NCBI GenBank assembly: GCA_003214525.1
Contig: QCLN01000005.1
Location: forward strand, 1-64,000
Direction of reading: 5' to 3'
Length of the DNA: 64,000 nt
DNA from: Pelagibacteraceae bacterium AG-414-M23
Lineage (GTDB): Bacteria; Pseudomonadota; Alphaproteobacteria; Pelagibacterales; Pelagibacteraceae
Of the stretch, positions 1 through 64,000 are shown one piece after another. How positions within the stretch are numbered: the first letter of the stretch is position 1; the number at the start of each line of letters is the position of its first letter. The notes beneath the pieces were generated by a model. It was not told where the DNA came from, made no database searches, and worked only from the letters and a program-made list of their open reading frames with translations. The position numbers and the translations under genes are program-made.

Positions 1-500
<500 letters not shown>

Positions 501-512
501 CTATTTTGGATG

Positions 513-2005
513 TTATTTCATTGTTGGCATTACAAATTCTGGATTAGATCTTACTCCAGATGGCCATCTTGAAGTTATTGTTTTTAATTTTGTATAAAAT
601 CTTACTCCCTCTGGACCATGCATATGTTGATCTCCGAACAATGATCTTTTCCAACCACCAAAACTATGAAAAGCAACTGGTACCGGTATTGGGATATTAA
701 TACCTACCATACCAATTTTAATTTTGCTTGCAAAAGTTCTACCTACATCACCGTCTCTAGTATAAATACTTGTACCATTTCCAAATTCATGATTATTGAT
801 TAGTTGAGTAGCTTCATCAAAATCTTTAGCTCTTACAACTGACAATACAGGTCCGAATATTTCTTCTTTGTAAATTCTCATATCTTTTTTAACATGATCA
901 AAAAGACAGCCACCTATATAATAACCATTTTCATAGCCTTGAAGTTTTATATTTCTTCCATCTACAACTAATTTAGCTCCTTCTTTAACTCCAATATCTA
1001 CATAGCATTTAACTTTTTCTAGATGTTCTTTGGTTACTAAAGGACCCATTTCAGAACTTTTATCCATTCCTGGTCCAACTTTCAAAGCTTCAACTTTTTT
1101 TCTAATTCACTTACAAGTTTGTCTCCAACATTTCCAACAGCTACAGCAACTGATTGTGCCATACATCTTTCTCCTGCAGAACCATAAGCTGCACCCATTA
1201 AGCCATTTACAGCTTGATCTAAATCACAATCTGGCATTACAACACAATGGTTTTTAGCACCTCCTAACGCTTGAACTCTTTTTTCATTTTTTGCAGCATT
1301 TTCATAAATATATTTTGCTATAGGAGTTGATCCTACAAAACTAACAGCTTGAATATCTTTGTTTGATAATATGGCGTCTACAACTTCTTTGTCCCCATTA
1401 ACAACATTTAAAACTCCTTCTGGTAAACCAGCTTCAGAGAAAAGTTCTGCTAATCTAATTGAACAAGATGGATCTTTTTCAGATGGTTTTAAAACAAAAG
1501 TATTGCCACAAGCTATCGCCATTGGAAACATCCACATTGGTACCATTGCCGGAAAATTAAATGGAGTTATTCCAGCGCAAACTCCTAGCGGCTGTCTGAT
1601 TGACCAGCTATCAATATTAGTTCCAACATTTTCTGTAAATTCACCTTTTAACATTTGAGGAATTCCACAAGCAAACTCCACAACCTCCAAGCCTCTTGTG
1701 AGTGATCCTTTTGCATCTTCATAAACTTTGCCGTGTTCTAAAACTATAAGTTTAGTTAGTTCATCTGAATTTTTTTCTATTAATTCTTTATATTTAAAAA
1801 TAATTCTTGCTCTTTGTATTGGTGGCGTTGTTGACCAATTTAAATAAGCTTTCTTCGCATGTTCAACTGCTTTATCTAGGTCTAATTTTGATCCTAATAT
1901 AACTTCAGATTCTTGAGTTCCGTTTGCAGGATTAAATACTTTTCCTTTTCTACTTGAATCTCCAGAAGAAATTTTACCATTTATGTAATGCTGTATTAAA
2001 TTCAT
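513..2005 (-). pseudogene. mmsA: methylmalonate-semialdehyde dehydrogenase, split into two ORFs by a -1 frameshift in a poly-A (plus-strand poly-T) run
   Basis: ORF 1082-2005 (N-terminal half, ...ALGGAKNHCVVMPDCDLDQ...) and ORF 513-1085 (C-terminal half, ...FGGWKRSLFGDQHMHGPEGVRFYTKLKT) are the two parts of one ALDH-superfamily protein; the break is at T7 at 1097-1103. Confidence 0.85.
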
Positions 2006-2027
2006 CGGAAATTATTTAAATATATAA

Positions 2028-2801
2028 TTAGCTAGTTGCAAGCATTTTTTTGATGGAAGCAATGGCTTTTGCCGGATTTAAACCTTTTGGGCATGCATTA
2101 GTACAGTTCATAATTGTATGACATCTATAAAGCTTTAATTCATCGGCAACTTTTTTTAATCTTTCTTTTCTGTCTTCATCTCTACTATCTATTATCCATC
2201 TGTAAGCTTGTAATAATACTGCCGGTCCTAAGAATTTATCTCCATTCCACCAATAACTTGGACATGCAGTAGAACAACATGCGCACATTATACATTCATA
2301 TAATCCATCCAATTTAGATCTATCATCTCTTGATTGATGATGCTCAGTATCATCTGATTTTTTTGAAGTTTTTAACCATGGTTCAACAGACTGATATTGT
2401 TTGTAAAGAATGCTTAAATCTCCAATAAGATCTTTTAATACTTTTAGATGAGGTAATGGATAAATATTTATTTCTCCTTTTATTTCTGAATGAGATTTCG
2501 TGCAAGCTAATCCATTTTTTCCATTCATATTCATTGCACAAGAGCCACAAACACCATGTGCACATGACCTTCTATATGCTAAAGATGGATCTATTTCATT
2601 CTTAATTTTGTTTAGTACATCTAAAACTTTAGATGGACAGTTATCCATATCAACTTCATAAGTATCTATTCTTGGGTTTCCTCCTATTGACGGGTCCCAT
2701 CTATAAACATTAACTTTTCTTATATTTTTAGATCCAGTTTTGTCTTTATAATAGTGTCCCTTTTTTATTTCAGAATTTTTTGGAAGATTAATTTGAACCA
2801 T
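2028..2801 (-). CDS. sdhB: succinate dehydrogenase iron-sulfur subunit
   Basis: [15 protein letters not shown] and [17 protein letters not shown] / [21 protein letters not shown] Fe-S motifs. Confidence 0.96.
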
Positions 2802-4576
2802 TAATACACTCTTTCTTGTGGTGGAAAATATTGTACCTCATTTGTTAAGGTTGACTTATGAACGTCTCTATAAGAAATTTTTGATTTAATTCCATCACAC
2901 CATGATAAAGTATGTTTCATATAATTTTGATCGTCTCTTTTAGGATAATCTTCTCTAGCATGAGCTCCTCTGCTTTCCTTTCTATTATAAGCAGAATCCA
3001 TAGTAGTAATTGCTTGTCTTATTAAATTGTCAAATTCTAAAGTTTCTACTAAATCGGTATTAAATATAAGAGATTTATCTTTAACATTAATTGATTCCAT
3101 GCCCTTGAAAGGTTTTCTAATTTCTTCAACTCCTTCTTTTAAAGTTTTATCTGATCTAAAAACTGCACACTTTGATTGCATAGTTTTTTGCATTGAAATT
3201 CTCAGTTCGGAAGTTCTATTATCTCCACTTCCGTTTCTTAATTTATCAAATCTATCTAAACATTTGTCAGTTTCTAAATTTGGTATTTCTTCATGTGGCA
3301 TTCCTGGTTTAACTAGTTCTGCAGCTCTTTTCGCTGCAGCTCTTCCAAATACAACTAAATCAATTAATGAGTTTGATCCTAATCTATTAGCGCCATGAAC
3401 AGATACGCATGCCGCTTCTCCAATCGCCATAAGTCCTGTAATAGTAGTTTCTGAACCATTAACAGTTAACACTTCGGCTTTATAATTTGTTGGAATTCCA
3501 CCCATATTATAATGGACAGTTGGTACTACTGGGATTGGCTCTTTAGTAACATCAACATTTGCGAACAATCTAGATGACTCAGCAATTCCTGGCAATCTCT
3601 CATCAATTACTTTTGGGTCTAAATGATTTAAATGAAGATGTACGTGATCTTTTTCTTTACCAATTCCTCTTCCTTCGTTAATTTCAATTGCAATAGATCT
3701 ACTAACTACATCTCTTGAAGCTAGATCTTTTGCTTTCGGTGCATATTTTTCCATAAATCTTTCACCTTTAGAATTTAATAGGTATCCACCTTCGCCTCTA
3801 ACTCCCTCTGAAATTAATGTACCATGACCATAAATGCCTGTTGGATGAAATTGAACAAATTCCATATCTTGAAGTGGAAGACCTGCTCTTAATACCATTG
3901 CATTTCCATCTCCAGTACATGTATGAGCAGAGGTCGCAGAATAATAAACTTTTCCATATCCACCAGTTGCAATAATAGTTATGTGCGATCTAAAACGATG
4001 AAGAGTTCCATCGTTTAAATTCCAGGCAATCAAGCCTTTACATTGCCCATCTTTCATTAAAAGATCTAAAGCAAAATACTCAATAAAAAACTCTGTATTA
4101 TGTTTTAATGCTTGGCCATAAAGTGTATGTAAGATTGCATGTCCTGTTCTATCTGCTGCTGCACAAGTTCTTTGAACTGTTTCATTTCCATAATTTTTTG
4201 TCATTCCCCCAAATGGTCTTTGATAAATTTTTCCATCTTCAGTTCTACTAAATGGAACACCATATTGTTCTAATTCAAGAACTGCTCTAGGTGCTTCTTT
4301 GCATAAATATTCGATGGAATCTTGGTCTCCAAGCCAGTCCGATCCTTTAACTGTATCATACATGTGCCATCGCCAATCATCTTCTCCCATGTTTCCTAAA
4401 GCGGCTGAAATTCCACCTTGTGCTGCTGATGTATGACTTCTAGTTGGAAAAACTTTTGAAATACATGCTGTTTTTAAGCCAGCCTCGCTTAGTCCTACTG
4501 CCGCTCTAAGTCCTGACCCTCCAGCCCCTAAAACAACAACATCATAATTATGATCTATAATTTTGTACGAATTCAT
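2801..4576 (-). CDS. sdhA: succinate dehydrogenase flavoprotein subunit
   Basis: FAD-binding [42 protein letters not shown] motifs. Confidence 0.97.
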
Positions 4577-4579
4577 ATT

Positions 4580-4903
4580 TTATAATTTAATAAGAATAAT
4601 TATTGTAATAGTTGGTATAATTAAAGATGACAAATAAACCATCATATTTGCAAATTTTCTTGTTTTTTTGTTATTAATGTAGTCTTCGAATATTTCGCTA
4701 ATATTTAAAGCTGAATTAAAAAAAGTAATAATTATAAATATTGAGAAAAAAATGGTTGAAGATTGAGATGAAAAAAATTCAACTATATTTTGATAGTTAG
4801 CATCGTATATAGGTAAAAATTTGATAAGAAACCATATCATAAATGGAACCATCAATAACGAGCTAACTTTTAAGAATATCCATTTCCTTGTAGCATTAAT
4901 CAT
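4580..4903 (-). CDS. sdhD: succinate dehydrogenase membrane anchor subunit
   Basis: Small multi-TM protein between sdhC and sdhA. Confidence 0.85.
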   Translation of the reverse strand: MINATRKWIFLKVSSLLMVPFMIWFLIKFLPIYDANYQNIVEFFSSQSSTIFFSIFIIITFFNSALNISEIFEDYINNKKTRKFANMMVYLSSLIIPTITIIILIKL

Positions 4904-5286
4904 TAGACTAAAATCCCTCTGATCGAATATAAAATTATTGTAATTACTAAGGACCCTATGATAACTAAAACTCCTGTAATCTTAGAGGTTTTTAGCTCAA
5001 ACCCATATCCTAAATCCCAAAACCAATGTCTAACTTCGCTTAATATCTGAAATGAATATGACCATACAAAACTAATTATAAAAAATTTACCAAAAAAAGA
5101 GTTAAAAAAATTATAAACTATTTGGTAATTTTGATTACCAAGAATTAATGTCCAAACTAAAAAACAAAGTAAAGTCAAAATTAAAATATTAATTACACTT
5201 GTTATTCTATGCGAGATAGAAACTAGAGAAGAAACATGCCAGTTATATATTTGTATATGCGGAGATAATGGATTTTTATCTGTCAT
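4903..5286 (-). CDS. sdhC: succinate dehydrogenase cytochrome b556 subunit
   Basis: NPLSPHIQIYNWHVSSLVSISHRITSV and HWFWDLG motifs; first gene of sdhCDAB. Confidence 0.93.
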   Translation of the reverse strand: MTDKNPLSPHIQIYNWHVSSLVSISHRITSVINILILTLLCFLVWTLILGNQNYQIVYNFFNSFFGKFFIISFVWSYSFQILSEVRHWFWDLGYGFELKTSKITGVLVIIGSLVITIILYSIRGILV

Positions 5287-6286
5287 GCAGATTTTTTTTA
5301 ATTAAATCTTCTGCAATTTCAACTGCATTTAATGCAGCACCTTTAAGCAAATTATCTGAAACTATCCATAGATTCACAGTATTAGATTGCGAATCATCTT
5401 GTCTGATTCTTGAAATAAACGTTTCGAATTTATTTTCTGCTTCAGCAGGTGTAATATATCCTCCATCTTTTTGTTCATCAATAACTTTGCAACCTGGCGA
5501 TTTAGATAAAATATTTTTTATTTCATCTAAATTAAATTTTTTTTCAAATTCAACATTTGCGCTTATAGAATGAGATACAAGAACAGGTATTCTAACACAA
5601 GTAGACGTAATTTTAATTTTTTTATCCAAAATTTTTTGAACCTCATCAGAAGTTTTTTGTTCTTCCTTAGTATAACCATTTTCTAAAAAACTATCGATAT
5701 GAGGAATGGCATTAAAAGCTATTTGTTTTGTAAAATGTTTAGATTCTATTTTTTTATTACTTAAATAATCTTGAGTCTGAGATAATAGCTCATCCATTGG
5801 TGCTTTGCCTGCTCCTGAAACAGATTGATAAGTTGATACAACAATTCTCTTAACTATATATAAATCGTGTAAAGGTTTTAGGGCAACAACAAGAGGTATA
5901 ACTGAGCAATTTGCATTTGCAATTATATTTTTATTTTTGACATAAGTTAATTCTTCTGAATTTACTTCAGGTACTATTAAAGGAATGTCAGGATCTTTTC
6001 GAAAAAATTTAGAGTTATCAATTACTATTGTTTTTTCTGCTGCTTTGTTAGCCCATTTTTCTGCTACAGCACTTCCTGCGGCAAAAAAAGCAATTTTTAC
6101 TTTTGAAAAATCAAATTTTTCTAAATCTATAACAGTATGCCCTTTACCCTTAAAATTAATTTTTTTACCTGAACTTCTTGAGGAAGCAACTAAAAATAAT
6201 TCAGAAATTGGAAATTTTTTATTTTCCAAAACTTCTATAATTTTTCTTCCAACATTTCCTGTTGCACCTACTATTGCAATATTCAT
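5276..6286 (-). CDS. asd: aspartate-semialdehyde dehydrogenase
   Basis: MNIAIVGATGNVGRKIIEVL; ANANCSVIPLVVALKPL; STYQSVSGAGKAPMDEL. Confidence 0.96.
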   Translation of the reverse strand: MNIAIVGATGNVGRKIIEVLENKKFPISELFLVASSRSSGKKINFKGKGHTVIDLEKFDFSKVKIAFFAAGSAVAEKWANKAAEKTIVIDNSKFFRKDPDIPLIVPEVNSEELTYVKNKNIIANANCSVIPLVVALKPLHDLYIVKRIVVSTYQSVSGAGKAPMDELLSQTQDYLSNKKIESKHFTKQIAFNAIPHIDSFLENGYTKEEQKTSDEVQKILDKKIKITSTCVRIPVLVSHSISANVEFEKKFNLDEIKNILSKSPGCKVIDEQKDGGYITPAEAENKFETFISRIRQDDSQSNTVNLWIVSDNLLKGAALNAVEIAEDLIKKNLHDR

Positions 6287-6301
6287 GATGATTTAGTTAT
6301 A

Positions 6302-7411
6302 CTAAATGAAAGGTAAATCGCAAACTTTTCCCTCAAAAGTACTATGATTTATTGATATTTTAAAGGTCTGAGAAACTTCATAGTAGGGTTTATCTAACAT
6401 CGCAATTCCTATTACTTTTTTAAAATGTGGAGAGTATACACCGGACCTAAGTTCTCCTATTTTTAAACCCTTATCATCAACAAGATCTATAGATTTTGAT
6501 ATGCTTATTTCTTTTGTATCAATTATTACACCCATCAGCTTTTTGCTAATGCCCGTTTGTTTAACTTCTTTTAATTTTTCTTTTCCAAGAAAATTGACTT
6601 CAGTATCTAAATTTACATATTTATCTAAGCCACACTCAAGTGGGTTATCATTGTTATCCATGTCGTTTCCATAAGATAGCAAGGCACTTTCAATTCTCTC
6701 AATTAAATTTGGACATCCCGGTTTGACATTAAATTCTTTTCCAACTTCAAATAATTTATCGTATAAAGCTAGACCAGATTTTGTATTTTCAACATAAATC
6801 TCGTAACCACCTTGTTTTGACCAGCCTGATCTTGCAATCAAATGTTTTGCTTCAGAAAATTCAAAATAATCGAAACCAAAAAATTTCATTTCAATAATTT
6901 TTTTTCCAAATATTTTTTCCATAAGTTTATAGGATTTTGGGCCTTGTACCGCTAATATATCAACGTTTGGTTCAAATATTTTAACATCGAACTTGTTTCC
7001 TATTGCTAATCCTTTTGCAAATAAAATTACATCGGAGTCCGCAATTGAAATCCACCATCTTTCTTCACCAAGTTTTAGAATTACTGGATCATTTATTAAA
7101 CCTGCTTTGTCATCTATAATTGGACAATAATAGCATCTTCCTACTTTGGATTTTGATAGATCTCTGCATGTCATTAGTTGTACTAATTTTCCTGAATCTT
7201 TCCCAGAGATTTCAACTTGTCTTTCTCCAGCAACATCCCAAACTTGTACATTTTCTTTTAGATGATGATAGGAATCTTCTAAAGATCCAAATGCCGCTGG
7301 CAAAAGCATATGATTATAAGATGTGTAAGCAGTCACACCCTGCTTTTCAATTCTTGAAGTGTAAGGTGTGCTTCTAAGTCTTCTAGATCTTGCTATAGAA
7401 TAATTTTTCAT
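6302..7411 (-). CDS. dmdA: dimethylsulfoniopropionate demethylase (GcvT-like)
   Basis: 369-aa GcvT-fold protein; context with acyl-CoA ligase and acyl-CoA dehydrogenase matches the SAR11 DMSP demethylation locus. Confidence 0.88.
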
Positions 7412-7425
7412 ATTTTAAATATTAT

Positions 7426-9048
7426 TTATTCTTTAGCCTTTTTTCTTAGTTCAAATTTCTGAATTTTACCTGTTGATGTTTTTGGGAGTTCACAAAACTC
7501 AATTTTTTTAGGAACTTTAAAACCTGCTAAAGTTTCCTTACAAAAACTTATTAATTCTTCTTCAGTTACATTTTTATCTTTAACTTTTTCAATGAATGCA
7601 CAAGGAACTTCTCCCCATTTTTCATCTGGTTTTGCAACAACTGCAGCAATAGATACACCTGGATGCTTAGCTAAAGTATTTTCAATTTCAATTGAAGAAA
7701 TATTTTCACCACCTGATATTATTATATCTTTAGATCTGTCTTTTATTTTTATGTAACCGTCTGGATTTGTAACTGCCAAATCGCCAGAATGAAACCAACC
7801 ATTAGACATTGCTTTTTCTGTCGCTTCTTTGTCTTTAAAATAGCCCTTCATTACGATATTGCCCCTAATCATGATTTCTCCAATTGTTTTTCCATCCATT
7901 GGAACGGGTTTCATTGTTTCGGGATCCATAACCATAGCATCTTCAGTATTTGGGTACCTTACTCCTTGTCTAGCTTTTATTTCGTTTTTTTTATCCTCAT
8001 CGTAAGAATTCCATTCGTCATTCCATGCACATTGTAAAATATGTCCATAAGTTTCTGTAAGTCCATAAACATGCATTACATCAAATCCTAAAGCTTCCAT
8101 TTTTTTGAATATTATACTTGGAGGAGGCGCACCTGCTGTCAAAACATAAACTTTATGCTTTAATTTTTTTCTATTAGACTCTGCTGCTCCTGTTATCATA
8201 TTTAAAACAATTGGGGCACCACCAAAATGTGTAATTTTATGTTTTTCTATTAATTCGAATATTTTTTTTATATCTATTGCTCTTAGACATATTGTTTTTC
8301 CATTTAACATTGGAATTGTCCATGGGTAGCACCACCCATTACAATGAAACATTGGTACAACTGTTAAAAAATTTAATCTGTTCGGCATGTTCCATGCCAC
8401 TGCACTGCCAGTGGACATCAAATATGAACCTCTATGATGATAAACAACACCTTTAGGATTTCCAGTTGTTCCTGAGGTATAACTTAGAGAGATTGCTTGC
8501 CATTCATCTTTTGGCCTTTTCCAAATATAGTTATCATCTCCAGAATTTAAAAAATCTTCATATTCTTTATCACCAATTTTTTTTAATGCAGATTGATCTG
8601 CAAAATTATCCTGAATATCTATAATTATTGGTTTTGATTTGATTTGACTTAACGCCTTTTCAATAACTGAATGAAGTTGTCTATCTACAATTAAAACCTT
8701 TGCTTCACTGTGTTCTAAAATATATGCAACAGTTTTTGCATCTACTCTGCTATTAATCGTATTTAATACTGCTCCGGCCATTGGAACTGAATAATGAGCT
8801 TCAAAAATTTCAGGAGTATTAAACGCCATTACAGATACCGTATCGCCTTCACCGATACCAATTTTCTCTAAAGCACTAGCAAACTTTGTACATCTTTTAT
8901 ATACTTCGGTCCAAGTGTAACTTCTGCTTTCATATACCAAAGCTTCATAGTTCGGATAAATGTCTTTTGCTCTTTCCAAAAAACTTAATGGTGTTAGTGG
9001 AACAAAATTTGCATCATTTTTATCAAGATTTGTTTCGTAATGATTCAT
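7426..9048 (-). CDS. dmdB: acyl-CoA ligase, probable 3-methylmercaptopropionyl-CoA ligase
   Basis: AMP-binding SLSYTSGTTGNPKGVVYHHRG; C-terminal PKTSTGKIQKFELR; adjacent to dmdA. Confidence 0.82.
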   Translation of the reverse strand: MNHYETNLDKNDANFVPLTPLSFLERAKDIYPNYEALVYESRSYTWTEVYKRCTKFASALEKIGIGEGDTVSVMAFNTPEIFEAHYSVPMAGAVLNTINSRVDAKTVAYILEHSEAKVLIVDRQLHSVIEKALSQIKSKPIIIDIQDNFADQSALKKIGDKEYEDFLNSGDDNYIWKRPKDEWQAISLSYTSGTTGNPKGVVYHHRGSYLMSTGSAVAWNMPNRLNFLTVVPMFHCNGWCYPWTIPMLNGKTICLRAIDIKKIFELIEKHKITHFGGAPIVLNMITGAAESNRKKLKHKVYVLTAGAPPPSIIFKKMEALGFDVMHVYGLTETYGHILQCAWNDEWNSYDEDKKNEIKARQGVRYPNTEDAMVMDPETMKPVPMDGKTIGEIMIRGNIVMKGYFKDKEATEKAMSNGWFHSGDLAVTNPDGYIKIKDRSKDIIISGGENISSIEIENTLAKHPGVSIAAVVAKPDEKWGEVPCAFIEKVKDKNVTEEELISFCKETLAGFKVPKKIEFCELPKTSTGKIQKFELRKKAKE

Positions 9049-9049
9049 A

Positions 9050-10813
9050 TTATTTAAATTTAAAATTCATTATGTATTCACTTCCTGTAGCGGCAGTTTT
9101 AAAATGATTTTCCATCCTTGGCAACACTCTTTTAAAATAAAATTTTGCAGTTTGAATTTTATCTTCATAAAATCCTTTATTACTATCATAATCTCTAAAG
9201 CTAACCTCCAAAACTTTTATCCATGCATGTGCTATAGAAACAAATCCCAATGCTTTCAAATAATCATTACATGCAGCGCTGGCGTCATCTTTAGAGTTTT
9301 GTAATTTTTCTTTGATCCATAATGTAAAATTATTTAGTATTTCTATGTGAACATTTAAATCTTTAACAAAAGGTTTGATTTTTTCGTCTTTAATATTGCA
9401 GTCATTTTGAATCATATTTAAATATTTATCAATTATATCGCCATTTTTATTAACTAATTTTCTAAATACTAAATCTGCAGCCTGAACAGAGTTTGTTCCT
9501 TCGTAAATTGGAGTAATTCTATTGTCTCTATATAATTGTTCAATACCTTGATCTTTTGTATAACCATAGCCTCCATAAACTTGCATTGCATCACTTGTTA
9601 TTTCCATTCCTAAATCTGTAAACATTGTTTTAACTACAGGAGTCATTAAAGAAACAAAATCTGATGCTTCTTGCCTAACTTTTTCATCATTATGATTAAG
9701 ACTAACTTCTGTTTGTTGTGACAGCCAAAAACAAAGTGCTCTTTCTCCTTCAATTATTGATTTCATATTTAGTAAAGATTTTCTAATGTCTGCATGATCA
9801 ATTATATAATCAGCACCATTAGTAGATTTGCTGTTATTTTTTTTTCCCTGTTTCCTTTCTTTTGCATAACTTACTGAATTTTGATAAGCAATTTCTGAAA
9901 TACCTAGGCCTTGTATTCCAACAACAATTCTCTCTAAATTCATCATTGTAAACATAGCATTAAGTCCTTTATTTTTTGGTCCAATCATATAACCAACTGC
10001 ATCATCAAAGTTTAATACACATGTTGCAGATCCCTTGATTCCCATTTTGCTTTCTATCGATCCTGTAGAAATTCCATTTTTAGATCCTATTGATCCATCA
10101 TCGTTAACTTTAAACTTAGGGACCAAAAACAAACTTATTCCTTTTGTACCTTTTGGAGAGTCGGTTGCCCTTGCTATAACTAAATGAATAATGTTTTCTG
10201 TTAAGTCATGGTCTCCTGAAGTAATAAATATTTTCTGACCATTTAATTTGAATGTTCCATCAGGTTGTTTCTCCGCCTTTGTTTTTAATAATCCTAAATC
10301 TGTTCCACAAACTGGTTCCGTTAAGCACATTGTTCCGCTCCATTTTCCTTCAACCATTTTTGGCAAATATTTATTTTTTATTTCTTCAGTTGCATGATGA
10401 TGAATGCAATTGTATGCTCCTATACTTAATTCGCTATATAGCTTAAACGATAGACTTGCAGACGAAAGCATTTCTTCAAAAAAAGCACTAACTGTTTTTG
10501 GCATACCTTGTCCTCCATATTTAGGATCACAAGAAAGCGATGTCCATCCATCTTCTATAAATTTAGCATAAGCTTCTTTATATCCAGGAGGAGTTCTTAC
10601 AACTCCATTTTCTAAAATAGTTGGATTTTCATCTCCAGATTTAGCTAAAGGTAAAATTATATTTTCATTAATTTTGGCAGCTTCATCAAGTATATTTTTT
10701 ACTAATTCAGAATTGACATCTTTATATTTTTCAATTTCATTATAATTTTTATTATTTCTTAACTTGTCGAAAAGAAACATCATATCATCAACTGGTGCAG
10801 TATAATTTGGCAT
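9050..10813 (-). CDS. dmdC: acyl-CoA dehydrogenase, probable 3-methylmercaptopropionyl-CoA dehydrogenase
   Basis: 587 aa; MCLTEPVCGTDLG, DAMQVYGGYGYTKDQGIEQLYRDNRITPIYEGTN; adjacent to dmdA/dmdB-like genes. Confidence 0.82.
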   Translation of the reverse strand: MPNYTAPVDDMMFLFDKLRNNKNYNEIEKYKDVNSELVKNILDEAAKINENIILPLAKSGDENPTILENGVVRTPPGYKEAYAKFIEDGWTSLSCDPKYGGQGMPKTVSAFFEEMLSSASLSFKLYSELSIGAYNCIHHHATEEIKNKYLPKMVEGKWSGTMCLTEPVCGTDLGLLKTKAEKQPDGTFKLNGQKIFITSGDHDLTENIIHLVIARATDSPKGTKGISLFLVPKFKVNDDGSIGSKNGISTGSIESKMGIKGSATCVLNFDDAVGYMIGPKNKGLNAMFTMMNLERIVVGIQGLGISEIAYQNSVSYAKERKQGKKNNSKSTNGADYIIDHADIRKSLLNMKSIIEGERALCFWLSQQTEVSLNHNDEKVRQEASDFVSLMTPVVKTMFTDLGMEITSDAMQVYGGYGYTKDQGIEQLYRDNRITPIYEGTNSVQAADLVFRKLVNKNGDIIDKYLNMIQNDCNIKDEKIKPFVKDLNVHIEILNNFTLWIKEKLQNSKDDASAACNDYLKALGFVSIAHAWIKVLEVSFRDYDSNKGFYEDKIQTAKFYFKRVLPRMENHFKTAATGSEYIMNFKFK

Positions 10814-10839
10814 TTTAAAACTTTAAAATAAATGATTAA

Positions 10840-11946
10840 TTATTGCAATTTTGAAATTATCGCATCACCCATTTGTGATGTGGATATTTCTTTTTTACCT
10901 TTAGAAATAATATCTCTTGTTCTTAAACCTTCGTCTAAAACGTCTTGAACAGCTTTTTCTAAGGCATTTGCTTCTTTATCTAAATTAAGAGAATATTTTA
11001 AAGCCATAGCAAAACTTAATATCGTTGCTATAGGATTTGCAATTCCTTTGCCAGCAATATCTGGGGCAGATCCATGAATTGGCTCATACATAGCTCTCAT
11101 TTGCCCTTCTTTATTTTTTGCACCTAAAGATGCAGAAGGAAGAAGACCTAAAGAACCGGTCAACATAGATGCTTGGTCTGAAAGCATATCGCCAAATAAA
11201 TTATCTGTAACAATTACATCAAATTGCTTTGGATTCCTTAAAAGTTGCATTGCACAATTATCCGCGAGCATATGATTAAGTTCAACATCTTTAAATTCTT
11301 TATCGTGGAGATCTTGAACCTCTTCCTTCCAAAGTAATCCCGCTTCCATGACATTTGATTTTTCACATGAAGTAACTTTATTTTGTCTTTTTTTTGCTAG
11401 ATCAAAAGCTACTCTAGCAACCCTTTGTATCTCACTTGTTGTGTAAGTATGTGTATTAATTCCTTTTCTTTCACCATTGTCTATTGGCTTAATACCTCTC
11501 GGCTCTCCAAAATAAATCCCTCCAGTAAGTTCTCTCACTATCATAATATCTAAACCTGAGACAACTTCTGGCTTTAAAGTAGATGCTTCAACTAGTTGTT
11601 TAAAACATATAGCGGGCCTTAAATTGGCAAATAGCTTAAGCTCTTTTCTTAATTTTAATAAAGCTCTTTCTGGTTTTTTTGAAAATTCAACATTATCCCA
11701 CTTTGGACCACCAACAGCACCTAAAATTACAGCTTCACATTCCAATGCTTTATAAAAAACTTCATCAGTTATTGGTGTTCCATGTTTATCATAAGAAATA
11801 CCGCCTGCTAAACCTTCTTCTATTTCAAAATCCAATGATTTATTTTTATTAAACCATTGAATAATTTTTTTTACCTCACCAATAACTTCTGGTCCAATAC
11901 CATCTCCTGGTAACAGTAAAAATTTTCTTTTTTTTATTTTAATCAT
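10840..11946 (-). CDS. leuB: 3-isopropylmalate dehydrogenase
   Basis: [59 protein letters not shown]. Confidence 0.97.
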
Positions 11947-12544
11947 TAAATATCCATGGCTTTAAATTTTTTAAATTATTTTCAAAACATATGATTTTAT
12001 CTGTTTTCTCTAGAGATAATGCAATATCATCTAAACCTTCTAACAAACATTTTTTTTTAAATGAATCTAATTCAAATTTAATTTCATTATTTCCAAAAAT
12101 AATTTTTTGACTCTCTAAATTAACTTCAATTTCTTCTTTTCTATTAGAATACTCAGAAATTGCTTTTATCTTTTCTTCATCTAGAACTATTGGTAAGATT
12201 CCATTTTTAAAACAATTATTATAAAAAATATCTGCATAACTTGAACTAATTACACACGTAATCCCAAAATCTAATAATGCCCAAGGTGCATGCTCTCTTG
12301 AAGAACCACATCCAAAATTTTTACCTGTTATTAAAATCCTAGATTTATTGAATGGTTCCTGATTTAAAATGAAATCTTTTATAAAGCTTCCCTGATCATC
12401 ATATCTCATCTCAAAAAATAAATTTTTACCAAGACCAGTTCTTTTTATTGTTTTAAGAAATTGCTTCGGAATTATCATGTCCGTATCAATATTTATTATT
12501 GGTAAATATGCGGGGATACTTTTTAATTTATTAAATCTTTGCAT
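11939..12544 (-). CDS. leuD: 3-isopropylmalate dehydratase small subunit
   Basis: [36 protein letters not shown]. Confidence 0.97.
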
Positions 12545-13947
12545 TAGTTTTGATACTTTCTAACATCGTCTAAATTTCCTGAAATTGCAGCGGCCGCAGC
12601 CATTCCTGGACTAACTAAATGTGTCCTTCCACCTCTTCCTTGTCTGCCTTCAAAATTTCTATTCGAAGTAGATGCGCACCTCTCTCCGGGTTTTAACTTA
12701 TCAGCATTCATTGCTAAACACATTGAACAACCTGGCTCTCTCCATTCAAAACCTGAATTTATGAAAATTTTATCTAGTCCTTCTTGTTCTGCTTGTTGTT
12801 TAACCAAGCCTGAACCAGGAACCACCATTGCATTAACATGATTTGCAACTTTTTTATCTTTTAAAATTTTTGCTGCTTCTCTTAAATCTTCAATTCTTCC
12901 ATTTGTGCAACTGCCTATAAAAACTTTATCTATCTTTATATCTTTTATCTTTGTATTAGGATTTAAACCCATATATTTTAATGATCTTTCAATTGAATTT
13001 TTCTTATCTGGATCTGTTTCATTTTCTGGGCTTGGAACATTTTGATCTATAGTTAATACATCTTGTGGTGATGTTCCCCAAGTTACCATTGGTTTAATAT
13101 CTTTTCCATCCAAGCTAACTTCTTTATCAAATTGCGCTTCCTTATCTGATTTTAAAGTATTCCAATATTCTAAAGCTTTTTCCCAATTTTCTTTTTTTGG
13201 TGACATCGGTTTATCTTTTAAATAATCAAAAACTTTTTGATCAGGTTCAATTAATCCAGCTCTAGCTCCACCTTCAATAGTCATATTGCATATGGTCATT
13301 CTATTTTCTACACTTAACGAAGATATCAAGTTTCCAGCATACTCAATCACATAACCAGTTCCACCTGCCGTTCCTATTTTTCCAATAATTTGTAAAATTA
13401 CATCTTTGGAAGTCACCCCAATAGGCAAATTTCCATTAACATTAATTCTAAAATTTTTAGATTTTTTTTGAACCAAAGTTTGAGTAGCTAAAACATGTTC
13501 TACTTCTGATGTTCCAATACCAAAAGCTAATGCTCCAAACGCACCATGTGTTGCTGTATGACTGTCTCCACATACAATTATGGTTCCTGGTTGAGTAAAA
13601 CCTTGTTCTGGTCCAATAATGTGTACAATACCTTGTCTTTTGTCATTCATTCCAAAAACTTGGATACCAAATTCTCTACAGTTATTGTCTAGTGTATCAA
13701 CTTGTATTTTTGACTCTTCATCTGAAATTCCTTTTGATCTATCGGTTGTAGGAACATTATGATCTGCAACAGCTAAAGTAAGACTTGGTTGTCTTACTTT
13801 TCTTTTTGAATTTCTTAATCCTTCAAAGGCTTGTGGACTAGTAACTTCATGTATTAAATGTCTATCAACAAATAATAAAGAAGTTCCATCTTCTTGCTGA
13901 TGAACAAGATGCTCATTCCATATTTTATCGTAAAGGGTCTTAGACAT
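12544..13947 (-). CDS. leuC: 3-isopropylmalate dehydratase large subunit
   Basis: [46 protein letters not shown]; aconitase family. Confidence 0.97.
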
Positions 13948-13958
13948 TTAGAAAAAGA

Positions 13959-14573
13959 TTATTTCTTTTCTTCTTTTTTTTTGGGATTTTCTTTCTTTGG
14001 TTCTTCTTTTTTATTTGGCTCAGCTTCTTTTTTTGGTTTAGCTTCTGTTTTTGGAGCTTCTACTTTTGGTTTAGCTTCTGTTTTTGGAGCTTCTACTTTT
14101 GGTTTAGCTTCTGTGGTTGGTTTAGCTTCTGCCTTAATATTTTCATTTTCTGGAACAGCTAAATTTTCTTCTGTTACTTCTTGAACTTTTGTTTCTAAGT
14201 CAATTCCAATTTTCTTTTTAATTTTTTCTGAAATTCTTGCAGATTTACCTGTTCTATCCCTTAAATAATAAAGTTTAGCTCTTCTTACTTGGCCAGATCT
14301 AATTACTTTTATTGTGCTGACAGCTGGACTATAAAGCGCAAAAGTTCTTTCTACTCCTTCACCAAAAGAAATTTTTCTTACTGTAAATGAAGAATTTATA
14401 TCTCTATTTTTTTTTGCAATACAAACACCCTCAAAATATTGAATTCTATCTCTTTTTCCCTCGGTAATTTTAACTCCAACCTTAATTATATCTCCAGGAA
14501 AAAATTCAGGATGTTTTTTTTGAGCTATTACTTCCTTTACTTTTGATTTATTTATTTCTTCTATATTTTTCAT
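13959..14573 (-). CDS. rplS: 50S ribosomal protein L19 with repetitive C-terminal extension
   Basis: [32 protein letters not shown]...[17 protein letters not shown] followed by a K/E/A/P-rich tail. Confidence 0.95.
14041..14106. repeat. 33-nt perfect tandem repeat (2 copies) encoding [11 protein letters not shown] in the rplS tail
   Basis: gcttctgtttttggagcttctacttttggttta at 14041-14073 and 14074-14106. Confidence 0.95.
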
Positions 14574-14577
14574 TTCT

Positions 14578-15267
14578 CTAATTTTTTTTGTTATGTTTCT
14601 GCCACAAATCTGGTCTACGGTCGCGTGTTATAGCCTCAGATTGAGATAAACGCCAGTCTTTAATTTTAGCATGATCTCCTGATAATAAGACCTCTGGAAC
14701 CTTATTTTCCTGCCAAATTTGAGGTTTTGTGTATTGAGGATATTCCAAAAGTCCGTCTTGAAAACTTTCATCAACTATGGAGTCTTTATTTCCTAAAACT
14801 CCAGGTAATAATCTTAGAACACTATCTAAAACTATATAGGAAGCAGTTTCACCACCAGATATAATATAATCTCCTATACTTATTTCTTCGATATTTCTAT
14901 TATCAAGAACTCTTTGATCAACTCCTTCGAAATGACCACATAAAATATTCAAACATTTTTCATTTGATATTTTTTTTGCAATATCTTGACTCAGTAGTTT
15001 TCCTCTTGGACTTAAATAATATACTTTCTCATTTGTTTCCAAATTTTTGTCTAATGAGTTGGCAATTACATCTGCTCGCATTACCATTCCTGACCCACCT
15101 CCATAAGGTGTATCATCGACTGTTTTATGCTTATCCTCTGTATAATCTCTAATATTAATAACACTCATATCCCAAATTTTTTTCTCAATTGCTTTTCCAT
15201 AAATACCTTTTTCAAAAGGTCCTGGAAAAAATTCTGGATATAAAGTGAAAATTTTAACTTTAAACAT
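14578..15267 (-). CDS. trmD: tRNA (guanine-N1)-methyltransferase
   Basis: [59 protein letters not shown]. Confidence 0.97.
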
Positions 15268-15272
15268 TTTTT

Positions 15273-15689
15273 TTATTCTTTTTTTGCTTCTTCCTTTTTA
15301 GCTTCTGCTGCTGGTTTTGCTTCTTCCTTTTTAGCTTCTGCTGCTGGTTTTGCTTCTGCAGCATTCTCTTTGGGAGCTTCTTCTTTTTTTCGATCTTTTT
15401 TAGCAATAGCTTTGTTGGGATTATTCCCTGCAGCTGGCATTGGAATAAAATTGTTTTCTCCTAATATTCTAGCAACTCTAGTTGTAGGTTGTGCTCCCTG
15501 GCTGAGCCAATATTTTATTCTTTCGCTCTCTAATCCTATTCTTTCCTTCTTCTCTTTTGGTAATAGAGGATTAAAAAAGCCTAATTTTTCAATAAATCTT
15601 CCATCTCTTGCAAATTTACTTTCTGCAACAACGATTTTATATACAGGTCTTTTTTTTGTTCCTCCTCTTGACAATCTAAGTTTTAACAT
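15273..15689 (-). CDS. rpsP: 30S ribosomal protein S16 with repetitive C-terminal extension
   Basis: [41 protein letters not shown]; tail [28 protein letters not shown]. Confidence 0.96.
15286..15351. repeat. 33-nt tandem repeat (2 copies) in the rpsP tail
   Basis: gcttcttcctttttagcttctgctgctggtttt at 15286-15318 and 15319-15351. Confidence 0.93.
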
Positions 15690-15701
15690 TTGTTCTCCTT
15701 T

Positions 15702-17060
15702 TTATTTTAATTGATTAAAAAGTTCTGGCGGTATTCCTTTGTCTGCCATTCCTTTTGTATTTCCTTTGGACATCTTTTTCATCATTTCAGACATCATTTT
15801 AAATTGTTTTAACAATTTATTGATAGTGGCTATGTCAGTTCCTGAGCCATTAGCAATTCTTTTTTTTCTAGAGCCATCAATAATTTTTGGGTTTGCTCTT
15901 TCTTTCTTAGTCATGGATAAAATTATTGCTTCATTTTTTGAAATTATTTTTTCATCAACTCCCGCTTGATCCATTTGAGATTTAATTTTTGAAACTCCAG
16001 GTAAAAATGACATAATTCCTTCTATGCCTCCCATTTTTTTCATTTGCTTTAGTTGGGATAAATAATCTTCAAGAGTAAATTGTCCTTTACTTAAATTTTC
16101 CTCGGTCTTTTTAATATTTTCCTGATCAAGATCTTCGGAAGCTTTCTCAACAAGAGAAACGATATCTCCCATTCCTAAAATTCTATTTGCTATTCTGTCC
16201 GGGTGAAATACTTCAAGGTTTTCTATTTTTTCTCCAATTCCTAAAAATTTGATTGGTACTTGTGCAACATATTTCATACTTAATGCTGCTCCACCTCTAC
16301 CATCACCGTCTGATCTAGTTAAAATAATTCCAGTTAAATTAACTGTATTTTTAAATTCTTTTGCTACATTTGCTGCAACTTGTCCTGTTAAAGAGTCTGC
16401 AACTAACATTACTTCTGCTGGATTGATTATACCTTCAATCTGCTTTATCTCACTCATCATTTGCAAATCAATTTGTGTTCTACCGGCAGTATCAAATAAA
16501 ATTACATCACTTCCGTTGAGTTTTGCGGCATTAATTGCTCTTTGACAAATATCAGCTGGCAACTGTCCTTCAATTACTGGAAGAGTATTTATATTATTTT
16601 GTTCACCTAAAAGTCTTAATTGTTCTTGGGCTGCCGGTCTGTATATGTCTAAACTGACCATCATTATTTTTTTTTTCTTATTTTTTTCTAAATAACTTGC
16701 AAGTTTAGCTGTGGATGTAGTTTTTCCAGAGCCTTGAAGTCCAACCATCATAACTGTGACTGGTGGCACGGCATTTAAATTTATTTCTATATTTTTTTCT
16801 CCTAAAAGATTAACAAGCTCATCATAAACAATTTTGACAACCATTTGGCCTGGGGATGTTGATCTGACTATTTCTTGCCCAAGTGCCTTGGGTTTAACTT
16901 TTTCTACGAATTCTTTAGCTACATCTAGAGACACGTCTGCTTCCAATAAAGCCTGCCTAATGCCTCTCAGTCCTTCATCTACTTGTGCCTCATTTAAAGA
17001 AGGGGCTTTTTTCAGAGAAGAAAAAATTTCTTCGAATTTATTAGTTAAATTTTCAAACAT
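15702..17060 (-). CDS. ffh: signal recognition particle protein Ffh (start corrected to MFENLTNKFEEIF)
   Basis: GLQGSGKTTSTAKLA, DTAGRTQIDLQMM, C-terminal M-domain; the supplied ORF extends 27 codons further into a structured leader. Confidence 0.95.
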   Translation of the reverse strand: MFENLTNKFEEIFSSLKKAPSLNEAQVDEGLRGIRQALLEADVSLDVAKEFVEKVKPKALGQEIVRSTSPGQMVVKIVYDELVNLLGEKNIEINLNAVPPVTVMMVGLQGSGKTTSTAKLASYLEKNKKKKIMMVSLDIYRPAAQEQLRLLGEQNNINTLPVIEGQLPADICQRAINAAKLNGSDVILFDTAGRTQIDLQMMSEIKQIEGIINPAEVMLVADSLTGQVAANVAKEFKNTVNLTGIILTRSDGDGRGGAALSMKYVAQVPIKFLGIGEKIENLEVFHPDRIANRILGMGDIVSLVEKASEDLDQENIKKTEENLSKGQFTLEDYLSQLKQMKKMGGIEGIMSFLPGVSKIKSQMDQAGVDEKIISKNEAIILSMTKKERANPKIIDGSRKKRIANGSGTDIATINKLLKQFKMMSEMMKKMSKGNTKGMADKGIPPELFNQLK

Positions 17061-17167
17061 ATTTTTACACAGCAGCAATCGCACCAGTGGGCGAACCCTC
17101 GCAGACTGGTGTCGATCTCTTTGTTGCCAAAGACACCGCAAAATGCTGTATTTGCGGAAATTGCGAT
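17061..17167 (-). ncRNA. structured 5' leader of ffh, candidate cis-regulatory RNA
   Basis: GC-rich island in an AT-rich genome with several perfect hairpins (17136-17157, 17082-17111, 17119-17132) and a loop-to-3' pairing (17144-17151 with 17067-17074) just before the ffh start. A cis-regulatory motif before ffh has been reported in Candidatus Pelagibacter ubique. Confidence 0.8.
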
Positions 17168-17219
17168 AACCTATAATAGAGGTTCAAAATGTCAACAAAT
17201 AAGATAAATATTAAAATAT

Positions 17220-18044
17220 ATGGAATTTAATGCATTTAAGATGGATGGTTTGGGAAATGATTTTGTTATCATTGATCAAAGAACAAAAACTATAAATTTA
17301 AGCAAAGAGAATATTATAAAAATTTGTAGTAGAGATTTTATTGGCTGTGATCAGTTAATTTATATTCATAAAAATAATGATAATAAAGATAAACTTACAT
17401 TCTATAACTCAGACGGAAGTATTTCTGGAGCATGTGGAAATGGCACAAGATGTGTAGCTAAACTATTATCAAAAGAATATAAAAATCAAGAAATAGATTT
17501 AGAGACATCATCGGGAATTTTACATTCATCAATACTAGAAGAAAATGTAGTTGAAACCAACATAGGCAAACCTACAATGAAATGGAACGAAATTCCTTTA
17601 ATTAAAGCTTTGAACACCAAAGATTTACAAATATCAATAAGGGATATTAACGAAAATAATTTTGCTGGAGGTATAGCAGTTAATGTTGGCAATCCCCATA
17701 TAATCTTTTTTGTTGAAAATAATGAAAACTTTGAAATAGAAAATATTGGGCCAAAGATCGAACAACATAAATATTTTCCAGAAAAATGTAATGTGACTAT
17801 AGCAACAATTAAAAACAATAATTTAATAAATGTTAAAGTTTGGGAAAGAGGAGCGGGGTTAACAAAAGCATGCGGAACTGCGGCCTGCGCAACAGCTTAT
17901 GCAGGCCTTATTACTGAAAAAACATCTGACAATGTAGATATAAAATTTACTACTGGAATATTATCAATCAGAATTGATAAAGATAATTCAATTTTTATGA
18001 AGGGTCCAGTTTCTAATATAGAAGAAATAAAAGTAAATTTATAA
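17220..18044 (+). CDS. dapF: diaminopimelate epimerase
   Basis: FKMDGLGNDFVIID; SGACGNGTRCVA; ACGTAACAT. Confidence 0.97.
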   Translation: MEFNAFKMDGLGNDFVIIDQRTKTINLSKENIIKICSRDFIGCDQLIYIHKNNDNKDKLTFYNSDGSISGACGNGTRCVAKLLSKEYKNQEIDLETSSGILHSSILEENVVETNIGKPTMKWNEIPLIKALNTKDLQISIRDINENNFAGGIAVNVGNPHIIFFVENNENFEIENIGPKIEQHKYFPEKCNVTIATIKNNNLINVKVWERGAGLTKACGTAACATAYAGLITEKTSDNVDIKFTTGILSIRIDKDNSIFMKGPVSNIEEIKVNL

Positions 18045-18961
18045 TGGGTATATTTGAAAAATTTAAGTTTGGATTTCAAAAAAGTGCTTCAAATTTGGCA
18101 TCTGGACTAAAAGAAATTATTATTAAAAAGGAGATAGATGATAAAACTTTAGATAAAATTGAAGATTTTTTAATTTCTTCTGATGTTGGTGTAGATGCGG
18201 CTGCTGAAATAAAAGATATAATTTCTCAAAAAAAAATTGACCCTGGTAAAGATGTTTTTAATGAAGTTAATAACTTATTAAAAAATTATATTCTAGATTT
18301 AATGAAACCATTGGAAAGAAAAGATTTTTTTATTGTGAAAGATCAATTAAATATAATTTTAGTTTCTGGTGTCAATGGAGTAGGTAAGACAACATCTATA
18401 GGAAAGATTGGAAAAAAATTAAAAGAAAATAATAGCAAAGTATTATTCTCTGCCTGTGATACATTTAGAGCAGCTGCTATTGATCAACTTGAAAAATGGG
18501 CACATAAAATTAACGTAGAAATAGTTAAATCAAATCCAGGTTCAGATCCTGCATCTGTTGCTTATAAATCTTTAGAAGAAGCTAAAAAAAATAACTACAA
18601 TCAAGTAATTATTGATACAGCTGGTCGATTGCAGAATAAAAAAAATCTTATGGAAGAATATAAAAAAATTGCAAAAGTTATAAAAAAATTTGATGATAAT
18701 GCTCCACATGAAGTGTTATTGGTTTTAGATGCAACATCGGGTCAGAATGTTATTAATCAGATTGAAGAATTTAATAAAATTATTCCTTTAACTGGAATAA
18801 TAATGACAAAATTGGATGGTACAGCAAAAGGTGGCATTCTTATTGCTGCTGCAAAGAAATTTAAAATACCTATTGTTGCTCTTGGACTTGGAGAAAAAGA
18901 GGATGATCTTGAATTATTTGACTCAGAAATTTTTTCTAATTCTTTTATAAGTTCTAATTAA
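18044..18961 (+). CDS. ftsY: signal recognition particle receptor FtsY
   Basis: GVNGVGKTTSIGKIG; DTFRAAAIDQLEKWA; TKLDGTAKGGILIAAAKKF. Confidence 0.96.
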   Translation: MGIFEKFKFGFQKSASNLASGLKEIIIKKEIDDKTLDKIEDFLISSDVGVDAAAEIKDIISQKKIDPGKDVFNEVNNLLKNYILDLMKPLERKDFFIVKDQLNIILVSGVNGVGKTTSIGKIGKKLKENNSKVLFSACDTFRAAAIDQLEKWAHKINVEIVKSNPGSDPASVAYKSLEEAKKNNYNQVIIDTAGRLQNKKNLMEEYKKIAKVIKKFDDNAPHEVLLVLDATSGQNVINQIEEFNKIIPLTGIIMTKLDGTAKGGILIAAAKKFKIPIVALGLGEKEDDLELFDSEIFSNSFISSN

Positions 18962-19505
18962 TTAAATTAGTTGAAATTAAAGGTTTATAAATTTTACAGT
19001 TGAGAGTGCTTGAAGTGTCTTTAAAACCACAATTTTTAACATATGAAGAAATTATGAAACTAATTTTTCCTTTTTCTTTTATTTTACTTATTTTTTTTAA
19101 AGCAATATCAAATTTCAAATTTTCAAAAAAATTTTTATTGGCACTAACTAAAATTAAAGTGTTGTTATCTTCCATTAGATAATATGCAAAATCTTCTGGG
19201 AAAACTGGATAGTCATAATTTTGGGATAATTTTTTTACATATGAAGGAAACCATTCGTATGTAATTAAGGGTTCATCAGTTTTTAATTTATGGTTATATA
19301 TATATAAGTCTTGAGGATAATCGGTTATATAATTATAACTCTCTCCTCTTGACAAAATAGCCTTATCTCTAGTCTTAAAATACAAAGTAAAATCTTTATT
19401 GTAAGAGTCCATTTTACCTATAAAAAAATATTCATCTTCGTTATGTTTGGAATCTGAAAAAGCAATATTAAAAGTAAAAAATAAAAAAATAATTAAATAC
19501 CTCAT
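18954..19505 (-). CDS. hypothetical secreted protein
   Basis: 183-aa ORF with N-terminal signal peptide-like MRYLIIFLFFTFNIAFS; no family recognised; overlaps the ftsY 3' end tail-to-tail. Confidence 0.6.
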   Translation of the reverse strand: MRYLIIFLFFTFNIAFSDSKHNEDEYFFIGKMDSYNKDFTLYFKTRDKAILSRGESYNYITDYPQDLYIYNHKLKTDEPLITYEWFPSYVKKLSQNYDYPVFPEDFAYYLMEDNNTLILVSANKNFFENLKFDIALKKISKIKEKGKISFIISSYVKNCGFKDTSSTLNCKIYKPLISTNLIN

Positions 19506-19552
19506 ATAAAATTTTAAATGTTATTAATGTAAATGGTTTGTTGAAATTGTGT

Positions 19553-20362
19553 CTACTTTAAGCTCAATATAAAACTTCTAATTGAATTAATTAATTCTTC
19601 ATTAAAATCCACCATATGATCATCGTTATCTATAAAATAATTATATTTTGGATTATTTGCTTTTTTAAATAATTCTTGACCCATTTCAAATGGTACTATT
19701 TTATCTTCTCTTCCATGTAAAATTAGTATTGGTGAAAAAACTTTCTTTATTTTTTTATCCGTTTCATATTTATCTTTCAATAATAATCCAGTTGGTGCCC
19801 AAGGATAATATTTTTTTGACAGTTTTATCATCGATGTAAAGGGTGACTCTAAGATAACACCTGCAAATTTATGATCTTTAGCAAGATCTATCGCAACTGC
19901 AGTTCCTAAAGACTCTCCATACAGAATAATATTTTTATCACTTATGTTATTTAAATTTAACCAATATTTAGCAGCTCTTGCATCTTTATATATTCCTAAC
20001 TCAGTTGGAATTCCTTCATTTCCACTAAATCCTCTATACGCTACTATTAAATAATTTAAATTTAATTTAGACAAATCATTTAACTTATAAATTCTATTTT
20101 CTAAATTGCCTGCATTTCCATGGAAAAATAATAGAGTTTTGAAATTTTCGTTTTTTTTAAAATACCAGGAAGTGAGCTCATTATCTGATGAAATTTTTAT
20201 TTCTTTAATTTTATGATTTAATTTATTTTCATCTAAAAAATTATTTTCACTAGGATGATACATTAAAGATCTTTGTGCAAAATAAATTACAGTTAAGATT
20301 ATAAAATAAATTAAAATTAAGGATAAAAAAATATACCCAACACTCATCTTATTTATTTTCAT
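19553..20362 (-). CDS. alpha/beta hydrolase
   Basis: LLFFHGNAGNLENRIYKL; LYGESLGTAVAIDLA; LILHGREDKIVPF. Confidence 0.88.
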   Translation of the reverse strand: MKINKMSVGYIFLSLILIYFIILTVIYFAQRSLMYHPSENNFLDENKLNHKIKEIKISSDNELTSWYFKKNENFKTLLFFHGNAGNLENRIYKLNDLSKLNLNYLIVAYRGFSGNEGIPTELGIYKDARAAKYWLNLNNISDKNIILYGESLGTAVAIDLAKDHKFAGVILESPFTSMIKLSKKYYPWAPTGLLLKDKYETDKKIKKVFSPILILHGREDKIVPFEMGQELFKKANNPKYNYFIDNDDHMVDFNEELINSIRSFILSLK

Positions 20363-21578
20363 GTAAATTTTTACTATTTTTAATAAAATATAAATAACAA
20401 ACGATACAAATTAATAAATATACAAAAAATGATATTTGGAAGCTTTGTGTTTCTGATTTTCCCAAATATTGTGATAAATCAATAATCAAACCTATTCCCC
20501 ACTGCATAATAAAAGTACCTAAAAAAATAAGTAAATTAAATGATGTAAGTGATTTACCCGCTAGACTAGTTGGAAAACGCATAGCCACTGCAGGCTGAGT
20601 AAGTGTTAAGACAATTGAAGTAAATATATAAATTATAAAATGCATTGCTCCTGCATTTTCACCTGAAATAATAATGACAAACAAAGATAAATAACTAATT
20701 GGTAATCCAAATTTCATTAATTTCATTGCGTCTATGCCTAAATTATTAATTTTAGGCAAAATATAACCCCAAATAAAAAATGCTATTAACATGGTCATAT
20801 TTATCCAAAAAAGACCTGTTGCACTCTCTAAAGGTTCATAGCCAGCAACCCTAACCATCCATGGACCGGCCCATAAAGTTTGAACTGCCATGATTCCTCC
20901 ATAGTTAAATAGTCCAAGAGGAATAGTGCTTCTAAAAAATTTATTTTTCCAAACGTCTGCTAAAGATCCAATATTTTTTTCATTATTATTTTCTTCTTTT
21001 TTTTTCCATTGTGGAATAAAAAGTAAAGTTAAAATTATAACAAAAAATATTAAAATAGTTATTCCTCCAAAAATCCATCTCCATCCAATAACAGGTAATA
21101 AAATTTGGACTGGCAGTGTTGAAAAAACAAATCCTGTCGAAGCTATCATTAGCATCCATGAATTACTTCTTTGCTGATATTCATCGGCAAACCAAATTCT
21201 ATATCCAGTTAAAGGACCCATCAAACATGCACTAACTCCAATTCCAATTAAAATTCTTGATATAAGTAAACCAGCAAAGTTTTGAGCTAAAGCAAAAGCT
21301 GCTGTACCAATTATTGCAATTAATAAAAATGAAGAAACAATCTTTTTAGGTCCATGCCTATCAAGTAAATATCCAAGAGGTATTTGCATTGACGCAAATC
21401 CTAAAAAATATCCTCCAGCTAAAAGTCCTAAATCTCCAGCTAGTAAATTAAACTCTGAGGTTAATAATGGTGATAAAGTTGCGGTAATTGCTCTTAAAAG
21501 GCAAGATATAAAATATCCACAAGCAAATACAGAAAAAATTATAACCGCTTTTTTAATCGGTAAGATATTTTTTTCCAT
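20349..21578 (-). CDS. MFS transporter
   Basis: Twelve-TM-like protein with GYLLDRHGPKKIVS motif. Confidence 0.88.
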   Translation of the reverse strand: MEKNILPIKKAVIIFSVFACGYFISCLLRAITATLSPLLTSEFNLLAGDLGLLAGGYFLGFASMQIPLGYLLDRHGPKKIVSSFLLIAIIGTAAFALAQNFAGLLISRILIGIGVSACLMGPLTGYRIWFADEYQQRSNSWMLMIASTGFVFSTLPVQILLPVIGWRWIFGGITILIFFVIILTLLFIPQWKKKEENNNEKNIGSLADVWKNKFFRSTIPLGLFNYGGIMAVQTLWAGPWMVRVAGYEPLESATGLFWINMTMLIAFFIWGYILPKINNLGIDAMKLMKFGLPISYLSLFVIIISGENAGAMHFIIYIFTSIVLTLTQPAVAMRFPTSLAGKSLTSFNLLIFLGTFIMQWGIGLIIDLSQYLGKSETQSFQISFFVYLLICIVCYLYFIKNSKNLHENK

Positions 21579-21587
21579 TAATTTATA

Positions 21588-24239
21588 TTAAAAGTTTAAA
21601 GATATATCTCGATGTACAGAATTACATTTTGCAACAAGCTTGGCCTGATCTTTGGTTAAACGTGACTGGAGCCTTAAACCTATATTATGTTTTATTACTA
21701 AATTATATTTTTCAATTGCTGGCATTAAATTTACTGAAGCATCTTTTCTCCAATTCAACTCTTTATCAAACAACGTAAATACTTCTGAGCCTGTATCAGC
21801 AATCTTGTTAGCATCTATTTCTTCACTATCAATTGAAGAGTATAAATCGTCTAGTCTATTTGCAAGTTCCTCTGTTCCTGAAATTTCACCAAGTTTTTCA
21901 AAGAGATTATCAATCATTGAAAGTGAATTCTGATAATCTTCATTAGTTATATTTTTCTTTAAATTGCTAATGACTGGAGCAAGTTCACTTAACTTGTCAT
22001 GATCAATTATAAATAAAGCAATTTGATCTAAATTATCATATGCTTCATCAACATTTTTTCTATATCTTTTTGTCTGCGTATTTTTTGCTTTATTGATAAT
22101 TTCAAATTCTTTATTTTTAGATTTCCAATTTTCAGGTATTTGTTTAGTAATATCTTCAATTTTTAATTTATAATCTTCAATCTTTAACTCAATTTTATTT
22201 TTATCAGCTACATTATCTTTGTCTAAATTTCTAATTTCAGATTCTAATTTTTCTATTCTGTTACTTAATTTTCTAATTTTTTTCTCTTTTTTTCTTACGC
22301 CAAAATGAAGATCTCTATAATCTTGAACAAATAAATTGTATTCTTTTTCAGTTTTTTGAAGTTTTTTAACTAAAGCAAAAGTTCCTAATGCATTATCAAA
22401 ATGTTCCTCAAAAATATCCATTTTATCGTTGGGAAGATTAGTAGGTACTGATTTTTGAAACTCTAAGATGGCAGCTCTAATATTTTGTTCATTATTATTA
22501 TAAATCTCAAACTTATATTCTTGCAAACAATGTTGTAGCTTAGGATTCATTGGTGGAGGAGCTACATCAGATGTTAAGTATGTTCTTGCTGGTAAATAGT
22601 TTACTAAACTTGGATAAAAACCTACAATTCCAAGTCCTATTAATTGCAAAATTATAAATGGAACAACACCTTTCCAAATATTTAAAGTTGTAACGTACTT
22701 AGGAGCAACACCTTTTAAATAAAACAAAGCAAAACCAAATGGAGGGGTTAAAAAAGAAGTTTGTAAATTTACACCAATCATTACACCTAACCAAATAGCG
22801 CTAACGTTAGCGCCAGTTTCAGCTAACAATATTGGTGCAACGATAGGAACAACAACAACAGCAATTTCTATAAAATCTAAGAAAAATCCTAACAAAAATA
22901 TTACTGTCATAACGACAATAAACTGTATCCAAAATCCCCCTGGTAAATCTAGTAAAAATTCTCTTACTAATTCTTCTCCTCCAAAAGCTCTAAAGCCCGA
23001 GGTTAACATTGCTGCTCCTAGAAGAATTATAAATACCATCGAAGTAGTTACACAGGTTTCTGTAACAACTTCTTTTAAAACATTATCAACCTTATAAGCT
23101 CTCCAAAAACTCCAGGAAAGTCCAATTAAGAAAGTAATGGTAAAAAAAGCAGTTATTAGAATTGCAGTGAAATTTCTAGTTTCTAAAGCTTTAACGTTTA
23201 AATTATAATTATTTGAAATTATAAAAATAGGAATTATAGATATTATGGTTATTATTAATGGATAAAAAGCATCCTTTTTTCCTTGGTGAAGACGATAACC
23301 TGCCATCAAAGTTGCTCCTATAGCTCCAATGGAACCAGCTTGGTTTACAGTTGCTATACCCATTAATATAGATCCAAGAACTGCAAAAATTAATGCGAGT
23401 GGAGGGATTATTACCATAACAACTTTTGTCCAAAATTTAATATCTAGTTCACCTTTAAAAGGAACTGGTGGAGCTGCTTTTGGATTTAATCTTGCATATA
23501 TAAAAACATAAATCATATACAGCCCAACTAATACTAGGCCTGGTAGTAATGCTCCAAGAAACATATCTCCAGCACTTGTTGATCCTACTCTTAATTCACC
23601 AGGCATATTAAACTCTCCAGTGATTAATTTATAATCTGTTTGTCTAATTGTATTTGCTACGTCAGCAGCACTTGCTAACTGATCTGCTATAATAATTAAA
23701 ACAATTGATGGAGGTATTATTTGACCTAATGTTCCTGAAGAACATACAATTCCACTTGCAAGACTTCTGTCATATTTATTATTTAACATTGTTGGTAATG
23801 AAATAAGACCCATGGCAATTACTGTTGCTCCAACTATACCTGTAGTTGCTGCAAGCAATGCGCCAACAAAAATTACTGAAATACCTAATCCACCTGGGAT
23901 AGGACCAAATAACTGTCCCATCGTTACCAAAAGATCTTCTGCAATTTTAGATTTTTGCAACATTATACCCATAAAAATGAACAGAGGTATTGCAATTAAA
24001 GTATCGGTTTCTACATCCCAATAGTTGCTCCGGAAATTAGTAATACCTGCTGTTAACCATTCTATAGGTCCATCAGTTGCAAAATATGCGCTTACATTTC
24101 CTTCAAAAAGATATCCAAAAATAGCAGCAAGACCTATTGAAATAATTGCTGAACCCGGTAGTGCAAATGCAACTGGAAAACCAGAAGCTAATGCTGCTAT
24201 CATTATTAATACAAGTATTGTTAAAAATAGATGTTCCAT
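21588..24239 (-). CDS. dctM: TRAP transporter large permease (DctM) with approx. 300-aa charged C-terminal extension
   Basis: N-terminal GFPVAFALPGSA..., IPLFIFMGIMLQKSKIAEDLL, FLDFIEIAVVVVPIVAPIL, GVNLQTSFLTPPFGFALFYLKG; the residual C-terminus is Glu/Lys/Asn-rich and coiled-coil-like. Confidence 0.92.
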   Translation of the reverse strand: MEHLFLTILVLIMIAALASGFPVAFALPGSAIISIGLAAIFGYLFEGNVSAYFATDGPIEWLTAGITNFRSNYWDVETDTLIAIPLFIFMGIMLQKSKIAEDLLVTMGQLFGPIPGGLGISVIFVGALLAATTGIVGATVIAMGLISLPTMLNNKYDRSLASGIVCSSGTLGQIIPPSIVLIIIADQLASAADVANTIRQTDYKLITGEFNMPGELRVGSTSAGDMFLGALLPGLVLVGLYMIYVFIYARLNPKAAPPVPFKGELDIKFWTKVVMVIIPPLALIFAVLGSILMGIATVNQAGSIGAIGATLMAGYRLHQGKKDAFYPLIITIISIIPIFIISNNYNLNVKALETRNFTAILITAFFTITFLIGLSWSFWRAYKVDNVLKEVVTETCVTTSMVFIILLGAAMLTSGFRAFGGEELVREFLLDLPGGFWIQFIVVMTVIFLLGFFLDFIEIAVVVVPIVAPILLAETGANVSAIWLGVMIGVNLQTSFLTPPFGFALFYLKGVAPKYVTTLNIWKGVVPFIILQLIGLGIVGFYPSLVNYLPARTYLTSDVAPPPMNPKLQHCLQEYKFEIYNNNEQNIRAAILEFQKSVPTNLPNDKMDIFEEHFDNALGTFALVKKLQKTEKEYNLFVQDYRDLHFGVRKKEKKIRKLSNRIEKLESEIRNLDKDNVADKNKIELKIEDYKLKIEDITKQIPENWKSKNKEFEIINKAKNTQTKRYRKNVDEAYDNLDQIALFIIDHDKLSELAPVISNLKKNITNEDYQNSLSMIDNLFEKLGEISGTEELANRLDDLYSSIDSEEIDANKIADTGSEVFTLFDKELNWRKDASVNLMPAIEKYNLVIKHNIGLRLQSRLTKDQAKLVAKCNSVHRDISLNF

Positions 24240-24242
24240 AAT

Positions 24243-25226
24243 TTAATTTTTTAAAAGTTTATGACTGCTGCTCATAAAATAACTTGTAAATTGGATTAAC
24301 ATAGATACAGCAAATACAGCTAAATATATTGCCATCAAATAAAGTAAATAAAGACCATTTGATCCCTGCTGAGTAATTTCAAAAGAAATAACTGGGCCAT
24401 TAATAATACTTGCTTTACCTCCCATTCCTAAAAATATAACTATAAGGCAAAGAGGAATTCCTAATACCAATGATCCCATAGAGTTTGTCCAAGCTTTTTT
24501 CCGTTCACTAAAACCAGTGTATAAAACATCAACTCTTACATGACCTTCATGCATTAAAGCGTATGCACTAGCAAAAAGATAAAGTGCGGAGTACCAAAAA
24601 CGAACTAAATCTCCTTGAAAAGCCTGTTCATACTCAAATATAAATCTAGATAGAACAATTGCAAATTCACTAGCAACAACTAAAATTGCCAACCAAATAA
24701 ATCCTACTGTTCTTGTAAAATATCCAATGACAAATGAAATTAATATTAAAGGAAAATGAACATACGTAATTCTAAAGTTAGGAACAACTAATTTTACTTT
24801 TAAATATTCACCTAAAATTGGGCCAGTTAATTTTTCAACAACCATAAATGAAACTATTGCATCTGCAATTCCAACGATCAAAACTGCCCAAAAAGATGAA
24901 CGAATAATATAAGCAGTAAAATTGGTAAGAATTTTTGCATCAGATTCTAATGTTTGTTTAATGGATTTTAAAACATAAAAAACTACTACAAATAAGGATA
25001 TAAGGTAAAAAAATAATTGAATAAAAGCAAAAGATAATGTTGATCCTTCTAAAGGTTTGCTTAATTTTTTAAATCCAAATAAACCATATTGTGCAAATAG
25101 CTGCTTGATACCAGGCCAGTCAAACCAAACTGTTAAAATATTGTTTACTAAAAAAACAAAAGTAATTGCCAATATTGAATAGCTAAAAATTCTAATTAAT
25201 ATTGGTAAATTATTTTTTGTAACCAT
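24243..25226 (-). CDS. dctQ: TRAP transporter small permease
   Basis: LMHEGHVRVDVLYTGFSERKKAW and multi-TM profile; between dctM and dctP. Confidence 0.9.
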   Translation of the reverse strand: MVTKNNLPILIRIFSYSILAITFVFLVNNILTVWFDWPGIKQLFAQYGLFGFKKLSKPLEGSTLSFAFIQLFFYLISLFVVVFYVLKSIKQTLESDAKILTNFTAYIIRSSFWAVLIVGIADAIVSFMVVEKLTGPILGEYLKVKLVVPNFRITYVHFPLILISFVIGYFTRTVGFIWLAILVVASEFAIVLSRFIFEYEQAFQGDLVRFWYSALYLFASAYALMHEGHVRVDVLYTGFSERKKAWTNSMGSLVLGIPLCLIVIFLGMGGKASIINGPVISFEITQQGSNGLYLLYLMAIYLAVFAVSMLIQFTSYFMSSSHKLLKN

Positions 25227-25264
25227 AAAACGAAAAAAAATTTTTTTTAAAACCCTCTAAAATA

Positions 25265-25288
25265 AAGGGCCCTAAATAAAGGGCCCTT
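25265..25288 (-). promoter_or_regulatory. intercistronic stem-loop between dctP and dctQ (attenuator or mRNA 3'-end stabiliser)
   Basis: Perfect 9-bp stem AAGGGCCCT-aaataa-AGGGCCCTT. Confidence 0.8.
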
Positions 25289-25320
25289 ATATCAAATTTT
25301 AGTCTAACTTTAAGTACTAT

Positions 25321-26448
25321 TTATAGTCCTAAAGCTCTATTTCTTTGTGCAATATATGGTGAGTCGGACAAGTTTGTCCAAGCACCAATTTCTTTACGAG
25401 CTTTAACAAAAGCTGCGTGCGTTTTAGCTGCAAGCGCACTATGCTGTTGTACTTCTTCGTAAACTTCTGCAGCACCTTTGGCAAATGCGTCATAAACTTT
25501 ATCATTAAATTTCTCAAGTTTAACACCATGATCATTTACTAGACGAGCTAATGCAGCACCGTTTTTAGCATTGTACTCAGCCATTGTAATTTCATCAGCC
25601 CAAGCACAAGCAGTTTTAATTGTTATTTGATCTGATTTTGTCAAACTTGTAAACCATGATTTGTTTACACCACATGCTAACATCGAACCAGGTTCGTGCA
25701 TACCAGGATAGTAATAGTATTTAGCAGCTTCATGGAACTTCATAGCTTCATCATTCCAAGGACCTACCCATTCAGTTGCATCAATTGCACCTGAAACAAG
25801 GTTTTCATAAATTTGTCCACCAGGAAGTGAAATTGGAGAACCTCCAAGTTTTCCAAGAACTTGTCCGCCTAATCCAGGCATACGCATTTTTAAACCTTTA
25901 AAGTCATTAGCTGATCTAATTTTTTTGTTAAACCAACCACCCATTTGTACTCCTGTATTACCAGCAATAAAGCTTTGAGTTCCATAATCATCCGTTAGTT
26001 CATCCCAAAGAGCTTGTCCTCCACCATGGTGAATCCAAGCATTTATTTCTGAGTAAGTGAAACCAAATGGACAAGCTGTAAAGTATCCAAAAGCTGGGTG
26101 TTTTTTAACCCAGTAGTAGTCGGCAGCATGATACATTTGTGAGTTACCTGAAGCAACTTCATCAAATGAGTCAAATGCTTTTACTCTTTCACCAGAAGCA
26201 TAATAAGTAACTTGTATACGTCCGTCACTCATGTCTGCTAGTCTTTTTGCAAATCTTTGCGCGCCAGTACCTAGACCAGGAAAATCTCTTGGCCAAGTAG
26301 CCACCATTGCAGCTTCAATTCTTTCAGCAGCAACAGCTGGAGCAGCTAAAGATGATGCGGCTACAGCAGCAACACCAGTTGCAGCAGCAGCTTTAAAGAA
26401 CTTACGTCTTGAAGGAGTTTTCTTCAAAACTTTTTTATCTTTAATCAT
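25321..26448 (-). CDS. dctP: TRAP transporter substrate-binding protein
   Basis: Tat-like SRRKFFKAAAATGVAAVAASSLAAPAVAA signal; WPRDFPGLGTGAQRFAKRLADMSDGRIQVTYYASGE. Confidence 0.93.
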   Translation of the reverse strand: MIKDKKVLKKTPSRRKFFKAAAATGVAAVAASSLAAPAVAAERIEAAMVATWPRDFPGLGTGAQRFAKRLADMSDGRIQVTYYASGERVKAFDSFDEVASGNSQMYHAADYYWVKKHPAFGYFTACPFGFTYSEINAWIHHGGGQALWDELTDDYGTQSFIAGNTGVQMGGWFNKKIRSANDFKGLKMRMPGLGGQVLGKLGGSPISLPGGQIYENLVSGAIDATEWVGPWNDEAMKFHEAAKYYYYPGMHEPGSMLACGVNKSWFTSLTKSDQITIKTACAWADEITMAEYNAKNGAALARLVNDHGVKLEKFNDKVYDAFAKGAAEVYEEVQQHSALAAKTHAAFVKARKEIGAWTNLSDSPYIAQRNRALGL

Positions 26449-26590
26449 TTTCTCTCCTCTTTTTGTTAATTAACTAATTAGAGTTAAACACATTATAATG
26501 AGAGAGTCCTTTAAAAATTTTACGCAGTAAATAGATTAATAGAAAAATATGATATGAATTAATTAAAATTACAATCTAGAATTGAAACTT

Positions 26591-27964
26591 TTAATTTAGA
26601 TCAAAAATTTTTCCTGGATTCATTATATTGTTTGGATCCATACTTCTTTTTATGGATTTCATTGCTGGCAAGTTATCAGGATGTTGTTTTAATAAATAAT
26701 GTTTTTTTTGTAAACCGATGCCGTGTTCCCCAGTTATTGTTCCTTCTAGCTCTAAAGCTTTTTGAATAAGTTTGTCACTATAATCTCTTATTAGTTTTTG
26801 TTTTTCCTCATCATTAGGATCATACAGTATAATAGAGTGAAAATTACCATCTCCAACATGACCAACCATTGGAGCAATTAAACCATTATCTTTAACATGT
26901 TTTTCAGCCCAGGAAACACATTCTACAAGTTTTGAAATTGGAACACATATATCTGTTGAATATACTTTCATATTATTACCTAAAGCTTTGACTGAATAAT
27001 AAACATCATGTCTTGCCTGCCATAACTTGTTTCTTTCTTCAATTGATTCAGCCCATTTAAAATCACCACCTCCATTATTTTTCGATAATTCTTCAACAAT
27101 TTTTATTGCCTCTTTATTTGACTGTTCACTTCCATGAAATTCAAAAAAAAGAGTTGGAGAAGCTTTTACATTTTCTAATTTAGAATATTTAATACTTATT
27201 TCCATTTGATCTTTGTTTAGCATTTCAATTCTTGCAATATTAACTCCATATTGAATTACTTCTTGGGATGTTAAAACTGCCGAGTCTAGATCAGGAAAAT
27301 AACAAACAGCACTCATAATACTTTCTGGAATTGGAGATAGCCTTAATTGCACTTCAGTTATAATTCCTAGTGTTCCTTCAGAACCAATAAACAAATTAGT
27401 TAAATTATATCCTGCAGAAGATTTTTTTGCTCTACCTCCTGTTTTAATAATTTCTCCATTAGCTAAAACAACTGTTAATCCTGTTATTATTGTTCGCATT
27501 GTTCCATATTTTACCGCCATAGTTCCTGAAGCAGAAGTTGCTGCCATTCCACCGAGAGCAGCATCAGCGCCTGGATCAATAGGGAAAAAAACTCCATCTT
27601 CTCTTAAATATTCATTTAATTGTTTTCTTGTTACGTTCGCTTGAACTCTGCAATCAAAATCAGCTGCATTAACACTTAAAACTTTATTCATTTTTTCTAA
27701 AGAAATTGTAATACCATTTTCATTACCTACTACATTTCCTTCAAGAGAAGTTCCTGTTCCAAATGGAACAGTGGGAATTTTGTGATCATTACATAACTTT
27801 AGTATTTTTGAAACTTCTTCATTTGTTTCTGGAAAAACTACCGCTTGGGATAAAACTGGATCATATGTATCCTCGCCTCGAGCATAGTTTGCTCTTGTAG
27901 ACTCGGACATTGAAAATCTACCATTAAAAATTTTTTTTAATTCTTTTTGTACCTGTTCGTTCAT
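26591..27964 (-). CDS. FAD-binding oxidoreductase, glycolate oxidase GlcD / D-lactate dehydrogenase family
   Basis: PFGTGTSLEGNVVG; FIGSEGTLGIITEVQLRLSPIPE; HVGDGNFHSIIL; GTITGEHGIGLQKK. Confidence 0.9.
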   Translation of the reverse strand: MNEQVQKELKKIFNGRFSMSESTRANYARGEDTYDPVLSQAVVFPETNEEVSKILKLCNDHKIPTVPFGTGTSLEGNVVGNENGITISLEKMNKVLSVNAADFDCRVQANVTRKQLNEYLREDGVFFPIDPGADAALGGMAATSASGTMAVKYGTMRTIITGLTVVLANGEIIKTGGRAKKSSAGYNLTNLFIGSEGTLGIITEVQLRLSPIPESIMSAVCYFPDLDSAVLTSQEVIQYGVNIARIEMLNKDQMEISIKYSKLENVKASPTLFFEFHGSEQSNKEAIKIVEELSKNNGGGDFKWAESIEERNKLWQARHDVYYSVKALGNNMKVYSTDICVPISKLVECVSWAEKHVKDNGLIAPMVGHVGDGNFHSIILYDPNDEEKQKLIRDYSDKLIQKALELEGTITGEHGIGLQKKHYLLKQHPDNLPAMKSIKRSMDPNNIMNPGKIFDLN

Positions 27965-28008
27965 TTTTTTTAAGATAATATAAAATTTATATAATAAAAT
28001 ATACTATA

Positions 28009-29172
28009 TTAACTTAGCATTTTTTTAATATTTTCTAAGGCTTGAGAAATATTATCTTGAGAAGCTGCAAAACTAAATCTTACATGATTCACAGCTTTTT
28101 TACCAAAAGATGTACCTGGAATAATTGCTACTCCAGCTTCATGAAGGCATTTTTTTGCAAATTCTTCTCCATTCATTCCGGTTCCTATAACATTTGGAAA
28201 TGCATAAAATGCTCCACCAGGTAAACTACACTCAATTCCATTAATGCTATTTAGTCCATTAAATATTAATTTTCTTCTTTTAGAAAATTTTTCCATCATA
28301 AAATTTATTGGTTCATCTGTACCATCAAGAGCAGAAATTCCTCCAAATTGAATAGCTGCATTTACACATGAATGGTTATTTACACAAAACTTTATAACAT
28401 GTTCTACCAATTTTTCTGGCCATACTGACCAACCTAATCTCCAACCAGTCATTGAATAGGCTTTGCTCCATCCGTCGAGAACTATTAATCGATCATATAA
28501 TTCTGGATAATTAAAAAAAGTTGGCATTTTTTTTCCATCAAAAATTTGCCTGCTATAAATTTCATCACTTAAAATTGCAACATTCGGAAATTTTTTTAAA
28601 CCTTCTGCTAATTTATCTATTTGTTTTTTCTCTGTAAAAGCACCCGAAGGATTATTAGGATTATTTAATATAATTAATCGAGTATTGTTGTTAATTAACG
28701 ATAATATTTTTTCAGGATTTATTGAAAAATCTTTATTCTCAAGCATATTAATTGGCACTGCTTTTGCTCCAGTATAATTAATCATAGACTCATAAATTGG
28801 AAAACCTGGATCTGGATAAATAATTTCAGCTTCTGGTTCGCCAAATAATGTAATTGCATAATACATTGTTGGTTTACCACCAGGCATAATAATTACTCTT
28901 TCAGGATCAATATCTACATTGTAAAGTTTTTTTATTTTTCTTGTAACAGCTTGTCTACATTCGATTATTCCATTTGGTAAAACATATCCATGATGACCAT
29001 CATCTAATGCTTTTTTTGCTGCTTCTACAACGTGTTTTGGCGATTTAAAATCTGGTTGACCTATACTTAAATGAATTATTTTCTTTCCATCTGATTCTAA
29101 TTTTTTTGCTTCTGCTAGAATTTTAAAAGCCGACTCTGTACCTAATCTTTCAAGGTTTTTTGCAAGTTTCAT
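28009..29172 (-). CDS. PLP-dependent aminotransferase, class I/II
   Basis: HLSIGQPDFKSPKHVVEAA; NNPNNPSGAF; DGWSKAYSMTGWRLGW. Confidence 0.93.
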   Translation of the reverse strand: MKLAKNLERLGTESAFKILAEAKKLESDGKKIIHLSIGQPDFKSPKHVVEAAKKALDDGHHGYVLPNGIIECRQAVTRKIKKLYNVDIDPERVIIMPGGKPTMYYAITLFGEPEAEIIYPDPGFPIYESMINYTGAKAVPINMLENKDFSINPEKILSLINNNTRLIILNNPNNPSGAFTEKKQIDKLAEGLKKFPNVAILSDEIYSRQIFDGKKMPTFFNYPELYDRLIVLDGWSKAYSMTGWRLGWSVWPEKLVEHVIKFCVNNHSCVNAAIQFGGISALDGTDEPINFMMEKFSKRRKLIFNGLNSINGIECSLPGGAFYAFPNVIGTGMNGEEFAKKCLHEAGVAIIPGTSFGKKAVNHVRFSFAASQDNISQALENIKKMLS

Positions 29173-29177
29173 AATTA

Positions 29178-30329
29178 TTATTTCTTAAAAATAATTTTTG
29201 AACTATTTAATTCTTTTAAATTTTTACAGCCCATTAATAACATATTTCTCTCAATTTCTTTTTGCATATTTTGCAATGCACGTTCCACGCCTGCTTGACC
29301 GCCTGCTGCAAGAGAAAATAAAAACATTTTTCCAAAACTACAAGCTTTGGCACCTGCTGCAATTGCTTTTAAAACATGAGTTCCTCTTCTAACTCCACCA
29401 TCTAATATAATTTCTAATTTATCACCAACTGCATCTGAAATTTCTTTAAGTTGATCGAATGGAGATCTTGATCCATCTAATTGTCTTCCACCGTGATTTG
29501 AAAGAAATATTGCAGTACATCCAATATCAATTGCTTTTTTTGCATCCTCAACTGACATTACCCCTTTTAACGCAAATGGACCATTCCATTTTTTTATACA
29601 GTATTCTGCATCTTGCCAGTTCATTCCTGGATCATACTGTTCGTTCACATATTCTATAACTGATTTAGTTATATTAGTTCCTTTATCAGTTTTATGTTTA
29701 ACGTTTGAAAGCTCAAATTTTTTATTTGTTAAATAATTAAATACCCAACTTGGTTTTGCTGCAAATTCAAATAAACTTTTTATCGTAAGTTTTGGAGGAG
29801 TAGTAAAACCTGTTCTATGATCTCTCTCTCTGTTACCGGCTACTATTGTATCAACTGTCAAACATAAGCCATCAAAGTTTGCTCTTTTACATCTATCAAT
29901 CAAATCGTCTGTAATAGATTTATCTTTATGAATATAAAGTTGAAATAATTTTGGACCACTTGAAACATTTGCTATCTCTTCAATGGATGATGTGGCCATA
30001 GTAGACATACCATACATTGTTCCTAATTTTTCAGCTGCTTTTGCTGAAGCTCTATCTCCTTCTGGGTCGTACAATCTTTGCATAGCTGTAGGAGATAAAA
30101 AAATTGGCATACTTATTTTTCTGCCAAAAATTTCTGTTGAAATGTCTGGTTTTCCACCACCAGCTAAAACATTTGGAATTAAATCACACTGATTAAAAGA
30201 CTCTGTATTTCTTTTTAAGGTTGTTTCATCATCTGAGCCTCCATCAATATAATGAAAAATTGGAGATGGTAATTTTTTTTTTGCTAATTTTCTGAAGTCA
30301 TCAAAATTATGACAATCATTTAGATTCAT
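29178..30329 (-). CDS. FMN-dependent alpha-hydroxy-acid dehydrogenase (lldD-like), copy 1
   Basis: PIFHYIDGGSDDETT; LSNHGGRQLDGSRSPFDQL; DGGVRRGTHVLKAIAAGAKA. Confidence 0.92.
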   Translation of the reverse strand: MNLNDCHNFDDFRKLAKKKLPSPIFHYIDGGSDDETTLKRNTESFNQCDLIPNVLAGGGKPDISTEIFGRKISMPIFLSPTAMQRLYDPEGDRASAKAAEKLGTMYGMSTMATSSIEEIANVSSGPKLFQLYIHKDKSITDDLIDRCKRANFDGLCLTVDTIVAGNRERDHRTGFTTPPKLTIKSLFEFAAKPSWVFNYLTNKKFELSNVKHKTDKGTNITKSVIEYVNEQYDPGMNWQDAEYCIKKWNGPFALKGVMSVEDAKKAIDIGCTAIFLSNHGGRQLDGSRSPFDQLKEISDAVGDKLEIILDGGVRRGTHVLKAIAAGAKACSFGKMFLFSLAAGGQAGVERALQNMQKEIERNMLLMGCKNLKELNSSKIIFKK

Positions 30330-31480
30330 ACTTTTCTAAACCTTAAATTGTTTCTATTTAAATCACTTATTTTTTTACAGCCCATAAGTTTCATATCTCT
30401 CTCGAGTTCAGCCTTGTACTGTCCTAAAGCTCTTTCAACGCCAGCTTGGCCTGCTGCAGCTAGAGCATAAAGATAGAGTCTTCCACCAGAACATGCTTTA
30501 GCACCAATAGATAAAGCTTTAAGCATATGAGTTCCTCTTTGGAATCCTCCTTCACAAATAACATCTATTTTATCGCCAACCGCATCTACAATTTCTGCTA
30601 ATTGATCAAATGGTGATCTTGATCCATCAAGTTGTCTTCCTCCATGATTTGAAACCATTATTCCTGTGCATCCAATATCAACTGCTTTTTTAGCATCCTC
30701 AACGCTCATCACTCCTTTAAGTGCAAAATGACCTCCCCATTGAGAACATAATTTTTCAGCATCATTCCAATCCATAGATTGATCCAACATAGTAGAAAAA
30801 TAATTACCAATAGAAGTATTCGTGCTAGTACCTTCTTTTACATAATCTTGAAGATGGGGTAATTCAAACTTACCTTTTGTTAAATAGTTTATTCCCCACA
30901 TTGGTTTTGTAGCAAAACTATATAAACTTGATAATGTAAGTTTAGGAGGAGATGTAAACCCAGTCCTAAGATCTCTTTCACGATTTCCTCCCGTTATTGT
31001 ATCTACTGTCAAAGCCAAAACATCAAACTTTGCTGCCTTTGCTCTTTCCAAACAAGAATCATTTAAACCTCTATCTTTATGAAAATAAAACTGAAACATT
31101 TTTGGTGTATCAATTAATGAAGCTATTTCTTCAACACTTACAGTAGCTAAAGCTGAAACTCCAAACATGGTATTAAATTTTTGAGCAGCTTTTCCTACTG
31201 CTCTTTCTCCATCATAGTGAAATAATCTTTGTAAAGCAGTTGGCGCACAATAAAAAGGAAGATCAATTTTTTTTCCAAAAATTGTTGTAGATAAATCAAT
31301 ATTTTCAACGCCTCTTAATATATTTGGAACTAAATCAACATCATTGAATGAACTTGTATTTCTTTGATATGTAATTTCATCGTCAGCAGCACCATCTATA
31401 TAATGAAATATTGGTGAGGGTAATTTTTTTTTCGCTAATTTTCTAAAATCATTAAAATTATGACAATCTTTTAAATTCAT
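30326..31480 (-). CDS. FMN-dependent alpha-hydroxy-acid dehydrogenase (lldD-like), copy 2
   Basis: Paralog of 29178-30329 by shared length and motifs (MNLKDCHNFNDFRKLAKKKLPSPIFHYIDG...); 4-nt overlap with it. Confidence 0.92.
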   Translation of the reverse strand: MNLKDCHNFNDFRKLAKKKLPSPIFHYIDGAADDEITYQRNTSSFNDVDLVPNILRGVENIDLSTTIFGKKIDLPFYCAPTALQRLFHYDGERAVGKAAQKFNTMFGVSALATVSVEEIASLIDTPKMFQFYFHKDRGLNDSCLERAKAAKFDVLALTVDTITGGNRERDLRTGFTSPPKLTLSSLYSFATKPMWGINYLTKGKFELPHLQDYVKEGTSTNTSIGNYFSTMLDQSMDWNDAEKLCSQWGGHFALKGVMSVEDAKKAVDIGCTGIMVSNHGGRQLDGSRSPFDQLAEIVDAVGDKIDVICEGGFQRGTHMLKALSIGAKACSGGRLYLYALAAAGQAGVERALGQYKAELERDMKLMGCKKISDLNRNNLRFRKV

Positions 31481-31498
31481 ATTTATCTTGATTATTTT

Positions 31499-32017
31499 TT
31501 AAAATCTTTTTAAAAAGTTAAACATATAGCTGTTTGCACCTGGATTTTTGCTACCTAAGCTTGCATTGGAAATATGATTATATGAAAAACCCAATTCACT
31601 GTTAGAAAATATATCTAAAGATAATTGAACTTCACTTTTAAATTCAACAATATGACCAAGGTCTTTACCTTTACCTTCACCATATAATCCTGGTGTAAAA
31701 CTTGGAATGATATTTAATTTACCAATTTTATATTGTGCTTGAACGCCAGTATATGCATAAGTTGCACTATCAGCTGTAATCATAAAACCAGTCACAGGTG
31801 AAATAGTACCTAAAAAACTTTGTCTTGTAAGATTTTCATTTTGATGTTGGATGCCAAAAAGGCTGGCTTTCTTTCCATCGTCACTGAAATCAAACATGCC
31901 AGAATAAAAATTCCACTCATGATCATTAACAATTGCTTTTTTTTCTTCTGCTAATGCATTCGAATTAAAGCAAGTTAAAAACAGTAAAATTACTAACAAA
32001 TTATTTATATGTTTCAT
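31499..32017 (-). CDS. PagL-like / acyloxyacyl hydrolase family outer membrane protein
   Basis: Signal peptide; C-terminal GFSYNHISNASLGSKNPGANSYMFNFLKRF resembles the PagL HxSNA...NPG active-site region. Confidence 0.72.
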   Translation of the reverse strand: MKHINNLLVILLFLTCFNSNALAEEKKAIVNDHEWNFYSGMFDFSDDGKKASLFGIQHQNENLTRQSFLGTISPVTGFMITADSATYAYTGVQAQYKIGKLNIIPSFTPGLYGEGKGKDLGHIVEFKSEVQLSLDIFSNSELGFSYNHISNASLGSKNPGANSYMFNFLKRF

Positions 32018-32394
32018 TTTTCTTTTCTATTTATAATTACTTTTCTTGCAATTAAAAAGCCTCCAAAAATAAACAAAAACAAAGGTAATATCCATAATAT
32101 TAAAGTATAATTATTGAATTCAGGTTCGTAAACTATCCAATTCCCATACTTTGATTTCAAAAAATCATAAATATCTTTTTCTGAACTTCCTGATTCTAGT
32201 TTATTTAATATTAAAGTTTTAACACTCAAAGCAAACTCGGATTGAGAATCGTATACTGATTGTCCTTGGCATATTAAGCATCTAAGATTTTTTGAAATTT
32301 CATCTACTTTTGTGTTTTCTCCAAAAACATTAATAAAGTTAAAAAAAATAAAAAATAATAAAAATAAAATTATTTTAAATGATTTCATAATCAA
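32014..32394 (-). CDS. ccmH: cytochrome c-type biogenesis protein CcmH
   Basis: LRCLICQGQSVYDSQSEFA motif. Confidence 0.95.
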   Translation of the reverse strand: MIMKSFKIILFLLFFIFFNFINVFGENTKVDEISKNLRCLICQGQSVYDSQSEFALSVKTLILNKLESGSSEKDIYDFLKSKYGNWIVYEPEFNNYTLILWILPLFLFIFGGFLIARKVIINRKEK

Positions 32395-32909
32395 TTAGCT
32401 AAATTTTTAATTTCACCTACTATTTGAGAATTTATAGGTCCAATATATTTTTTTAAAATTTTTAATTCTCTATCTATAATTAATGTTTCTGGAACCCCAT
32501 AGGCGCCTAGAAAAATAGATTTTGTTCCATCTGCATCAGATAGAATTGTATCATATGGATTTCCAAATTCTTTTAAAAAATTTTCTGCATTTTGTATTTT
32601 ATCTTTATAATTTAAACCTACTAATTTTAAATTATCAATGTCAGAAAGTTTTTTGATATGCTCGTGTTCTTGCCTACATGGCATGCACCATGATGCCCAT
32701 ATATTTATTGCTATTAATTTTTTATCTTCAATTAAATTTTTTAAAAAAAAATTATTATTTGTATTAAATTCTTTAATTGAAATATTTTCAATTTTATTAT
32801 TTATATTTTTTGGAATATAGTTTTTTTCTTCAAATAAACTTTGGTAAAAAATCACCGCGATAAATAAAACCAAAATAAACAATAAAATAAAAGGTAATCT
32901 AAGTCTCAT
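32391..32909 (-). CDS. ccmG: thiol:disulfide interchange protein CcmG/DsbE
   Basis: NIWASWCMPCRQEH thioredoxin motif; YGVPETLIID. Confidence 0.94.
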   Translation of the reverse strand: MRLRLPFILLFILVLFIAVIFYQSLFEEKNYIPKNINNKIENISIKEFNTNNNFFLKNLIEDKKLIAINIWASWCMPCRQEHEHIKKLSDIDNLKLVGLNYKDKIQNAENFLKEFGNPYDTILSDADGTKSIFLGAYGVPETLIIDRELKILKKYIGPINSQIVGEIKNLAN

Positions 32910-34768
32910 TTTAAATTATCTCTCAGACCTAGTAGCCCACCTAAACCAAGCATTAAAGTAGAAAACCAAATCAACAACATAAAAGGTTTTTTTTGATATC
33001 GAATATTTAAATAATCAGTATTTTTTAGATAATTTACAACTAACAGATTATCATTAAATAAGTTTGTTTTTATATCTGCCTCGCTAGTAATTGTTTCTGG
33101 GGTCTTATATAATCTTAACTCTGGATAAAATTTTAATTTATTTTCATTTTGTTTAATTTCTATTTCAGCTATTATAGATGTATAATTATCTATCTCGCGT
33201 TTCGAGATTTTTTCAAAATTTATAATACTGTCTGATATTATTTTTTCTTCTCCTACTTTCATATTAACTGAAATTTCCTCACTAAATATGCTGTTTAAAA
33301 TAATGCTAATTACTAAAGTGCTAAACGCTAAGTGAGAAATCTTTTGAGACCACTTTAATTTTTGATTTTTTAAATCAATTAATGAAATAAAAAATAAGTA
33401 TAAAGATGCTGAAATTAATACAGATAAAAATAATATTTTAGTATTTGAATTTCTGACAATGTAAAAAGAAATTAATATAGATAAAATTAATATAGCTATT
33501 ATATTTAAATTTAATTTTAATTTTTTGGTTTTTATCCAATCTAACTTGGTTCCTAGAGCCATTAAAAATAAAAAAGGAATTAAAAAAGGAATTATTAATT
33601 GATTAAAATAGGGTGGCCCAACTGAAATCTTAGCTCCCGCAACTACTTCTAAAAAAATTGGATAAACTGTTCCAACTAAAACTACAGCAAGAAAATACAT
33701 CAAAAACCAGTTATTCATTATTATAGCGGTTTCTCTGCTAAGAAAAAAAGATTTAGACTTTGACTCAAATTCATTAAATTTAAAATATAAAAAAAGAGAG
33801 ATTAAAACTAAAAATGTTAAAAATATTAAAATAAATACTCCTCTTTCTGGGTCGTTTGCAAAAGTATGCACAGAGTTTAAAATTCCAGATCTAACCAAAA
33901 ATGTTCCGCTCATACTTAAAATAAAAGTACATATGGCAAGAATTATAGTCCATGATTTAAGAATTGCTCTTTTTTCCAAAACTGAAGAACAGTGCAATAG
34001 TGCTGTTAAACAAAACCAAGGCATTAAAGAAACATTTTCTACTGGGTCCCAAAACCAAAATCCTCCCCAACCTAATTCATAATAAGCCCAAATAGATCCC
34101 AACATGATACCAATGGTTAGAAAAATCCAAGAAATTAATGACCATTTTTTTATGTCAGTAGCCCAATCTTTATTTACATATTTACAAGTTAACGCTGCCA
34201 GAGAAGATGAAAAAATTATAGAAGTTCCAACATAACCTAAATATAAAATTGGTGGATGAATAGCTAAAGCAGGATCTTGTAATATTGGATTTAATCCTAA
34301 TCCTTCGATTGGAGTTGGTAAAATCAATTCAAAAGGATTAGATGTTAAAATAATAAATAAAAGAAAACCAAATATAATTATTTGTTGAAAAAAAATTGTT
34401 AAGATTCTAAATGATATTAAAAGCTTTTTTGACCTAAACAAAAAAATTAAAGTAAAAAGACTCAACACCAACAACCAAAGCAAGAGACTTCCTTCATGAT
34501 TCCCCCATGTTCCAGAAATTTTGTAAAATAATGGTTTGCTAGTGTGCGAGTTATAATAAACAGCTGCGTTATTAAAATCTGAATATATAAAAGCAAAAAC
34601 TAATGCAAAAAAACTAACACAAATTAATGTAAATTGTAAAACTACTGTTCCAAATATATTAAAATTTAAAATTTTATTTGATTTAAAATTTATAAAAGTA
34701 ACAATAATTAATATTAAAGAAACAAATAAAGCAAAAACTAAAGAATAATTTCCTATTAAATTTAACAC
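32906..34768 (-). CDS. ccmF: heme lyase CcmF
   Basis: WGNHEGSLLLW; WAYYELGWGGFWFWDPVENVSLMPW; GTFLVRSGILNSVHTFANDPERG. Confidence 0.97.
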   Translation of the reverse strand: MLNLIGNYSLVFALFVSLILIIVTFINFKSNKILNFNIFGTVVLQFTLICVSFFALVFAFIYSDFNNAAVYYNSHTSKPLFYKISGTWGNHEGSLLLWLLVLSLFTLIFLFRSKKLLISFRILTIFFQQIIIFGFLLFIILTSNPFELILPTPIEGLGLNPILQDPALAIHPPILYLGYVGTSIIFSSSLAALTCKYVNKDWATDIKKWSLISWIFLTIGIMLGSIWAYYELGWGGFWFWDPVENVSLMPWFCLTALLHCSSVLEKRAILKSWTIILAICTFILSMSGTFLVRSGILNSVHTFANDPERGVFILIFLTFLVLISLFLYFKFNEFESKSKSFFLSRETAIIMNNWFLMYFLAVVLVGTVYPIFLEVVAGAKISVGPPYFNQLIIPFLIPFLFLMALGTKLDWIKTKKLKLNLNIIAILILSILISFYIVRNSNTKILFLSVLISASLYLFFISLIDLKNQKLKWSQKISHLAFSTLVISIILNSIFSEEISVNMKVGEEKIISDSIINFEKISKREIDNYTSIIAEIEIKQNENKLKFYPELRLYKTPETITSEADIKTNLFNDNLLVVNYLKNTDYLNIRYQKKPFMLLIWFSTLMLGLGGLLGLRDNLK

Positions 34769-34769
34769 T

Positions 34770-35192
34770 TTACTTGTCCTTTAATGCTTCTCTGACTTCA
34801 GGGGGCATATAATTTTCATCATGTTTTGCTAAAATTTTTGATGCTTCTAAAAAATTTCTATCTTTTAAAAAACCTTCCGCAACAACACCTTTTTCTTCTG
34901 AAAAAAGATTAGGTATTACGCCAGAAAATTTTATATTAATTTCATTTTTAAAATCAGTAATAATAAAGCTTATTTGATCACTGTTCATAGAAATGGAATT
35001 TTTTTTAACCATACCACCAACTCTGTATTTTTTATTATGGTCAATTTCTCCAAGCTCTTTTATTTCAGTTGGAGAAATAAAATAAACAACATTATCTTCC
35101 AATGATTTTAAAACTATATAAACAGTAAGAATTAATACAATTAATATTAAAGATAGGAATAAGAACCTTAATTTAACTTTTTTACCATACAT
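34770..35192 (-). CDS. ccmE: cytochrome c maturation protein CcmE
   Basis: [42 protein letters not shown]. Confidence 0.96.
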
Positions 35193-35204
35193 GAAATATT
35201 AAAG

Positions 35205-35435
35205 TTAAATTTTTGCGCTTGAATTTTTTAAAATCTCTTTATAAATCTCTTGACTAATAGCAACGTTATATTTTTCTTCAGTAAGCGCTGAAAAATTTTC
35301 TTCAAATCTTTTTTGCTCTTTTTTCAATTGTAATTTTATAATGAAGTATAAACTTGAAAAACTAATTAGTGTAAAAGCGAAAGCAGACCACACGTATGCT
35401 CCATATCCATTCATTGAGATAAGATCTGATATCAT
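35205..35435 (-). CDS. ccmD: heme exporter protein CcmD
   Basis: Small protein, GYGAYVWSAFAFTLI; position between ccmC and ccmE. Confidence 0.88.
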   Translation of the reverse strand: MISDLISMNGYGAYVWSAFAFTLISFSSLYFIIKLQLKKEQKRFEENFSALTEEKYNVAISQEIYKEILKNSSAKI

Positions 35436-36139
35436 AGTCGTTTTAATCCTTTATTTTTAACTTTTATCAATTCTGTATTATATTTCATCAAAAAAATCAA
35501 AAAAGAGAATAGAGCAAATGCCGCAGTCATTATTATTAATGGTATTAACATTGAGGAATCTATTGCCGATTTTTCAGTTAGACTAATCGATGCTGGTTGA
35601 TGAAGTGTATTCCACCAATCAACTGAAAATTTTATAATTGGTATATTTATTGCCCCAATAATTGCAATTATTGATGATATTTTGTTTGATTTATCTTGGT
35701 CTTCAAAAATTCTAAAAGTCAAAATATATAGAACATAAAGAATAAATAATATTAACATAGAAGTAATTCTCGCATCCCATGCCCACCATGTTCCCCAAGT
35801 AGGTTTTCCCCAAATTGAACCTGTTACTAAAGCTATTAAAGTAAACAACATGCCTGATGGAGCTAAGCTTTTTGAAATCAAAATTAAATTTTTATTTTTA
35901 AATAAAAAAACTGAAAGAGATAATATTGCTATTAAAGAAAATATACCTACAGAAATCCAGGCAGAAGGTACGTGAACATACATAATTCTTACAGAATCTT
36001 TCTGCAAATAATCCTCGGGTGATAAAAATAATGCTTCTAACAAACCAATGCTTAGAACTATAATAAAACAAAAAAAAATAATTTTTTGCAAATTAGAATT
36101 AATTTTAAAAATTCTATAAGGATTAAAATACTCAAACAT
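35432..36139 (-). CDS. ccmC: heme exporter protein CcmC
   Basis: MYVHVPSAWIS; GKPTWGTWWAWDARITSML; DWWNTLHQPASI. Confidence 0.97.
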   Translation of the reverse strand: MFEYFNPYRIFKINSNLQKIIFFCFIIVLSIGLLEALFLSPEDYLQKDSVRIMYVHVPSAWISVGIFSLIAILSLSVFLFKNKNLILISKSLAPSGMLFTLIALVTGSIWGKPTWGTWWAWDARITSMLILFILYVLYILTFRIFEDQDKSNKISSIIAIIGAINIPIIKFSVDWWNTLHQPASISLTEKSAIDSSMLIPLIIMTAAFALFSFLIFLMKYNTELIKVKNKGLKRL

Positions 36140-36179
36140 AATTTTTTATAGCATATTTTTTATGAAAATTATTTTAAAT

Positions 36180-36240
36180 CACTTTGACCAAGAGTTCTGA
36201 GGGAGATAAATTGGGAATGAATGAACTCCTGATCAAAGTA
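36180..36240 (-). ncRNA. putative long hairpin RNA between hspQ and ccmC
   Basis: Minus strand: ACTTTGATCAGGAGTTC-[25 nt]-GAACTCTTGGTCAAAGT, a continuous 17-bp stem with two G.U pairs only when transcribed from the minus strand. Confidence 0.6.
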
Positions 36241-36306
36241 TAATCATAGTAAACTTAATGTTTGTCTAACTTTTGTATTAAATGTGTTTAAATATTGGCT
36301 TTTTAT

Positions 36307-36627
36307 TTAATTTGATGGCTTAAAGTAACCTGAACCTTTTTTTCCACTAAAAATCTCATTTATTAATGGATGTTGAATTGGTTCTCCAGAATCATCTGGT
36401 AATAAATTTTGTTCAGAAACATATGCTTCATATGTTATTTCCTCATTTTCTGCTAGGAGATGATAGAACGGCTGATCTTTTCTAGGTCTCACATTTTTAG
36501 GGATTGATTGATACCATTCTTCAGAGTTATTAAACTCAAAATCTACATCATAAATAACACCTCTAAAATCAAAGTGTCTATGTTTTACAACATCTCCTAT
36601 TGAAAATTTTGCTTTTTGAATTGGCAC
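36307..36627 (-). CDS. hspQ: heat shock protein HspQ
   Basis: KFSIGDVVKHRHFDFRGVIYDVDFEF; RPRKDQPFYHLLAENEE; YVSEQNLLPDDSGEPIQHP. Confidence 0.95.
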   Translation of the reverse strand: MPIQKAKFSIGDVVKHRHFDFRGVIYDVDFEFNNSEEWYQSIPKNVRPRKDQPFYHLLAENEEITYEAYVSEQNLLPDDSGEPIQHPLINEIFSGKKGSGYFKPSN

Positions 36628-36705
36628 AAGGTTAGTATGGATATTTGAAAAAAAAAATCAATAGAAAAAATATTAATGATTTGTTAAGCTGTTAATAAAT
36701 TTACA

Positions 36706-37257
36706 GTGAATAAATCTTTTATAAAATTCCTCACAGATTTTGGTCCTTTAGCTATATTTTTATACATATATTATAGTAGTGGTAAAGACATTAAAGTCGC
36801 ACTTATTCCATTTATTATAGCTACTATTATAGCTCTAGGGATAGTTTGGTTTTTTGAAAAAAGAGTTCCTATAGTACCTTTGCTGGGTGGTGTATTTATA
36901 ACTTTCTTTGGGGGGTTAACAATTTATTTTGACAATCCTATTTTTATTTATGTAAAACCCACAATAATTAATATTCTTTTTGGTTTGGTTTTATTATTTG
37001 GAAAACATTTTACAAGTGAACCTATATTAAAAAAAATACTTGGAAATGCATTAGAGTTAAGCGAGGAAGGTTGGAAAATATTAAACAATAGATGGATGTA
37101 TTTTTTCTTTTTATTAGCATTATTAAATGAAATAGTTTGGCGAACTCAATCAGAAGAATTTTGGGTAAATTTTAAAGTTTGGGGGCTTCTGCCAATTACT
37201 TTTATTTTTACAGCTTTTCAAATTAAATTAATAAATAAATATAAAACAAATGAATAA
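36706..37257 (+). CDS. ispZ: inner membrane-spanning protein YciB / septation protein IspZ (GTG start)
   Basis: FLTDFGPLAIFLYIYYSSG; NALNE-type WRTQSEEFWVNFKVWGLLPITFIF. Confidence 0.93.
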   Translation: MNKSFIKFLTDFGPLAIFLYIYYSSGKDIKVALIPFIIATIIALGIVWFFEKRVPIVPLLGGVFITFFGGLTIYFDNPIFIYVKPTIINILFGLVLLFGKHFTSEPILKKILGNALELSEEGWKILNNRWMYFFFLLALLNEIVWRTQSEEFWVNFKVWGLLPITFIFTAFQIKLINKYKTNE

Positions 37258-37588
37258 ACATTTAAAGTTAGTAGTAAATAATTCATTCTCAAATGAAAAA
37301 CAGAAATATTTTTTTGAAAAATATGAACTTAAAATAATTTTAGACTTGTATGCAAAAATGGTTTCAAATGGTTCATGGAAAGATTACGGTTTAAAAATAT
37401 CTAGTAAACAGGTAGCCTTCAGTGTCTTTAAAAATTCATCAGAAAATGCAGTTTACAATATCTGCAAAGACTTTAAACCAATGAATAAAAACTTAAAATA
37501 TTTAATCACAGATACCAAAGGTAGAATTTTAAAAAATTCTTATATACTCGAAAGTTTGCTTGAAAAAACTAACTGGAAAAAACTTTAA
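37250..37588 (+). CDS. DUF2794 domain protein
   Basis: FEKYELKIILDLYAKMVSNGSWKDYGLKISSKQVAFSVFKNSSENAVYNICKD. Confidence 0.85.
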   Translation: MNKHLKLVVNNSFSNEKQKYFFEKYELKIILDLYAKMVSNGSWKDYGLKISSKQVAFSVFKNSSENAVYNICKDFKPMNKNLKYLITDTKGRILKNSYILESLLEKTNWKKL

Positions 37589-37591
37589 TAT

Positions 37592-38353
37592 TTATCTTCT
37601 TTGGCCAAAAAGTCTTAGCAACATTATAAATAGATTTATAAAGTCTAGATAAAGAGTTAAGGCTCCCATGACAGCTTTTTTACCAATAACTTCTCCACTG
37701 TCTGAAGCAGCATACATATTTTTAATTTTTTGAGTATCGTAAGCTGTTAAGCCAACAAATATTAAAACACCTAAAATTGATATTACAAAATACATCATAG
37801 AAGATTTAAGAAAAATATTTACTACTGACGCAATAATTATTCCAATTAAGCCCATAAAAAGAAAAGAACCAAGTTTGGTTAAATCTCTTTTAGTCGTATA
37901 ACCATAAATACTCATTGCTCCAAATGTTGCAGATGTTATAAAAAATACTCTTGTTACACTTAATCCAGTATAAACTAATAATATCGAAGACAATGATAGG
38001 CCCATTAAAGCTGCAAATATCCAAAACGTAGTTTGAGCTTTAGCTGAACTCATTTTATTAATTCCAAAACTCATATAAAATACGATTCCTAATGGTGCCA
38101 GCATTACAATCCATTTTAAACCAGATAAATAAATAGCATTTCCAAATGCTGTTAAGGCTACAATTGCTCCACCTGCATCAGTTACTACTGACATTTTAAA
38201 TGTAATAAGGGCTATAATTCCAGTTAGCAAAATTCCTGTTGCCATATAATTGTAGACTTTTAGCATGTAGGCTCTTAGGCCTTCATCCATTACTACAGTG
38301 GTTTGCTGAGCTACTTTTGCTTTGTTAAATATATTTTGCTTATTAAATTCCAT
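37592..38353 (-). CDS. Bax inhibitor-1/YccA family membrane protein
   Basis: RAYMLKVYNYMATGILLTGIIAL; LTAYDTQKIKNMY; ALTLYLDFINLFIMLLRLFG. Confidence 0.95.
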   Translation of the reverse strand: MEFNKQNIFNKAKVAQQTTVVMDEGLRAYMLKVYNYMATGILLTGIIALITFKMSVVTDAGGAIVALTAFGNAIYLSGLKWIVMLAPLGIVFYMSFGINKMSSAKAQTTFWIFAALMGLSLSSILLVYTGLSVTRVFFITSATFGAMSIYGYTTKRDLTKLGSFLFMGLIGIIIASVVNIFLKSSMMYFVISILGVLIFVGLTAYDTQKIKNMYAASDSGEVIGKKAVMGALTLYLDFINLFIMLLRLFGQRR

Positions 38354-38424
38354 AGCATTTATATAATAGCCTTTTACTATTTATTCAAGATATCATAAAA
38401 ACCTTTAAAAATATTTAAAATTTA

Positions 38425-39465
38425 ATGAATTATAGAAAATTAGGTAATACTGGCTTAGAAGTAAGTACAATTTGTCTTGGAACCATGACTTGGGGTGAAC
38501 AAAACACTCAGCAGGAGGGTTTTGAACAAATGGACTTCGCGCTAGATCAAGGTGTAAATTTTTGGGATACGGCAGAAATATATTCGGTTCCACCTAGAGC
38601 TGAAACATATGGTGATACCGAAGTTATAATTGGAAATTGGTTTGAAAAAAATAAAAAAAGAGACAAGATAATATTGGCCACTAAAGTTGCTGGACCGGCA
38701 AGAAATTATTTAAGAAATGGGGAAAATAGTTTTGTTGGAAAAAATCTTGAGGAAGCATTGAATGATAGTCTTAAAAGACTAAAAACAGATTACATAGATT
38801 TATATCAACTTCATTGGCCAGAAAGAAATGTTAATATGTTTGGTAAACTTGGTTATGCACATAAAGATGATGAGGACAAATGGAATAAAATTGAAGATGT
38901 ATTATCAGAATTACAAAAATATATTAAATCTGGAAAAATAAGATACGTTGGTTTGTCCAATGAAACTCCATGGGGAGTAAATAAATTTTTACAATTATCT
39001 AAAGAACTTAATCTACCAAGAATGATGTCTATTCAAAATCCATATAATTTATTGAACAGAACTTATGAGGTTGGTTTAGCTGAAATTTCAATTAGAGATG
39101 AAATAGGATGCTTGGCTTATTCACCTTTGGCGTCGGGTTACCTAACTGGTAAATATCTAAATGGAAATTTACCTAAAGGTTCAAGAATTGAGAGAGACGG
39201 CGATTTTTGGACAAGGTATCAAAAACCTAACATGGAAAATGCTGTTGAGGAATATTATAAGATTTCTAAAAAATATAATGTCAATTTTACTCAAATGTCT
39301 TTAAAATTTTGTGAAATCCAGCCTTTTATGACGTCAGTTATAATTGGTGCTACTACAATGGAACAGTTGAAAGAAAATATTGAAAGTGTAAATATAAAAT
39401 TGTCTGAAGAATTAATAAAAAATTTAAATGATATACAAAAAATTTACCCAAACCCTTGTCCATGA
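38425..39465 (+). CDS. aldo/keto reductase (Tas-like)
   Basis: MNYRKLGNTGLEVSTICLGTMTWGEQN; LYQLHWPERNVNMFG. Confidence 0.94.
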   Translation: MNYRKLGNTGLEVSTICLGTMTWGEQNTQQEGFEQMDFALDQGVNFWDTAEIYSVPPRAETYGDTEVIIGNWFEKNKKRDKIILATKVAGPARNYLRNGENSFVGKNLEEALNDSLKRLKTDYIDLYQLHWPERNVNMFGKLGYAHKDDEDKWNKIEDVLSELQKYIKSGKIRYVGLSNETPWGVNKFLQLSKELNLPRMMSIQNPYNLLNRTYEVGLAEISIRDEIGCLAYSPLASGYLTGKYLNGNLPKGSRIERDGDFWTRYQKPNMENAVEEYYKISKKYNVNFTQMSLKFCEIQPFMTSVIIGATTMEQLKENIESVNIKLSEELIKNLNDIQKIYPNPCP

Positions 39466-39968
39466 TTAAAAAAATTGCATTATTATTTATTTCTTCAATT
39501 ATGATTTTAAGTTCTCATGCTTATTCGCAAGAAGTAAAAAAAATAGGAAAATATAAAGATTGGGAAGCAATAATCTTTATAGAAGGTCAAAACAAAGTTT
39601 GTTTTGCTCAATCAATTCCCGTCTTACAAGCTCCAAAAAAAAACCAAAGAGATGCAAGACTATTTGTCAGTTTTAGACCGAACGATAAGGTGTCAGACGA
39701 AGTAAGTATTACATCTGGTTATGAATATAATAATCAAAACTCAATTACAGCAATTTCAGGCAAATCAAAATACAAATTTGATTTAGCAAAAGAAAATTTT
39801 GCCTGGATATCAGAAAATAAAGTCGAAAAAAAATTAATTAAAACTCTTAAGAAAGGTTCCAGAATTATGGTTACAGGATATAATAAATCTGGATCACAAA
39901 CTATAGATCATTATTCACTTTTAGGATTTACGAAAGCATATAATTCTGCAAAAAAAAATTGTTCTTAA
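39456..39968 (+). CDS. invasion-associated locus B (IalB)-like secreted protein
   Basis: Signal peptide; KDWEAIIFIEGQNKVCFAQSIPV; IalB-like size and C-terminal Cys. Confidence 0.75.
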   Translation: MSMIKKIALLFISSIMILSSHAYSQEVKKIGKYKDWEAIIFIEGQNKVCFAQSIPVLQAPKKNQRDARLFVSFRPNDKVSDEVSITSGYEYNNQNSITAISGKSKYKFDLAKENFAWISENKVEKKLIKTLKKGSRIMVTGYNKSGSQTIDHYSLLGFTKAYNSAKKNCS

Positions 39969-39973
39969 AATAA

Positions 39974-41149
39974 ATGTCAAATAAGATTGTACTCGCTTAT
40001 TCGGGGGGCCTTGATACTTCAATAATTTTAAAATGGCTTCAAGAAAATTATAGTGCTGAAGTTATTGCGTACACTGCTGATATAGGACAAGAAATAGATA
40101 AAAAAAAAATAATTAATAATGCAAAAAAACTTGGCGTAAAAAAAATAATAATTAATGATTTAAAAAACATATTTGTTAAAGAATATGTTTTTCCAATGAT
40201 AAGAGGTCATGCAGTTTATGAAGGCGTATATTTACTTGGCACATCGATAGCCAGGCCATTAATTGCAAAGGATCAAATAAGAATTGCTAAAAAATACAAA
40301 GCTTATGCTGTGTCTCATGGTGCAACTGGAAAAGGAAATGACCAAGTGAGATTTGAATTAGGTTATCATTATTTTGGACCAAAAATAAAAATAATTGCTC
40401 CCTGGAGAATTTGGAATTTAAAATCAAGAACAGATTTAATTAATTATGCAAAAAAACATGGAATACCAATTCCAAAAGATAAAAAAGGTGCACCACCCTT
40501 TTCTATAGATGATAATTTATTTCATACATCTACTGAAGGTAAGGTTTTAGAAAACCCTAAAAATTCTGCACCAGAGTTTATTTTTCAAAGAACAACTTCT
40601 CCAGAAAAAGCACCTAACAAGCCTTCTTTTGTAACTATAAGATTTAAAAATGGTGACCCAATAAATATTAACGGTAAAAAATTATCTCCTTCAAAACTTT
40701 TAGAAAAATTAAATTCCATTGCTGGCAAAAATGGAATTGGGAGAGTTGACCTTGTAGAAAATAGATTTATCGGAATAAAATCAAGAGGCGTTTATGAAAC
40801 TCCTGGTGGGACCTTATTAATAAACGCACATAGGGCAATTGAGTCAGTTACATTAGATAAACAAACTATGCACAAAAAAGATGAAATAATGCCAAAATAT
40901 GCAGAACTCATTTACAATGGTTATTGGTATTCAAAAGAAAGATTTAAACTTCAAAAAATTGTTGATCAAAAAAGAGACAAAGTAAATGGATCAGTTAAAC
41001 TAAAACTATACAAAGGAAATATTACAATTATGTCTAGACAAACCAAAAGTAATGCTTATTCGATGAAAAAGGTTTCTTTTGAAGAAAATAAAACATTCAA
41101 TAAATCAAACGTTGAAAGATTTATTAATGTTCACAAGAAAAAACTATAA
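39974..41149 (+). CDS. argG: argininosuccinate synthase
   Basis: VLAYSGGLDTSIILKWL; GATGKGNDQVRFE; SIDDNLFHTSTEG. Confidence 0.98.
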   Translation: MSNKIVLAYSGGLDTSIILKWLQENYSAEVIAYTADIGQEIDKKKIINNAKKLGVKKIIINDLKNIFVKEYVFPMIRGHAVYEGVYLLGTSIARPLIAKDQIRIAKKYKAYAVSHGATGKGNDQVRFELGYHYFGPKIKIIAPWRIWNLKSRTDLINYAKKHGIPIPKDKKGAPPFSIDDNLFHTSTEGKVLENPKNSAPEFIFQRTTSPEKAPNKPSFVTIRFKNGDPININGKKLSPSKLLEKLNSIAGKNGIGRVDLVENRFIGIKSRGVYETPGGTLLINAHRAIESVTLDKQTMHKKDEIMPKYAELIYNGYWYSKERFKLQKIVDQKRDKVNGSVKLKLYKGNITIMSRQTKSNAYSMKKVSFEENKTFNKSNVERFINVHKKKL

Positions 41150-41173
41150 AAAAAAATACAGTAAATTTTATAA

Positions 41174-41593
41174 TTAGTTTTTAAAATAATTCCTAACGCT
41201 GTCTTTAAATAATAAATATATGCAGGATATTTGTAAAAAAGTATTTAAAATCAAAACAAATCTCACACCTAAATTTGTTAAACCTATTTCTGGTATTGGC
41301 TCATAAGGAACTAATAAACTGGTTATTATAGCACCAAATAAATCTATAAGCCCTAAAATATTCCAAGAAAGTAACAAACCCCAAATTAAAGAAGAGGGTT
41401 TTTTTAATATTGCATAAACCAAAAAAAATGCTGTTGTACCAATTATAAAATCTCCAATTAATGCCAAAACCCATTCGGAAGGTGCTCCTCTTTCATGTCC
41501 AGTTATGTTCCAAAATAAAAATAAACTAGAACCAATTGCTCTGAATGTCATCCATCCAGTAACAAATATAATCCACTTAATTGAATTTGACAT
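41174..41593 (-). CDS. hypothetical membrane protein
   Basis: 139-aa ORF with several hydrophobic segments; no family recognised. Confidence 0.65.
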   Translation of the reverse strand: MSNSIKWIIFVTGWMTFRAIGSSLFLFWNITGHERGAPSEWVLALIGDFIIGTTAFFLVYAILKKPSSLIWGLLLSWNILGLIDLFGAIITSLLVPYEPIPEIGLTNLGVRFVLILNTFLQISCIYLLFKDSVRNYFKN

Positions 41594-41623
41594 AATTAAC
41601 TCTTATAAAAAAAAATTAAATAA

Positions 41624-41851
41624 TTATAAAGTATTATTTTTTTTTTTAGCAACTTCTCTTGGGTCAGGAATTTCACCAAATGTAAACCTCATGACATAAA
41701 TTAATACCCAGCCTAAAGCCATAGATGTTAAAATGTAGTATATAAACGCCAGAGACTCACTATTTGCAAATTCTTTAAGGTCAGCTCCGAAATAAATTAT
41801 ATTCCAAAATAAAAAGAAGAATAATTCATATATAATTATAATTTTAAACAT
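41624..41851 (-). CDS. hypothetical small membrane protein
   Basis: 75-aa ORF with two TM-like segments and charged tail. Confidence 0.55.
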   Translation of the reverse strand: MFKIIIIYELFFFLFWNIIYFGADLKEFANSESLAFIYYILTSMALGWVLIYVMRFTFGEIPDPREVAKKKNNTL

Positions 41852-41907
41852 TTGATGAGAGTTAACTATAATGGTTTCTTATTTATTCAAAATTTTTTAC
41901 ATTAATA

Positions 41908-41958
41908 TTTTGTCGCAGTTTGAGGAATACAATGTATTTGATTTAGTCTGCGACAAAA
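41908..41958 (+). promoter_or_regulatory. long hairpin in the psiE-like upstream region
   Basis: Perfect 11-bp inverted repeat TTTTGTCGCAG / CTGCGACAAAA with further inner pairing. Confidence 0.7.
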
Positions 41959-41999
41959 ATAACAAAGATTGAAAATTAATTTTAAAATACTGGTAGTAA

Positions 42000-42389
42000 A
42001 TGAGTATGGAAAATATTACTAAAAACCTACAACTAATTTTACTATCAATAATTCTTTTAAGTACAATTATTGCTGTTGGAATTGAAATAAAAACAATGTT
42101 TTTAAATCAATCAGTTACATTAGCTGACTTGTTGTTGATGTTTCTATATTTAGAAGTATTGGCAATGGTTAGAATTTTTTGGCATCAACAGTCAATAAGT
42201 ATTACCTTGCCTTTGCTTATTGCAATAACTGCATTATCACGATTTATAATACTACAAGGTAAAGAGATGGATCCATCTGGTTTAGTTTATGAGGCTGTAG
42301 CTATAGTACTTATTGCATCAGCTATAGTAATTTTAAGATTAAGACATAGCGACAAACTTGGAATTAAGCCAAAAAAAATTCGTAACTAA
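42000..42389 (+). CDS. phosphate-starvation-inducible PsiE family membrane protein
   Basis: Multi-TM; LLMFLYLEVLAMVRIFWHQQSISITLPLLIAITALSRFIIL. Confidence 0.82.
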   Translation: MSMENITKNLQLILLSIILLSTIIAVGIEIKTMFLNQSVTLADLLLMFLYLEVLAMVRIFWHQQSISITLPLLIAITALSRFIILQGKEMDPSGLVYEAVAIVLIASAIVILRLRHSDKLGIKPKKIRN

Positions 42390-42400
42390 ATTTATTAAAA

Positions 42401-43108
42401 ATGACTGCTAAATATTTAATTTTTGGAGCAACTGGTGCTATTGGTTCTAATTTGGCAAATCAATTATACAACGCAGACCAGGATATTCATCTTGTGGCCA
42501 GAAATGAAGAAGAATTAAAATCTCTTTCGGAAGAATTAAAATGTTCATATTCAGTCGCAGATGTATTGGAAAATAATTTTATTGATAAAGTAAAATCTGA
42601 AATTAATGAAATAAAAGGAATTGCTTATTGCGTAGGTTCTATTGATTTAAAACCTCTTAGAATGGTCAATGAGAATGATTTTCAAAAATGTATGAAATTG
42701 AACCTTTTTTCTGCTGTTGAAGTAATTAAAGCTTATCAAGATAGTCTAAAAAAAAACAAAGGTTCAATAATATTATTTTCTACTGTTGCTGTTAAAAGGG
42801 GTTTTACTAACCATTCAATTATTGCTTCAACTAAAGCTGCCGTTGAAGGTTTGACCATTTCTCTTGCGGCTGAGTTTGCTCCAAACATAAGAGTAAATTG
42901 TATAGCTCCAAGCCTTACAAATTCAAAAATTGCTCAACCACTGTTAAAAAATACTATTATTGCTGAAAGCATTGCAAAAGCTCATCCTATGAAAAGAATT
43001 GGTGAAGGAAAGGACGCTGCTGCAATGGCTAAGTTTTTACTTACAAATGAAAGTTCATGGATAACTGGACAAATAATTGGAGTAGATGGTGGGAGGTCTT
43101 CTATTTAA
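42401..43108 (+). CDS. short-chain dehydrogenase/reductase
   Basis: FGATGAIGSNLA; ASTKAAVEGLTISLAAEFAPNIRVNCIAPS; SSWITGQIIGVDGG. Confidence 0.94.
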   Translation: MTAKYLIFGATGAIGSNLANQLYNADQDIHLVARNEEELKSLSEELKCSYSVADVLENNFIDKVKSEINEIKGIAYCVGSIDLKPLRMVNENDFQKCMKLNLFSAVEVIKAYQDSLKKNKGSIILFSTVAVKRGFTNHSIIASTKAAVEGLTISLAAEFAPNIRVNCIAPSLTNSKIAQPLLKNTIIAESIAKAHPMKRIGEGKDAAAMAKFLLTNESSWITGQIIGVDGGRSSI

Positions 43109-43221
43109 TGAAAAAAAATAAAAATAAAAGTTCTATATCATCAAAATTTGCTAGTAAATATATTTACTACTACTATGCATTTTTCTGGTTAGTTTTAATT
43201 TCTTATTTAATTATAAAATAA
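43108..43221 (+). CDS. small (37-aa) putative single-TM protein, not in the supplied ORF track
   Basis: MKKNKNKSSISSKFASKYIYYYYAFFWLVLISYLIIK; start overlaps the SDR stop codon (TAATG). Confidence 0.55.
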   Translation: MKKNKNKSSISSKFASKYIYYYYAFFWLVLISYLIIK

Positions 43222-43258
43222 AAAATTAAATTTAAAATATATATATGATTATTACATT

Positions 43259-43687
43259 ATGAAGAAAAATTTAAGTCAAAAACAAGTTAATTTAATAGCT
43301 TGGATAAAACAAAAATGGAAAACTAAATCTGGAAAAAAATCTTCATTAACCGGAGAAAGATATTTGCCTGAAAAAGCTATAAAAGCACTAGCAAAAAATG
43401 ATTACAAAGTTACTTCACATTTAAAAATTAAAGCTTTAAAAAAAGGAAAACAATATTCTAAGCAACCAAAATTTATAGTTGAACAAGTTAGAAAATATAG
43501 AAATGAATTTAAATATAAAGTAGCAGATAAAAAAACTGGTAATTATACCCATCCATATTTAAGGAAAAAATTATTTTTACAAATTAAAGCATCTAAAACC
43601 CACGGTACAAAGGCGGGTCAATGGTCAGCCAGAAAAGCTCAACTACTAGCAAAAAAATATAAGCAAATGGGTGGTGGTTATTATTAA
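43259..43687 (+). CDS. basic protein, DUF5872-like
   Basis: Lys-rich 142 aa; C-terminal KASKTHGTKAGQWSARKAQLLAKKYKQMGGGYY. Confidence 0.65.
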   Translation: MKKNLSQKQVNLIAWIKQKWKTKSGKKSSLTGERYLPEKAIKALAKNDYKVTSHLKIKALKKGKQYSKQPKFIVEQVRKYRNEFKYKVADKKTGNYTHPYLRKKLFLQIKASKTHGTKAGQWSARKAQLLAKKYKQMGGGYY

Positions 43688-43693
43688 TTATTT

Positions 43694-44533
43694 TTAAGAT
43701 CTTTTAAAACACTCAATAGTATTTTTTAATAAACATGCAATTGTCATTGGACCAACGCCGCCAGGAACTGGTGTTAAAGCTTTCGCAACTTTTGAAACTT
43801 CATCAAATGCAACATCGCCAACAATACCTTTTTCAGTTTTATTTATTCCTACATCAATAACGATTGCATCTTTCTTTACCCAATCTCCTTTTACAAGCTC
43901 AGGTATTCCAACTGCAGCAACTACAATATCACCCTTTAAACACTCGGCTTTTAGGTCTTTTGTTTTAGAATGTGTAATTGTAACTGTACAATTTTCTTTT
44001 AAAAGAAGTTGCGCCATAGGTTTGCCATTTAAATTTGATCTACCAACTATTACCGCTTTTTTTCCACTTAAATTAGGTTCAATCTTTTTAATTAATAAAT
44101 AACATCCAAGCGGCGTACAAGGAATTGAACTATGATAACCTGAAGATAAATTTCCAACATTTATTGGATGAAATCCATCAACATCTTTGCTCGGTAAAAT
44201 TTTTTCAATAACTTTTTGCTTATCAATATGCTTGGGCAAAGGTAGTTGAACTAAAATACCAGATACGCCTTGATCTTTATTAAGTTCAACAATTTTATCT
44301 AAAACTGTTTTTTCTTCTACAGATTCTGGATAATTAATTACTTCTGATTTTAAACCTACTTCATTAGCAGCTTTTTCTTTCATACGAACATAGATTTGGC
44401 TTGGTGCCATATCTCCAATTAAAATTACCGTAAGTCCTGGAATTTTATTGTGTTTTTCCTTTAAACTTAAAACTTCCTTTTTTAATTCTTCTCTTAATTC
44501 AGCTGCTATTTTTTTTCCGTCTATTAGTATCAT
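43694..44533 (-). CDS. folD: methylenetetrahydrofolate dehydrogenase/cyclohydrolase
   Basis: GILVQLPLPKHID; KDVDGFHPINVG; GRSNLNGKPMAQLL; TPVPGGVGPMTI. Confidence 0.97.
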   Translation of the reverse strand: MILIDGKKIAAELREELKKEVLSLKEKHNKIPGLTVILIGDMAPSQIYVRMKEKAANEVGLKSEVINYPESVEEKTVLDKIVELNKDQGVSGILVQLPLPKHIDKQKVIEKILPSKDVDGFHPINVGNLSSGYHSSIPCTPLGCYLLIKKIEPNLSGKKAVIVGRSNLNGKPMAQLLLKENCTVTITHSKTKDLKAECLKGDIVVAAVGIPELVKGDWVKKDAIVIDVGINKTEKGIVGDVAFDEVSKVAKALTPVPGGVGPMTIACLLKNTIECFKRS

Positions 44534-44536
44534 GGA

Positions 44537-44830
44537 TTAATTAAATATTATTGGTGCCAAGTAAAGCTTCATACACATTTCTATAAACCATATCAATAAA
44601 AGAAGAACAATCGGTGAGATATCAAAAGCACCAAGATTTGGTAAAAATCTCCTTATTCTGATTAGAAAAGGGTCTGTTAACCTGTAAGTAAAATCTAATA
44701 TTGCATAAACAAATCTATTTGATGTATTTAAAATATTAAAAGCTATAAGCCAACTAATAATAACGTTTGCAATAACTACATATGAATAAAGTTTTAAAAT
44801 TTGTAGAATTAAATAAAATATAGCAATCAT
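44537..44830 (-). CDS. YggT family protein
   Basis: Two-TM-block protein; YAILDFTYRLTDPFLIRIRRFLPNLGAFDISPIVLLLLI. Confidence 0.92.
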   Translation of the reverse strand: MIAIFYLILQILKLYSYVVIANVIISWLIAFNILNTSNRFVYAILDFTYRLTDPFLIRIRRFLPNLGAFDISPIVLLLLIWFIEMCMKLYLAPIIFN

Positions 44831-45912
44831 TTCTTTTCTACATAAATAGATTGACTAGGAAAAGCAAATGAGGCCCCATTTTTTTCAACAATTTGTTTAA
44901 TTTGAATTGCTAGTCTTTCTTTAACCGCTAACCATTCATCCCAATCATCTGTTTTGGTGAAACAACGAATATACATATCAATAGAACTTTCGGCAAAACT
45001 ATCAACCCTCACTGCATATCCAAGTTCAGGTTTATAGTCCTCATTAGTTTTTATGTAATCTTCAATTTCATTTCTAACTGTTTTAAGTTGTTCAATTGTT
45101 GAGTCATATTGCAGATTAATTGTCCAACTAATAATCCAATTTGTTGTTTGACTTATATTTATTACTGCATTCTCTGCAAATTGAAAATTTGGAATAATAG
45201 CAATTGATTTATCAAATTTTCTTATAACAGTAGATCTAAATCCAATTTTTTCTACTATTCCTTCAATGATTCCTTCAACTAAAATCCAGTCCCCCATTTT
45301 AAATCTTTTTTCAACTAAAACTAAAATTCCAGAAATAAGATTTTTAAAAAGATCTTGAGCCCCTAAAGCTACAGCTACACCAAAAAGTCCAAGTCCTGCA
45401 ATAATTGGTCCGATTTTTATTCCCCACAACTCAAGTACTGCTGCGGTTCCTAAAATAAAAATTAATATTTTTAATGATTTAATTATCCATCCAATTAATT
45501 CTCGGGTTAATATTTTTCCAAGACCACTAAGAATATATGAAATTGGTTCTATAATTTGGTGAATAATCCAAAAAATTAATATTGTAATTAAAGTCCTGTT
45601 TATATTATCCACAAAATTTCTGGTTTCATCTGAAAAGGACATATAATAACTCGCAATAAAAAAACCTAAAACTATAGGCAAAAATCTAGCGGGACCAACC
45701 ATCGCTTTTACAAAAGTATCATCAAGTTTATTGGTAGTTCTTTTTGATATTATTTCTAATTTTTTGATTATAAGTCTACTAATTAATCCTCTGAAAATTA
45801 AAAAAACTAAAAAAATTCCTAATCCAATTAATATTTCAAAAATATCAATACCTAGGATTCCTTTATCCCAAACTGATAAGAACAAATCTTTAAAATTTAT
45901 AAAAATATCCAT
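44827..45912 (-). CDS. MscS-family mechanosensitive ion channel
   Basis: GVAVALGAQDLFKNLISGILVLVEKRFKMGDWILVEG; IPNFQFAENAVINIS. Confidence 0.95.
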   Translation of the reverse strand: MDIFINFKDLFLSVWDKGILGIDIFEILIGLGIFLVFLIFRGLISRLIIKKLEIISKRTTNKLDDTFVKAMVGPARFLPIVLGFFIASYYMSFSDETRNFVDNINRTLITILIFWIIHQIIEPISYILSGLGKILTRELIGWIIKSLKILIFILGTAAVLELWGIKIGPIIAGLGLFGVAVALGAQDLFKNLISGILVLVEKRFKMGDWILVEGIIEGIVEKIGFRSTVIRKFDKSIAIIPNFQFAENAVINISQTTNWIISWTINLQYDSTIEQLKTVRNEIEDYIKTNEDYKPELGYAVRVDSFAESSIDMYIRCFTKTDDWDEWLAVKERLAIQIKQIVEKNGASFAFPSQSIYVEKK

Positions 45913-45913
45913 A

Positions 45914-46612
45914 TTAAATTTTATATAATAAAAATTCCTCCTCTCCTGGACTAAATAAGAAAATTTTTTTCCACTTTACTTCATTTAGTACAGAAGATGT
46001 TTTTTCTCCTATACACATTAAATTGGTATTCATCCAGCTGTCAATTAATTGATATTTTTTTATTATATTTAGTAAGCTTTTTGCACTGTTTTCAGAATAA
46101 ACATAAACAATATCTGGAATATTTTTTTTAAGTTCCTCAATAACATTATTTTGAAATTCACCAATATGTTCAACTGTATAATTAATAATCCTAGATATAT
46201 TATATCCCTCATTAGTAAGTTCTTTATCTAAATTAGAAGATATAAATTCACCACTAATATATAAAATTTTTCCATCTTTTTTATGATGATTTTGTAAAAT
46301 TAATTCCTTAAGAGCCCTTACGTTTCCATCCGCAGCAATTACATTTTGAAAACCTAAGCTTCTCGCAAACTTTTCTGTTGCAGACCCAACACAAAAACAT
46401 TTAACGGTCTTGTTGATTAAATCTATAGTTAAATTTTTAATTGAATTTGAGCTAGTAAAAATAATTGCAGAATAATCATTAAAATTTGGTTCTTTGTATT
46501 CTATTTTTTTTATTTTTATTACAGGCAAATGAGAAACGACATGTCCTAAATCTTTAAACTTAATCAATAAATTTCCACAGTCTTCTAATGGTCTTGTTAA
46601 TAATATATGCAT
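45914..46612 (-). CDS. hemD: uroporphyrinogen-III synthase
   Basis: ILLTRPLEDCGNLL; IIFTSSNSIKNL; FCVGSATEKFARSLGF; next to hemC. Confidence 0.9.
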   Translation of the reverse strand: MHILLTRPLEDCGNLLIKFKDLGHVVSHLPVIKIKKIEYKEPNFNDYSAIIFTSSNSIKNLTIDLINKTVKCFCVGSATEKFARSLGFQNVIAADGNVRALKELILQNHHKKDGKILYISGEFISSNLDKELTNEGYNISRIINYTVEHIGEFQNNVIEELKKNIPDIVYVYSENSAKSLLNIIKKYQLIDSWMNTNLMCIGEKTSSVLNEVKWKKIFLFSPGEEEFLLYKI

Positions 46613-47523
46613 TATTTTTTATAACTGTCCTTAGACTCTCTTTTAAGATAATTTCCTAATTCTATACTTACTTTCAAGAAATTTGAAATTTTATCTTTAA
46701 TTATTTTAAAAAACCTTTGTTTACCATCTAATGAAAAAAGTTCGCCACTAATTTCAAAATCATCGTTGTTAATCTTAGAAAAAATACCTACTGCTGTATG
46801 ACAATCACCCTCTAAAATTTTTAAAACTTTACGTTCTGCTTGAGCAGATATGTTGGAAATTTTATCATTAACTTTGTTTAGTATTTTTATAATTTCTTTA
46901 TCGTCCTCTCTACATTGAATAGAAACGATTCCTTGGCCTGCACTTGGTATTATTTCTTGAGTTGAAAATTCTTGTGAAATTAAATGATCTAAGTCTAAAG
47001 ATTTTATTCCTGCTTTAGCAAGAATGATTCCATCATAATCTTTATTGTTTATTTTAGATATTCTTGTATCAATGTTTCCTCTTATAGTTTTATAATTTAA
47101 ATCATTTCTAATTCTCTTAAGTTGAAACTCTCTTCTATAAGAAGAAGTTCCTATAATGGCATTTGAATTTAACTCGCTAAATTTTTTATTCTCTTTTGAT
47201 ATAAGTATTTCTTCAGGAGCGTTTCTTTTAAGAAAACAATTTGAAATTAGTCCTAAAGTTTCCTCGGATGGCATATCTTTTAAAGAATGAACTGCAAGAT
47301 CTATTTTTTTATCAATTAGCTCTTCTTCTATCTTTTTCGAAAATAGACCTTTCCCACCAATTTCAGATAATCTATCTTTTTGGTTTTTATCACCATCGGT
47401 AGTTATTTTTACGATCTCTATTTCGCCAGGAAAAACTTTGCTTATTTCATTTTTAGCTCGATTAGCATAAATCATAGCTAATTTGCTTGCCCTGGATCCA
47501 ATTAATATTTTATTTTTTTTCAT
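46612..47523 (-). CDS. hemC: hydroxymethylbilane synthase
   Basis: IGSRASKLAMIYANRAK; GGKGLFSKKIEEELIDKKIDLAVHSLKDMPSE; EGDCHTAVGIFS. Confidence 0.97.
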   Translation of the reverse strand: MKKNKILIGSRASKLAMIYANRAKNEISKVFPGEIEIVKITTDGDKNQKDRLSEIGGKGLFSKKIEEELIDKKIDLAVHSLKDMPSEETLGLISNCFLKRNAPEEILISKENKKFSELNSNAIIGTSSYRREFQLKRIRNDLNYKTIRGNIDTRISKINNKDYDGIILAKAGIKSLDLDHLISQEFSTQEIIPSAGQGIVSIQCREDDKEIIKILNKVNDKISNISAQAERKVLKILEGDCHTAVGIFSKINNDDFEISGELFSLDGKQRFFKIIKDKISNFLKVSIELGNYLKRESKDSYKK

Positions 47524-47574
47524 TAATTGTTTTATATTTAAATCTTATAATCTATTTGTACTATCTAAAAAATT

Positions 47575-48645
47575 ATGAATAAAAAAATTACAATTTTAGG
47601 CATTGAATCAAGTTGTGACGAAACCGCTGTATCAATAGTCCAAGAAGAAAATGGAAAAATAAAGATTTTATCAAATATTGTATCTAGTCAATTTGATATT
47701 CATAGGGAGTTTGGAGGGGTTGTGCCTGAGTTGGCGGCTAGAGCACATGTAGAGAAAATCGATTTAATTGCTGAAAAAGCAATTTCTGAAAGCAAAATAA
47801 ATATTGAAGATATTGATGCGGTAGCTGCAACTGCTGGACCAGGATTAATAGTATGCTTAACCGTAGGATTAAATTTTGGAAAAACAATTTCAGCATCATT
47901 AAGTAAACCTTTTATTGCTGTAAATCACTTGGAAGGTCATGCTTTAAGTCCAAAATTAAATACAAATCTAAAATTTCCTTATTTGTTATTATTAATTTCT
48001 GGTGGACATACACAATATTTGTCTGTTGAAAATTTAGGAAACTATAAAAGATTAGGTACAACAATTGATGATGCCTTGGGAGAAGCATTTGATAAAACTG
48101 CAAAAATTATCGGAATTGAATTTCCAGGTGGACCTAAGATAGAAAAGTATGCAAAACAAGGAGATGGGAATAGATTTAATTTGCCCAAACCAATATTAAA
48201 TAGAGGTGGTTGTAATCTATCATTTGCAGGATTAAAAACAGCAATACTAAGAATACAATCAGAAATAAAAAATGAACAAGATAAATTTGATCTTGCAGCT
48301 TCATTTCAAAAAACTGTTGAAAAAATTCTTTATGAAAAAACTAAGATAGCATTTAAAATGTATTTAAATCAAAACAAAAATTTTAAAAAAACTTTTGTAG
48401 TAGCTGGAGGCGTTGCTGCAAACAAAGGTATAAAAGATAAATTAACAAAATTATCAGAAGATAATAAATTTGAATGTATATTTCCTGATATCAGCTTATG
48501 CAGTGATAATGCAGCGATGATTGCATTAGTAGGTTTAGAAAAATATAAGAAAAAATTATTTGATAAATTAAATTTTAAAGTTAATCCAAGATGGCAATTG
48601 GATGAAAAGGCACAATTCCTTAAAGGTGCTGGTGTAAAAATTTAA
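47575..48645 (+). CDS. tsaD: tRNA N6-adenosine threonylcarbamoyltransferase
   Basis: GIESSCDETAVSIV; VPELAARAHVEKI; NHLEGHALSP; LISGGHTQYL; CSDNAAMIALVG. Confidence 0.98.
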   Translation: MNKKITILGIESSCDETAVSIVQEENGKIKILSNIVSSQFDIHREFGGVVPELAARAHVEKIDLIAEKAISESKINIEDIDAVAATAGPGLIVCLTVGLNFGKTISASLSKPFIAVNHLEGHALSPKLNTNLKFPYLLLLISGGHTQYLSVENLGNYKRLGTTIDDALGEAFDKTAKIIGIEFPGGPKIEKYAKQGDGNRFNLPKPILNRGGCNLSFAGLKTAILRIQSEIKNEQDKFDLAASFQKTVEKILYEKTKIAFKMYLNQNKNFKKTFVVAGGVAANKGIKDKLTKLSEDNKFECIFPDISLCSDNAAMIALVGLEKYKKKLFDKLNFKVNPRWQLDEKAQFLKGAGVKI

Positions 48646-48760
48646 TTATGAATTATTGGTTACTTAAACCAAAGCTTTTAATACATCGATAAAACTCCTG
48701 CTTACCTTTTACTTATCTTTACAATTAAAATTGTTGATTAAAGCTAATTAAAAAACATAG

Positions 48761-48790
48761 ATGTGCTTTGCGCGGTGTAGTACATTTTTA
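48761..48790 (+). terminator. possible terminator/attenuator hairpin between tsaD and autotransporter gene
   Basis: ATGTGCT-ttgcgcggtgt-AGTACAT (one G.U) followed by TTTTT. Confidence 0.4.
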
Positions 48791-48810
48791 AATTAGATTA
48801 ATAATTTTAA

Positions 48811-50856
48811 ATGAAAAAACTTTTACTAATCTTGTTTCTAGTTTTATTGTATTCTAAAGCTTTTGCTGAACCTACATTCGTTGATAGTTTTAGTGTAGAC
48901 TCTGAAGAGGATAGACCAAGAGGAATAACATTTAACAATAATGGTACTAAGATGTTTATTATTGGCTGGAGAGGTGATGATGTTAATGAATATACATTAA
49001 GTACAGCTTGGGATGTCTCTACAGCCTCTTTTGTAGATAGTACAAGCAGTATAGACGCCGATGGAAGAGATGTAAGATTTAACCCAGATGGAACTAAAAT
49101 GTTTGTTTTGGGTAGAGGTAGTGATAAAGTTTATGCTTTCTCACTAAGTACGGCCTTTGATATTTCAACTTCCTCTTCTATTAATAATTTTAGCGTAACT
49201 TCTGAAGAGATAGATGCAAATGGTTTAGCATTTAATTTGGATGGAACCAAAATGTATGTTGTGGGTGAAGATGCTGACTATGTTAATGAATATACATTAA
49301 GTAAAGGTTTTGATCTTTCAACAGCAGTATATGCAGGCGATGGTGAGAGGGTTTTTGTTAGAGGTCAAGAGACTATACCAATAGATATAGATTTTAATTC
49401 AGATGGAACTAAAATGTATATTGTTGGCTGGAGTGGAAAAGACATAAATGAATATACTTTAAGCACAGCTTTTGATGTCTCCACCGCCTCTTTTGAAGGT
49501 AGTTTTAGTGTAGAATCTGAAGATGATGACCCAGCAGCTTTAGCATTTAGTTCAGATGGAACTAAGATGTTTGTTGTGGGTGGCGTTGGTGAAGATGTTA
49601 ATGAATATACTTTATCTTGTTACTATGGTGTTGTTAATTGTTCTAATCCGACTACTTTAAAGAATGTTCTAGGATCAATTGAAGCTCAAACGGAAACAGC
49701 AAGACGAATTGTTCAGCATGTTACAACTCCAGTACTTAATCGTATGGATTGGCTAAGACGACATAGAAAAGAAGATAGTTTAACCAATCAAAATATTAAA
49801 TTTAATTTTTCAAATGAAATGCTCGCATCCCTATCAAAAGTTATGCCAGTGGCAGCCAAAGTAAATGAGGCTTCAAATTTATCTGATAATTGGTCATTTT
49901 GGAGTGAAGGTAGTGTTAGTGTTGGTAAAGTTGGAGATACAGCATTGTCATCTTCAAAAGATATAAATAGCAATGGTATTACAGTTGGTATTGATAAGAA
50001 AATTAATGAAAACAAATTGTATGGATACGCTCTTCGATTTGGCAAAGATGATGTTGATGTAGGTAAATTTACTTCTTTAGATACTAGCTCTTATAGTTTA
50101 TCTGCTTATGGAACTTTTCCCCACGATGATACGAAATTTGTTGAAGGTATTCTTGGAATAAGTGCGCTGAAGACAGATCATATTACACAAGGTGGGGGCA
50201 CTAATAGAACAGGCGAAAGAAACGGCAGACAGATATTTGGATCGATTAATTATCTTACAACATTTAATAAAGATAAATTTGACATTACACCAAGTGCAAG
50301 AGTTGATCTTAGTTATACAGAATTATCTGAATATAGCGAAATAGGAACTTCTGCTCTCATTTATGATAAACAAAAAATAGAAACAGGTATGATATCTGCG
50401 GGCTTTACATTAAGTAATGTTATTAAATATAATAATATAACATTTAAACCAAGTGGAGGTTTGGAGCTTGGATTAGACTTTAGTCCTTCTTCAGCTGCTA
50501 CAGTTTCTTATGTTACGGATCCAAATACAAATTATACTTCATTTATTGGGCAAGACTCTAAAAATATAAAAGCAAATCTTGGATTTGATTTAATAATGAA
50601 GAATGGTTTTTCGTTGATGACTAACTATGAAAGAAATCAAAGTGACAATAGTCATAGTGACACTTTATATTTAGGAGCTGGCTATATACCTTCTGAAGAT
50701 ATCGAATATGCTATGTCCTTAGAAGATGATGATAAAGTTTTTTTTAATTATAAAAGAAATATAAATGGTTTTGATATTACATTTGGTTCAAATTATAGTT
50801 TGATGAGTGAAATACCTGAGTATGCTGCAAACTTAGAAATTTCAAAAAGATTCTAG
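48811..50856 (+). CDS. autotransporter with N-terminal beta-propeller-like repeats and C-terminal outer-membrane beta-barrel
   Basis: Signal peptide MKKLLLILFLVLLYSKAFA; five approx. 50-aa units with FNxDGTKMFVVG...VNEYTLSTAFDVSTAS; C-terminal barrel-like strands ending in ...NLEISKRF. Confidence 0.85.
   Translation: MKKLLLILFLVLLYSKAFAEPTFVDSFSVDSEEDRPRGITFNNNGTKMFIIGWRGDDVNEYTLSTAWDVSTASFVDSTSSIDADGRDVRFNPDGTKMFVLGRGSDKVYAFSLSTAFDISTSSSINNFSVTSEEIDANGLAFNLDGTKMYVVGEDADYVNEYTLSKGFDLSTAVYAGDGERVFVRGQETIPIDIDFNSDGTKMYIVGWSGKDINEYTLSTAFDVSTASFEGSFSVESEDDDPAALAFSSDGTKMFVVGGVGEDVNEYTLSCYYGVVNCSNPTTLKNVLGSIEAQTETARRIVQHVTTPVLNRMDWLRRHRKEDSLTNQNIKFNFSNEMLASLSKVMPVAAKVNEASNLSDNWSFWSEGSVSVGKVGDTALSSSKDINSNGITVGIDKKINENKLYGYALRFGKDDVDVGKFTSLDTSSYSLSAYGTFPHDDTKFVEGILGISALKTDHITQGGGTNRTGERNGRQIFGSINYLTTFNKDKFDITPSARVDLSYTELSEYSEIGTSALIYDKQKIETGMISAGFTLSNVIKYNNITFKPSGGLELGLDFSPSSAATVSYVTDPNTNYTSFIGQDSKNIKANLGFDLIMKNGFSLMTNYERNQSDNSHSDTLYLGAGYIPSEDIEYAMSLEDDDKVFFNYKRNINGFDITFGSNYSLMSEIPEYAANLEISKRF
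48885..49620 (+). repeat. five degenerate approx. 150-bp tandem repeats encoding the passenger domain
   Basis: Recurring gatggaactaaaatgt / gttaatgaatatac / cttttgatgtctc segments. Confidence 0.85.
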
Positions 50857-50907
50857 AGAATTATGATAAGTATTGTTTAATTTAAAAAAAAATTTATCCT
50901 ATAAATT

Positions 50908-51330
50908 ATGGGAAAAAAATGGCTACTTAAATCAGAACCAGATGTCTGGTCTTTAGATCAACAAATAAAATGTGGAACAAAGGGATCTATGTGGGATGGA
51001 GTAAGAAATTATCAGGCAGCAAATAATTTGAAAAAAATGAAAAAAGGAGATCTCTGTTTTTTTTATCATTCAAATATCGGAAAAGAAATAGTGGGCATAG
51101 TAAGTATAATAAAAGAAGCACATCCAGACCCAACTGATAAAACAAAAAAATTCGTTGCTGTCCAAGTTAGGTTTGAAAAGAAGTTGGAACACCCTGTAAG
51201 CCTAGAAAGTATTAAAAAAACTAGAGAATTAAAAGATTTACCATTAATAAAACAGAGTAGGCTATCAGTTATGCCCGTAGGTACTAAACACTGGAAAAAT
51301 ATTTTGAACATGAGTAAAATAGTTAAATAA
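50908..51330 (+). CDS. EVE domain-containing protein
   Basis: WLLKSEPDVWSLDQQ; MWDGVRNYQAANNLKKMKKGDLCFFYHS. Confidence 0.93.
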   Translation: MGKKWLLKSEPDVWSLDQQIKCGTKGSMWDGVRNYQAANNLKKMKKGDLCFFYHSNIGKEIVGIVSIIKEAHPDPTDKTKKFVAVQVRFEKKLEHPVSLESIKKTRELKDLPLIKQSRLSVMPVGTKHWKNILNMSKIVK

Positions 51331-51333
51331 AAC

Positions 51334-53421
51334 ATGCCAAAAAAAAAGAAAAAAATTAAAAATAGAAAAAAAGTTAAGAAAAAATCTTTAAAAAAAAGAA
51401 AATCTAAAAAAAATCATAAAAGAAAAGTTAGAAAAATTAAAAAAAGAGTAAAAAAAAGAAAATCTAAAAATAAATCAAAGGAACCAACCGAAAAAATTTA
51501 CAAAACAAAATCAGAATGGATCAAAAGTGCATTGGTTAATAAATCAATGTATGAAAAAAAATATAAAGAATCGATTAGAAACAATAATGATTTTTGGGCA
51601 AAAGAAGGGAAAAGAATTACCTGGATTAAACCTTACTCAAAAATTAAAGATGTTACTTATAGCAAAACAGAAGTTAATATTAAATGGTTCTATGATGGAA
51701 CTCTAAATGCATCTGCAAACTGTATAGATAGACATTTAAAAAAGAATAAAGACAAAACTGCAATTATTTGGGTTGGTGATGATCCAAAAGTACAAAAAAA
51801 AATAAGCTACAAACAATTACACGATGAAGTTTCAAAAGCTGCAAATGGTTTAAAAAAAATTGGTGTTCAAAAAGGAGATAGAGTTACAATTTATCTAACA
51901 ATGATACCTGAGTTAGCATATACTATGCTTGCTTGCGCTAGAATTGGTGCTGTTCATTCAATAATTTTTGGTGGATTTTCTCCTGATAGTATAGCTGGAA
52001 GAATAAACGACTGTAAGTCAGATTATATTATAACTGCAGATGAAGGATTAAGAGGTGGTAAAACTATTCATTTAAAATCAATTACTGATGAAGCTTTAAT
52101 ACATTGTCCAAATGTAAAAAAATGTATTGTTATAAAGAAAACAGGAAATAGAGTTAATTGGGATGAAAGAAGAGATGTTTGGTATAATGAGATGATTAAA
52201 GATGTATCAACTCATTGTGAGCCGGAAGAGATGAGCGCAGAAGACCCTTTATTTATTTTATACACATCTGGTTCAACTGGAAAACCCAAAGGTGTTCTTC
52301 ATACAACTGGCGGATACATGGTTTATGCTTCAATGACACATCAATATATTTTTAATTATAAACCAAAAGATATTTATTGGTGTACCGCTGATATTGGATG
52401 GATTACTGGACACAGTTACATAATTTATGGACCTCTTGCAAATGGTGCAACAACTATAATGTTTGAAGGTATTCCGACTTATCCAGATTCTTCCAGATGG
52501 TGGCAGATAGTTGACAAATACAAAGTAAATATTTTTTATACAGCGCCAACTGCAATTAGAGCTCTAATGGCTCAAGGTGAGGGCCCAGTTAAAAAAACAT
52601 CAAGAAAAACTTTAAAGTTATTGGGTACAGTAGGTGAACCAATTAATCCGGAAGCATGGGAGTGGTATTATAAAACCGTAGGTGAAAGCAAGTGCCCAAT
52701 AGTTGACACATGGTGGCAAACCGAAACTGGCGGTATTTTAATTGCACCACAAACTGGAGCAATTGACCTTAAACCAGGATCTGCAACAAAACCTTTTTAT
52801 GGAATTAAACCATGTATAGTAGACCAGGGTGGTAATGAAATTAGGGGAGAGGGTCAAGGAAGATTGTGTATTTCTCAATCATGGCCAGGACAAATGAGAA
52901 CAGTTTACGGAGATCATCAAAGATTTATAGACACTTATTTTTCACAGTTTGATGGAAAATATTTTACAGGTGATGGATGTAGAAGAGATAAAGATGGTTA
53001 CTACTGGATCACAGGAAGAGTTGATGATGTAATTATTGTATCTGGACATAACCTTGGAACTGCTGAAATCGAGAGTGCATTTGTAGCTCATCCAAAAGTG
53101 GCTGAAGCTGCAGTGGTTGGTTATCCCCATGACATAAAAGGAAATGGTTTATATTGCTATGTAACTCTAAATATTGGAGAAAAAGAAGACGGTGATCTAG
53201 ATAGAGAATTAAAACTTCATGTAAAAAAAACAATTGGTGCACATGCTTTTCCAGATTTTATACAATTTGCACCTGGTCTTCCTAAAACAAGATCAGGAAA
53301 AATTATGAGAAGAATTTTAAGAAAAATTGCCGCTAATGAGCATGATCAACTTGGTGATACAACAACTTTAGCTGATCCAAGCGTCGTGAAAAGCTTAGTC
53401 AACAATAGAAAAAATATTTAA
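51334..53421 (+). CDS. acs: acetyl-CoA synthetase with Lys-rich N-terminal extension
   Basis: [64 protein letters not shown]. Confidence 0.95.
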
Positions 53422-54044
53422 ATACTTATTAATTTTTTAAATTCTTCTTTAATATTATCCCATTTTAATATCATTGAGTTAAGAACAATCTTTCTGTCTA
53501 AAGTTTTTAACTCATCGGCTATAGGCGCCCATTCATATAATGCTAGAGCACTTTCATTAAACGGCCAAGAATTATAATAGGTTTTCCAATTTATTTTATG
53601 TAATCTATCACCAAAAGAAATTTTTCCCTTGCTAATAATATCTTCTGGCATTCCATTTGATATTTCACTGTCTAAAATTTTCTCATAAATTATTTTTGCT
53701 TGATCCATTTCATTATAATTAGAAAAAACATTGAGATAAGAAAGTGTATAGAAAGTAAGATCTTGTAAAGCTATTGAATAAATATTCCATTTCGCTTTAT
53801 TAATTGAAGTCAGAAGTTTCTCATTATCAAAATGCAGAACGTACTTTGTGCCCATTCTTGTTTTGAGATAACTATATAAAGTTACCTGGGATACCCATGC
53901 AGACTTTTTTTGAATAAATGACTCTAAATCATTAATATTTTTAATTTTTTTTTTAGGTATAAATGCTTTGAATAGCGAAAATAAATAAAGTCTAAAATCT
54001 GCAAGACTTATATCCTTTAAATTGAATTTATATTTTAAAGCCAT
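53418..54044 (-). CDS. hypothetical protein
   Basis: 208-aa ORF with high coding plausibility, convergent with acs; no family recognised with confidence. Confidence 0.7.
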
Positions 54045-54120
54045 TTCTCTAGTATTGGTTGTTTTATATTATAAAAAATCAACTATTTGGAGCATTTTTT
54101 AGGGTTTCAATATTCGTCAT

Positions 54121-54150
54121 TATAGGTAATGTTTCTTTTTTTAACCTATA
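54121..54150 (+). promoter_or_regulatory. inverted repeat abutting the ribosome binding site of the symporter operon
   Basis: TATAGGT-N16-ACCTATA immediately followed by GGAGAG and ATG at 54164. Confidence 0.6.
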
Positions 54151-54163
54151 GGAGAGATTAAAA

Positions 54164-54427
54164 ATGTCAAAACAAGAACAACATTGGGATAAAACTAGGA
54201 ATTTGCTTTTTATTACATTGGCAATCTGGTTTGTGTTCTCAATAGGCATCTTTCTCTTTGGAGCTGAAATGGAAGCATCTAGCTTTAGACCTCTTGGATA
54301 CCCTCTATCTTATTATATGACATGTCAAGGATCACTGGGAATTTTCGTAATACTAATCTTTTGGTTTGCGGGAAGACAAGAAAAAATAGATGAAGAATTT
54401 GGCTTCTCTGAAAGAGAGGATGACTAA
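54164..54427 (+). CDS. DUF4212 domain protein, putative sodium:solute symporter small subunit
   Basis: HWDKTRNLLFITLAIWFVFSIGIFLFG; GYPLSYYMTCQGSLGIFVILIFWFAGRQEKIDEEFGF. Confidence 0.93.
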   Translation: MSKQEQHWDKTRNLLFITLAIWFVFSIGIFLFGAEMEASSFRPLGYPLSYYMTCQGSLGIFVILIFWFAGRQEKIDEEFGFSEREDD

Positions 54428-56248
54428 ATGATTAAAGGTAAATTTATAGATAATTTGCCACAAGTTTATGGATTATATACAGGAGGTTTCCTTGTATTCA
54501 TAATCTTAATGGCAATAGCAGAACAAGCAGGAATGTCAGCAAAATTGATAGGTATCTTTTTCGTTGCTTTCACTGTTGGTATCTATGCAATAATTGGATG
54601 GTTATCTCGTACACTTCAAGTAGATGCGTATTACGTAGCAGGAAGACAAGTTCCTACTGTATTTAATGGAATGGCGACTGCAGCAGACTGGATGTCTGGT
54701 GCATCATTCGTTGCAATGGCAGGTGGAATTTATTTTAAAGGCTACGGATATATGGCGCTTCTAGTTGGATGGACAGGTGGATATGTATTAGTTGCTTCGC
54801 TTCTAGCACCTTACCTAAGAAAATTTGGATGCTACACAGTTCCAGATTTTATAGGAACAAGGTATGGTGGAAACCTAGCAAGATTATCTGCTGTACTAGT
54901 ACTAACGGTTGCTTCATTCACTTATGTGACGGCACAAATTAACGCGACAGGAACTATTGCATCAGTTGCATTAGATATTCCATTTGGAATAGCTGTCTAC
55001 GTTGGATTAGCAAGTATATTAATGTGCTCGATGCTTGGTGGAATGAGAGCGGTTACTTGGACACAAGTTGCTCAATACATCGTATTGATTATAGCATACT
55101 TATTACCTGTATTCTGGATCAGTAATAAAATGGGTGCTGGTGTATTTCCACACTTAATGTTAGCTGATGAAGTTGCTAGAATTGCTGAGTTAGAAGCTCA
55201 GTTTGGCTTAGGAACTGTTAAAAACACTGCAGCTGATTTAGCTACAGTTCCAAAAGGCTTAGCAGGTATAACTAAGGCTCACTCTTCAGTGAATGCAACA
55301 CCTTGGGCATTTATTTCATTAGCGGTTTGTATGATGGCTGGAACAGCATCATTACCTCACGTTATGATGAGATACTTTACTACTCCAAGTGTAAAAGCAG
55401 CTAGAAGATCAGTAGGTTGGTCACTATTCTTTATTTTCCTACTTTATTCTTCTGCGCCTATGTTAGCTACTTTATCAAAACTATCATTGATGGATCCAAC
55501 CCTGGCAACAGGAATTATTGGTAAATCAATATCTGAAGTTCAAGCACTAGACTGGTACCAAAACTGGAACCAAGCAAACTTAATGTTTGTTAGCGACTTT
55601 AACGGAAATGGAACTCTAGACTTAAATGAGTTTTTCATGGGTGGTAAAGCCGTTGTGTTAGCAACTCCAGAGATCGCTGGATTACCTTATGTAATTTCAG
55701 GATTAGTTGCTGCCGGAGGTATGGCTGCTGCCATGTCTACTGCGGATGGTTTAGTTTTAGCAATTGCAAATGCTTTATCTCATGACTTGTACTACAAGAT
55801 TATTGATCCTAAAGCAGAAACTGCAAAAAGATTAATTGTTGCAAGGGTATTACTTGTAATAATTGGTTTTGCTGGAGCAACAATTGCAGCTCTTGAGATT
55901 CAAGGCATCTTAGGTTCAGTTATATGGGCTTTTGACTTTGCGATGTCAGGATTGTTCTTCCCACTTGTATTAGGTGTATGGTGGAAGAGAGCAAATGCAC
56001 AGGGTGCTGTTGCAGGTATGCTTGTTGGATTAGCTGTTGGTACTTGGTACTTAATTCATGTACGAACAGGTGGAACTCCAATATGGGGTGTAACTCAACT
56101 TACATTCGGTATACATGGAGCTTTAGCTAGCTTAGTGTCAATGGTTGTTGTTAGTTTAGCGACTAAAGCGCCAGACTCTGCTACTCAAAAGATGGTAGAT
56201 GAGGTTCGTATTCCAAGTGGTAAAACAGTACTTGGTAAACAACACTAA
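54428..56248 (+). CDS. sodium:solute symporter family protein (ActP/VC_2705-like)
   Basis: VDAYYVAGRQVPTVFNGMATAADWMSGASFVAMAGGIY; MMRYFTTPSVKAARRSVGWSL. Confidence 0.94.
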   Translation: MIKGKFIDNLPQVYGLYTGGFLVFIILMAIAEQAGMSAKLIGIFFVAFTVGIYAIIGWLSRTLQVDAYYVAGRQVPTVFNGMATAADWMSGASFVAMAGGIYFKGYGYMALLVGWTGGYVLVASLLAPYLRKFGCYTVPDFIGTRYGGNLARLSAVLVLTVASFTYVTAQINATGTIASVALDIPFGIAVYVGLASILMCSMLGGMRAVTWTQVAQYIVLIIAYLLPVFWISNKMGAGVFPHLMLADEVARIAELEAQFGLGTVKNTAADLATVPKGLAGITKAHSSVNATPWAFISLAVCMMAGTASLPHVMMRYFTTPSVKAARRSVGWSLFFIFLLYSSAPMLATLSKLSLMDPTLATGIIGKSISEVQALDWYQNWNQANLMFVSDFNGNGTLDLNEFFMGGKAVVLATPEIAGLPYVISGLVAAGGMAAAMSTADGLVLAIANALSHDLYYKIIDPKAETAKRLIVARVLLVIIGFAGATIAALEIQGILGSVIWAFDFAMSGLFFPLVLGVWWKRANAQGAVAGMLVGLAVGTWYLIHVRTGGTPIWGVTQLTFGIHGALASLVSMVVVSLATKAPDSATQKMVDEVRIPSGKTVLGKQH

Positions 56249-56262
56249 ATAAATATAATTTT

Positions 56263-56295
56263 AAGGGGCGATAACATTTCGCCCCTTTTAATTTA
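56263..56295 (+). terminator. rho-independent terminator downstream of the symporter
   Basis: AAGGGGCGA-taacatt-TCGCCCCTT followed by ttaattt. Confidence 0.88.
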
Positions 56296-56313
56296 AATTT
56301 AAATCCTTTTAGT

Positions 56314-56664
56314 ATGTCTGCAAATTTCCATCCTTTAGTTTATATTATAGATTATATCTTAGGTGTTATAATGTGGACGCTTATAGGAAGAGTGGCAATG
56401 AATATCTTTCAAAGGGAAGATTCACAATTTTTTTTTATGAAAGTTTTTGTAAATCTGACCAATCCTCTAATCAGACTATTTAGACCTATTACCCCACAAT
56501 TTATTATAAAGCCTTTGGTGCCACTATATGTTGCATGGTTCTTCTATATGATTAGATTTTATTTAATGCCATATATTTTGGGTTATTCTGTTATGGGTAT
56601 GCTGTCTTTTCCTTTAGAAAGTGAAATAGCTCAAGAAATTTATCGAATTTTTAGTAAAAATTAA
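56314..56664 (+). CDS. YggT-like integral membrane protein
   Basis: YIIDYILGVIMWTLIGRVAMNIF...VNLTNPLIRLFRPITPQFI; DPxxRxxRxxxP-like motif. Confidence 0.7.
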   Translation: MSANFHPLVYIIDYILGVIMWTLIGRVAMNIFQREDSQFFFMKVFVNLTNPLIRLFRPITPQFIIKPLVPLYVAWFFYMIRFYLMPYILGYSVMGMLSFPLESEIAQEIYRIFSKN

Positions 56665-56707
56665 TTCAAATTAAAAAATAAAATTGATACTAGTAGATTA
56701 GTTATCA

Positions 56708-57367
56708 ATGAAAAAAATACAAATATCACCCTCAATTTTATCAGCTGACTTTAGTCAGTTAGGCAATGAAATTAAGCGACTTGAAGAAGGTGGAGCCGAC
56801 ATGATACATGTTGATGTAATGGATGGTCATTTTGTTCCAAATCTTACAATTGGACCACCTGTAATTAAAAGCTTAAAAAAACATACAAAGTTACCTTTCG
56901 ACGTACATTTAATGATAGACCCGGTCCATAAATATATTAAGGACTATAGTGATGCTGGGGCTGATATTATAACTTTTCATCCAGAGGCAACTGAAAATAT
57001 TTCTGAAACAATAAATTTAATTAAATCATTAAATAAGAAAGTTGGAGTTTCTTTAAATCCAGATACAGAAATAGCAGCAGCTGAAAAATATTTAGACAAA
57101 ATTGAATTAATTCTAATAATGAGTGTTTATCCAGGTTTTGGTGGTCAAAAATTTATAAGTGATGTCATTCAAAAAATTAAAGATTTAGATAAAATTAGAA
57201 AAGAACGTAAGTTAAACTTTAAAATTGAGATTGATGGTGGAATAAATTTTGAAACTTCTAAAATAGCAATTAATGCAGGTGTAGATATTTTAGTTTCGGG
57301 CACCACAATATTTAAAGAAAATAACGGAGATTTAAAAAAAAATATCAAAACCTTGAAACAAATCTAA
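56708..57367 (+). CDS. rpe: ribulose-phosphate 3-epimerase
   Basis: SPSILSADFSQLGNE; DMIHVDVMDGHFVPNLTIGP; MSVYPGFGGQKFI; EIDGGIN. Confidence 0.98.
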   Translation: MKKIQISPSILSADFSQLGNEIKRLEEGGADMIHVDVMDGHFVPNLTIGPPVIKSLKKHTKLPFDVHLMIDPVHKYIKDYSDAGADIITFHPEATENISETINLIKSLNKKVGVSLNPDTEIAAAEKYLDKIELILIMSVYPGFGGQKFISDVIQKIKDLDKIRKERKLNFKIEIDGGINFETSKIAINAGVDILVSGTTIFKENNGDLKKNIKTLKQI

Positions 57368-58999
57368 ATGTTTATAAAAAGTGCCGTTTTAAACTTTGGT
57401 TCTATGTTTTTTCAAATTTTAAACCAAATAAGAAAGTTTTATTTAAACTCGCCTATTTATAATAAAAAAATATCAAAAATTGACGATAAAATTATCATAT
57501 ACAAACCAAGCCAAAGTATTTTGAACTGCTTAATTAAATTCGACAAAAAAAAATATAACATTGAAGATTTTTCATTAAATTCTGTATGGAAAGATTCTAC
57601 AAACTTAAATAATAAAAATTTTAAAAAACTTCATAGTTTTTTTTGGCTATTTACATTAGACCTTAAATCTTCAAAAAAAATTACTCAAAACATTATTTCA
57701 AATTGGATAGGCGAAAATAATAAATATAAACAGTATATTTGGGATTTAGATATCTTATCAAAAAGAATTATTGCTTGGATTTCAAACTCAAAGTTAACTT
57801 ATGAAAATTCTGAAACAGAATATAAATTACATTTTAACAGTCTAATTAAAAAACAAACAAATCATTTAATAAACGAAGTAAAAAGATCAGAAAGATTAGA
57901 TGATAAGATAATCGTTAGTACTGCTATAATTTTAGTTGGTTTGAGTTATGGTGATTTATATTTTCTCAAGTTTGGGATTGATCTTTTAAAAAAAATATTA
58001 AGTTTCTCATTGGACTCCAATAATTTTCCTAAATCTAGAAATTTAAGACAATTAGTTTTATATTTGAAATACTTGATCATAATTAGAGAACTTTTTAAAG
58101 AATCTCAAACAAATATTCCTGAATTTTTAGATGAAGCAATTTTTTATCTTGGAAAATCATACAATTTGTTATGTGGAAATAAAAAAAATGGAATGTTATT
58201 TAATGGTAATTTTCAAGACTCAAATAAAGAATTTGATGATTATTTAAATTTTCATAAATATAAATTTAAAGATGATTCCAATGAAGCTGGTGGTTATGTA
58301 GTTTTAAAAAATAAAAAATCCTCATTAGCTATTGATCTTGGAAAGGTTCCAGAAAAAAAATTTTCCAAAGATTATCAGGCCGGAGTATTTTCTTTTGAAT
58401 TTAATTATTCTGGAGAAAAAATAATTACAAATTCTGGTTATTTTCAAGATTATAAACATCAATTGAATATTATATCTAAGTCTACCGCCTCTCATTCAAC
58501 CTTAATTTTAAATAATACTTCTAATGTAAGATTCGAGAGAAATAAAAATGGAAATATGCTGGTAAGTAAAAATTTTAAAATTTTAAATAAAGAAATTATA
58601 TCTGAAAAAAACTTTTGGTTAATAAAAGCTTCACATGATGCTTATTCTAAATCTAATGGGGTGTTACATGAAAGAAAACTTAAATACTTTCATAATAATA
58701 ATAAGCTAGAAGGTTGCGACAAACTAATAAAAACTAAAAATTTTATGTCTAGTAATTTTGAATTAAGATTCCATTTGCTGCCCAATACAAAGTTAACAAA
58801 ATTATTAAATAATGAGAGTATATTAATTGAAAGTAATAATGCAGGTTGGAAATTTACTTGTAAAAATCATAATATAGATATTGAAACAGGATTATATTTT
58901 GGAATGAAAAATAAGTATTTAGAAAATAAAAACATACTTGTGTCTGGCTTAACTCTTCCAGAGGAACAAAATATTATTTGGGAAATAGCAAAGATATGA
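57368..58999 (+). CDS. heparinase II/III family protein
   Basis: DSNEAGGYVVLKNKKSSLAIDLGKVPEKKFSKDYQAGVFSFEFNYSGEKIITNSG; STASHSTLILNNTSN; position before purH. Confidence 0.85.
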   Translation: MFIKSAVLNFGSMFFQILNQIRKFYLNSPIYNKKISKIDDKIIIYKPSQSILNCLIKFDKKKYNIEDFSLNSVWKDSTNLNNKNFKKLHSFFWLFTLDLKSSKKITQNIISNWIGENNKYKQYIWDLDILSKRIIAWISNSKLTYENSETEYKLHFNSLIKKQTNHLINEVKRSERLDDKIIVSTAIILVGLSYGDLYFLKFGIDLLKKILSFSLDSNNFPKSRNLRQLVLYLKYLIIIRELFKESQTNIPEFLDEAIFYLGKSYNLLCGNKKNGMLFNGNFQDSNKEFDDYLNFHKYKFKDDSNEAGGYVVLKNKKSSLAIDLGKVPEKKFSKDYQAGVFSFEFNYSGEKIITNSGYFQDYKHQLNIISKSTASHSTLILNNTSNVRFERNKNGNMLVSKNFKILNKEIISEKNFWLIKASHDAYSKSNGVLHERKLKYFHNNNKLEGCDKLIKTKNFMSSNFELRFHLLPNTKLTKLLNNESILIESNNAGWKFTCKNHNIDIETGLYFGMKNKYLENKNILVSGLTLPEEQNIIWEIAKI

Positions 59000-60534
59000 G
59001 AATTAAATCGGCTTTAATTTCTGTTTCAAATAAAGAAAAACTTAATGATATTTTAAAAGTATTAAAAAAATTTAATATAAAATTGATAAGTTCAGGAGGA
59101 ACTTATAAAAAAATTAAGTCACTTGGATATAAATGTGTAGAAGTTACAGATTTTACAGGTTTTCCAGAAATTTTAGATGGAAGAGTAAAGACTCTGCATC
59201 CCAAAATACATTCTGGGATACTCTATAAAAGACAAAAAAAAAGTCATAAAAAAGTAATAAAGAAGTTTAATTTTGAAAGTATAGATTTAGTTGTTACAAA
59301 TTTTTATCCTTTTGATAAAACAATTAAGCAAACTAGAAATCATAAAAAAATTATTGAAAATATTGATATTGGTGGCCCAACTTTAGCAAGAGCTGCTGCA
59401 AAAAACTATGAAGATGTTGTTGTTATTACAAAAATTAAACATTACAAAAAATTAGTTGATGAATTAAATTTCTTTAAAGGTAAAACTTCATTGCAATTTA
59501 GAGAAAAAATGTCTCAAGAAGCATTTTTTGAAACAGCGAGTTATGACTCAATAATTTTTAATTATTTTAGTAGATTTTCAGAAGAAAAAATTCCTGAAAA
59601 ATTATTTGTTAAGGCAAATTTAATTCACAAATTAAGGTATGGTGAAAATCCTCACCAATTTGGAGCTATTTATGGAAATGAAGAGGAATTTAAAATAAAA
59701 AAATTGCATGGAAAAGAATTAAGCTACAATAATTATAATGATATTTTTGCATGTTTGAGTTTAGCAAAAACATTACCAAAAAATAGAGGCACTGTGATTG
59801 TTAAACATGCTAATCCATCAGGTGTATCAATAGAAAATGATCACTTAAAAAGCTACTTTTCTGCAATGTATTGTGATCCTATAAGTGCTTTTGGAGGGAT
59901 TGTAGCCTGTAATTATAAAGTAAGCTTAAAAATTGCAAAAGAAATAATAAAGAATTATTACGAAGTAATTATTGCAAATGGTTTTGATAAAAAAGCAATA
60001 AAATTATTAAAAAACAAAAAAAATCTTAGATTAATTGATGCAACTAAAGTTAAGTCTGAGAAATATAATAAGATAGTTTCTACAATGAATTCTTTATTGG
60101 TACAAACAAATGATAATGAAGTCTTTGATAAGAATAATTTTAAGGTTGTTTCAAAAATTAAACCATCAAAAAAATTGATGGAACAACTAATATTCTCATT
60201 TAATGTGTGTCGCTCAGTAAAATCTAATGCAATTGTAATTTCTCAAAATAACAAAACATTAGGTATCGGATCGGGCCAGCCTAGTAGGTTAGATAGCTGT
60301 AAAATTGCTATAGAAAAGATGAAAAAATTCAAAAAATTTAATAACAAAAATCCTATAGTCGCCGCCTCTGATGCTTTTTTTCCATTTGTTGATGGAATTG
60401 AAAGTCTTGTTCAATCAGGCATAACTGCTATCATTCAACCACATGGATCTATAAAAGATAAAGAAATAATTAAATTTGCTAATGATATGGGTATTGTCTT
60501 AATATTTTCTAAATCAAGACATTTCAGACACTAG
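58996..60534 (+). CDS. purH: bifunctional AICAR transformylase/IMP cyclohydrolase
   Basis: IKSALISVSNKEKL; FPEILDGRVKTLHPKIHSGIL; KHANPSGVSI; SDAFFPFVDGIE; start set at MRIKSAL, overlapping the upstream stop (ATGA). Confidence 0.97.
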   Translation: MRIKSALISVSNKEKLNDILKVLKKFNIKLISSGGTYKKIKSLGYKCVEVTDFTGFPEILDGRVKTLHPKIHSGILYKRQKKSHKKVIKKFNFESIDLVVTNFYPFDKTIKQTRNHKKIIENIDIGGPTLARAAAKNYEDVVVITKIKHYKKLVDELNFFKGKTSLQFREKMSQEAFFETASYDSIIFNYFSRFSEEKIPEKLFVKANLIHKLRYGENPHQFGAIYGNEEEFKIKKLHGKELSYNNYNDIFACLSLAKTLPKNRGTVIVKHANPSGVSIENDHLKSYFSAMYCDPISAFGGIVACNYKVSLKIAKEIIKNYYEVIIANGFDKKAIKLLKNKKNLRLIDATKVKSEKYNKIVSTMNSLLVQTNDNEVFDKNNFKVVSKIKPSKKLMEQLIFSFNVCRSVKSNAIVISQNNKTLGIGSGQPSRLDSCKIAIEKMKKFKKFNNKNPIVAASDAFFPFVDGIESLVQSGITAIIQPHGSIKDKEIIKFANDMGIVLIFSKSRHFRH

Positions 60535-60872
60535 TCTATTTTGTCTACTTTTGCAGCTAAAACGAAATCACTCTCATGCAATCCTTTAATTGCATGTGTA
60601 AAAATTTTAATTTTAGCATACCCCCATCCAAACCATATATCAGGATGATGGCCTTCCTTCTCAGCTATTTCTCCAACTTTATTGATAAAGCTTTGGCTTT
60701 CTAAGAAATTTTTGAATTTAAATTCTTTTATTAAATAAAAGATTTTATCATCATCTGCCTTTACTTCCCATCCATCAACCATTTTTAGATATTTATGTAT
60801 TTCAGTAATATCAAAACCAGGAATTCCACCTTCACAAGGTATACATTTTTTTTTTGATAAATCTTCTTCCAT
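60531..60872 (-). CDS. phhB: 4a-hydroxytetrahydrobiopterin dehydratase
   Basis: KKCIPCEGGIPG; FINKVGEIAEKEGHHPDIWFGWGYAKIKIFTHAIKGLHESDF. Confidence 0.95.
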   Translation of the reverse strand: MEEDLSKKKCIPCEGGIPGFDITEIHKYLKMVDGWEVKADDDKIFYLIKEFKFKNFLESQSFINKVGEIAEKEGHHPDIWFGWGYAKIKIFTHAIKGLHESDFVLAAKVDKID

Positions 60873-60885
60873 ATTAAAAATAAAC

Positions 60886-60960
60886 TGGAGCGGGCAATGG
60901 GACTTGAACCCACGACCTTCTCGTTGGCAACGAGACGCTCTACCACTGAGCTATGCCCGC
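60886..60960 (-). tRNA. tRNA-Gly (anticodon GCC), CCA encoded
   Basis: Minus strand GCGGGCATAGCTCAGTGGTAGAGCGTCTCGTTGCCAACGAGAAGGTCGTGGGTTCAAGTCCCATTGCCCGCTCCA; full cloverleaf. Confidence 0.98.
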
Positions 60961-61057
60961 TTATTAATTAAGATATTATAGTTAGAGGTTTTATTAATTA
61001 CAAGCAACATTAAAATTATAAATTTAAATTAAAATAAAATAATCTATAATAAATTTA

Positions 61058-61693
61058 ATGAATCAGTTTCCAAATAAAATACCTGTTTTTCCATTATCCA
61101 ATTTCATAGTTTTTCCAAACACAACAGTTCCATTAAACATATTTGAGCCTAGATATTTAAAAATGACCGAAGATGCTATTGCTAGCAATAGATTGATTGG
61201 AATGATACAACCAAAAAAAATTGGGGACTCAAAAAATCCAGATTTATTCGATGTAGGTTGTATTTGTAAGATAGTTAGTTTTAATGAAACAGAAGATGGA
61301 AGATATATAATTATTCTTAAAGGACTTAATAGATTTAAAAAAATCAATGAGATTGAAAACAAAAAAATATATAGAGAGCTGAATGTTGATTACAATTTAT
61401 ATATCAATGATAAAAATTCAGAAAAAGAATATTTTGAATTTTCAAAAATAGAAAAAATTTTAGAAGAATTGAAATTATTATTTAAAAAACGTGGATACGA
61501 AATAAACTGGAATGATCTAGAAGGACAAAGTGTTTATCAAACATTGTCAGCCTTATCAATGGCTTCACCTTTTTCAATTCTTGAAAAACAAATTCTTTTA
61601 GAAACGAAAAATCTTGAAGAAAGACAATTAAAGTTTAAGGAAATATTAAATACTTATAGTTCAGATTTTTCAAATATAAAAACTGTTCAGTAA
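61058..61693 (+). CDS. LON peptidase substrate-binding domain protein
   Basis: IPVFPLSNFIVFPNTTVPLNIFEPRYLKMTEDAI; GCICKIVSFNETEDGRY. Confidence 0.92.
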   Translation: MNQFPNKIPVFPLSNFIVFPNTTVPLNIFEPRYLKMTEDAIASNRLIGMIQPKKIGDSKNPDLFDVGCICKIVSFNETEDGRYIIILKGLNRFKKINEIENKKIYRELNVDYNLYINDKNSEKEYFEFSKIEKILEELKLLFKKRGYEINWNDLEGQSVYQTLSALSMASPFSILEKQILLETKNLEERQLKFKEILNTYSSDFSNIKTVQ

Positions 61694-62811
61694 TTTAAAT
61701 TTCCTTGATTTGCAAATTTAATTCCTAACTCTTTTAATTTTTGATTTTTGTTAATGAAAGAAAAAATTTTTTCTGAAATATTTTTAGGAACAAAATTTTT
61801 ATTATATTTAAAAAACTCATATATGAAATCAATCCCAAATGAAAATATTGAATTATAGCTTTTAGATTTTTTTTCAAATTCCTTGTAAATACTATTATCA
61901 ATACTCAATCCTAAATTTATCTTTTGATCTAAAATTTCATTAAATTTAATTATATCCCTAATGGTCATATTAAAACCTTGTCCTGCTAATGGGTGTATAG
62001 AGTGTATTGAATCTCCAAAAAAAAGAACATTTTTATAGTAATATTTTTTAGGTAATTTTAGTTTTAAATTAAAACTTTCAACTTTCTCATGAGATAGTAT
62101 TTTATATGATGGATTAAATTTTTTAATTAAATTTAAAATTTCATTTTCTGATATTTTTTCTTTTTTCTTAATTTCAAATGAAAAAACAACTGAAGTAGAT
62201 TTATTTGATAAAGGAAGGAAGGCAATTGGACCGTATTCTGTAAAAATTTGTACTGCTTTATTATTAATAACTTTTGTATGGTTAATTATAGTAGTGAATG
62301 CTTTGTTATGATAATTTTTATAAATTTTCTTTTTTAAAAATTTTTCTGTTAAAATATTTGAACTTTCACAATTTATAATTAATTGAAATTTTTTTTGATT
62401 TGTCAGTAAAATAAAGTCAGAGTTTTTTTTTAAATATTTAAAAGAGATATACTTATTTGACTGTGCCTTTGATCTAAAAAATGAAATTATTTTTTCATAT
62501 TTTATCATATTTAACAATGGCTTAGAATTTTTTTTAAATAAGATTTTCTCGTTTATTTTATTATTTTTAATTAAAACTTTAATTTCACTTATAGAATTTG
62601 TTTTTTTTGAAATATTTTTATAAAAGCTTGCTAAATATTTTAGGTTATGACCGGTTATACCCAATGATCGTGTTTTAAAATTAGGTTTAGAAGATTTTAA
62701 TGAATAAATCTCTGTGTGAAATTTTTTTTTTGATAAAATACAGGCCAAAACCAAGCTGGTAAGATTATTTCCAATTAGGCAAATTTTCATAAAATTTTTT
62801 AATTTTACCAA
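61687..62811 (-). CDS. FAD-dependent ubiquinone biosynthesis hydroxylase (UbiH/Coq6-like), divergent
   Basis: CLIGNNLTSLVLACIL; VLFFGDSIHSIHPLAGQGFNMTIRDI. Confidence 0.85.
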   Translation of the reverse strand: MVKLKNFMKICLIGNNLTSLVLACILSKKKFHTEIYSLKSSKPNFKTRSLGITGHNLKYLASFYKNISKKTNSISEIKVLIKNNKINEKILFKKNSKPLLNMIKYEKIISFFRSKAQSNKYISFKYLKKNSDFILLTNQKKFQLIINCESSNILTEKFLKKKIYKNYHNKAFTTIINHTKVINNKAVQIFTEYGPIAFLPLSNKSTSVVFSFEIKKKEKISENEILNLIKKFNPSYKILSHEKVESFNLKLKLPKKYYYKNVLFFGDSIHSIHPLAGQGFNMTIRDIIKFNEILDQKINLGLSIDNSIYKEFEKKSKSYNSIFSFGIDFIYEFFKYNKNFVPKNISEKIFSFINKNQKLKELGIKFANQGNLNY

Positions 62812-62853
62812 TAATAATTAAATGGTACAAATCAACTTATTTGATTCATTTTT

Positions 62854-64000
62854 ATGAAATTTGCAAATTTCTTAACAAAAACAAAAGGATTTTTATTCAG
62901 GAGAATGTCTGAATTGCTTGGTTTGTTAATTATATTCCTTTCACTCTCTATACTAATTTCACTAGTTAGTTACTCACCTAATGATCCTAATTTTATAATA
63001 AGTGAAGCTGATGAAATTCAAAATCTGTTAGGATTTAGAGGAAGTGTTATTTCAGATTTTCTATTTCAATCAATTGGACTAATTTCTTACTTTATACCAT
63101 TTACTTTATTTTTCTCAGGAGCCAATATATTCTTAAGCAAAAGACAGATTATATTAATTGATAACTTATTTTTTTGTGTACTTTATATAATTTGTGGCTC
63201 TCTTTTTTTTGCTTATTTTAAAGATCAATCTTTTTTTCTTACAATAAATGGAAATGGTGGTTTTATTGGATTATTTCTTAAAGATAGTTTTATATCTTCA
63301 ATTTTAGAAACAAACCATAATGTTTCTTATTACACTTTAATTAGTCTTACGTTTTGTCTTTTTTTGATAAGTATTAATTTCAAGATATCAAAAATTTTAA
63401 ATTATATAGGATTTATAAGAAATTTATTTCTATCTAAAAAAAATACAAGCATAAATGAAAATGATAGTGCAATTAATGAAAATATAGCGTCTGAAAATTT
63501 AAATGAAGATAAGAGAATACAAGATAGTTTACCGTTTGATAAAAAAATTAATATGAATATTAAAAAATTTATTCTTCCAGATTTAAAATTACTTAAATCT
63601 CCATCAAAAAATGAAAAAATAGCAAAAAAGAATGAAGATATAAATGAAGATTTTTTAGAAAAAGTATTAATGGATTTTGGTGTTGAGGGGAAAATTAAAA
63701 AAATAAATTATGGTCCAGTTGTCACTCTAAATGAATTTGAACCAGCCGCAGGGATTAAAGTTTCAAAAATAATAAATTTATCTGAAGATATAGCAAGAAA
63801 TACAAGCTCTGAGTCTGCTAGAATTTCCATAATACCTGGCAGTAATACTATTGGTATAGAGCTTCCAAATTTTACAAGAGAGAATGTATATCTTAGTGAA
63901 GTAATTAAAGATCCTCAATTTAAGAAGAAAGATATAAAACTTCCTATAGCTTTAGGTAAAAGTATTTCAGGAAATCCAATCATTGGAGATTTAAGTACGA
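62854..64000 (+). CDS. ftsK: DNA translocase FtsK (partial, runs off window)
   Basis: N-terminal TM domain (FRRMSELLGLLIIFLSLSILISLVSYSPNDPNF) and LMDFGVEGKIKKINYGPVVTLNEFEPAAGIKVSKIINLSEDIARN. Confidence 0.95.
   Translation, partial: MKFANFLTKTKGFLFRRMSELLGLLIIFLSLSILISLVSYSPNDPNFIISEADEIQNLLGFRGSVISDFLFQSIGLISYFIPFTLFFSGANIFLSKRQIILIDNLFFCVLYIICGSLFFAYFKDQSFFLTINGNGGFIGLFLKDSFISSILETNHNVSYYTLISLTFCLFLISINFKISKILNYIGFIRNLFLSKKNTSINENDSAINENIASENLNEDKRIQDSLPFDKKINMNIKKFILPDLKLLKSPSKNEKIAKKNEDINEDFLEKVLMDFGVEGKIKKINYGPVVTLNEFEPAAGIKVSKIINLSEDIARNTSSESARISIIPGSNTIGIELPNFTRENVYLSEVIKDPQFKKKDIKLPIALGKSISGNPIIGDLST

Follow-up and report, generated by a model that had tools for sequence, protein, structure and literature searches.

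Small RNAs with C-rich pairing motifs are described from several bacteria. AbcR1 and AbcR2 (alpha-r15) of the Rhizobiales target mRNAs through M1 (CUCCCA), a short C-rich motif located within a hairpin (PMC5461406). The CcsR/cuckoo RNAs of Rhodobacter and relatives lie in clusters behind a DUF1127 gene, have an RpoH promoter and are processed by RNase E (PMC10253847). LhrC of Listeria contains UCCC-type motifs, depends on a two-component response regulator and can dispense with Hfq in target regulation (PMC4132741). In SAR11, the survey of Meyer et al. (2009) yielded four well-supported and four weaker conserved intergenic RNA motifs, located before genes for ribosomal proteins S2 and S12, ffh and methionine biosynthesis genes, and also near rhtB, pntA, rnhB1 and SAR11_0636 (PMC2704228). 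Neither hspQ nor ccm occurs in the text of that survey, and the hairpin described below is not among the motifs given in that text (PMC2704228). The literature searched holds no report of a hairpin beside hspQ. The window, that is, the whole 64,000-nucleotide stretch analysed here, is SAR11 (Pelagibacter) DNA and also contains the known SAR11 ffh leader motif at 17074-17126 on the minus strand (Rfam RF01793, 51.6 bits).

Few cells in the ocean are as abundant as SAR11 bacteria, which possess very few transcription factors. From its sequence, a hairpin between hspQ and ccmC looks like a small regulatory RNA that has a promoter to itself and is apparently unreported. The reading we find moderately probable is that of a single-copy Pelagibacteraceae sRNA that has its own promoter and whose loop seed would pair with G-rich ribosome-binding sites without Hfq.

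A minus-strand hairpin behind hspQ

The earlier note had proposed a minus-strand hairpin with a 17-bp stem and a 25-nt loop, and its sequence, coordinates and structure prove correct (Table 1). The stem extends to 18 bp if a terminal U.G pair is counted. Folded against shuffled sequences, the minus-strand RNA reaches -23.1 kcal/mol (z -4.4), which none of 200 shuffles matches. The plus strand reaches only -15.2 kcal/mol (z -0.85), and 39 of 200 shuffles do as well.

Table 1. Features of the hairpin locus in the window
Feature	Coordinates	Strand	Basis or remarks
Hairpin RNA	36181..36239	minus	5' arm 36239-36223, loop 36222-36198, 3' arm 36197-36181
Conserved loop segment UAUCUCCCUC, putative seed, core CUCCCU	36199..36208	minus	(nearly) invariant in genus
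Predicted -10 TACTAT (family consensus TAtAaT)	36246..36251	minus	position-locked 11 nt past block
Near-invariant 30-bp DNA block TTTAAACACATTTaataCAAAagTTAGACA, likely activator site over -35 region	36263..36292	minus	alignment and logo
hspQ (YccV-like), constant upstream neighbour	36307..36627	minus	Pfam PF08755, 3.5e-30
ccmC, first ccm gene downstream	35432..36139	minus	Pfam PF01578, 8.2e-36

The same strand preference is evident among relatives. In 78 distinct sequences, a hand count over the inner 14 pairs gives about 167 G.U cells versus 4 non-pairs. On the opposite strand these G.U cells would be A.C mismatches, which identifies the minus-strand RNA as the molecule that folds. A functional minus-strand RNA had been suggested from the G.U wobbles of the window copy, and both the asymmetry of folding and the G.U excess in relatives sustain this suggestion. 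The window copy scores 68.3 bits with a covariance model and is the sole strong copy in a whole-genome search, which rules out a repeat or mobile element.

Conservation and covariation

The order hspQ-hairpin-ccmC reappears in a DNA search that covered 100 related genomes. The hairpin is present at 100 of 100 Pelagibacter hspQ loci, including 80 further named Pelagibacteraceae loci fetched via hspQ. The covariance model gives about 249 strong hits, with about 271 genomes in the genus, by our own count from the hit table.

Covariation analysis of the hspQ-ccmC intergenic region, a check put forward in the earlier note, covered the same 78 distinct sequences. Pairing holds in 91.7% of cells, and 15 of the 18 stem pairs display two-sided changes. 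The covariation score is 0.410, versus 0.272 ± 0.008 for shuffled alignments and about 0.1 for slid controls. Poor pairing is confined to the three outermost pairs, at or before the predicted transcription start. A lack of conservation, or uncompensated changes in one arm, had been named as grounds for abandoning the hairpin; it is conserved, and its stem changes are compensated. Conserved and covarying in relatives, the hairpin is non-random and far from chance expectation. Its structure, strand and conservation, together with the position-locked -10 element described below, are established at the level of sequence.

Six further genera (g5 to g9 and g12) also carry a hairpin 3' of hspQ, with quite different stem sequences. 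All seven Pelagibacteraceae genera examined thus possess it, and their stems are unrelated but share a loop core. At every examined family-f1 locus with the hairpin, hspQ is the upstream gene. In family f2, hspQ runs straight into a coding region with no hairpin. Class-wide, hspQ loci contain few CTCCC matches and none in a comparable structure. The covariance model also gives low-scoring hits in f2 and several g8 genomes (L139-L147); these were set aside as apparent chance or coding matches. Judged from these sequences, the RNA appears to be restricted to the family Pelagibacteraceae and tied to hspQ, not to ccmC.

The loop

The C-rich loop, noticed earlier in the window alone, turns out to be a conserved feature across Pelagibacteraceae genera. 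The Pelagibacter loop retains (U)AUCUCCCUC, and elsewhere the CUCCCU core is kept. The segment ATCTCCCTC occurs in 101 of 143 distinct family sequences, and most of the remaining ones contain TACTCCCTC, AACTCCCTC or TTCTCCCTC. By genus, the C-rich core reads UUACUCCCUC in g8, UUCUCCCUC in g5, AAUCUCCCUU in g6 and UUAUCUCCCUU in g7.

At the g8 loci L168-L191, ACTTCTT is conserved in the loop, as is CTTC(A/C)C 3' of the hairpin, ahead of a TATTATAGTAGT box upstream of ccmC. One g8 genome (L177) has the loop motif altered to CUCACUC with the stem intact.

A predicted promoter upstream of the hairpin

An alignment of 57 diverse representatives yields the consensus AAACACAwTTnnnnCAAAnCTTnGACAnA, followed after an 11-nt gap from GACA by TAtAaT. 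Within the block, CA is invariant at three positions spaced 11 bp apart. The mean match to TATAAT at the locked position is 4.04 of 6, versus 3.12 for the best of 300 dinucleotide shuffles, and the TA of the -10 element is present in 50 of 56 representatives. The predicted transcription start lies at about 36239, at the base of the stem, in agreement with where pairing turns strict. With respect to the own-promoter criterion for a trans-acting sRNA, the locus thus offers a position-locked TATAAT, on sequence evidence only.

A sigma-70 -35 element at the GACA step was considered and rejected, as 11 nt to the -10 element is too short. The short spacing leads to the reading of the block as an activator site. 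OmpR/PhoB-type activators bind repeats so spaced, placed where a -35 element would be. The block is likely a site for an activator of this type, the 11-bp repeats being the clue to the regulator. A promoter-matrix scan of two near-complete genomes finds one high-scoring copy of the whole block per genome. Because the scan finds this site alone, no regulator can be named from a regulon.

The hairpin might instead belong to the 3' end of the hspQ mRNA, as a processed or stabilising structure and perhaps an ancestral terminator. It always lies behind hspQ, at a distance of 51-121 nt from the hspQ stop codon among the distinct sequences analysed, and 8-9 T follow the stem in a few genomes. However, the locked -10 element and the conserved block stand between hspQ and the hairpin, a terminator has no need of an invariant loop, and the U-tract is absent at most loci, so that this origin is very unlikely. 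A run of at least 5 T follows the stem in 11 of 143 distinct sequences, and none directly follows the window hairpin. As an intrinsic terminator has a U-run after its stem, the hairpin does not qualify as one, in line with the earlier remark that the window hairpin, having no U-tract, is not a textbook terminator. The want of a consistent terminator 3' of the hairpin among the 143 sequences also counts against a stand-alone sRNA, as it leaves the 3' end unexplained. At the locus, Rfam gives chance matches only, even at E<=10, and none at the gathering threshold in 17 relatives.

Other strong hairpins, very similar to one another, AATCTCTCCCAACttaGTTGGGGGAGATTTTTTT, recur near 477870 and 862109 of G012:C1 and near 434970 of G102:C1. 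These are terminator-like repeats that combine CUCCC with GGGAG.

Relation to ccmC

In nearly all genomes the next gene is ccmC, on the same strand and 2-59 nt from the predicted stem. The hairpin could therefore be the leader of the ccm operon, in which case a transcript starting at it would extend into ccmC, and either the whole hairpin or the loop would act in cis on ccm expression or mRNA decay. Besides this proximity, most loci have no terminator between the hairpin and ccmC, and the promoter is directed toward ccmC. Such a leader is nevertheless unlikely, for ccmC is not always the neighbour: genus g12 (L136) keeps hspQ and the hairpin with an unrelated gene in place of ccmC, which shows that ccmC is not essential to the hairpin locus. 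In addition, the linker is unconserved, nothing near ccmC is an obvious partner for the loop, and many ccmC genes have their own TATAAT at a leaderless distance. In L136, hspQ and the hairpin are followed by another reading frame and by a gene resembling lactate dehydrogenase.

In the window, TATAAA stands 5 nt ahead of the ccmC ATG. A TATAAT exactly 6 nt ahead of the ATG occurs in 6 of 64 representatives, versus 0.26 expected and a shuffle maximum of 2. Only this fixed position is significant; a general excess of near-TATAAT sequences before ccmC is not. From these sequences ccmC probably has its own promoter, and a TATAAT 6 nt from the ATG is fitting for a leaderless ccm mRNA. Among the three options raised in the earlier note, the locked promoter and the g12 locus without ccmC speak for a stand-alone sRNA, and the ccm leader is disfavoured.

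Proposed action and candidate targets

For the stand-alone sRNA, we infer transcription, regulator, pairing and repression as follows. An OmpR/PhoB-type regulator would probably occupy the 11-bp-spaced repeats and substitute for a -35 element. RNA polymerase would bind at TATAAT and start at the foot of the hairpin, so that minus-strand transcription would begin at a dedicated promoter located between hspQ and the gene that follows. The long stem would give a stable RNA that displays the loop CUCCCUC. This seed would pair with G-rich ribosome-binding sites, for instance GAGGGAG, and block ribosome entry. The pairing would be unaided by Hfq, which is apparently missing from these genomes, and the leading candidate target would be the mRNA of the light-driven pump proteorhodopsin.

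A Pfam model of Hfq finds no match in any of 31 Pelagibacterales genomes, while E. coli, Caulobacter and other controls are positive. Any pairing by the hspQ-side RNA would thus proceed unaided by Hfq, and a rigid hairpin with its seed in the loop suits this mode.

The earlier note had called for target prediction with the C-rich loop. Two Pelagibacter genomes, one near-complete and one 88% complete, were scanned with simple gene calls, and 946 orthologue pairs were ranked by loop-mRNA duplex energy around start codons in wide and narrow windows. Proteorhodopsin ranks first in both types of window. Its GAGGGAG site is perfectly complementary to CUCCCUC, and the predicted duplex with the loop has an energy of -14.9 kcal/mol in each of the two genomes. 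The 16S anti-Shine-Dalgarno tail, whose sequence we take from general knowledge, binds the same site more weakly (-10.4 and -8.9 kcal/mol). Both genomes show AGGGAGG at an ammonium transporter gene. A second ammonium transporter, a glutamine-synthetase (GS)-family enzyme and an HTH gene also rank high; for Amt, the GS-family gene and the HTH gene the pairing is weaker than for proteorhodopsin. The strongly pairing predicted targets are not enriched for exported or membrane proteins. A C-rich loop by its nature fits many Shine-Dalgarno sequences, which tempers any reading of these targets. Of the suggestion that the loop pairs with such sequences, the fit is confirmed and is best at proteorhodopsin; regulation by such pairing is putative.

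GAGGGAG precedes proteorhodopsin in 27 of 28 Pelagibacter genomes. It is also found in 8 of 8 g8 genomes, followed by different bases and at a constant 112 nt upstream of the Pfam match. In g5, g6, g7, g9, g12 and f2, no such site was found upstream of proteorhodopsin. The RNAs of g5, g6, g7, g9 and g12 retain the CUCCC core despite this absence, which counts against the target. One genome has AAGGGAG at the proteorhodopsin site and another combines the loop CUCCCUU with GAGGGAG; no compensation is seen. As the site is missing in other genera, proteorhodopsin is the leading candidate target and not an established one.

The control region upstream of proteorhodopsin in Pelagibacter (L336-L364) is conserved. 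It contains a perfect palindrome, TAGTTTATATAAACTA or TAGTTTAAATTTAAACTA, about 30-45 nt before the ATG, and a AAACTAAC element adjoining GAGGGAG.

The loop of a stand-alone RNA might bind a protein, as a decoy or sponge, instead of pairing with mRNAs. Its core is almost invariant although the candidate mRNA sites are not universal, and a C-rich loop might suit a single-strand-binding protein. No candidate protein is identified, however, and one motif per RNA would make a weak sponge, which renders a decoy decidedly unlikely. On the preferred reading of an mRNA-pairing sRNA, an RNA that is nearly universal, keeps its loop fixed and has a predicted promoter to itself would represent a concrete, testable SAR11 regulator and a possible handle on the tuning of proteorhodopsin or nitrogen uptake. 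A more specific version, in which an Hfq-independent, response-regulator-activated sRNA controls the translation of proteorhodopsin, and perhaps of ammonium transport, in SAR11, is possible but doubtful. If true, it would link an environmental signal to the light-driven energy supply of the cell via an sRNA acting on proteorhodopsin.

Comparison with known systems

The earlier note had likened the hairpin to alphaproteobacterial anti-Shine-Dalgarno sRNAs. Membership in these families does not hold up, given the lack of an Rfam match, a different anatomy and different neighbours. The AbcR RNAs are likewise alphaproteobacterial, have a short C-rich hairpin motif and resemble the SAR11 RNA in the proposed mode of action. 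AbcR RNAs, however, fold into several stem-loops, occur as sibling copies and carry GUUCCC as an additional motif between their hairpins. The SAR11 RNA is a single hairpin in a single copy, its loop reads CUCCCUC instead of CUCCCA, and neither another hairpin nor a conserved GUUCCC accompanies it. It also differs in having no Rfam match and in occurring in genomes without detected Hfq. The CcsR/cuckoo RNAs have C-rich loops and, like LhrC, also work in a way akin to that proposed for the SAR11 RNA. They too are hairpin sRNAs beside a stress-type gene, but the SAR11 neighbour is hspQ (PF08755) and not DUF1127, there is one strong copy with no tandem, and their promoter differs from the predicted promoter of the SAR11 RNA.

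LhrC is Gram-positive, has five copies, three motifs and a terminator, and is not homologous to the SAR11 RNA. The two are nevertheless alike in their UCCC motifs, and the Hfq independence and response-regulator control of LhrC match what is proposed for the SAR11 RNA, whose regulator is suggested by the 11-bp repeats alone. Like the motifs of Meyer et al. (2009), the hspQ-side hairpin is a conserved intergenic RNA candidate derived by comparison within SAR11.
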